This document shows positions 1 to 25,961 of a stretch of DNA of 25,961 bases, piece by piece; within the stretch, counting starts at the first letter, position 1; every line of letters begins with the position of its first letter. The stretch spans positions 1 through 25,961 of the IMG/VR virus record IMGVR_UViG_3300043420_000320; one strand, given 5' to 3'. The notes below the pieces were generated by a model that made no database searches, was not told the origin of the DNA, and saw nothing but the letters and a program-made list of their open reading frames with translations. This DNA comes from a virus. A program made the position numbers and the translations under genes.

Positions 1-192
1 GATGATCATGTGATTTAATATTAAATGTAGTTTAAGGTTGCCAGTTTTAACATAAGTTTTAAGCAACCTTTTCAAATACTTAAATCTCTTAAGATCATCA
101 TAGAAATCCTCTTTGGTTACTGCCTGAGGATTATCATAATTTTGAATGGCAAAGAAGAGGTAGTTATCCTCATTCAACTCATCAAATTTCAT
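1..192 (-). CDS. Conserved T4-like phage hypothetical protein, 3' end cut by window
   Basis: The first 64 codons of a minus-strand gene are present, with no stop before the window edge. It starts at ATG 192, just after the stop of the structural gene at 199. The protein is acidic at the N-terminus, followed by a Lys/Arg-rich helical stretch (around residues 35-47, with FKYLKRLLKTY) and then a LHLILNHMII segment. I recall short proteins with this layout being widespread in T4-like marine phages (annotated, I think, as a DUF7207-type family), but I cannot confirm the family. No function is known to me. No good ribosome binding site is visible, so it is probably translated from the same late message as its upstream neighbour. 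Confidence 0.72.
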   Translation of the reverse strand, partial: MKFDELNEDNYLFFAIQNYDNPQAVTKEDFYDDLKRFKYLKRLLKTYVKTGNLKLHLILNHMII

Positions 193-198
193 AGATTA

Positions 199-792
199 TC
201 ATGCAATAGTGAGAACTAGATCATCGCCAGATCCACCTGCACCAAGAATAGTAGTGTAAGCAAGTTCAGAAGCAACTGAAGTACCCTTATCAAAGATAGT
301 ACCACCATTCAGTGCAATGTCAGTACCTGAGATAGAAAGATCTTGAGCGGTTAATTCAGAAGGAACGGTGAAGTCAAACTCAAGACGGTTTGATCCAGTA
401 CCACGGGCATAAGATGCAGCAATTGGACCAGTTACAGTTCCAAGGACATTAATAGTTGGTGTGCCACCAGTGGTATCAACATCAACTTGCTCGTTGTAAA
501 TAACAACAACGGTTCCAGTATCGCCTTGTGCAAGTGCTTCCTGCTCAAAGAATACAGCGGTGATGTCTGCCTCTCCGAGTGCAGAGGTTGTGGAAGTACC
601 ACCAGCAAGACCGCCAATTGCTACCAGGACTTCATCCCAATAACGTGCAGTGTTTTTATCAGCACCTTTGTAATGACGCAGAACCCATCCTTGCTCAGTG
701 GCAAAGCAATCTTCAGCAAGACCTACCTTGTTTACATTATCTAACCACTTTGGTTTTGATTCGTCAGTTTCTGTTTTTCCCCAGAGAGGCAT
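199..792 (-). CDS. Putative virion structural protein (197 aa)
   Basis: The start at ATG 792 is supported by an AGGAG Shine-Dalgarno eight bases upstream and by a late promoter about 41 bases upstream. The protein has no signal peptide or membrane segment. It begins MPLWGKTETDESKPKWL, then has a W-rich stretch, and from about residue 65 it is Gly/Thr/Val/Ala-rich and looks beta-structured, which suits a head-decoration, fibre or neck-type protein. Similar N-termini occur in cyanophage proteins annotated as structural. The late promoter and preceding terminator make it the first gene of a separate late transcript. The exact virion position cannot be read from sequence. Virion role is inference. 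Confidence 0.78.
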   Translation of the reverse strand: MPLWGKTETDESKPKWLDNVNKVGLAEDCFATEQGWVLRHYKGADKNTARYWDEVLVAIGGLAGGTSTTSALGEADITAVFFEQEALAQGDTGTVVVIYNEQVDVDTTGGTPTINVLGTVTGPIAASYARGTGSNRLEFDFTVPSELTAQDLSISGTDIALNGGTIFDKGTSVASELAYTTILGAGGSGDDLVLTIA

Positions 793-832
793 GAGTATAC
801 TCCTAATATTAAATGAAATTACTTTCTAAACA

Positions 833-840
833 TATTTATA
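833..840 (-). promoter_or_regulatory. T4-type late promoter
   Basis: The minus strand reads TATAAATA, an exact match to the T4 late promoter core recognised through gp55. It lies about 41 bases before the ATG of the structural gene at 792. It directly follows, and shares its first bases with, the T-tract of the terminator at 841-863. Confidence 0.7.
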
Positions 841-863
841 AAAAAAGGAGGGTTACCCCTCCT
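841..863 (-). terminator. Intrinsic terminator after the 67-aa gene
   Basis: On the minus strand AGGAGGG pairs perfectly with CCCTCCT around a four-base loop and is followed by a run of T. It lies just downstream of the stop at 873 and abuts the late promoter at 833-840, so one transcript ends where the next begins. Confidence 0.85.
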
Positions 864-872
864 AGCAGGTTA

Positions 873-1076
873 TCACGCTTCTTCACGTGTTCGAATTGCT
901 GCTTCAACCTTTGCAAACAGTTCGTCGTCTGCAGTGGTCTTAGTCAGTTTAACTGCTTTACGTACAATCAGAAGACACAGATCGATGAGCTTATCACCGA
1001 GTTCTGCATCATCAGGGATCTTAGCAACAGCGGCATCTACGATTTTGTATGCCAGAGAAAGTAAAAAAGAAGTCAT
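873..1076 (-). CDS. Small hypothetical protein (67 aa)
   Basis: A short acidic, helical protein beginning MTSFLLSLAYKIVDAAVAKI. The hydrophobic first 20 residues could be an amphipathic helix or a weak membrane anchor, and the rest is charged (DDAELGDKLIDLCLL). The reading frame could start at GTG 1088, adding four residues, but ATG 1076 gives a more natural N-terminus. It is followed directly by an intrinsic terminator. A TATATAAATT stretch at about 1098-1107 is one mismatch from the late element and may be its promoter. I do not recognise a function; small proteins of this kind recur near structural genes in cyanophages. Confidence 0.65.
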   Translation of the reverse strand: MTSFLLSLAYKIVDAAVAKIPDDAELGDKLIDLCLLIVRKAVKLTKTTADDELFAKVEAAIRTREEA

Positions 1077-1106
1077 AACGTTCACCAAATAGGGTCAATT
1101 TATATA

Positions 1107-2342
1107 TCACTTCTTAGCCATCTTTGTGGCAGTAGCATACATTACATTCTTTGCTTTTTCACCATAACGTGCCTTCAGATCACCCATATTTTTCTTCATA
1201 CCCTTGACGATATCTTCTTTCTTCTTCTTATCAACTTCTTCGTTGACTCCATCTTGATACTTAACACGCTTTACCTTAGATGCTTTCTTTGCAAGACACT
1301 TCTCACAACCACAATCTTCTTTGCCACTATCACATCCACACTCTTCAGAAACTGTTTCCTCTTTAACCGCTTTATCAGCGTGCTTCAGTTTCTTGTTCTT
1401 ATCAAAAACTGAATCAGGATCTGCATTATCTTCAATCTTAGGATTGACTTCTACGTACTTACCTGCTTTCTCAGAAAGTTCAGATCTCCATGAAGAGAAC
1501 TCTTCTTTCTTTGTCTTACCTTTAATTGCAGCAGTAACTGCAGCACGCTTCTTGAGGAGATAAGAATCAGATGCGTCCTTATCACCATCGTTGTCCACAT
1601 CACCATCTTCCTTACCAACAGGATCGAGTTTCTTCTTCTCTTCGATCATCTCACCCTCTGCTTCAAAACCTGCTTTGACGCAATTATTAACTTCTTTGCC
1701 ACCTTTTACCTTGGTGCCTTGCTTCTTATATCCTTTCCAGCATGACTTGAATCCGTTGTCATCCTTACCATCCATCTTAACTTCACTGAGGATTTCAATA
1801 TACTCTGCAGCAAGATCCTTCATACGCTCAGTCCCAAACTGAGTATCAATTGCTTCGCAAAGTTTCTCTTCTGTATTATTCTCAAGAATAATTTCATCAA
1901 CTTTAGCAGCAATCTCTTGCTGCTCAGCAAGGTTCAATCCAAGCATCCACGCAGACAATCTTACAGTGGTATTCATCGTTTCTTCTTTAACTGGTTTAGT
2001 TTTATTTATACGTTGCCTTACTTCGGAAGGTTTCTTCCACATGTCATAATCAGATCCTGGTGTCATATCACTTGTAAGTTTTCTAAATGCATCAGTTCCG
2101 ACAAGACGATGATCTGCAGTATCCCCTGACTTATTCCACTGCTTATATTCCTTAATATCAGATACCCAAGATCTAAACATTTCTCCTTCCTCAGTAATTG
2201 CAATGACATAGTTTGGTCCACGACGATGAACTTTACCAACTTCACCATTTACATTTTGCACATACGAACCAACCTCGTACAGGTTTCCATGCCTGTACGA
2301 GGTCTGCATCGCCTTATTCTTAAAATTAGAAAACTTCATCAA
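1107..2342 (-). CDS. Cyanophage structural or prohead-type protein with EF-hand-like loop and Cys cluster
   Basis: A 411-aa charged protein that reads as at least two modules. Residues 1-120 contain a basic, aromatic segment (GNLYEVGSYVQNVNGEVGKV and following) of a type recurrent in cyanophage structural proteins. Residues from about 122 form a Lys/Glu-rich module with an acidic loop DGDVDNDGDKDASDSYL (around 247-263), similar in spacing to an EF-hand or dockerin calcium loop. A cysteine cluster (ECGCDSGKEDCGCEKC, around 337-352) follows, then a Lys-rich tail. High charge and low hydrophobicity fit a prohead core or scaffold role, but this is inference. A late promoter lies immediately upstream, and a second perfect late element sits inside the gene ahead of an in-frame ATG at 1976. 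The start (ATG 2342, 2339 or 2309) is uncertain because none has a good ribosome binding site. Confidence 0.75.
   Translation of the reverse strand: MMKFSNFKNKAMQTSYRHGNLYEVGSYVQNVNGEVGKVHRRGPNYVIAITEEGEMFRSWVSDIKEYKQWNKSGDTADHRLVGTDAFRKLTSDMTPGSDYDMWKKPSEVRQRINKTKPVKEETMNTTVRLSAWMLGLNLAEQQEIAAKVDEIILENNTEEKLCEAIDTQFGTERMKDLAAEYIEILSEVKMDGKDDNGFKSCWKGYKKQGTKVKGGKEVNNCVKAGFEAEGEMIEEKKKLDPVGKEDGDVDNDGDKDASDSYLLKKRAAVTAAIKGKTKKEEFSSWRSELSEKAGKYVEVNPKIEDNADPDSVFDKNKKLKHADKAVKEETVSEECGCDSGKEDCGCEKCLAKKASKVKRVKYQDGVNEEVDKKKKEDIVKGMKKNMGDLKARYGEKAKNVMYATATKMAKK
2003..2010 (-). promoter_or_regulatory. Late promoter element inside the 411-aa gene
   Basis: An exact TATAAATA on the minus strand, 27 bases ahead of the in-frame ATG at 1976, which begins a protein start-like sequence MNTTVRLSAWML. 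It falls at the junction between the two protein modules, so a shorter late product is possible. An eight-base match inside AT-rich coding DNA can occur by chance. Confidence 0.35.
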
Positions 2343-2354
2343 TCGTTTTATTTT

Positions 2355-2362
2355 TATTTATC
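2355..2362 (-). promoter_or_regulatory. Late promoter overlapping the upstream stop codon
   Basis: The minus strand reads GATAAATA, a one-base variant of the late element; its TAA is the stop codon of the gene at 2358-3326. It is 13-20 bases before ATG 2342, so the leader to that codon would be very short; a leader to ATG 2309 would be more usual. Confidence 0.5.
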
Positions 2363-3326
2363 CTTCAAGAAATCTAAGGTCTCCATCAAGACCAGTACGA
2401 ATAGAACTAACTCTTATGGTTCCCATATAAAGTTCTAAAGCATATCGATAAGTATTTGACTTATCTTGAACTCGCACTCTAATATATGAATCAGTTGGAT
2501 CAAATAAGGTTGCACCCAAATTAAGAGGGTCATTTGATTTTAACTTGTATAACCCTTTACCTTTGATATTAATGTAGTCACATTTTTTATAGTATTCTCG
2601 AATGTGCCTTGCTTGAATAGGAATTCTAACCTCACCTAGAATTTGCTGATCTTGTTTTGTTGCTCTTTGATTTGGAGTGTAGTTTCCTTTGTTAGTGTAC
2701 CATTGTTCATTAATCTTTTCAAGTGCTCTAACTTCAGTAACAATTGATGGTATTGCTGGATTTTGTTTTGTAGATGGTTTCAATCTCCAGTGACCACCAG
2801 TGAATTCTAGAGTAGCAGATCCAAATGCTGCTCCAGGTTTTTCTTTCAATTCAATTCCAACAGAAACATCATTAACAGTAATAGTTACATCCTGACCTGG
2901 AACTTCTTCTGCTTCTAATTGAGTTGTATAGTTAGCATTCCTCAACTTCTGAATCATTTGTCGTTCATAAAGTTGACCTTCATTAATATCTCTTGCTACA
3001 TCAGTATCAATATAATAAAAATCAATTACTACATGACCACTTGATTTACGTTTAACTTTTAATCTGTAAACTAAATCTTTATTACTAACCTCAACCTGTC
3101 CAAATATATCGGTTAGGAAATTTTTAAACTTCTCAACATTTGAAATGTATTGAGATTCAGAAATACCACCAGAGACAAATCTACCACGTATAATATTATT
3201 AACCACTTTTTTAAAAGTGAATCTACTATAATGGTTTAACCCGTAGGAAGATCTGTCTTTGGCATTTACGTTTGTCAATTCTCGGTAAACAAGATCGGTA
3301 TTGACTATTTTTGATCTAGTAGGCAT
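2358..3326 (-). CDS. Putative PD-(D/E)XK nuclease-like protein (322 aa)
   Basis: The protein is not named from recognition of the whole family. The middle carries a pattern typical of the restriction-endonuclease fold: a helix with Glu near 121 (GQLYERQMIQKL), an Asp near 146 (GQDVTI), then a strand ending E159-L-K161 (VGIELKEKPGAAFGSATL), with polar and aromatic residues after it. The N-terminal 100 residues are basic and the C-terminal 100 are beta-rich with many Tyr and Arg. No signal peptide or membrane segment is present. It lies between MazG and late structural genes, starts at ATG 3326 after a short hairpin, and its stop is embedded in a late promoter. Nuclease activity is inference; a structural protein with a chance motif is the alternative. 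Confidence 0.68.
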   Translation of the reverse strand: MPTRSKIVNTDLVYRELTNVNAKDRSSYGLNHYSRFTFKKVVNNIIRGRFVSGGISESQYISNVEKFKNFLTDIFGQVEVSNKDLVYRLKVKRKSSGHVVIDFYYIDTDVARDINEGQLYERQMIQKLRNANYTTQLEAEEVPGQDVTITVNDVSVGIELKEKPGAAFGSATLEFTGGHWRLKPSTKQNPAIPSIVTEVRALEKINEQWYTNKGNYTPNQRATKQDQQILGEVRIPIQARHIREYYKKCDYINIKGKGLYKLKSNDPLNLGATLFDPTDSYIRVRVQDKSNTYRYALELYMGTIRVSSIRTGLDGDLRFLEG

Positions 3327-3331
3327 TACTC

Positions 3332-3352
3332 AAATACTGTTTACCAGTATTT
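3332..3352 (-). other. AT-rich hairpin between mazG and the nuclease-like gene
   Basis: AAATACTG and CAGTATTT form a perfect eight-base stem with a five-base loop in the 29-base gap between the two genes. There is no long T-tract, so it is a poor terminator; it may influence the ribosome binding site of the gene at 3326. Confidence 0.4.
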
Positions 3353-3355
3353 AGA

Positions 3356-3763
3356 TTACCGATCGCCTGCTTTACGATTCTCTGAGTGATAGACATCAAA
3401 GGAGCCACCAGGATAACGCTTTTCTAGTTTCTTAACGTTGGTAGCAAGAACATCATCAAACGAGACACCCAATGCTATGGTTGCTTGTGCTACATACCAC
3501 ATAATATCACCCAACTCAATAATAAGATGCTCTCGATTATCTGCGTTCCAAGGCTTACCTTGAAAGACCATCTTCTTAATGATCTCAAGGAACTCACCAC
3601 CTTCAGCATTAATGCCAACACCAGCAGTGAGAAGTCGTTCAATATTGGCACCCTCACGATCCAACTCGCCAATACGATCAGCGAAGTCAACAAAATTCGT
3701 TGAACAATCAGAAGTGACTGCCGAAACGAACTCTTCATAACGATCAAAATTGATTTTGCTCAT
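3356..3763 (-). CDS. mazG: MazG-type nucleoside triphosphate pyrophosphohydrolase
   Basis: This 135-aa all-helical protein carries the MazG/dUTPase-like metal-binding pattern: E54xxE57 in AEGGEFLEIIKK and E83xxD86 in IIELGDIMWYVAQ. The family hydrolyses nucleoside triphosphates to monophosphate and pyrophosphate. Cyanophage MazG is commonly discussed as acting on host nucleotide pools, or formerly ppGpp, during infection; the substrate cannot be deduced here. Its ATG overlaps the gp41 stop (ATGA), so it is translationally coupled to the helicase as the last gene of the replication run that begins with the Sm-like genes. Length suits a single-domain phage MazG. The start at 3763 is well supported by the overlap. 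Confidence 0.93.
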   Translation of the reverse strand: MSKINFDRYEEFVSAVTSDCSTNFVDFADRIGELDREGANIERLLTAGVGINAEGGEFLEIIKKMVFQGKPWNADNREHLIIELGDIMWYVAQATIALGVSFDDVLATNVKKLEKRYPGGSFDVYHSENRKAGDR

Positions 3764-5145
3764 ACCTTTAAATCAGAAAATTTACTAAACTTGGAAAGAA
3801 TGTTGTCTTTGTGATCGGAGTAATCAAACTCCTCGTGTTTGGTGTCGAGGATGTCGTCTTGTGCCGACTGCTCTACATCATACAACCTCATCTTGGATCT
3901 GTCAATACCCACTGCAAATCTTTTGTGAATAGTGAGATCGTTGTATCGGTTCTTTAATTGTTTTACAAGAATTTGTCCCAGTTGCTCCGACTCTTCCGTG
4001 CTAATAAGGGCAAACATAAGGTCAGCAGTAGCAGGCAGACCAAAGGATTCACTAGTATCAGTGATATCAACATCGCTGCTACCATAACCAGAGCGAGTGG
4101 TTTGTGTTGCCGAAACAATCGGAACATTAAACTCAACAGCAAGACCACGAATCTCTTCAGCGATACCCTTAACGAGGGTGTAGGAGTTGACAAAACTTGC
4201 TTTAAATCTTTGTGAGGTACATATATTAAGGTAATCCACAAAGATAATATCGGGTCGAAAACTCCTCTTGAGAGACAGATCATTAAGAAGAGACCTAAAA
4301 TGTCCCACATGAGCGGAAGCAGTTGGATACTCTTTAATGATAAGTTTTCCATTGGTCTTCTTACTAAGGTTCGCTACCTTGGTCTCAAACATCTGCCTAG
4401 GCAAACTAGACAGATCTTGAATAGGAATACCTAGAAGATTGGCATCAATACGTTCTGCAATCTTCTCCTCTGACATCTCACAAGTGATGTAGAGAACATT
4501 CCTACCCTGCAGTAATGCTGCTGCTGCAACATGACACATAAACAAACTCTTACCGACACCCGTGCCAGCAAGTGCAATATTTAGCGTCTTATTAGGCAAA
4601 CCACCTTTGGTGATCTTATTAAACATTTGAAGATCAAATGGAATCTTTGATTCTACTCGTGTATAAGAATCAAATCGTGCTGAGAAATCTTCAAGATAGT
4701 TATGTCCAATCCTGTTATCAAAGGATACAGCGATTGCATCTTGAAGAATTGATGGGATTGCTCCCATCTCTTTCTCTTGGTCATTGCCATCTGCAATTTT
4801 AATACTCTCAAGAAGAGAAAGATAGATGGCACGATTGCGACACCACTCTTCAGTGGAATCTACTAACCACTGATAATCAACTGTATCTACATCAAGTTTG
4901 CTTATAAGTGTAGTTACATTTTGAAAGTCATTTTCGCTTAATGACTTTGTATTCTGAAGATCAATATGAAGAGATTCCTTAGTAGGACACTTCTCATACT
5001 TTGAAATGAATTCACTAATCAATCCAAAGAGGAGTTGAACCTCATGATTTTCAAAATAAGATTTCTTTAGGTATGGGTATACCTGACGACGATATTCATC
5101 ATTATTGACGAGGTTCTTTAAAATTGTGAATTCAAGTGAGTTCAT
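3760..5145 (-). CDS. 41: Replicative DNA helicase, T4 gp41 type
   Basis: A 461-aa DnaB/gp41-family hexameric helicase that unwinds DNA 5'-3' at the fork and recruits primase. The N-terminal helical domain spans about residues 1-150. The RecA-like ATPase core has Walker A A193-GTGVGKS-200, a conserved TCEMSEEKIAERID helix, and Walker B IIFVDYLN (300-307); further conserved Gln/Arg segments (SATQTTRSGYGSS, KNRYNDLT) follow. The C-terminal 40 residues are acidic. Start and stop overlap the neighbouring oxygenase and MazG genes by ATGA junctions, placing it in the polymerase-uvsX run, as in other cyanophages. All catalytic motifs are intact. Confidence 0.96.
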   Translation of the reverse strand: MNSLEFTILKNLVNNDEYRRQVYPYLKKSYFENHEVQLLFGLISEFISKYEKCPTKESLHIDLQNTKSLSENDFQNVTTLISKLDVDTVDYQWLVDSTEEWCRNRAIYLSLLESIKIADGNDQEKEMGAIPSILQDAIAVSFDNRIGHNYLEDFSARFDSYTRVESKIPFDLQMFNKITKGGLPNKTLNIALAGTGVGKSLFMCHVAAAALLQGRNVLYITCEMSEEKIAERIDANLLGIPIQDLSSLPRQMFETKVANLSKKTNGKLIIKEYPTASAHVGHFRSLLNDLSLKRSFRPDIIFVDYLNICTSQRFKASFVNSYTLVKGIAEEIRGLAVEFNVPIVSATQTTRSGYGSSDVDITDTSESFGLPATADLMFALISTEESEQLGQILVKQLKNRYNDLTIHKRFAVGIDRSKMRLYDVEQSAQDDILDTKHEEFDYSDHKDNILSKFSKFSDLKV

Positions 5146-5681
5146 ATGTAATGCAAATAAGATCCTACGATGTACTTATCTTCGCTAATAGTAGGTCTCC
5201 CCTCGTGAGGAAAAGTCCACAGCGGAGGGAATATTAACAATCTACCTTTTTTGGGTTTTACTTTTTTATTGATAGTGACAAAGTTAGTTTCTCCACCCTC
5301 TTTTACTGTATTTAAATACATAAAGAATGCTAGAAACCTTCTGGCACTTGCATAATCTCCAACATCAACATGAGGAGAAAATCTATCGTCTGTGCCCATA
5401 CGATATCTTTTGATTCTAAAATCTTCTACGGCATACTTTTCAGGCATCCAAGAAGTTAATCCTGTAGTATTGGCATACTTTACTAAAGATAATCTAACAA
5501 TCTCCAGTAAAGATTTAGAGATATCAGGTTCTAAAGTTAAATGATGAAATTTAGGTCTGCCCTCATTATCGACAAACTCTGGATCAGATTGTTGATATTT
5601 TACAATCAATTCATCGCAAAGATTTCCAGGAATAATATCATCATAAACTTTGATGTAATCTTCAATTCGTTTCTGTTCCAT
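5142..5681 (-). CDS. 2-oxoglutarate/Fe(II)-dependent oxygenase, prolyl-4-hydroxylase type
   Basis: The start is placed at ATG 5681 because a CAGGAG ribosome site sits seven bases upstream; an in-frame ATG at 5711 lies inside uvsX and lacks this. The resulting 179-aa protein has the iron triad H104-x-D106 (SPHVDVGDY) and H159 (TFPHEGRP), with K169 positioned to bind 2-oxoglutarate, and the conserved FMYLN and GGETNF strands of the double-stranded beta helix. Such enzymes hydroxylate protein side chains or other substrates using O2 and 2-oxoglutarate; the target in phages is unknown. It overlaps the 3' end of uvsX by 20 bases and gp41 by four, so it is fully embedded in the replication operon. 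Confidence 0.93.
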   Translation of the reverse strand: MEQKRIEDYIKVYDDIIPGNLCDELIVKYQQSDPEFVDNEGRPKFHHLTLEPDISKSLLEIVRLSLVKYANTTGLTSWMPEKYAVEDFRIKRYRMGTDDRFSPHVDVGDYASARRFLAFFMYLNTVKEGGETNFVTINKKVKPKKGRLLIFPPLWTFPHEGRPTISEDKYIVGSYLHYI

Positions 5682-6684
5682 ACTTAAACTCCTGATTTGC
5701 TGCCCAATCAAGTTTCTCCATTATTTCTTCCGTGAAGTATTTCTCGGGATCGGCAAGAATAGCAGAAGGATAAACAGAGGATTCACCAACAAGGATACGA
5801 TTTCCCTTGCGAAGGAATATTGAGTACTTCTCACCCAGTTCCAATAATCCGTAATACTTGTCCAGTCCACGGGAATCGAAGAAGAGTCGAGTTGCAACTT
5901 GAGAGTTCTCCTTGGTAAAACGTGATTTGTTTGCTTTCACCTTAATGATGTTACCTACAACATCTGTACCATCCTTCTCTTTAGATTTAGACAGGTACAT
6001 GATTGTAGATGCAGCATACTTAAGACCGCTACCACCACCCATATCAGATTGATCACCATACATGTTCATGGTCTTATAGGTGTGGTTGGTAACAATCATG
6101 GGGACCTTCAGTTTACCCAGTTTGCTGGTAATGATTCGGAATACTGACTTGATCGATTGGGTCTTAGTCATGTCACGAACCTGCTTGTCAGCAAGGGCAT
6201 CCTCCAGTTCCTTCGACGATGCTAGCATACCGAGGGAGTCCAGGACAATCAAGAGGGGTTTACGATCCTCTTCCTTTGTCTTCAAAAGATTATCCAGGAT
6301 GCGAATGATCTGAGTACGAAACTCTTCGATAGTGTCCACTGGGAAATGCCATACTCGATCTGCATCGAGTCCACGATTCTTAAATAAATCTCCAGTTGCT
6401 GCTGCTTCACTATCAAAATAGAAAACAGCACCCTCTGGATTTGCATCCAGAAAATGCTTAGCAATGCCAATGGCATAAAATGTTTTACCAGTTGCCTGCT
6501 CACCAGCAATAGCAGTAACCCTATTGTCGGGGATACCACCATAAATGCTACCACTAAGCAATGCATTCAGGATATATGATCCTGTACCAATAAACTTTTG
6601 CTCGTCTCCAGTGGTAATACCGTCCGAAACAAGTTTGGCATAATCATTCTTTGCCTCTTTGGCAAGTGTATCAAAAATGCTCAT
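5662..6684 (-). CDS. uvsX: UvsX RecA-like recombinase
   Basis: A 340-aa RecA/UvsX-family strand-exchange protein used in recombination-dependent replication and repair. Walker A is G61-EQATGKT-68, Walker B is LLIVLDS (144-150), and the DNA-binding loop region reads GDQSDMGGGSGLKYAAS, typical of UvsX. The basic KVKANKSRFTKE segment and the C-terminal acidic helix are also present. Length is slightly below T4 UvsX. The ATG overlaps the gp43 stop (ATGA). In T4 uvsX lies elsewhere relative to 43, but polymerase-uvsX-gp41 order is usual in cyanophages. No sign of truncation or frameshift. Confidence 0.96.
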   Translation of the reverse strand: MSIFDTLAKEAKNDYAKLVSDGITTGDEQKFIGTGSYILNALLSGSIYGGIPDNRVTAIAGEQATGKTFYAIGIAKHFLDANPEGAVFYFDSEAAATGDLFKNRGLDADRVWHFPVDTIEEFRTQIIRILDNLLKTKEEDRKPLLIVLDSLGMLASSKELEDALADKQVRDMTKTQSIKSVFRIITSKLGKLKVPMIVTNHTYKTMNMYGDQSDMGGGSGLKYAASTIMYLSKSKEKDGTDVVGNIIKVKANKSRFTKENSQVATRLFFDSRGLDKYYGLLELGEKYSIFLRKGNRILVGESSVYPSAILADPEKYFTEEIMEKLDWAANQEFKYGTETN

Positions 6685-9179
6685 ACGAATAGAAACTCCA
6701 AGTTAACTTCTTTTTCTGTTTTCCATCCAATAACATCAAGAATAATCTTGAGTGGATCTAGGAATGATTTTTGAAACTGCAATTTGTAATCTACGTTCTT
6801 ACTAATATTAACTTCTTGTGGAAAATTAGAAATGAATGAGATAACATTTTCTCCAACAAGATTGGGTGTTTGTAGATAAACAAATTTAATCTTTTCTCCC
6901 TCTTGAATAAGAGGATACTTATAGGTTAGTTTGTGTTTCTTCAATTGAAAATTGTACAAGAGTGCTCCTCGTACATGGATTGGACAACTCTTCTTGTATA
7001 GCGTAACAGGGTCTTTCCATTTTGTCAACCCATTGACGCTACGGGGGAAGGCGATCTGCTCAGGTGTCATTTTAAAAAAGTCACTTTTAAACTGATCGAT
7101 AAACTCGATGAGATCACTTTCAGTTTTAGTCATGATGATCTTTAGTGCTTCCTTAATCTTAGTCCTACATGGTGCAGGAGTAGAAGATTTGACCGCTTCA
7201 ATACCCATCATTTTAAGTTTTGGTTCTGCATAGCGAACCCCTTCACTGTCCCATACATTTAGAATGTAGCGTTTCTTTGCAGTCCAGATACCCTTGTCAG
7301 CGATGTTCTCTCGCTTCATGCTCATCTTTTGATCATATGCCGAAACATACGTCGCCAGTTCCTGATATGAATGTTCAATAAAAGGTTCCAGTTTTTCTTG
7401 GCAGATCTTGTCCAGTATTGAAACAATTGCTGCTTTATCGCCAGACCGATTACTAAAGAATTTAGTAACAAGAGGTCCAAGGTTAAGATAGATACTGTCG
7501 GTATCGGATGCGATAACATAATCGACTTCCTCCGTTTGCAATAGGTTATTTAGGTAACCATTCATCTTATTCTCAATCCAACGGATAGAAACCTGACCAG
7601 AAAGAGTAATTGCTTCAGCATTTGCTAACTTATAATAACGAAAATACTGATTACCAATAGCACCATAAGCAGAATTGAGTTGAATCTTTCGTGCCATCTG
7701 AATGTTATTACAGCGGGCAATTTCTTTTACTAGTTCTGGATCAGGATTCTTTTCATACTCTTGCTTTGCTGCAAGCATCTTCTTTTTATAAACGGTACGT
7801 TCTTCATAAATCTTTTGCATCAACTTAGGAAGAAATCCTTGAGATGTGGTGTCATAGAATGCACCATTGGCACATACAGTTTTTCCAGATAGATTTGATA
7901 AATCTAATTCTTTATTAAGAATCCTATCTACTGTTGCAGATGGGTGTCTTTGTTCTTGCAGTGTCTCTGGAGAGATGTTGTACTGCATAATGAGATGAGG
8001 GTATAGGGAATTGAGGTCAAAACTGACCACCCATTCATACATCCCAGGAATAGGTTCTTTAACATAAGCACCAGCATACTTTGAATCCTTTTCATGGCGT
8101 TCATTTGGAGGAATAACAATGTTGTCTTTACTTAAATAATTGTAAATGATGCTGTCCCACATGCGTACTTGATAGTACACATCTTCAAAGTTAACCTTAG
8201 CATCATATGCCATAGTCAATGCCAATTCAATTAGTTTCATCTTGTCTTCCAAACGGTCAACAAGTTCTACGTCATGAATGTTATAGTCAACAAACTTTTG
8301 CCAGTTTTGTGTATAGAAATCCCTAAAGGTTTCAAACTCAGAGTGGTCTAGTTTTTGTTGACCCAGTTCCACACTTGCGATGTGGTCGAGACGATAGGAC
8401 TCTTGGTTAGTGTAAGTAAACTTCTGATAAAGATCCAGGTAGTCAAGAACGCTAACACCAATGACATCATAATAAATATGATTCCGTCCTTTGATTTCGA
8501 CTTCTCTTTCATTTACTTTATTCCATGGTGAAAGTGACCTCATGTACTTGGTAGAAAGTACCCGATCTATTCGTCGGCAAATATAGGGAACGTCAAACAA
8601 TTTAACATTCCAACCAGTCAAAACATCTGGAGTATTCTTTGCCCACCATGCAAGAAAATCTTTGAACATGTCATCTTCTTTCCAGAAAACTCGATACTCA
8701 ACATCATTTCTTGTATTTGTATACTCACGAGTACCCCAAACAATCAACTTCTTTGTAGTGAAATCTTTAATGGTAAGGCACAAGATCTCTTCTGAAGTAT
8801 CTGCAATATTAGGAAACCCATTTTCAGATGAGGTTTCAATGTCAAGCGTGTAGATCTTTAGTTGAGATGTATCGTACTTAATCTCCTCTTCAGGAAATTT
8901 AGTGCTGATATATTGATAGAGAAATTTATCGTTTCCATAAATTTTAAAATTCTCTACCTCTTTATACTTGTCAATAAATTCTCTTGCATCCTTAACACTG
9001 CTAAATTTAATTTCTTGAGCATAACTACCATCTAAAGTTTTATACTCAGTTTTGGTGTTTGTTGGTGCAAAAAGAACTGGGGAAAAGACCTCTTGGTACT
9101 GAACACGTTCGCCGTTTTCGTAACCAATATAAAAGATCTTATCCCCAGAAAGGAAAACATTACTGTAAAAGTTCTTCAT
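6681..9179 (-). CDS. 43: Family B DNA polymerase, T4 gp43 type
   Basis: The start is set at ATG 9179, giving 832 aa beginning MKNFYSNVFLSGDKIFY. The open frame extends to 9320, but that part only reads through the neighbouring Sm-like gene. The 3'-5' exonuclease motifs are D113-x-E115 (YTLDIETSS), D196 (GWNVKLFDVPY) and Y..D303 (YNIHD). Polymerase motif A is D388-LNSLYP, motif B KIQLNSAYG (from 498), and motif C D559-T-D561-S. All catalytic residues are present. The C-terminus ends in a short hydrophobic LEFLFV, in the position of the clamp-binding tail. The gene overlaps its upstream Sm-like neighbour by 20 bases. In T4 RegA lies next to gene 43; here RegA is about 5.8 kb upstream and Sm-like genes occupy that place. 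Confidence 0.97.
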   Translation of the reverse strand: MKNFYSNVFLSGDKIFYIGYENGERVQYQEVFSPVLFAPTNTKTEYKTLDGSYAQEIKFSSVKDAREFIDKYKEVENFKIYGNDKFLYQYISTKFPEEEIKYDTSQLKIYTLDIETSSENGFPNIADTSEEILCLTIKDFTTKKLIVWGTREYTNTRNDVEYRVFWKEDDMFKDFLAWWAKNTPDVLTGWNVKLFDVPYICRRIDRVLSTKYMRSLSPWNKVNEREVEIKGRNHIYYDVIGVSVLDYLDLYQKFTYTNQESYRLDHIASVELGQQKLDHSEFETFRDFYTQNWQKFVDYNIHDVELVDRLEDKMKLIELALTMAYDAKVNFEDVYYQVRMWDSIIYNYLSKDNIVIPPNERHEKDSKYAGAYVKEPIPGMYEWVVSFDLNSLYPHLIMQYNISPETLQEQRHPSATVDRILNKELDLSNLSGKTVCANGAFYDTTSQGFLPKLMQKIYEERTVYKKKMLAAKQEYEKNPDPELVKEIARCNNIQMARKIQLNSAYGAIGNQYFRYYKLANAEAITLSGQVSIRWIENKMNGYLNNLLQTEEVDYVIASDTDSIYLNLGPLVTKFFSNRSGDKAAIVSILDKICQEKLEPFIEHSYQELATYVSAYDQKMSMKRENIADKGIWTAKKRYILNVWDSEGVRYAEPKLKMMGIEAVKSSTPAPCRTKIKEALKIIMTKTESDLIEFIDQFKSDFFKMTPEQIAFPRSVNGLTKWKDPVTLYKKSCPIHVRGALLYNFQLKKHKLTYKYPLIQEGEKIKFVYLQTPNLVGENVISFISNFPQEVNISKNVDYKLQFQKSFLDPLKIILDVIGWKTEKEVNLEFLFV

Positions 9180-9429
9180 CAATGTCATCTTTTGGAACGG
9201 ACTGCTGATACTTGGCAAGAATGTCTGGGTCTGGGTCCAGTACTGTAGCAAGAATGTCCGAATAAAGCAAGATGTTCCTCTGCCCTGCATAGCGAGGGAA
9301 CCTATGGAGAGTTCCGTCAATGATTTCCATTGGGTCTGAAAGGAACACAGAAGGTTCCATCTCCATTTCAGTTATGTAAGAGATTACATATTGCCCTGTC
9401 TTAAGCAGGATCAGTTTGATTGATTCCAT
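9160..9429 (-). CDS. Sm-like (LSm/Hfq-fold) protein, copy 1
   Basis: An 89-aa protein starting at ATG 9429 (the longer frame would need TTG 9444). It begins MESIKLILLKTGQYVISYI, matching the first strands of the other two copies (VKVILLKSGEDVIS and IKVVKLKSGEDIVA), then has a DP-containing turn and ends with ILLYSDILATVLDPDPDIL, which corresponds to the DWVV...P segment of its paralogues. The short beta-rich pattern fits an Sm fold. From memory, an Sm-like protein of putative cyanophage origin has been solved structurally from marine metagenomic DNA; I could not check that it is this family. It overlaps copy 2 by 29 bases and gp43 by 20, directly ahead of the polymerase gene. RNA binding is inference. 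Confidence 0.78.
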   Translation of the reverse strand: MESIKLILLKTGQYVISYITEMEMEPSVFLSDPMEIIDGTLHRFPRYAGQRNILLYSDILATVLDPDPDILAKYQQSVPKDDIDEELLQ

Positions 9430-9769
9430 CTTCTTCAATCTCAATGTTGTGCTTACTGCAATAATCCTTCATGATATTATCATGAGGATCATAAATTGTA
9501 ACTACCCAATCTGCGGGAATAACAAACTCTCTTTGCTTTGAAAGAGGTGCCCAATGAGTATATGCAACTTGAAATTTAATCTTAGGTGTTTTTGCAGTAT
9601 CGCCATCAGCGACAATCTCATCAACTTCTTCTTCGGTTGTCTGCAATTGCATTACATAAGGATTCTTTAGAAAGTATGCAACGATACCTTCATTTGATTT
9701 ATCGAGAATTTCTTGTGCGTCAGAAATTACATCTTCACCAGATTTCAATAAAATAACTTTAACGGTCAT
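9401..9769 (-). CDS. Sm-like (LSm/Hfq-fold) protein, copy 2
   Basis: A 122-aa protein with strand-turn-strand start VKVILLKSGEDVISDAQEI, a central YFLKNPYVMQ element, an acidic insertion around residues 45-60 and then YTHWAPLSKQREFVIPADWVVTIYDP. The last part aligns by eye with WQPLTHDEEIAVNPDWVVSIVEP of copy 3, so the two are clear paralogues. The tail is acidic. The ATG overlaps the nucleotidyltransferase stop by ATGA, and the end overlaps copy 1. Its family fold would suggest a ring-forming RNA-binding protein, possibly assembling with the other copies, but no function is known to me. Confidence 0.8.
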   Translation of the reverse strand: MTVKVILLKSGEDVISDAQEILDKSNEGIVAYFLKNPYVMQLQTTEEEVDEIVADGDTAKTPKIKFQVAYTHWAPLSKQREFVIPADWVVTIYDPHDNIMKDYCSKHNIEIEEDGINQTDPA

Positions 9770-10473
9770 AGTGATAACTTACGATCTTCGATGTCTCTAA
9801 TGTGTTTTGAAAGTTTATCAAGGTATCCACGATTGCGTAACTCTTTGAACACTAAGTTCTCAAGTGCAAACTCTCCACCTTGTTGAATAGCAGATGCTCG
9901 CATGTCTCTGATCCTGTCTTTCAGTTTTCGGAGAACTGCTGGATCATCTGCTTGATTTTCGATCAGGTCGTCAATCTTTTCCATCATATCATGAACCTTC
10001 TTAAAAAGCAAGGGGTCTGTCAGATCCACCTGCTGCTTCTGAGGTTCCTTAATCCACTTGCCATTGAGGAGTGAATACACTCCCTGACCTGCTGGAAGTG
10101 GATCATTGATGTCCTGTGCATAAAGTTCTACAGGATGGGCATAGATCTTAATGTCATGCATCAATGCCCACAGTTGTTTCTTATCCCTCAGGTAATCATC
10201 TAACAGTTCAGGACAGTTAGCAATCTGAGTTTTATCTACAACCAAATGCAAATCCAAATCAGAGAATCTTGTGTAATTAAAGTTGGCATTACCACCAACT
10301 AGAATAATATCTCTGATTGATTCCTGAGGAATCTTTGCAAACTCTGCCCACTTATATCCAATCTCAAGAAGTTTAGATGCAACTTCCTGTCTAAGTTCAA
10401 ACCCTTCCCAAAATTTAAGGTTGAGTTTGTCATGATACATCAGGGTTAACCTGAGTTCTTGAAACGATTTCAC
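9766..10473 (-). CDS. Nucleotidyltransferase (DNA polymerase beta superfamily type)
   Basis: The likely start is GTG 10473, giving 235 aa beginning with an SFQEL segment typical of phage proteins of this kind. The open frame reaches 10635, but that section overlaps the Sm-like gene and crosses its tandem stops region; ATG 10440 is the other candidate. The catalytic pattern is G60-G61-N...S71-D72-L-D74-LHLVVD, the GG/S..DxD signature of minimal nucleotidyltransferases, which transfer NMP to RNA, protein or small molecules. A charged helical C-terminal region (MMEKIDDLIEN, KDRIRDMRASA) follows. The substrate is unknown. It sits between two Sm-like paralogues, a context suggesting RNA as a substrate. 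A late promoter element lies 27 bases ahead of the GTG; no good ribosome site is visible. Confidence 0.82.
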   Translation of the reverse strand: MKSFQELRLTLMYHDKLNLKFWEGFELRQEVASKLLEIGYKWAEFAKIPQESIRDIILVGGNANFNYTRFSDLDLHLVVDKTQIANCPELLDDYLRDKKQLWALMHDIKIYAHPVELYAQDINDPLPAGQGVYSLLNGKWIKEPQKQQVDLTDPLLFKKVHDMMEKIDDLIENQADDPAVLRKLKDRIRDMRASAIQQGGEFALENLVFKELRNRGYLDKLSKHIRDIEDRKLSL

Positions 10474-10498
10474 AGACGCTAAATGAGATTTATTATTA

Positions 10499-10879
10499 TT
10501 ATTTATTATCCACGATTTTAATATTCGCTTCAGTAGCAACGTCTGCTCCGAATGTTGCCTTTGCTTCTTCGATTGGTTTGAGGGTTTGTCCATATGCCTC
10601 CATGACAGACATAATAGGTTCAACAATAGATACAACCCAATCAGGATTCACTGCAATTTCTTCATCGTGAGTGAGTGGTTGCCACGTTTCCAAAAGAATT
10701 CTACCAGTGTATTGCTGGTTTCTCCCTTCAGTTCCAGGAACAACTTCCTTTTCAATAAAAATTTTATATGGTCTATGAAAAACAAATGCCTGCCTGACAC
10801 CAGTTTCTTTATGTTGCACCTCAGATACATCCGCAACAATATCCTCACCAGATTTTAATTTAACAACTTTGATTCCCAT
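10499..10879 (-). CDS. Sm-like (LSm/Hfq-fold) protein, copy 3
   Basis: A 126-aa protein with the same plan as copies 1 and 2: IKVVKLKSGEDIVADVSEV, then FVFHRPYKIFIEKE, then WQPLTHDEEIAVNPDWVVSIVEP, with an acidic/alanine-rich tail. It is the first gene after the perfect sigma70 promoter at 10901-10929, so it should be among the first early products of this operon. The leader would be only about 15 bases with no Shine-Dalgarno. It ends in four consecutive TAA codons. Reading through the operon, the order is Sm3, nucleotidyltransferase, Sm2, Sm1, gp43. Function as RNA-binding regulator is inferred from fold resemblance only. Confidence 0.8.
   Translation of the reverse strand: MGIKVVKLKSGEDIVADVSEVQHKETGVRQAFVFHRPYKIFIEKEVVPGTEGRNQQYTGRILLETWQPLTHDEEIAVNPDWVVSIVEPIMSVMEAYGQTLKPIEEAKATFGADVATEANIKIVDNK
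10500..10507 (-). promoter_or_regulatory. Late promoter element at tandem stop codons
   Basis: The minus strand reads AATAAATA, a variant of the late element. The first of four consecutive TAA stops ending the Sm-like gene (10490-10501) lies partly within it. It is 27 bases before the proposed GTG start of the nucleotidyltransferase. The sequence is low-complexity, so chance is possible. Confidence 0.4.
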
Positions 10880-10900
10880 AATAGTATAATAAGAATTTAC

Positions 10901-10929
10901 ATTATAAGGGAGTCCTTGGTCTTTGTCAA
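10901..10929 (-). promoter_or_regulatory. Perfect-consensus sigma70 (early) promoter
   Basis: On the minus strand the -35 is TTGACA (10929-10924) and the -10 is TATAAT (10906-10901), both exact, separated by 17 bases, the optimal spacing. It points at the Sm-like/nucleotidyltransferase/gp43/uvsX/gp41 run and should be read by host RNA polymerase early in infection. The start of RNA would be about 10894, leaving a very short leader before ATG 10879. Confidence 0.88.
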
Positions 10930-10937
10930 GGACTCCC
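10908..10937. repeat. Perfect 11-bp inverted repeat overlapping the early promoter
   Basis: GGGAGTCCTTG and CAAGGACTCCC form a perfect stem with an eight-base loop. The palindrome covers the -35 element and most of the -10/-35 spacer. It lacks a T-tract on either strand, so it is a poor intrinsic terminator. It could be an operator for a dimeric regulator, or a stem-loop in late RNA started at 10962-10969. Confidence 0.8.
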
Positions 10938-10961
10938 AGCGCCGACGATATTTGGCGTAAC

Positions 10962-10969
10962 TATTTATA
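10962..10969 (-). promoter_or_regulatory. Late promoter containing the hsp20 stop codon
   Basis: An exact TATAAATA on the minus strand whose TAA is the hsp20 stop (10965-10967). Transcripts would run through the palindrome into the Sm-like genes, giving that operon a late as well as an early promoter. Confidence 0.6.
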
Positions 10970-11393
10970 GATAATCTTTACGAGCATGATGCTCTGGAAC
11001 TACTTTTCCGAGGACGATTCTAAGGAGTCCATCTTCAAAGGTAACTTCTCGTACCTCTGTGTCGTCGGATAAAGTCCACGCTCGTTTAAAACTTCTGCTA
11101 GCCACGCCCTTGTGGATAAACGTCCTGTCCGAATCTGTGTTTGATTTTTCACCCTCGACAAAAAGTTTTCCATACTCCGTGTACGCATGTACTTCCTCCT
11201 TTTTAAATCCTGCTAATGCAATTTCTAAATGAGATTCTACATTATTTACTTGAACAAGATTGTATGGGGGATAGTTTGTTTGTGTTTCAACATTAAATAG
11301 ACGATCAAAATATTCATCCATTCCAATACTATTGCGTGTGATCCTTTCCATCAAAGTAGGAAGATCTGCAGCACTGTACCTAGTGAGATTCAT
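10965..11393 (-). CDS. hsp20: Hsp20-family small heat shock protein
   Basis: The start at ATG 11393 is fixed by an AAAGGAG ribosome site; the longer frame to 11444 is not needed. The 142-aa protein has an N-terminal arm (MNLTRYSAADLPTLMERI), then an alpha-crystallin domain from about residue 40: YNLVQVNNVESHLEIALAGF, ...GKLFVEGEK, and a C-terminal strand FEDGLLRIVLGKVVPE. The family forms oligomers that hold unfolding proteins; in cyanophages it is a common auxiliary gene, thought to protect phage or host proteins. The tail ends HHARKDYL without the usual IxI motif. The gene is preceded by a terminator and a weak promoter and followed by late and early promoters, so it forms its own transcription unit. 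Confidence 0.94.
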   Translation of the reverse strand: MNLTRYSAADLPTLMERITRNSIGMDEYFDRLFNVETQTNYPPYNLVQVNNVESHLEIALAGFKKEEVHAYTEYGKLFVEGEKSNTDSDRTFIHKGVASRSFKRAWTLSDDTEVREVTFEDGLLRIVLGKVVPEHHARKDYL

Positions 11394-11453
11394 TATTGTA
11401 GCTCCTTTAAAAGCGAGTTTGTGTTTTGAGGACCCATATGGCATCCAATACTA

Positions 11454-11459
11454 ATTATA
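11454..11459 (-). promoter_or_regulatory. Possible sigma70 -10 element for hsp20
   Basis: TATAAT on the minus strand, 61 bases before the hsp20 ATG and just downstream of the terminator, in TTGTATAATTAG. No matching -35 is visible at 17 bases (GCTCCT), so it may be weak or need an activator. Confidence 0.4.
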
Positions 11460-11468
11460 CAAGAAACG

Positions 11469-11504
11469 AAAAAAAGAGGAGCGGTAAAAACCGAACCTCT
11501 TTTT
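11469..11504 (-). terminator. Strong intrinsic terminator (T-rich on both strands)
   Basis: AAAAAGAGG pairs with CCTCTTTTT, and an inner CGGT/ACCG stem caps the structure with an AAAA loop. The minus-strand exit has seven T, the plus-strand exit five. In the minus direction it ends the RNA started from the late promoter at 11550-11557, before hsp20. Confidence 0.82.
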
Positions 11505-11543
11505 AGGGTGTTCCGACTTTTGTAGAGACCGCACGAAAGGTCT
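11471..11543 (-). ncRNA. Candidate small non-coding RNA, two hairpins
   Basis: A minus-strand RNA started from the late element at 11550-11557 would begin near 11543 and end in the terminator at 11469-11504, giving about 73 bases. It would contain a first hairpin (GAGACC/GGTCTC with an eight-base loop TTTCGTGC, at 11525-11544), a single-stranded linker about 20 bases long, and the terminator hairpin. No open reading frame of note is visible. The layout resembles trans-acting small RNAs. The alternative is an attenuated 5' leader of hsp20. No homologue is known to me. Confidence 0.4.
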
Positions 11544-11549
11544 CGTTAC

Positions 11550-11557
11550 TATTTATA
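11550..11557 (-). promoter_or_regulatory. Late promoter divergent from the plus-strand operon
   Basis: An exact TATAAATA on the minus strand, 43 bases upstream of the plus-strand gene at 11600 and pointing away from it. Its transcript meets the terminator at 11469-11504 within about 75 bases. Confidence 0.6.
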
Positions 11558-11566
11558 CTTAAAATA

Positions 11567-11574
11567 CTAAATAA
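11567..11574 (+). promoter_or_regulatory. Possible late promoter for the plus-strand operon
   Basis: The plus strand reads CTAAATAA, differing from TATAAATA at the first, second and last positions, 26 bases before ATG 11600. It is the best late-like element ahead of this operon, but a weak match. Confidence 0.35.
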
Positions 11575-11599
11575 TACGGTCTTATTCCATACAAGAAAA

Positions 11600-12061
11600 A
11601 TGAAAAGATTACTTTTAATCTCTTCGTTATTCTTTGCTATTCCAGTTAATGCTGCTGAAATTACATCAAGAATTACTGATTCTGTTCAATTGAAAGTTGA
11701 TGGTGCTGCTGTTCAATCTACCCGAATTGGTGCTTCTTACTCCGTTTCTGGAACTAACATCCAATCCTCATCCTTTGGTGGTGTAGGTGGTGCTGGAACC
11801 TACGATATCAATACTGCTGGTCAAGCATTCTCATTCAGTGAGAGTTTCAACGCTGCTGATACGCCTGTAACTTCACAGACAGTTACTAATGGCGTTATCG
11901 GAACTCCAAATCTTTATGGAGATAGCGTAACTCAAACTGGTGGTGATAAGGGAACTCTTGCTGGTACTCTATCAACAACTGGTGTTCCTACCGTTACTGC
12001 TGGTGGTGCTGGCACTACTGCTACAGGACAAAGAACCATCGAATTGAGTGTGTTCAAGTGA
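11600..12061 (+). CDS. Exported protein of unknown function, Gly/Thr/Ser-rich (153 aa)
   Basis: The N-terminus is a Sec signal peptide: MKR, a hydrophobic core LLLISSLFFAIPV, and a NAA cleavage region after about residue 19. The mature part is Gly/Thr/Ser/Val-rich and looks like beta sheet, with no Cys. A segment ASYSVSGTNIQSS ... YDINTAGQAFSFSESF resembles a segment of the next protein, so the two are probably duplicates. It is the first gene of the only plus-strand operon, and its last bases overlap the next gene (GTGA). An exported phage protein could act in the periplasm or outer envelope, or be a virion component processed by the host. I do not recognise the function. Confidence 0.82.
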   Translation: MKRLLLISSLFFAIPVNAAEITSRITDSVQLKVDGAAVQSTRIGASYSVSGTNIQSSSFGGVGGAGTYDINTAGQAFSFSESFNAADTPVTSQTVTNGVIGTPNLYGDSVTQTGGDKGTLAGTLSTTGVPTVTAGGAGTTATGQRTIELSVFK

Positions 12062-12417
12062 AATATCTCCTAGCAGGTTTGATCCTGCTAGGGACTTCTT
12101 CACCTGCCCTAGCAGAAAGTGTTGTGCCTAATTTTACTAGAGGCACAATCAACGCTACAACAGAATCAACTACAAAAATTATAGAAACTATTCGCCAAGT
12201 TGAATATACAACTGGAGAATCTTATACTGTAACTGGAACTAATATTAACATTCCTGGAAATCCTCAACGTGGTGCCAACTATAGCATCATGACTCAAGGT
12301 GCTCCATTCCAGTTCAGTGAAACATACCTTGGACCTGGCGTGGCAAAAGAAACATGGATAGATCGATCAACAGAAACTCAATCAACCACTACATCAATCT
12401 CTGTCTTTACGCAGTGA
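12058..12417 (+). CDS. Exported protein of unknown function, paralogue of the preceding one (119 aa)
   Basis: The start is GTG 12058, overlapping the previous stop as GTGA, which implies coupled translation. A clear signal peptide is present: MKYLLAGLILLGTSSPALA then ES, with an ALA cleavage site at residue 19. The mature protein is Thr/Ser/Asn-rich. GESYTVTGTNINIPG and YSIMTQGAPFQFSETY match the preceding protein by eye. No Cys or catalytic motif is seen. The GTG start and identical overlap style suggest fixed stoichiometry with its neighbour. Likely secreted across the inner membrane; role unknown. Confidence 0.82.
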   Translation: MKYLLAGLILLGTSSPALAESVVPNFTRGTINATTESTTKIIETIRQVEYTTGESYTVTGTNINIPGNPQRGANYSIMTQGAPFQFSETYLGPGVAKETWIDRSTETQSTTTSISVFTQ

Positions 12418-12938
12418 TTAGTTGTGGGACATTACCAGTTTACTCGCAAAGTACTCCCGCTCCTTCTAATACTAACATTGCTGGTCCTAGCGCCTCTGCC
12501 ACTGGCAACGTTACTAATCAAGCAGTACAAGTATTACAAGGTCCATACGCACTTAATACCTACGGAGGAGGGGTTAGTTGTCAGGGGGCGACGTTTAGCG
12601 TATCCCCCTTCGCATTAGGAAGTAACAACAGTAGTGAAGATCCAGAAACATTTACGTCCCGTAATGGAAACTATGGTATCTCTGCAGGTATCAATATTCC
12701 ACTAGATACTACATTAATGGAATTGTGCAAAAGAAGAGCAGAGACAGAAATCGAAAGACAGAAGGCAGAAGCAGACAAGGCAAGATTGGATTTCGAATTG
12801 GTTAGATTATTAAAGTGTGGTGAAGCAATCAAATCTGGTATCTCATTCCACCCAGATAGTCCTTACTACAAAATCTGTGCTGACGTAGTTGTCAAATATC
12901 CAAACGTAAAGGATGTTGTAAATGGATCCAATCGATAA
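12354..12938 (+). CDS. Exported protein with coiled C-terminal region
   Basis: Two starts are possible. ATG 12354 gives 194 aa and keeps a hydrophobic stretch INLCLYAVISCGTLPVYSQ that looks like a signal peptide, even with a lipobox-like VISC. GTG 12414 overlaps the previous stop as GTGA, like the junction before it, but leaves no full signal. The mature region holds NQAVQVLQGPYALNTYGGG and a Cys-containing SCQGATFSVSPF, then a helical, strongly charged stretch LCKRRAETEIERQKAEADKA (around 125-145), and ends with two more Cys. Four Cys suggest disulfides in the periplasm. The end overlaps the next gene by 17 bases. Function unknown; gene confident, start not. Confidence 0.75.
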   Translation: MDRSINRNSINHYINLCLYAVISCGTLPVYSQSTPAPSNTNIAGPSASATGNVTNQAVQVLQGPYALNTYGGGVSCQGATFSVSPFALGSNNSSEDPETFTSRNGNYGISAGINIPLDTTLMELCKRRAETEIERQKAEADKARLDFELVRLLKCGEAIKSGISFHPDSPYYKICADVVVKYPNVKDVVNGSNR

Positions 12939-13785
12939 TCCTAATCTGATACCCATCATCGGAAATAATCCGATTAAGGTCCAAAATACAAACATCAATC
13001 GAATCGCTGGTCCCTCTATCATTCCCACCATAGAGAGACCAATAATTCGTAGTATGGAACAACCCGTGGTTCGTGGTCTTGAAGTTCCTGTTGTTGATGT
13101 GCCAAACACAAGGATACCTTATCCTGTAATCAACGTACCAACACAGGAAGAGTTTGATGCTGCTGTAAGAGCAGAGAAAGAAAAGCAGGCACAAGAAGAT
13201 GCTACAAAGAATAGAGGGTTGCCAGATCCTACCCCTCCCCCTCAACTGCCAGCAGCAATCCAAACCCCCCAACCTATAACTCCCGTTGTAGAGGTTCCAG
13301 CGCAACCTACAACTCCCACACTTACGGTAGCTGGTTTGAATATCAATCTACCAGACCCCTCCCTGGTCGCCACAGCAGGTGCTGTGGCAGTTGTGACCAC
13401 TGCTTCTACAATGGTGGCAACGACTGCACTCAACGCTCTTAAGAACGCTGCTGAACCACTCATCAAAGAAGCAACGAAAAAGAAGTTCAAAATCAAGATC
13501 AAACAAGTCAAACCAGTACTACATTATGTGCTGGCAGACGAGGGACATATTGATGTGTTTGAATACTCTGCTACTGGCACACGACTTGTAGAGAAGGTCG
13601 ATAATGTAGAGCAGTATATTCGAGATCAAGTTGAGATAAATTCTCTCTATGAACTTGACAACAAAATTATTATTGATGATGTGATCGCAGACAAGTTCAC
13701 AAAAGAGGGGCAAAAGAGATTTAAACCTCTGTTTGCCCCCGCTAAAAAGATTGCTAAGAAATTGTCTGCTAAGTTTTCAATCTGA
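12922..13785 (+). CDS. Pro-rich protein with a single membrane segment (287 aa)
   Basis: Starts at ATG 12922 with AAGGA nine bases upstream. Residues 1-75 repeat Pro/Ile/Val motifs (PIIGNNP, PSIIPTIERPIIR, VPVVDVP). Residues 75-95 are helical and charged, followed by a Pro-rich linker of about 40 residues. A hydrophobic, Ala/Val/Thr-rich stretch (around 150-175, VATAGAVAVVTTASTMVATT) could span a membrane, followed by Lys-rich KKKFKIKIKQVKP and a charged C-terminal domain. The layout recalls a TonB- or tether-like protein reaching across an envelope, but no homology is recognised. It is the last gene of the plus-strand operon and overlaps the minus-strand 43-aa gene tail-to-tail by nine bases. 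Confidence 0.8.
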   Translation: MDPIDNPNLIPIIGNNPIKVQNTNINRIAGPSIIPTIERPIIRSMEQPVVRGLEVPVVDVPNTRIPYPVINVPTQEEFDAAVRAEKEKQAQEDATKNRGLPDPTPPPQLPAAIQTPQPITPVVEVPAQPTTPTLTVAGLNINLPDPSLVATAGAVAVVTTASTMVATTALNALKNAAEPLIKEATKKKFKIKIKQVKPVLHYVLADEGHIDVFEYSATGTRLVEKVDNVEQYIRDQVEINSLYELDNKIIIDDVIADKFTKEGQKRFKPLFAPAKKIAKKLSAKFSI

Positions 13786-13908
13786 GACCTTTTCCCAGAT
13801 CCAAGAGATAACCAACACTGGAATATAAACTACGATATTGTATAGCATATCAACAAAAATGTTGTCCTTCTCTTCTTTACGCTTTTCTTTTGCTGGAGTT
13901 GTCGTCAT
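13777..13908 (-). CDS. Small membrane protein (43 aa)
   Basis: A short frame from ATG 13908 to TGA 13777. GGAGA lies six bases upstream of the ATG, inside the end of the preceding gene. The product has a strongly charged N-terminus (PAKEKRKEEKDN) followed by a hydrophobic segment MLYNIVVYIPVLVISWIW, a plausible single membrane helix, and ends EKVSD. It is the last gene of the late small-protein cassette that starts at 14886. It overlaps the 70-aa gene upstream by 32 bases and the plus-strand gene by nine. Good ribosome site and clean topology argue it is real, but no homologue is known to me. Confidence 0.55.
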   Translation of the reverse strand: MTTTPAKEKRKEEKDNIFVDMLYNIVVYIPVLVISWIWEKVSD

Positions 13909-14089
13909 CTACTTTCTCCAAGATAATAGTATATAGACCGCTTTGATTGGCATGTAACATTGCTTCATCTTCTGTAGCAAACACGGCTGCTTTAGATCTA
14001 CTTGTCGTCCACTTTGGACTGTCATTCACATTGTCCTGAAAATAGATAGTCCAGGTTCCTGCGAATCCTTCTCGCTTTACTCGGTACAT
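13877..14089 (-). CDS. Small hypothetical protein (70 aa)
   Basis: A soluble, basic-to-neutral protein: MYRVKREGFAGTWTIYFQDN, then a KWTTSRSKAAVFATEDEAML segment that looks like a strand-helix unit, and an acidic/basic tail. Trp and aromatic residues suggest a small folded domain. Its ATG shares one base with the stop of the preceding 62-aa gene, and its end overlaps the 43-aa gene. No function recognised. Confidence 0.7.
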   Translation of the reverse strand: MYRVKREGFAGTWTIYFQDNVNDSPKWTTSRSKAAVFATEDEAMLHANQSGLYTIILEKVDDDNSSKRKA

Positions 14090-14277
14090 CAGAACAATTT
14101 GAATGGTAGTTTCTCTGTGATTTCTTTTACACCTTTGGGTGTAACTGCTTCGATGATCTCACGCTTTGCTTGCTCGATTAGAGTTTCTCTATTCATGTAA
14201 GCATACACGCCAGCACCTACAGCAGATGCACTCATGACAAACGAGGCAACTGCTAGAACGTTAATTAGTTTTTGCAT
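14089..14277 (-). CDS. Small membrane protein (62 aa)
   Basis: AAGGAG lies seven bases ahead of ATG 14277. Residues 5-27 (INVLAVASFVMSASAVGAGVYAY) form one clear membrane helix or uncleaved signal anchor. The remainder is a charged, amphipathic C-terminal part (EQAKREIIEAVTPKGVKEI). The start overlaps the end of the 49-aa gene by 17 bases. Size and topology would fit a spanin-, pinholin- or regulator-like membrane peptide, but nothing specific is recognised. Confidence 0.72.
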   Translation of the reverse strand: MQKLINVLAVASFVMSASAVGAGVYAYMNRETLIEQAKREIIEAVTPKGVKEITEKLPFKLF

Positions 14278-14410
14278 TTGGATTCTCCTTTTTAATGATG
14301 TTACAAGGTAGAGTTACAGATTCAACATCAACATATCTCATATAATCTACCTTGCAAAGATTGGGTCCAACCTCAGTCAGACCAACAATTGCGAATAAAA
14401 TATACTCCAT
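14261..14410 (-). CDS. Small Cys-containing protein (49 aa)
   Basis: A 49-codon frame from ATG 14410 to TAA 14261, with AGGAG ten bases upstream. It starts MEYILFAIVGLTEVGPNLCK, a short hydrophobic segment, and contains a second Cys (VTLPCNII) about 17 residues after the first, so a disulfide is possible. It ends hydrophilic (KKENPNAKTN). I have an impression of similar short proteins in other T4-like cyanophages but cannot verify it. It lies between the two-helix membrane protein and the 62-aa membrane protein, overlapping the latter by 17 bases, in the same late operon. Confidence 0.68.
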   Translation of the reverse strand: MEYILFAIVGLTEVGPNLCKVDYMRYVDVESVTLPCNIIKKENPNAKTN

Positions 14411-14412
14411 CG

Positions 14413-14886
14413 TCAAAGATCTCCTCTACGAGGTCTCTCCTCAGTAGGTGCTTCTTCAGCAACTGGTGCTACTTCTGCAGGGATTTCTTCAGCAGGTGCT
14501 TCAGCGGCAACTGGTTCTTCCCATACCAGTGGTGGTTCTGGGGTTGGTTCTGGTTCAGACCATAATGGTTGAACTTCTGGTTCAGTTTTATCTTCTTCTT
14601 TTTTAGCAGCATATACAGGTGCTTCAGGAAGAGATCCACCGTTACCATTAGCGCCTGGTGTTTGTCCTGCCTTAGCAGCAGCAATACCAAATCCAGCTAA
14701 GGATCCAGAGAAAACAGAAGCGATGAAAGTTGGGTCAAAATCCATGATTTTTTGACCACTTGGTAACCTCACATAGGAGGCAGTTAAAAGTCCAGCAGAC
14801 CAGATTAAAATAACAATCCTAACAAGGTCACTTAACCATTCTCTTTTCTCTTCTCTGTCTGCTCCTTCGGAAACCTTAGGAAGCAT
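14413..14886 (-). CDS. Membrane protein with two helices and Pro/Glu-rich tail (holin-like topology)
   Basis: The start is taken as ATG 14886 (157 aa); GTG 14907 would add seven residues. After a charged N-terminus (PKVSEGADREEKREW), residues 20-40 (LVRIVILIWSAGLLTASYV) and about 53-73 (FIASVFSGSLAGFGIAAAKAG) are hydrophobic, giving two membrane helices. From residue 75 on the protein is a disordered, acidic Pro/Glu/Ala tail (PEPTPEPPLVWEEP) ending RPRRGDL. It is the first gene after the late promoter at 14912-14919. The topology could serve a holin or an envelope anchor; neither is shown. Confidence 0.75.
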   Translation of the reverse strand: MLPKVSEGADREEKREWLSDLVRIVILIWSAGLLTASYVRLPSGQKIMDFDPTFIASVFSGSLAGFGIAAAKAGQTPGANGNGGSLPEAPVYAAKKEEDKTEPEVQPLWSEPEPTPEPPLVWEEPVAAEAPAEEIPAEVAPVAEEAPTEERPRRGDL

Positions 14887-14911
14887 TTTTCTAATAAAAA
14901 TAAACACAAGT

Positions 14912-14919
14912 TATTTATT
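14912..14919 (-). promoter_or_regulatory. Late promoter of the small membrane-protein cassette
   Basis: AATAAATA on the minus strand, 26 bases before ATG 14886 and just after the terminator at 14928-14955. One mismatch from TATAAATA. Confidence 0.55.
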
Positions 14920-14927
14920 AAATATAC

Positions 14928-14955
14928 AAAAAAAAGAAGGCATTTCTACCTTCTT
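14928..14955 (-). terminator. Intrinsic terminator after regA
   Basis: AAGAAGG pairs with CCTTCTT around an eight-base loop, followed on the minus strand by a run of T. It closes the 45-speD-44-62-regA transcript and separates it from the late cassette. Confidence 0.78.
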
Positions 14956-14962
14956 AAAAATA

Positions 14963-15394
14963 TTATGCTACTGCAGGAGCAGTTTTCTTTTTACCAATAT
15001 TGTACTTTGACTCAAGTTCCCATTCGTTCTTTTCTTTGTACGAAAGGACTTTGATTTGATTGAGTGGTGCAATGTCAGTGATTGCTGACTCATTTACAAT
15101 CTCAATCAGTCCCCAGTCAGAAAGAAGTTGAGTAATACGATTACGACGTTGGACATCATTCTGAGTCAGGTTTGCTGTCTTGCCATCTAAAGCAAACAAC
15201 TCTTTAAAGTGAACGATGTAATATTTACCCTGCTTGTGCAGAATATGACAGGATTGATAGAGTTTCTTTTCCTTTCGTGATGCAACTCCAATCCTTGAAA
15301 GAGTTTCTCTAACTTTTAGAAAGTCATCAGGTTGAGAAAGTTTAACCTCAACCATGCTTTCACGAGACCATTGTACCTCAGCAACTTGCGCCAT
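14963..15394 (-). CDS. regA: RegA translational repressor
   Basis: ATG 15394 is chosen because GGAGG lies eight bases upstream; the longer frame would start at GTG 15409 and contain that site. The 143-aa protein matches T4 RegA throughout: DDFLKVRETLSRIGVASRKE, LYQSCHILHKQGKYYIVHFK, and LLSDWGLIEIV, then KNEWELESKYNIG. RegA binds the start regions of early mRNAs, including clamp, loader and polymerase messages, and represses their translation. About 18 extra residues precede the T4 start position. It overlaps the gp62 end by 17 bases, in T4 order 44-62-regA, but gene 43 does not follow directly. Confidence 0.95.
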   Translation of the reverse strand: MAQVAEVQWSRESMVEVKLSQPDDFLKVRETLSRIGVASRKEKKLYQSCHILHKQGKYYIVHFKELFALDGKTANLTQNDVQRRNRITQLLSDWGLIEIVNESAITDIAPLNQIKVLSYKEKNEWELESKYNIGKKKTAPAVA

Positions 15395-15791
15395 TATTTT
15401 TTCCTCCACGGTTTAATTTCGATTTAATAAATTCAAGTTGTTCTTTATTTAGTAACTTCAGAACTGCCTGTGCTTTTTCGGTACTATAATTATAATACTC
15501 TTTGACACACTCAAGATCATCTAGTTTAACTTTCTTTTCCCAGGGCGAGAAACGCTTTCTCTTCCTGATCGTATTTATATAGAAATCGTATTGAAGTTTA
15601 CCAGGCAACTGATGAAACATATTCATCTCATTTGCCATCATAACCGTGTCATAATGGGAAGACATGCATTTGGTAATAACCCAGGAAGGATATTCCTTTT
15701 CCCATCCTGGGTCATCACCATCCATGAGATTATCCTTGGTCTCGTTGATCGTCTTCAAATAGTCCGTCAAGGGATGGTTGTACTGTTTCAT
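15378..15791 (-). CDS. 62: Clamp loader small subunit, T4 gp62 type
   Basis: The likely start is ATG 15791 (137 aa); GTG 15830 would add 13 unconserved residues. Conserved cyanophage gp62 features are PLTDYLKTINETKDNLMD, YPSWVITKCMSSH, then NEMNMFHQLPGKLQYDF followed by a basic patch, and a helical end LLNKEQLEFIKSKLNRGG. gp62 joins four gp44 subunits to load clamp gp45 onto primer ends. It overlaps the methylase by 62 bases, a large overlap, and the RegA gene by 17. It is shorter than T4 gp62, as is usual in cyanophages. Confidence 0.92.
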   Translation of the reverse strand: MKQYNHPLTDYLKTINETKDNLMDGDDPGWEKEYPSWVITKCMSSHYDTVMMANEMNMFHQLPGKLQYDFYINTIRKRKRFSPWEKKVKLDDLECVKEYYNYSTEKAQAVLKLLNKEQLEFIKSKLNRGGKNNGASC

Positions 15792-16599
15792 AATTAAGTA
15801 AAAGAAGTTCCTTTCGTTCTTTCTGGTCACGAGTGTACGTACCAGTTGATCTCATAGTGTAAGTCAAATCCCAATCTTGCTGATACCAACCAGGAAATCT
15901 TTCTTTAACAAAGATATCAGAGTTATAAGTAATCATGCATTTTTGATTAGAGTTACAGCATCGTGCTGCAAACATCTCATGATCAAATCCTTTATGCATA
16001 TTACCTTTCTTACCGTATAGTTTATCCTTAATATCATAAGGAGGGTCTAGAAAGACGAATGAATTTTCACCATAAAGAAGTTCAGAATAATCAACATTAG
16101 TAATTTGCCAACATTGAATTAATTCAGAAATAAATGGAAGGCGGTCAATACCACTAAAGGTAAAGTTCTGACGAGATGCCTGCTCACTAAAAGAAGAGTT
16201 CTCAGACAATCCACTAAAAGAACATTTATTAATCAAATAGAAATTAAACGCCAATGAATACTCATCGTTGGCATTCTCTGAATTTAATGCCAACTTGGCA
16301 TTGTCAAATGCTTCACGATGGGAATGAGGACTCTCACCAAGTTCTGTCTTGAGTGCCCTAAGGTCTTCAGAGAGTCGGTCTCCCTGCCGCTGCAGGGTCT
16401 TCCAGAAGGCGTAGAGAGGACGATATAGATCGTTTACCCAGACATCAGTACGAGGGAAGGTCTGGGTCACATACAGCGCCATAGAACCGCCACCTAGGAA
16501 GGGTTCCCGATAGGACTCAAACGTAGGCAGGTGACTGCTGAGGAATTTGATTGCCCTGGACTTTCCACCAGGATACCTAAGAGGGGTTTTGTACTTCAT
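15730..16599 (-). CDS. dam: DNA adenine methyltransferase, D12/Dam type
   Basis: A 289-aa N6-adenine methylase from ATG 16599 (TTG 16605 is an alternative). The SAM-binding start reads TPLRYPGGKSRAIKFL and EPFLGGGSMAL, and the catalytic motif D185-PPY-188 lies in SFVFLDPPYDIKD, all intact. The end of the methylase domain is KELLLLNY; the last 19 residues (ETVQPSLDGLFEDDQRDQG) lie in the overlap with gp62. Such enzymes methylate adenine in short sites such as GATC, protecting phage DNA or altering gene expression. A small PD-(D/E)XK-like gene lies just upstream with a 27-base gap. No good ribosome site is seen. It is an insertion between genes 44 and 62 relative to T4. Confidence 0.92.
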   Translation of the reverse strand: MKYKTPLRYPGGKSRAIKFLSSHLPTFESYREPFLGGGSMALYVTQTFPRTDVWVNDLYRPLYAFWKTLQRQGDRLSEDLRALKTELGESPHSHREAFDNAKLALNSENANDEYSLAFNFYLINKCSFSGLSENSSFSEQASRQNFTFSGIDRLPFISELIQCWQITNVDYSELLYGENSFVFLDPPYDIKDKLYGKKGNMHKGFDHEMFAARCCNSNQKCMITYNSDIFVKERFPGWYQQDWDLTYTMRSTGTYTRDQKERKELLLLNYETVQPSLDGLFEDDQRDQG

Positions 16600-16626
16600 A
16601 ATCAATAGTTTGTGGTGTTGTTTTAT

Positions 16627-17019
16627 TCACAGATACCTCACCTCATCAACATAACCATAATTAAGTGCAGTTGTGAGCATTGCATCCGAATAACTGTTTG
16701 GTTTTGGTGGTGCCGAAAAGTAAATAACATAATAAGCACTAGGATCGTAAACTTTCAATAAAGCACCATTACAGATTGCCTTCTTAACATTATCAGTTCT
16801 TTCTGCTCCAGGTCTTTTCTTTCCGCCAGAACGACCACCTTTTGCCTCAACATACTCGATTACGTCTTCACACTTAGCAACATAATCTACTTCAATCCCA
16901 ATAGAATTGATGTGATGGTTTTTATCTACAATGGTTAAACAACGAGAAATAAGATTGTCTTCAACAAGCAATTCAAATTCATCACCAGTTTTTTTACTTT
17001 CAGATTGAAAATTAATCAT
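16627..17019 (-). CDS. Small PD-(D/E)XK nuclease-like protein (130 aa)
   Basis: The pattern is that of a minimal restriction-endonuclease fold: E14 or E20 in GDEFELLVEDNL, D45 in GIEVDYVAK, then E58-x-K60 in VIEYVEAKGG, followed by a Gly/Lys/Arg-rich loop that could contact DNA. The C-terminal half is mixed alpha/beta with YYVIYFSAPPKP. Its ATG overlaps the gp44 stop (ATGA). It lies between the clamp loader gp44 and the methylase. It may be a resolvase-like, mismatch or restriction-type nuclease; none is certain. Confidence 0.82.
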   Translation of the reverse strand: MINFQSESKKTGDEFELLVEDNLISRCLTIVDKNHHINSIGIEVDYVAKCEDVIEYVEAKGGRSGGKKRPGAERTDNVKKAICNGALLKVYDPSAYYVIYFSAPPKPNSYSDAMLTTALNYGYVDEVRYL

Positions 17020-17963
17020 TTAAACTCACACTCCACCATCATTTCAGTAAGGGCAGCAAGGAGATTGATTTCCTGATCAGCAACAAAAGCAGATTGATAC
17101 TGGTACTTACCAATGATCAATACTGCATGTGGAATAGTTCTAGGTTCAAGATACGTATAAAGATTATCGTAGATTGACCTAAAGATGTGAGAGGGTTCGT
17201 TGTCAAGATTAGAAGATACCCACTTCTTAACAACGGTAAACTCTTTGTTTTTTAGTGCCTGAGTAAGTTCGGTGAACTTGATGTCAGACAAACTAGAAAG
17301 AATACCACTATCAATTATTCCACCAACAGAATACTTTTGACATTCATTAAGTGTACGACGCCAATCAGGAAAGAACTTCAGAATGATTTTGGGAAGTACT
17401 TTCGTATCATATTGTACACCTTCTTCCTCAAGTATAGACCTGAGACGGTCGAAGAAGGTTCCTGCAAGAACTTTCTTTTGCTTTCCTGGGATGGAGAAAT
17501 CAACGACTGCACATCGGGAATGCAGGGGTTCGATGATTTTGTTTTTGTAGTTACAGGTGAAAATAAACCGACAGTTACCATGAAACGCCTCAATGTTCGC
17601 CCGTAAAGCGAGTTGAACATCGTGGGTTGTGTTGTCAGCTTCGTCAATAATAATGACTTTGTGCGCTGACTCACTAGAAAGTGAGACGGTCGATGCAAAA
17701 TTTTTAACCTTGTTTCGTACTGTGTCAATTGCTCTTCCTTCATCTGATCCGTTAATAATGATATAGTCAACACCGAGTTCTTCGCAAAGTGCTCGGGCGA
17801 CTGTTGTTTTACCAATGCCAGCAGTTCCATGAAGCAGAAGATTAGGAATCTGTCCGCTGTTCAGGAACTCTTTAAAAGTTTTCTTTGTATCTTCTGGCAA
17901 GATACATTCATCAATTTTCTTAGGGCGATACTTTTCGACCCAGAGGAATTCATTACGACTCAT
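17016..17963 (-). CDS. 44: Clamp loader large subunit, T4 gp44 type
   Basis: A 315-aa AAA+ ATPase. It begins EFLWVEKYRPKKIDE, the family start. Walker A HGTAGIGKT is at 45-53, Walker B VIIIDEAD at 103-110, sensor 1 FIFTCNY at 133-139, and the SRC arginine-finger motif at 149-151. Four gp44 with one gp62 open the gp45 clamp. The start is three bases after the speD stop and has no clear ribosome site, suggesting coupling. Intact. Confidence 0.96.
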   Translation of the reverse strand: MSRNEFLWVEKYRPKKIDECILPEDTKKTFKEFLNSGQIPNLLLHGTAGIGKTTVARALCEELGVDYIIINGSDEGRAIDTVRNKVKNFASTVSLSSESAHKVIIIDEADNTTHDVQLALRANIEAFHGNCRFIFTCNYKNKIIEPLHSRCAVVDFSIPGKQKKVLAGTFFDRLRSILEEEGVQYDTKVLPKIILKFFPDWRRTLNECQKYSVGGIIDSGILSSLSDIKFTELTQALKNKEFTVVKKWVSSNLDNEPSHIFRSIYDNLYTYLEPRTIPHAVLIIGKYQYQSAFVADQEINLLAALTEMMVECEFK

Positions 17964-17966
17964 AGT

Positions 17967-18305
17967 TCAATTAATTGCGAAGGGTCTATCATACTGATGA
18001 TGGACTGATGACATTGCCTGGAGTTTGGAACGCATCACTGCAAATCCTAGCATAGGATCTGCCTGTCCACATGTAAAAATGTCGCACACTGCTTTTCCTT
18101 CCTCTGGCCAAGTGTGGATGCTGATATGAGATTCAGCAAGAAGCGTAACTGCAGTTACGCCTTGAGGTTCAAATTTATGAGAGATGGTATTCAAAAATTT
18201 TGAACCTGATGCAGTAGCAGCATCAAACAACAATGTTTCAATAAACATCCTGTCATCTAAGAGATCAGGATTGCAATCATACAGAGTAAAAAGAACGTGT
18301 TTCAA
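17967..18305 (-). CDS. speD: S-adenosylmethionine decarboxylase proenzyme
   Basis: A 112-aa class 1B-type prokaryotic SpeD. The start is TTG 18305: GGAG lies eight bases upstream at the end of the clamp gene, and the protein start KHVLFTLYDCNPDLLDD fits the family. Self-cleavage occurs between E58 and S59 in AESHISIHTW, with S59 becoming the pyruvoyl group. H64 and C79 sit at the spacing (+5, +20) of the processing and catalytic residues. The product decarboxylated SAM supplies aminopropyl groups for spermidine. It is a common cyanophage metabolic gene. It lies between clamp and clamp loader genes in an otherwise T4-like order. Confidence 0.95.
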   Translation of the reverse strand: MKHVLFTLYDCNPDLLDDRMFIETLLFDAATASGSKFLNTISHKFEPQGVTAVTLLAESHISIHTWPEEGKAVCDIFTCGQADPMLGFAVMRSKLQAMSSVHHQYDRPFAIN

Positions 18306-18308
18306 TCA

Positions 18309-18968
18309 TTAATCTCCATAAGTAGAATCAGGTTCAAGTGCAATGAAGTATTCAAGATCCCCACAAACAAAGTGTGCTGCTTTACTTGTAACTTCAACTT
18401 TATAGTTCCCTGGAATAATTTTAATATTCTCAACTTTAAAGTTGAATGAGAAAGGAACTTCAGATTCACCTACAGTATAAGAAACTGTATTTGAAGTTTC
18501 ATTGTCCTTGTCCTTAGTTACCAAACAAACTTCCCCGCCACCAGATTCGAGACAAAGATCAGGAAGACCATAAACACTTGCACTGCGAATCAAAGAATCC
18601 AGAATACTGGATGATAGATCAAACTCAAACTGATAATTTGAAATTTCAATTGATTTCTCTGGAGGAGAAACCAACAGATCTGGGTCACAGAAAAAGTATT
18701 TTACTTTAGTGCGACCACTCTTAATGTAAAGATACGAAGAGTTGTCAAACTCAATCTCTGGATCCTCAAACAAAGAAATGCCATTCAAGAATTGAGCAAG
18801 ATCATAGATTGCAAATGGCATTGGAAAATCTTCGGAAACAGTTGCTTTACCAAAGATGTTCTTTGTTACTGAGATCGTAGCAAGAGTGCTGCCACCTCGA
18901 ATATAAATTGAGTTATTGATTTGAGCAAAATTCTTGAGAATTGATTTTGTCTTATCAGATAGTTTCAT
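18309..18968 (-). CDS. 45: Sliding clamp, T4 gp45 type
   Basis: A 219-aa DNA polymerase processivity factor forming a trimeric ring. The N-terminus MKLSDKTKSILKNFAQINNS, then GGSTLATISVTKNIFGKA and MPFAIYDLAQFLNG match gp45 of cyanophages. The central linker FCDPDLLVSPP and the second domain GNYKVEVTSKAAHFVCGDLEYFIALE are present. GAG eight bases upstream supports ATG 18968. It is followed after the stop by the overlapping ribosome site of speD. Likely a RegA target. Confidence 0.95.
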   Translation of the reverse strand: MKLSDKTKSILKNFAQINNSIYIRGGSTLATISVTKNIFGKATVSEDFPMPFAIYDLAQFLNGISLFEDPEIEFDNSSYLYIKSGRTKVKYFFCDPDLLVSPPEKSIEISNYQFEFDLSSSILDSLIRSASVYGLPDLCLESGGGEVCLVTKDKDNETSNTVSYTVGESEVPFSFNFKVENIKIIPGNYKVEVTSKAAHFVCGDLEYFIALEPDSTYGD

Positions 18969-18976
18969 AAATTATC

Positions 18977-19321
18977 TCAGCGGTGGTAGGTTTCACGAAC
19001 GGCATTCTTATCATTAAAGTTCATAAGAAGAACTGCATAGTGCATGATCTTCATAATGTCACGACGAGCAGTACCCTTCTTATCATATCGAGATGCATAC
19101 TTCAGAATGTTACTACGACAAAATGCTTCGCCATCACCACATGCCTCAATCAAATCAAGGGTCTGAATCTTATCATCTCCAGCAGAATAGTGCTGGGTAT
19201 ATGTCCCTCGAATATATTCAAGTAGTTCTTTAACAATCTCTTCTTCATTATATTTCCAAGGAGTCGAAGGAGATTGATTGATCATATCAGTGTTCAAATT
19301 AAAAGTAAGGGTGTCTTCCAT
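18977..19321 (-). CDS. DUF3310-like phage protein
   Basis: The protein starts at ATG 19321 (114 aa) or ATG 19360 (127 aa, overlapping the pebS end); ribosome sites are weak for both. The C-terminal half reads TYTQHYSAG ... QTLDLIEACGDGEAFCRSN and ILKYASRYDKKGTARRDIMK, matching the small DUF3310 family (HY..., D.IEA, FCxxNxxKYxxRxxxKG). That family is common in phages and sometimes fused to nucleotide-metabolism domains; its biochemical role is unknown to me. It lies between pebS and the clamp gene. Confidence 0.82.
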   Translation of the reverse strand: MEDTLTFNLNTDMINQSPSTPWKYNEEEIVKELLEYIRGTYTQHYSAGDDKIQTLDLIEACGDGEAFCRSNILKYASRYDKKGTARRDIMKIMHYAVLLMNFNDKNAVRETYHR

Positions 19322-19352
19322 GTTTAGTTCATCGTAAAGTAAAGACCAAGAA

Positions 19353-19973
19353 TTAACCATAAGGGAAAAGAAACTCGTCTACGAATTGTTCTGCTCGTTC
19401 CTTGCCAAAATTGTTGGCAAGATACCCACTCACTGGATCCAGTTTTTTCATATAGGAATCGAAGTCCCTATACTCTGATTCGTCTGTTCCTTGTGGATCA
19501 GCAGATTCTAGCATATCTTTGTACACTTGTAAATAGGCAGCAAAGTCATCGAGATAATTATTAACCTCTGACATTGTGCATTTACGAACATAGACATGCT
19601 CTGAGAAATGATTCCCAGGTTCAAAGAACCTAAAAGTCCCTTCTGCTTTTGGCAGTTTGTCTCCTACAGAAAACAAATAGTTTTCCACAGGATGCTGAAA
19701 GTCAAACACAATGATGACTTTCTTTTCAAAGAATCCCATCAGGTCCATACCAAAGCAAGGAAGATTCTTTCCTGTCTTAGGATACATGATGGTGTTGTAG
19801 ATGTTTGATTTTTCACTCCAGATATCTACTGCTCTGGATTTAATAAACTGAGGACTCTTCCAGATTTCTGCTCTCAGGTTTGTATCCCCTGACCAATCTG
19901 CCCAGACATGATCTAGTTTTAGATCAGGAAAGGTTTTGTAAAGAGTCCTCTTATACTCTTTCCACAGGTCCAT
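19353..19973 (-). CDS. pebS: Ferredoxin-dependent bilin reductase, PebS type
   Basis: A phage phycoerythrobilin synthase reducing biliverdin to phycoerythrobilin with reduced ferredoxin in two two-electron steps. Family signatures are YNTIMYPKTGKNLPCFGMDL, IVFDFQHPVENYLFSV, RFFEPGNHFSEHVYVRKC and LDPVSGYLANNFG. The two catalytic Asp are D77 (CFGMDL) and D179 (LDPVSG), 102 residues apart, close to the 101 of the Prochlorococcus phage enzyme (Asp105, Asp206 from memory). The frame is open to ATG 20042, but its first 23 codons read through a perfect terminator hairpin and the cobS end, so ATG 19973 is taken as start (206 aa). This lacks a normal ribosome site and part of the usual N-terminus. 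PcyX- or PebA-like activity is the alternative. Confidence 0.9.
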   Translation of the reverse strand: MDLWKEYKRTLYKTFPDLKLDHVWADWSGDTNLRAEIWKSPQFIKSRAVDIWSEKSNIYNTIMYPKTGKNLPCFGMDLMGFFEKKVIIVFDFQHPVENYLFSVGDKLPKAEGTFRFFEPGNHFSEHVYVRKCTMSEVNNYLDDFAAYLQVYKDMLESADPQGTDESEYRDFDSYMKKLDPVSGYLANNFGKERAEQFVDEFLFPYG

Positions 19974-19998
19974 AAAAAAAGAGGGAGAGAACTCCCTC
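19974..19998 (-). terminator. Intrinsic terminator between cobS and pebS
   Basis: GAGGGAG pairs perfectly with CTCCCTC around a TTCT loop, followed by seven T on the minus strand. The next base is the first of the pebS ATG at 19973. It starts seven bases after the cobS stop. Confidence 0.88.
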
Positions 19999-20004
19999 AG
20001 TATA

Positions 20005-21114
20005 TCATGCTTCAACAGGTTCGTCAAGTTGGATATCTGCATCTACCTTGTCGTACAGTTCCAGGAAGGACTGCTTGGTTTCATCATCGAAACGATTGAG
20101 GCAAACCTTGATTGCCTTTGCTTTATCGTTAAAGATGCTGTAAGCACGAATGATGTGGACCAGACGACGGGTGCTGATGATCTCATCAATAGCACCTTCA
20201 TAGAAGGTCTTACGAATCATCTGTGCCCAATCAGCAAGACGCTTGCAGAATTCTTGATCTTCCAAACCAAGATCCAGAGAGATGCCCTCAAGAATCTTCA
20301 CTTCAACAGTGGGAGAAGGATACTCTTGCTCAAACGTGATCGGAAAACGCTCAAGGAACGCTTCGTTGAGGACATTGGTTCCGATGAAGCGACCATCATC
20401 AGATCCCTTTCCTTTAGTGTTAGCAGTAGCAACCACGTTGAAACCAGAAGCAGGAGAGACATAACGACCAGTTTTCTTAAGAAAGACGCCTTTACCTTCA
20501 AGAATAGATTGCAGACAGAGGATCTTGTTAGAAGCAAGATCAATTTCATCTAGAAGAAGTACAGCTCCACGTTCCAGAGCTTCGATGACTGGACCATTAT
20601 GCCAAACAGTTTCACCGTTAACCAAACGAAAACCACCAATAAGATCATCCTCGTCGGTTTCAATGGTGATGTTTACACGGATCAACTCCCTATTTAGTTT
20701 GGCACATGCCTGTTCAACAGAGAAGGTCTTACCATTTCCAGAAAGACCCGTGATGAAAACAGGATAAAATAGGCGTGACTGGATGATTTTCTTTACATCA
20801 GTAAAGTTCCCGAACGGGACAAAAGTATCATCTTTAAGGGGGATAAGGTTCATTTCTTCCCGATCGGTAAATTGTTCTTCTAGTTGCTGACGTGCTTCTT
20901 GCACAGTCAGATTCCAGCGACCATGACCAACTTTGTACTTATCAAGTCGTTTGGTAATGGTCGGATAAGAAACATTGAATTCACGACAAGCAGCATTGAC
21001 AGCATCGCCACCGAACTCGGTGCCATAGTTTTCGGTCAGAAAGGAAATAACTTCGGTGACGTTGAGGTTAGACATGCGGGGCATTTGTCCTTGAGATGTG
21101 TTGTTGACTTTCAT
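20005..21114 (-). CDS. cobS: CobS-like AAA+ ATPase (MoxR group)
   Basis: A 369-aa protein with an N-terminal helical region (residues 1-95) that includes a helix-turn-helix-like stretch, then an AAA+ core: Walker A GLSGNGKT (about 122-129), Walker B AVLLLDEIDLA (about 182-192), sensor 1 FNVVATANTKGKG and an arginine-finger region NEAFLERFPITFE. Cyanophage versions are named cobS after the cobaltochelatase subunit that powers cobalt insertion with CobT and CobN. The adjacent VWA gene is a natural partner, but no CobN is here. The start at ATG 21114 has no clear ribosome site; ATG 21084 and 21075 are alternatives. A terminator follows the stop. Confidence 0.92.
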   Translation of the reverse strand: MKVNNTSQGQMPRMSNLNVTEVISFLTENYGTEFGGDAVNAACREFNVSYPTITKRLDKYKVGHGRWNLTVQEARQQLEEQFTDREEMNLIPLKDDTFVPFGNFTDVKKIIQSRLFYPVFITGLSGNGKTFSVEQACAKLNRELIRVNITIETDEDDLIGGFRLVNGETVWHNGPVIEALERGAVLLLDEIDLASNKILCLQSILEGKGVFLKKTGRYVSPASGFNVVATANTKGKGSDDGRFIGTNVLNEAFLERFPITFEQEYPSPTVEVKILEGISLDLGLEDQEFCKRLADWAQMIRKTFYEGAIDEIISTRRLVHIIRAYSIFNDKAKAIKVCLNRFDDETKQSFLELYDKVDADIQLDEPVEA

Positions 21115-21130
21115 AGTATAAGGGGATAAA

Positions 21131-21148
21131 GGGGATCAGTCGATCCCC
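21131..21148 (-). other. Hairpin between the VWA gene and cobS
   Basis: GGGGATC pairs with GATCCCC around a four-base loop, followed on the minus strand by TTTATCCCCTT. The T-run is too short for a strong terminator; it may attenuate, or protect the 3' end of the upstream message. It contains two GATC sites, possible Dam targets. Confidence 0.5.
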
Positions 21149-21161
21149 AGTGGACAGTTCA

Positions 21162-23315
21162 TCAAGCGACCATGCTGATGAAAGAGGACAGAACTTTCTT
21201 GTTCATTGCCTTTGCCTTCAAGGACTTTTTAAAGGCATTTCGAATTTGAGTCATAGTTGCATCATCCTCAACATTGAATTCATCACTTTCATTCAACGTG
21301 TTAGAAGCAATTGCATATAGAGCACTATAACCATTGTCTTTGATTACAAAACTACGCTCCTTTGACCAACGCCGTTTGGTTTGATCATCGTACTGGTCAA
21401 GATAGAGTTGGAAAAATCCACGAACATCTCGACTAGGAAGAATACGAATACCAATAAAATTAACCTGAGGGAAATTGTCATTCAAGTTAGTAAGAAGAAT
21501 ATTGGTCATAGAACCTTTCCAAGTATTCTCATTTGTAGGTTGATAGGTGAGACCAAGTTTACGATCTCGGATCTGGCAAGATTGATTGATGTGCAAACGT
21601 CCGAACCGATCCTTACTATCATCCCAGTAATCTTTTGTTTTAGCAACACGAGCAATCCCCGCAGATTCTCCATCGGTAAGGATAACAGTATTAACCTTTG
21701 AGAGATTGTTCTCTTCAATAAACTCAGGAACAATCTGACGAAGAGCAACCAGAGTTTCATTCAAAGGAGTTCCAGAAAGTCCCAAACCATGTGGAATACA
21801 TTCCCAAGCACGCCTTTGATGCAGGTAAGCAACTTTCCAAAGATTGCGACAATCTTGTTCAAAATCAGCACTCTTACGCTTATGGGAAAGCATATTCAAA
21901 AGACGGAAAGAACGATAAAGATAGAGAGTATTAGCTTCCATGATTTGGATTTCTGAACCGTCATCTTCGTAGTTTTCACGCTCATTAACATAGTCATAGG
22001 TAAACGCATAAACTTCAAAAGGAATGTTTACTTTTTTACAGAACCACACAAGATTCAAAAGTTGCTTGACAGTATCAAGAATGACATCTTGCATGGAACC
22101 AGACCAATCAAGAATAAAGATAAGACCATGATTCTTCCCGTCAGGAAGAATAGTCACTTTCTTAAAGAGGTCATCATTGAACTTGTAGGTGTGAAGTTTA
22201 GTTGTGTCGAGAACACCAGTACGAGAAGTTGCTGCCCTGGAATATGCATCAGCAGATTTCTTACACTCAAACTCTTTAACAAGATAGTTTACACCACGAG
22301 CAGCTTCCTTACGATAGAGGTGATAATCAGCAACAGCAGAGTCATAGATGCTCTTGCGATAAGTTCCTTCAGCATTAAAAAAATCGCTATCATAATATTC
22401 ACTACAAACTGTAGCAATATCTTGAGCAGGAATAATCAGTTTATTGAGAACCACTTTAGGAAACTCAATGTAAGTAGTTTCCATCAAAGAATGATTAATC
22501 AGTTTCTTTTGATTCTCCTCGAATGCAGCATTAGTTTGGGACTCAAACTCATCAAAGGATTCACCACCCTTGTTTGAAGATGCTTGAGTGTCTGAACTTG
22601 GAGTTACATCGCCCTCAGAGACCCCTCCAGAATCGCCTGTAGCATCGCTCTGAGATTGCTCAGGGGTATCCACCTCAATCTCAGTAGTATTTCCTGTAGG
22701 TGCTCCTTCTTTAGGAGTAGCATTGACCTCAGGGAAATCAATCGGTTTATCTGATTCTGATTTCGATTTCATGTACTCATAAAGTTTTTTAGACACGTCA
22801 AGCACATCATCAAAACTTTCTGTGGTCTCAACAAGTTCTACAAACTCTTTTTCTTCACCCTCAAAAGGAACTGCAGCGAACATACCAACTTTGAAATGAA
22901 TGTTGATGCGATCAATCAGATTCATATCACTAAGATTCTCATCAGCAATGCTGAAGAAGTCATCATCAGAAAGTTCTTTATAACCTTTATGAAAGGTCTT
23001 AGCAAATCCAGGAAACTTTCGTTTCATCATACGCTCAATACGAGCATCTTCAACAACATTGACAAAGGAAGGTGGAACTTTCTTGTAGTCACCTTCACGC
23101 CAATCAAGGTTAGGTGTAAACAGAGCATGACCAACCTCATGCCCAACCAGCAGGTCATACACAGTGCTGGATGCTTTCTGCCACATAGGCAGAGTCAGAA
23201 CACGATTCTCAACGTCAAACGATGCAGTAGGAACTTGCTTGTGCTCAACGATCAGATTTTCAGTGGCAAGGAGACGAGCAAGGTTGCCTTTGACTTCATG
23301 GGAAAAGGTGTACAT
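21162..23315 (-). CDS. CobT-like VWA protein with metallopeptidase-type N-terminus
   Basis: ATG 23315 is chosen since GGAG lies seven bases upstream; the frame starts at 23342 otherwise. The 717-aa protein has H59-E-V-G-H63 (LVGHEVGHALF) and, further on, N-V-V-E89-D90-ARIE, a zinc-metallopeptidase-like pair. A low-complexity acidic Ser/Thr/Asp linker covers about 185-255. A helical region follows, then a VWA domain with a complete MIDAS: D403-W-S-G-S, the later Thr in GTPLNETL and VILTDGES. VWA plus MoxR-type ATPase pairs act as metal chelatases or protein-remodelling machines. It directly precedes the CobS-like gene. Protease activity is unproven. Confidence 0.88.
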   Translation of the reverse strand: MYTFSHEVKGNLARLLATENLIVEHKQVPTASFDVENRVLTLPMWQKASSTVYDLLVGHEVGHALFTPNLDWREGDYKKVPPSFVNVVEDARIERMMKRKFPGFAKTFHKGYKELSDDDFFSIADENLSDMNLIDRINIHFKVGMFAAVPFEGEEKEFVELVETTESFDDVLDVSKKLYEYMKSKSESDKPIDFPEVNATPKEGAPTGNTTEIEVDTPEQSQSDATGDSGGVSEGDVTPSSDTQASSNKGGESFDEFESQTNAAFEENQKKLINHSLMETTYIEFPKVVLNKLIIPAQDIATVCSEYYDSDFFNAEGTYRKSIYDSAVADYHLYRKEAARGVNYLVKEFECKKSADAYSRAATSRTGVLDTTKLHTYKFNDDLFKKVTILPDGKNHGLIFILDWSGSMQDVILDTVKQLLNLVWFCKKVNIPFEVYAFTYDYVNERENYEDDGSEIQIMEANTLYLYRSFRLLNMLSHKRKSADFEQDCRNLWKVAYLHQRRAWECIPHGLGLSGTPLNETLVALRQIVPEFIEENNLSKVNTVILTDGESAGIARVAKTKDYWDDSKDRFGRLHINQSCQIRDRKLGLTYQPTNENTWKGSMTNILLTNLNDNFPQVNFIGIRILPSRDVRGFFQLYLDQYDDQTKRRWSKERSFVIKDNGYSALYAIASNTLNESDEFNVEDDATMTQIRNAFKKSLKAKAMNKKVLSSFISMVA

Positions 23316-23490
23316 CGGGAATCTCCGAATCAGTATGGACATATGATACAGAAAAAGGTCGCCCTTTCGGACGACCCATGTGACGCTTTTTAAACTGTTT
23401 GAGTGCCTCTCGACGTGCCCTCATTGCTTGCGGTTTCAATTTCCGCTTCTGATCCTTGCCAGAGTTGTGCTGCCAGTTAGGTACTTTCAT
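23296..23490 (-). CDS. Small basic protein (64 aa)
   Basis: The first 47 residues are very rich in Lys and Arg (KDQKRKLKPQAMRARREALK, FKKRHMGRPKGRP), suggesting binding to nucleic acid or to an acidic partner; the end is neutral-acidic. The ATG overlaps the gp46 stop by 14 bases, and its end overlaps the VWA gene by 20 bases, typical of a real gene in this dense cluster. It lies in the place of small genes between 46 and 45 in T4-like phages. No homologue recognised; not ribosomal protein S21 as far as I can see. Confidence 0.75.
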   Translation of the reverse strand: MKVPNWQHNSGKDQKRKLKPQAMRARREALKQFKKRHMGRPKGRPFSVSYVHTDSEIPDVHLFP

Positions 23491-25207
23491 TGATCTGTAC
23501 GGGTTTGGAGAAGTTCTTGACCTTTGTGAACTGTATCACATTATCGAACTTATCGTGAAGGATGTCCTGCTTGTGTGAGATAACGAACACATTGTTACCC
23601 TCTGTAATATTTTGAAGGATGTTAATGAAGTCAGTAGTGCCGTTACTATCTAGCGAACTGTCAAACACTTCGTCCAAAATGAGAAGGTTGGTATTGACCG
23701 AGTTCTTTAGTTTGGCAACCTCTCTCCAGGTAAAAAGAAGTGCCAAATCAATTCTCATCTTCTCACCCTCAGAGAATGAAGCATATGAAAACTCATCTCT
23801 GAATCTTGACTTAATCGTTTCATTGAACGTATCATCAAGATTAAAGTTGACATAGAACTCAAGTTCCTGAAGATACTTGTTGATCAAAGTATTCATCACA
23901 GGAAGATACTTCTTAATGATGCTGGACTTAACTCCACCATCTTTGAGAATATCAGCAACAATCTTAAGTTCAGTTTGCTTTTTAATCAACTGACGACGTT
24001 GCAGTTCCTGGGACTTGCCCTGCTCGATCAGAGTTTTGACATTTTCAGTTTCTTCAATAATGGCATCATTACTGGAATTAACTGATTCTATTTCACCAAG
24101 GATTTCCCTGATGCGTTTTTCATTCCATTCAACTTCTTTAAAACATTCTCGTATTTTAGATTGAACTTCATTGATACTATCTAAAAGTTCTTTTCTTTCA
24201 GAAAGAGTTTTGTTTACTTCTAGTTGATCCTTCTTCAACTGAAAAATTGCATCATTAAATTTATCGATCTTAGTTGTGGTCTCAGTAAGTTTAACTTGTT
24301 TCAAATCTTCTGTAATCTCCTGATTACATGTTGGGCAAGTTTCATTCTTGATAAAGAAATTTTGCTCTTTAGTCAATTCATCAATTTTACTAGAGAACTT
24401 AATATTATACTCACGTAATTTATTGACTTTACTATCGAGATCAGAGTACTTGTCGGACTGTACCTTCAGTTCATCCAACTGAGTCATGTAAGCATCAACC
24501 TCTTGCTTTTTAAGATTAATATTATCTTCTAGAACAGTGATAGCATTTTGCTTCTCTTCTAGATTATGCTTACTTTGATCTTTGAGATTCTGAATGTACT
24601 TACGTTGCACATCAACTTTCTCTTTCAAAATTGAAACGGCATACTCAAGATCATTAACTTCTTCTTTAGTAACTTTAAATCTTTCCTTAAGAATTAAATT
24701 CATTGTAGAAAAGATTCGGATGTCAAGGATATCCTCGATGACTTCTCTTCGACCAGCAGCAGGCAACTGCATAAAAGGAACAAACGTAGAGGATCCAAGA
24801 ACTACAATCTGAGTAAATGATTTGTAGTTGAGTTTTAAAACGTTTTGCTCTAACCACTTTTGCTGATCAACAGCGGCAGCAGTTTGATCTAGAAGATTAT
24901 CATTCTTGTAGATCTCAAAGATTGTAGGTTTCATCCCACGAACAACTTTCCAGTTGATACTTCCAATCGTAAACTCAATCTCTACTCGACAATCTCCACA
25001 ATTAATTGTATTGATCAGTTGAGGTTTGTTGATCTTCCGAAATGGTTTATTAAAAAGACCAAAACAAAGTGCATCCAGAATAGTGGATTTACCTGCTCCA
25101 TTTTCACCAATGATTAAGGTCTTTTGATGTGAGGTTAAATCAATTTCAGTAAATTTATTTCCTGTGCTGAGGAAATTTTTCCATTTAATAGTTTTAAATT
25201 CAATCAT
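23477..25207 (-). CDS. 46: Recombination endonuclease subunit, T4 gp46 (Rad50/SbcC type)
   Basis: A 576-aa SMC-like ATPase. The N-terminal lobe begins with TIKWKNFLSTG and Walker A G34-ENGAGKS-41, and includes Q-loop-like FTQIVVLGSSTFVPFM. Coiled coils span about 170-420 with a central zinc hook C291-P-T-C294. The C-terminal lobe has the ABC signature FSEGEKMR (478-485), Walker B LLILDEVFD (508-516) and a switch His (VFVISHK). With gp47 it processes DNA ends for recombination-dependent replication and host DNA breakdown. It overlaps the DUF3110-like gene by eight bases. All motifs intact. Confidence 0.96.
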   Translation of the reverse strand: MIEFKTIKWKNFLSTGNKFTEIDLTSHQKTLIIGENGAGKSTILDALCFGLFNKPFRKINKPQLINTINCGDCRVEIEFTIGSINWKVVRGMKPTIFEIYKNDNLLDQTAAAVDQQKWLEQNVLKLNYKSFTQIVVLGSSTFVPFMQLPAAGRREVIEDILDIRIFSTMNLILKERFKVTKEEVNDLEYAVSILKEKVDVQRKYIQNLKDQSKHNLEEKQNAITVLEDNINLKKQEVDAYMTQLDELKVQSDKYSDLDSKVNKLREYNIKFSSKIDELTKEQNFFIKNETCPTCNQEITEDLKQVKLTETTTKIDKFNDAIFQLKKDQLEVNKTLSERKELLDSINEVQSKIRECFKEVEWNEKRIREILGEIESVNSSNDAIIEETENVKTLIEQGKSQELQRRQLIKKQTELKIVADILKDGGVKSSIIKKYLPVMNTLINKYLQELEFYVNFNLDDTFNETIKSRFRDEFSYASFSEGEKMRIDLALLFTWREVAKLKNSVNTNLLILDEVFDSSLDSNGTTDFINILQNITEGNNVFVISHKQDILHDKFDNVIQFTKVKNFSKPVQINEST

Positions 25208-25460
25208 CTACTTTAGGTGGAATTACAATATCATCAGGGGTGACTATGCAATAAGCATAACCGTTTTCTTCACAGATGTTAATAGCAACATCATCTTCAA
25301 CCTCTACGACAGTCATCTCTGGGTAGTCATCTGCTAACAATAATTCAGAATGTCTTTCGGCGTCTTCCTCTTCAGTAAAAAGATAAAGGATATGAGTACT
25401 ACCAAGTTGAGGAGCATATGCACCTTCATTCTCTCTACCTTTAATTGCTAGCAAGTACAT
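25200..25460 (-). CDS. DUF3110-like protein (86 aa)
   Basis: The protein reads MYLLAIKGRENEGAYAPQLG, then HILYLFTEEEDAERHSELLL and DDYPEMTVVEVEDD. By eye this follows the small cyanobacterial DUF3110 family (V..L..AR..NEGI..L...., VLMFE.EDDA.RYA.LLEAQDFP.P.VE). That family is mostly known from cyanobacteria and plastid-bearing organisms, so a host origin is likely. Function unknown. It shares one base with the gp47 stop (TAATG) and overlaps gp46, lying exactly between the two nuclease subunits, where T4 has a small unrelated gene. Confidence 0.75.
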   Translation of the reverse strand: MYLLAIKGRENEGAYAPQLGSTHILYLFTEEEDAERHSELLLADDYPEMTVVEVEDDVAINICEENGYAYCIVTPDDIVIPPKVDD

Positions 25461-25961
25461 TATTCTACCTGTAGTGACTCAACGTATATTGAATTTATAA
25501 TGTTTTTCAGATTGTCCTTTTCTTCATAGTCAATTTCATCGATGTACTTTTCCAAGAAATTTAAAGTTCCTTCAACTTCAATATCTCCAGTTGGTGTAAT
25601 CTCTTCATGAGAATTATCGATAATTTTTAATTCATGAATTCCAATTTGATAGAGTCGCTCAACGAACATATCAAAATTATGATAGTTCTTTTTCTTTTCA
25701 ACAATCAACTTGATAAACTTGTCTTTGTATTCTTCACCACTAACTAATGCATAATTTGTGGTGTCATCATTGTAAAAGATCTTTTCAAACATGTTGAAAG
25801 GATTCTTGATGAACTGCATCTTAGCAGTTTCAGTATCAAACAAATGGAAACCACGAACATCGCCATAGTCATTCCAATACATCTGATAAGGATTGCCTAG
25901 GTAGTAAACGTTACCTGCATGGGAACGATGATGGAAATGACCAGAGTAAACCTTTTTGAAT
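25460..25961 (-). CDS. 47: Recombination endonuclease subunit, T4 gp47 (Mre11/SbcD type), 5' end cut
   Basis: Only the C-terminal 166 codons are present; the frame runs through the window edge and the ATG at 25882 is internal. The visible start, KKVYSGHFHHRSHAGNVYYL, carries the last metal-binding motif GHFHH of calcineurin-like phosphoesterases, followed by GNPYQMYWNDYGDVRGFHLFDT, characteristic of T4-like gp47. The remainder is the capping and C-terminal region, ending in an acidic helix. It pairs with gp46 downstream. The C-terminal tail seems complete. Confidence 0.93.
   Translation of the reverse strand, partial: FKKVYSGHFHHRSHAGNVYYLGNPYQMYWNDYGDVRGFHLFDTETAKMQFIKNPFNMFEKIFYNDDTTNYALVSGEEYKDKFIKLIVEKKKNYHNFDMFVERLYQIGIHELKIIDNSHEEITPTGDIEVEGTLNFLEKYIDEIDYEEKDNLKNIINSIYVESLQVE

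Follow-up and report, generated by a model that had tools for sequence, protein, structure and literature searches.

Several known systems share features with the locus described here. The T4-like cyanophage S-PM2 encodes CfrI, a noncoding antisense RNA that is described as about 225 nt long and antisense to phage psbA (PMC12197685, PMC2984593); the S-PM2 copy of the unit reported below lies elsewhere, next to hli03. Other conserved, structured cyanophage RNAs in Rfam include PhotoRC-II (found in L103), wcaG and CFrI, but neither these nor any other Rfam family matches our unit at the gathering score in the seven sources searched. The small RNAs sar, of phage P22, and 24B_1 are likewise short and act by pairing, but the targets given for them in the available text are not rRNA (PMC12197685). 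Complementarity to 5S rRNA has been described for the eukaryotic lncRNA 5S-OT, which, unlike the phage RNA, is made from the 5S locus itself and stimulates 5S transcription (PMC7766524). In the open-access literature searched, we found no phage antisense RNA to 5S rRNA. Finally, early-type and late-type promoters are stacked before homologues of T4 middle genes in RB49, S-PM2 and Syn9; the available text of that report mentions neither a fused hairpin nor an antisense segment (PMC2984593).

Here we analyze a 25,961-base fragment of a T4-like cyanophage (the window, meaning the whole stretch of DNA examined), whose closest named relative by Hsp20 is Synechococcus phage DSL-LC03 (92.5%). Between hsp20 (10965..11444, minus strand) and a DUF6561/phrog_431 gene (10499..10879, minus strand) lies a site that, in our judgment, probably holds a small late RNA gene of T4-like cyanophages, with a 5′ end antisense to host 5S rRNA and a σ70 promoter threaded through its hairpin.

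Results

A consensus promoter overlaps a hairpin behind a late promoter

All elements of the site are on the minus strand. The σ70 promoter consists of TTGACA at 10929-10924, a 17-nt spacer, within the usual 16–18 nt, and TATAAT at 10906-10901, and matches the consensus at 12 of 12 positions. The first-pass annotation had called such a promoter unusual, and TTGACA-N16-18-TATAAT indeed occurs once in the window, compared with 0.02 on average over 100 dinucleotide shuffles. We judge this promoter likely to be active. It overlaps a perfect 11-bp palindrome with arms at 10908-10918 and 10927-10937 and an 8-nt loop; perfect 11-bp palindromes with loops of 3–12 nt are found at two places in the window (2272/2273 and the promoter site), where 0.06 would be expected. 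As RNA, 10908..10937 would form a hairpin with an 11-bp stem, and the fold of 10958-10895 has a predicted energy of -26.5 kcal/mol (z -5.8), equaled by none of 200 shuffled sequences. The -35 element (10924..10929) falls within the 5′ arm and loop of this hairpin, and the -10 element (10901..10906) lies directly 3′ of it, where relatives carry a T-tract.

A T4-type late promoter, TATAAATA, is present at 10969-10962, 32 nt 5′ of the -35 element, and overlaps the hsp20 stop codon; TATAAATA occurs five times in the window. The coordinates thus bear out the arrangement that had been pointed out, a perfect promoter set in a palindrome behind a late element, and the stacking of early-type and late-type promoters is described as usual before the T4-middle homologues of S-PM2 and Syn9 (PMC2984593). 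By T4 late promoter numbering (-13/-12; PMC2988020), TATAAATA would occupy -13 to -6, an assignment that agrees with its spacing to the RNA 5′ end in relatives, and the predicted +1 of the late RNA is G10956, 6 nt past the last TATAAATA base. The most informative part of the site, which the first-pass annotation missed, is the conserved stretch of 19 bases at 10937..10955 between late promoter and hairpin.

The unit is conserved in cyanophages and occurs with and without the σ70 promoter

Related loci were gathered by homology of the downstream gene, by homology of hsp20 and, later, by pattern. In many cyanophages, behind hsp20 or behind other genes, a late promoter is followed in order by GAATATCGTCGGCGC, a strong hairpin and a T-tract, and very often by TATAAT; in the members that bear the promoter, TTGACA lies inside the hairpin. 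The location of the unit varies: S-SM2 and S-CAM1 have it behind hsp20, in Syn9 and Syn19 it is close to psbA, and in S-PM2 it is placed between hli03 and a gene that is convergent. BLAST with one unit matched 240 phage records at E 0.01, and with another 313 at E 0.1; 13 of the latter are Salmonella phages, which we regard as chance matches, two listed among them being short pieces.

In one set, 55 units were picked by their hairpin and not by the segment (a 56th row, a false match in L104, was excluded). The near-invariant 5′ segment is present in all 55. Spacing was measured in a set of 55 rows from which a false one (L066) was dropped: late promoter and segment are exactly 5 nt apart in 44 of the 54 units, and an independent scan gave the equivalent spacing from TAAATA to the segment in 53 of 77 units. 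By the same T4 numbering, transcription from a promoter at this distance would start (+1) with the first base of the 15-nt segment GAAUAUCGUCGNCGC. The gap is longer in the window, where the antisense stretch would run from +2 to +20.

Among the 77 scanned units, a hairpin followed by a T-tract, resembling a terminator, is present in 70. A promoter of at least 10/12 with its -35 element in the stem accompanies 53, a hairpin stands without such a promoter in 15, and two have both without overlap; the remaining seven, with neither hairpin nor promoter, look like chance pattern matches. There is no σ70 promoter at the unit in Syn9, DSL-LC03 or S-PM2, the last of which has a convergent gene next to it. 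Since the unit also occurs without a σ70 promoter, we take the RNA unit to be primary and the promoter an addition. Most members have the -35 element in the 3′ arm of the hairpin; in the window, L004-L009 and L206 it occupies the 5′ arm and loop. In L206, as in the window, the -35 element (TTGGCA) is formed from the conserved apical loop, and TTATAAT takes the place of the T-tract.

It had been proposed that the late RNA carries the hairpin in its leader and takes over from the early promoter. The first part agrees with the predicted start site. The second does not fit most relatives, in which the late RNA would mostly end at the hairpin because a T-tract follows. In the window copy the strong hairpin is followed merely by TTATAAT, and as this is a poor T-tract, termination there is doubtful; the late RNA may read through and be longer, which would go some way to restoring the proposal of a late RNA that takes the hairpin on into the operon.

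A covariance model, R1, was built from 29 units with the window and L004 left out. In a search of 871,773 bases, R1 gave one strong match in each of five phage records and nothing else above 16.5 bits: S-SM2 (69 bits), S-SRM01 (62), DSL-LC03 (55.2), S-SKS1 (53.8) and the window (43.4 bits, E 6.3e-13, at 10904..10953), of which S-SRM01 and DSL-LC03 were in the training set and S-SM2, S-SKS1 and the window were not. S-PM2, Syn9, ACG-2014b, S-CAM1 and Syn19 score 51–61 bits. Nine host genomes are without a copy of the unit, their best R1 match being 21.9 bits, at the antisense strand of 5S. The window copy has both the conserved 5′ segment and the covarying hairpin that define the family, and we consider it very probable that the conserved unit is an RNA family.

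Not all neighbors of the downstream gene carry the whole unit. L005-L009, the nearest relatives of that gene, keep hairpin and promoter and lack the 5′ segment, so the hairpin-promoter and the putative anti-5S function are separable; R1 finds none of the four records searched from this group (L005, L006, L007 and L009). L094-L100 have neither the hairpin-promoter nor the segment. A pattern of the window's own -35 element, right arm and -10 element returned 0 stretches. A scan with TAAATAN{3,9}AATATCTTCG gave 108 distinct places, with the full unit in L410 and L426 only; as the spacing is flat, nearly all of these places are due to chance.

Pairing in the hairpin is conserved while its sequence changes

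The window hairpin is the positional homologue of a terminator hairpin that covaries among relatives. Of the cells in an alignment of 30 units, 98.7% are paired, and both sides have changed in 7 of 13 pairs, a level reached by 0 of 500 shuffles. One inner-helix pair in 29 more diverse units is AU in 10, UA in 7, CG in 6 and GC in 6, and is never broken. The sixth base of the -35 element covaries with its stem partner (UA 14, CG 8, UG 3, AU 2, GC 1, other 2); with the -35 threaded through a covarying stem, two codes share the same bases. Co-variation of the arms, a check suggested in the first-pass annotation, extends to L005-L009, whose arm sequences differ from those of the window and retain complementarity. 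Further copies of the arm sequence, a search suggested there as well, did not emerge: with up to two mismatches, the window holds 7, including the two arms, compared with 4.9 expected, and none stands out. We also considered a dispersed repeat and rejected it, as no record holds more than one copy of the apical-loop pattern (CTGGCAAAATCCAG, with up to one mismatch); 7 of 8 records hold one.

The 5′ segment is antisense to host 5S rRNA

Complementarity of the 15-nt 5′ end is to nt ~66-80 of host 5S rRNA, which we take to be the loop E/helix IV region. In the window the match extends to 19 of 19 nt (CCAAAUAUCGUCGGCGCUG, 10937..10955), to the allele of Synechococcus sp. GFB01, and the leading G of the predicted RNA would be able to pair by G-U. 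When nine cyanobacterial genomes were searched with GCGNCGACGATATT, 37 places had at most one mismatch, and all eight exact matches are 5S rRNA genes (seven read directly as 5S, the eighth identified by its 19-mer match); the 5S identity of the matched host genes is backed by Rfam RF00001. A search with the window 19-mer, in which two positions were left free and up to one mismatch was accepted, gave 19 places in the nine genomes, all of them 5S, compared with 0 for the reversed control. Thirteen of these places coincide with RF00001 matches, and the other six, in GFB01 and CH-040, are 5S by reading or by the same 19-mer. The complementarity is thus extended and, within the nine host genomes, unique to 5S.

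Against 34 host 5S sequences (35 loci, with L398 left out), 111 of 134 phage leaders have an exact antisense match that reaches at least 13 nt, which, because the units share ancestry, is strong evidence on one motif and not 111 independent matches; for the window the longest such match is 19 nt. The longest matches among controls were 8 nt for the sense orientation, 12 nt for shuffled segments (1 of 670), 9 nt for a piece of 23S and 10 nt for the hairpin part. BLAST of 5S against phages returned nothing relevant, the antisense matches being too short for this method.

Could the segment have another target? It resembles the psbA codons NIVAAHG, but the host genome matches are to 5S and not to psbA, and we rejected psbA mimicry. 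Targets within the phage were not convincing: sites with at least 11 contiguous pairs, G-U included, number 69–78 per genome versus 8–68 for shuffled seeds, and those shown are mostly G-U-rich stretches that have no start region in common. Taken with the host matches, the leader suggests, with reasonable though not high confidence, that the RNA has an anti-5S function.

Phage alleles mirror those of host 5S at several positions

Host 5S is variable at few places, and the phage segments vary at matching ones: in the 55 hairpin-selected units, base 9 is C or T, base 11 is G, C or T, and base 2 is A, G or C. A scan for a changed base 7 found 11 stretches from four distinct units, all four with T; the host allele that matches T is present in 10 of 34 host 5S sequences, and our guess is that these hosts are of Prochlorococcus type. 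For a changed base 9, 50 stretches from 29 distinct units were found, with T in 28. The mirrored allele strings are CTTCG, CTTTG (base 7), CGTTG (base 9) and ACTATCG, the last of which is found in L085 and L086, as in the 5S of RCC307, WH 5701 and a Cyanobium. Base 11 provides counter-evidence: the phages mostly have G (35/55), whereas the matching base for hosts would be C (32/34), and S-PM2 has G where its host WH7803 would require C. Judging by these comparisons, phage alleles appear to mirror host 5S alleles, with base 11 often mismatching.

Discussion

If the unit is a late RNA gene, how might it work? The gp55-type late polymerase would start at the G located 6 nt past TATAAATA and make an RNA of ~50–65 nt, with a 15–19-nt anti-5S 5′ end followed by a terminator-like hairpin. 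Late in infection, this RNA would probably pair with free or precursor 5S rRNA and disturb the way 5S folds, is processed or is built into new 50S subunits. The σ70 promoter of the next operon is threaded through the hairpin, so that one stretch of DNA would end one transcription unit and start the next. Of this scheme, the sequences establish the conserved unit, its covariation, the fixed distance from the late promoter and the matches to 5S and to the promoter consensus, whereas transcription, pairing in the cell, the effect on ribosomes and promoter activity are inferred. As a general proposal, it is fairly likely, in our view, that in several hundred cyanophages a small late RNA pairs with host 5S through a 5′ end matched to the 5S allele of the host clade and stops or remodels ribosome assembly, and that its chaperone could be the Sm-like protein whose gene adjoins it in many of these phages. 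If true, this would be a new means of taking over translation, by a virus-encoded RNA directed against ribosomal RNA, and the phages concerned infect the main picocyanobacteria of oceans and lakes. The persistence of a fixed 5′ segment on a terminator hairpin in hundreds of phages, despite moves within the genome, would also be accounted for.

The first gene behind the promoter encodes a protein with a predicted Sm/LSm-like fold (AlphaFold2 pLDDT 75.8; Foldseek to 3BY7 E ~1e-6, TMt ≤0.90). This is the fold of the Sm/LSm-like protein 3BY7, and a link between protein and RNA is a conjecture. The DUF6561 Pfam match is above the cut-off; an Sm_like match is limited to the paralogue at 9401-9769 and is below it. 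The operon encodes an Sm-like protein, a nucleotidyltransferase-like protein, a second Sm-like protein and DNA polymerase, and leads on to a RecA-like recombinase and a DnaB-like helicase.

One alternative is a plain fusion of terminator and promoter, in which the hairpin ends hsp20 and late transcripts, the same DNA starts the replication operon and the segment has no function in trans. Such fusions recur: in four phage genomes, a promoter of at least 10/12 lies within 20 of 501 terminators (E ≤ -11), compared with 4.6 expected, and a terminator runs into a late promoter in 5 of 501, compared with 0.5 expected. RNA polymerase is reported to be able to remain on DNA after termination and restart nearby (PMC6978380), and such restart would suit these fusions. 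L005-L009, moreover, retain just the hairpin-promoter part. We nevertheless consider a plain fusion unlikely, as it leaves unexplained the near-invariant segment (55/55), the fixed distance to the late promoter, the 5S match and the mirroring of alleles, as well as the units that lack a promoter or a downstream gene.

It is also conceivable, though quite improbable, that the roles are reversed and the operon is the target: host 5S freed by ribosome breakdown would pair with the 5′ end of the late RNA and alter termination. The same antisense match would serve, the terminator lies right downstream of the segment, and the unit precedes the operon in many members. However, no anti-terminator fold is evident, as most members have a segment that is separate from the hairpin, and S-PM2 has no gene at the unit to control.

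Another possibility is an element that acts at the level of DNA or initial transcription, with the 15-bp segment tuning escape from the late promoter or binding a protein and the 5S match coincidental. The segment does begin at +1 of the late promoter. Yet there is one copy per genome despite many late promoters (five TATAAATA in the window alone), and it is very improbable that coincidence would produce a 14–19-nt match to 5S together with the matching allele changes; we hold this reading as a whole to be very unlikely.

Least credible of all is the dimeric repressor that the first-pass annotation had envisaged shutting the early promoter, a reading invited by the perfect palindrome across the -35 element and spacer, since pairing is conserved and arm sequence is neither conserved nor repeated, no second half-site stands out in the window, and the unit exists without any σ70 promoter, so the hairpin is not there to shut one; as far as the aligned sequences tell, the palindrome is an RNA hairpin and not an operator.

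Other features near the site

On the minus strand at 9401-10879, two DUF6561/phrog_431 Sm-like paralogues flank a 289-codon ORF (phrog_36119), the start of which lies within the first paralogue. The place of this ORF is taken in DSL-LC03 by a nucleotidyl transferase domain gene, directly behind hsp20.

Before hsp20, at 11506-11557 on the minus strand, TATAAATA recurs as a second late promoter (at 11557), and behind it come a hairpin (GAGACC...GGTCTC) and then a second terminator-like hairpin; together they may be another late RNA unit. A 20-mer of this unit had no match with up to three mismatches in four host genomes. Its 50-bp core is 92–96% identical in many of 105 matched cyanophage records, at other places in the genome; in S-MbCM6, for example, it lies before a DUF680 gene.

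Different combinations of hairpin and promoter also occur. In L022, L035, L081, L084 and L087, a distinct hairpin-promoter (GGGGTTGCC...GGTAACCCC TTTTATAAT) without the 5S segment lies behind hsp20. At ~840-863 of the window, on the minus strand, the T-tract of a terminator hairpin runs into a late promoter (TTTTTTTATAAATA), and similar junctions are present in S-SRM01 and S-SKS1.

Follow-up and report, generated by a model that had tools for sequence, protein, structure and literature searches.

In a T4-like cyanophage genome fragment, a block of overlapping genes, g1 to g4, encodes what is, judged from sequence, a well-supported set of exported, envelope-acting proteins conserved as a unit. 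To the reading that these genes, with an accompanying DUF6450 protein, are a non-canonical lysis cassette of cyanophages, composed of a holin and an outer-membrane-disruption device, we assign a probability of about one half. More tentatively, a lipid-anchor-free complex of g1, g2 and g3, coupled to the Pro-rich, C-terminally anchored g4, may disrupt the outer membrane of the hosts, as a third solution to the final stage of Gram-negative lysis, beside two-component and unimolecular spanins, that would have been exchanged horizontally between the myo-, podo- and siphoviruses that infect marine picocyanobacteria. Few viruses on Earth are more abundant than those that infect Prochlorococcus and Synechococcus, and the lysis they cause nourishes the marine food web. 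For the machinery with which cyanophages break the outer membrane, long missing, the cassette is a promising candidate, and as a conserved exported set linked to a putative holin it makes the opening of this membrane directly testable.

The gene block and its products

The window, i.e., the whole stretch of DNA analysed here (IMG/VR record IMGVR_UViG_3300043420_000320; 25,961 bases), is identified as a fragment of a T4-like cyanophage by its gene order. Genes for gp41, UvsX, gp43, hsp20, DUF6450, regA, gp44, gp45 and a CobS-like protein all lie on the minus strand, and Syn9 contains a stretch of identical order matching this replication-gene region. The block g1-g4 (11600-13785), on the plus strand, separates hsp20 from the DUF6450/regA group and lies at the position where Syn9 has gp167-gp166-gp165, there too on the strand opposite to the neighbours. 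The following features are relevant to the argument:

11550-11557, minus strand: TATAAATA, a T4-late-type element facing hsp20, found by direct reading
11568-11573, plus strand: TAAATA, a late-promoter-like element 32 nt upstream of g1
11600-12061, plus strand: g1, 153 aa, OMP1 family (phrog_564, E 2.3e-33), signal peptide, beta-rich
12058-12417, plus strand: g2, 119 aa, GTG start, DUF6322 (phrog_650, E 8e-30), signal peptide, C-terminus SVFTQ
12354-12938, plus strand: g3, 194 aa, phrog_848 (E 1.5e-54)/1755, relative of Syn9 gp165, signal peptide, four invariant Cys
12354-12417, plus strand: g2/g3 overlap of 64 nt, with the g3 start and the first part of the g3 signal peptide inside g2
12922-13785, plus strand: g4, 287 aa, phrog_9426 (E 2.3e-5), Pro-rich arm, C-terminal membrane segment
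14089-14277, minus strand: small membrane protein, phrog_568, Syn9 gp162
14413-14907, minus strand: DUF6450 protein, phrog_721, two membrane segments, holin-like

The preliminary description of this DNA had reported four overlapping plus-strand genes running against their surroundings, and this is borne out by the strands of the open reading frames and by PHROG and Pfam relatives. All other gene-sized frames of the annotated type are on the minus strand, and the leftover plus-strand frames are short and antisense to them. Since each of g1-g4 has database relatives and the order g1-g2-g3 is conserved, they are real genes and not chance frames. The GTGA junctions described earlier hold at g1/g2 only, as the overlap is 64 nt for g2/g3 and 17 nt for g3/g4. 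The families concerned (PHROGs 564, 650, 848/1755, 9426/570 and 721, Pfam DUF6322 and DUF6450) are direct matches to widespread conserved hypotheticals, so that the earlier remark that no such system was known needs revising; the name OMP1 for the g1 family has already been given in the psbAD region of S-RSM2. A prior description of the cassette, or of a link between its families, has not been found in the open-licence literature and may exist elsewhere.

The T4 late promoter has the sequence TATAAATA. Of 127 myovirus loci, 121 have TAAATA upstream of g1, where shuffles give 21 on average; its position is mostly -34 to -29 from the ATG. The motif TATTTATA is found upstream of g1 in 18 of the 127 (2.7 in shuffles). 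Because of the resemblance of TAAATA to the T4 late promoter, the g1-g4 operon probably has its own late promoter, which would account for its running against the surrounding replication genes.

Export of the first three products is predicted from their N-termini, which in most homologues of each lineage show a positive n-region, a hydrophobic core and an AxA-type site; the pattern, scored heuristically and not by SignalP, is weaker in g2 of Syn9-like and g3 of MED4-117-like phages. The signal peptides originally noticed on g1 and g2 and the export-like start of g3 are thus cleavable-type features that recur across lineages. Besides this signal no membrane anchor has been found in g1-g3, and a regular-expression scan for a lipobox has returned none in g1 and g2 homologues and 5/400 in those of g3. 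A lipoprotein reading of the window's own g3 (VISC before G) has been rejected, as the motif is unconserved and relatives show AxA-type sites.

Tandem paralogy of g1 and g2, proposed at the outset, agrees with profile comparison (hhalign probability 97.5-97.8, E about 1e-11 to 1e-12). With 50.4 bits g2 is a member of Pfam DUF6322 (PF19847; cut-off 30.6), and g1 scores 15.5 bits, under that cut-off. AlphaFold has modelled g1 as beta-rich with low confidence (mean pLDDT 70). In g3, the four Cys pointed out before are invariant in 43 diverse homologues, and its model contains a confident long helix at 119-160 (pLDDT about 80-88), the rest being poor (mean pLDDT 59). Comparison of these weak g1 and g3 models with known folds (Foldseek, VIA-align) has given chance-level rows only, the best for g1 being pore-toxin stems (E 1.8, Z 2.4). 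For a TolC-like nature of g3 the scores stay below the Pfam threshold, and this reading is not adopted: the Pfam model Outer membrane efflux protein is matched at E 0.11 and 12.7 bits (cut-off 22) and touched by 8 of the 43 homologues (best E 0.021), and the weak structure model has no fold match.

The fourth gene has both the Pro-rich region and the membrane segment ascribed to it from the start. In g4-type proteins, 12-20% proline is found over the 75-176 residues preceding a single membrane segment, and the net charge changes from -2 to -4 before the segment to +4 to +7 behind it; under the positive-inside rule, this change points to an N-out/C-in topology. At the N-terminus of g4 no signal peptide or lipobox has been detected, so the arm of 75-176 residues would need to cross as an N-tail. 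Relatedness of the window's g4 to P-SSP7_042, both of phrog_9426, is seen over the membrane segment (hhalign probability 95.8, E 6.7e-9), and Syn9 gp164/phrog_570 is a more distant relative. The DUF6450 proteins are mostly about 70-165 aa long, with a charged tail and two hydrophobic segments, of which the second is often under the scan threshold; they match no holin family, their Pfam and PHROG matches being to families without assigned function. PDB sequence searches with g1-g4 and the DUF6450 protein have given nothing significant.

Distribution and architecture among cyanophages

The operon had been introduced as a lone one, a view that must be dropped, as the g1-g3 block is among the commonest cyanophage gene blocks. 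By tblastn, g1 has been found in 256, g2 in 351 and g3 in 461 phage records, and DUF6450 in 433 records of the same kind. All g1-g3 records are named as cyanophages or marine/uncultured single-cell viruses, and in the databases searched g1-g2-g3 has not been found outside cyanophage-type records. A host origin has been rejected: the 18 matches in genome assemblies carry further cassette genes, many together with TerL, gp43 or psbA, and are therefore more likely phage contigs within bins or single-cell assemblies than host homologues. Carriers include the myoviruses Syn9 and P-HM2, the T7-like podoviruses P-SSP7, KBS-P-1A, NATL2A-133 and P-SCSP1a, and MED4-117, classed here as a siphovirus by its lambda-like tail genes.

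The architecture has been compared in 400 IMG/VR contigs, which were retrieved with five different g3 queries and scored by profiles of all cassette genes; as contigs inside one lineage are related, their counts are not independent, and the five lineages are the independent units. The window-like contigs have g1 g2 g3 g4 with a convergent DUF6450 gene (50/80), and Syn9-like ones g1 g2 g3 with a convergent g4 (77/80) and a convergent DUF6450 gene. In the podo- and siphoviruses, DUF6450 immediately precedes g2-g3 or g1-g3 on their strand: P-SSP7-like contigs show g4 DUF6450 g2 g3 on one strand (74/80), P-SCSP1a-like ones DUF6450 g2 g3 followed by a convergent g4 (65/80), and MED4-117-like ones DUF6450 g1 g2 g3 (66/80) with a convergent g4-type gene of phrog_570 (80/80). 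The order g1-g2-g3 is thus kept across contigs, in the company of a g4-type protein and DUF6450, and the block is conserved as a unit; its lack of conservation, which the preliminary description had named as evidence against its reading, is not what was found. In myoviruses the cassette is constantly accompanied by the small membrane protein at 14089-14277 on the minus strand (Syn9 gp162, PHM2_192), for which the database name of phrog_568, 'plasmid stability', is unsupported here.

A further shared trait is the g3 start, the only possible one (ATG, GTG or TTG before the signal peptide) being located inside g2 in all 385 contigs with both genes. The overlap is exactly 64 nt in 78/78 relatives of the window lineage and has other lengths in the four other lineages (67/112, mostly 166, 139 and 53-56 nt). 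The annotations of P-SSP7, KBS-P-1A and NATL2A-133 put the g3 start after the g2 stop (at 38783 in P-SSP7_045, 7118 and 9169, respectively), and consequently the signal peptide is lost from the annotated protein. The cassette has thus been partly concealed by misplaced gene starts, the kind of error that has been blamed for missed spanins (Kongari et al., 2018; PMC6139136).

In T7-like cyanophages the cassette sits between the tail fibre and terminase small subunit genes; the order in P-SSP7 is tail fibre, g4, DUF6450, g2, g3, a small gene, the terminase small subunit and, further on, the large subunit. The order in T7 itself is tail fibre 17, holin 17.5, 18, spanins 18.5/18.7 and 19. In P60, which lacks the cassette, the same slot holds an endolysin (PHROG 181, E 2.8e-31), a family matched in P60 only. 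Comparison of these few phages points to the tail fibre-terminase position as a lysis slot. The slot of P60 (9353-10325) and of Syn5 (36392-36652), both cassette-less, also contains a small coiled-coil protein with an N-terminal membrane segment (phrog_12220), which none of the four cassette-bearing podoviruses tested has; beside the endolysin of P60 it is possibly part of an alternative lysis set.

Proposed role and competing explanations

In a published survey, no spanins were found in a list of marine cyanophages, and it was proposed that the marine cyanobacterial outer membrane may be fragile, or that unusual spanins may exist, either as an outer membrane protein or as a membrane protein of N-out/C-in topology whose segment is C-terminal (Kongari et al., 2018; PMC6139136). 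Cassette genes are present in 17 of 22 listed phages tested, a selection that leaves out the listed S-CBS4 and A-4L: P-SSP7, P-HM1, P-HM2, P-RSM4, P-SSM2, P-SSM4, P-SSM7, Syn1, Syn33, S-RSM4, S-ShM2, S-SM1, S-SM2, S-SSM7, Syn19, Syn9 and S-SSM5, the last with only DUF6450 seen. None has been found in the other five (S-PM2, P60, Syn5, PSS2 and Pf-WMP4), so the cassette cannot be the sole solution.

Several likenesses connect the cassette with two-component spanins (lambda Rz/Rz1, T7 18.5/18.7). The g3 start inside g2 recalls the overlapped spanin genes, in which the second likewise begins within the first; the cassette is predicted to be envelope-directed, is near a holin-like gene, has Pro-rich and helical parts and, in T7-like cyanophages, occupies the T7 lysis position. 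However, two-component spanins comprise a lipoprotein o-spanin with a lipobox, which the cassette practically lacks, and a type II i-spanin with an N-terminal membrane segment and periplasmic coiled coil, whereas the cassette has no N-terminally anchored member. Instead, three proteins would be exported by cleavable signals, and the anchored g4 has its segment near the C-terminus with the positive side after it. Unimolecular spanins (T1 gp11) share with g4 an extended arm, presumably in the periplasm, ahead of a C-terminal membrane segment, but they start with a lipobox, whereas g4 has neither lipobox nor signal and is accompanied by g1-g3. Since g1-g3 are devoid of lipobox and membrane anchor, canonical spanins are ruled out, and by these sequence features the cassette is in neither known spanin class, although it may work like a spanin. 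The DUF6450 protein resembles small two-segment holins in size, its two membrane segments and its charged tail, albeit with no holin-family match.

In the mechanism that we propose, the DUF6450 protein would gather in the inner membrane as the holin, while g1, g2 and g3 would be exported by Sec, cleaved and assembled into a putative complex in the periplasm or on the outer membrane, to which g3 would add a disulfide-braced long helix. With its C-terminal segment in the inner membrane and its Pro-rich arm outside, g4 is expected to dock onto this assembly. When the inner membrane and the wall have been opened by the holin together with an endolysin whose gene lies elsewhere, the g1-g4 complex could disrupt the outer membrane, doing the job of a spanin without being one. 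An endolysin has been found neither in the window nor near the cassette in most lineages. In freshwater DSL-LC03 (10279-13471), lysozyme-family and C39-peptidase 'endolysin' genes are located within 5 kb of the cassette, beside an autotransporter-like barrel gene and psbA/psbD, and these genes speak for a lysis role.

The envelope-modifying complex initially suggested has stood as far as an exported set conserved as a unit is concerned, and of the roles then offered, the lysis aid is favoured by the late-type promoter, the holin-like neighbour and the T7 lysis-slot position, while superinfection exclusion and receptor masking have become less likely because of that promoter. In a surface-remodelling or exclusion role, g1-g3, partnered in the inner membrane by g4 and DUF6450, would coat or plug the infected cell's outer membrane and thereby block rival phages or change uptake. 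Three exported proteins in one operon, a cyanophage-only spread over phage types that share hosts, and the proximity of psbA/psbD in DSL-LC03 and S-RSM2 are in line with this role; yet known exclusion genes act early, and neither a two-segment holin-like partner nor the T7 lysis slot is expected from it, so that we regard it as unlikely. The late-type promoter would also suit virion or ejected proteins, i.e., late structural components for decoration, adhesion or crossing of the periplasm, their hydrophobic N-terminal stretches then being something other than signal peptides, and tail genes adjoin the cassette in podo- and siphoviruses. Nevertheless, g1, g2 and g3 show, across the lineages, Sec signals of the cleavable type with AxA sites, which would take them out of the cytoplasm, where virions assemble, and one gene set in three unrelated virion types is unlikely to serve a single virion architecture. 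Moreover, no PDB chain matches, virion entries included, and the cryo-EM model of P-SCSP1u names only gp16, 19, 22, 23 and 28, which together leave a virion role a rather poor prospect; S-CREM2, S-CREM1 and S-SZBM1, with readable or partial virion data, are without g3 and g2 and hence uninformative on virion content.

The constant linkage to the DUF6450 protein is also consistent with a regulator of lysis, in which a periplasmic or outer-membrane timer delays the holin (antiholin-like, lysis inhibition) in place of a disrupting device. Exported proteins could sense the envelope, and cyanophages reportedly lack the T4 r genes (PMC2984593). Against this, known antiholins need fewer than three or four dedicated proteins and no sequence feature suggests sensing, and we find such a regulator improbable.

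Further genes in the window

Two similar small proteins are encoded on the minus strand at 9401-9769 and 10499-10879 (K.LKSGEDVI.DA / KVVKLKSGEDIVADV), the second matching DUF6561, and are probable tandem paralogues with a third gene between them. This gene (9766-10635, minus strand) encodes a phrog_36119 protein (E 2.1e-83) in which GGNANFNYTRFSDLDLHLVV resembles a nucleotidyltransferase motif. A sigma-70 promoter of perfect consensus (TTGACA-17-TATAAT, 12/12) has been found at 10901-10929 on the minus strand, a short way upstream of the gene at 10499-10879, and is likely an early promoter for the replication genes.
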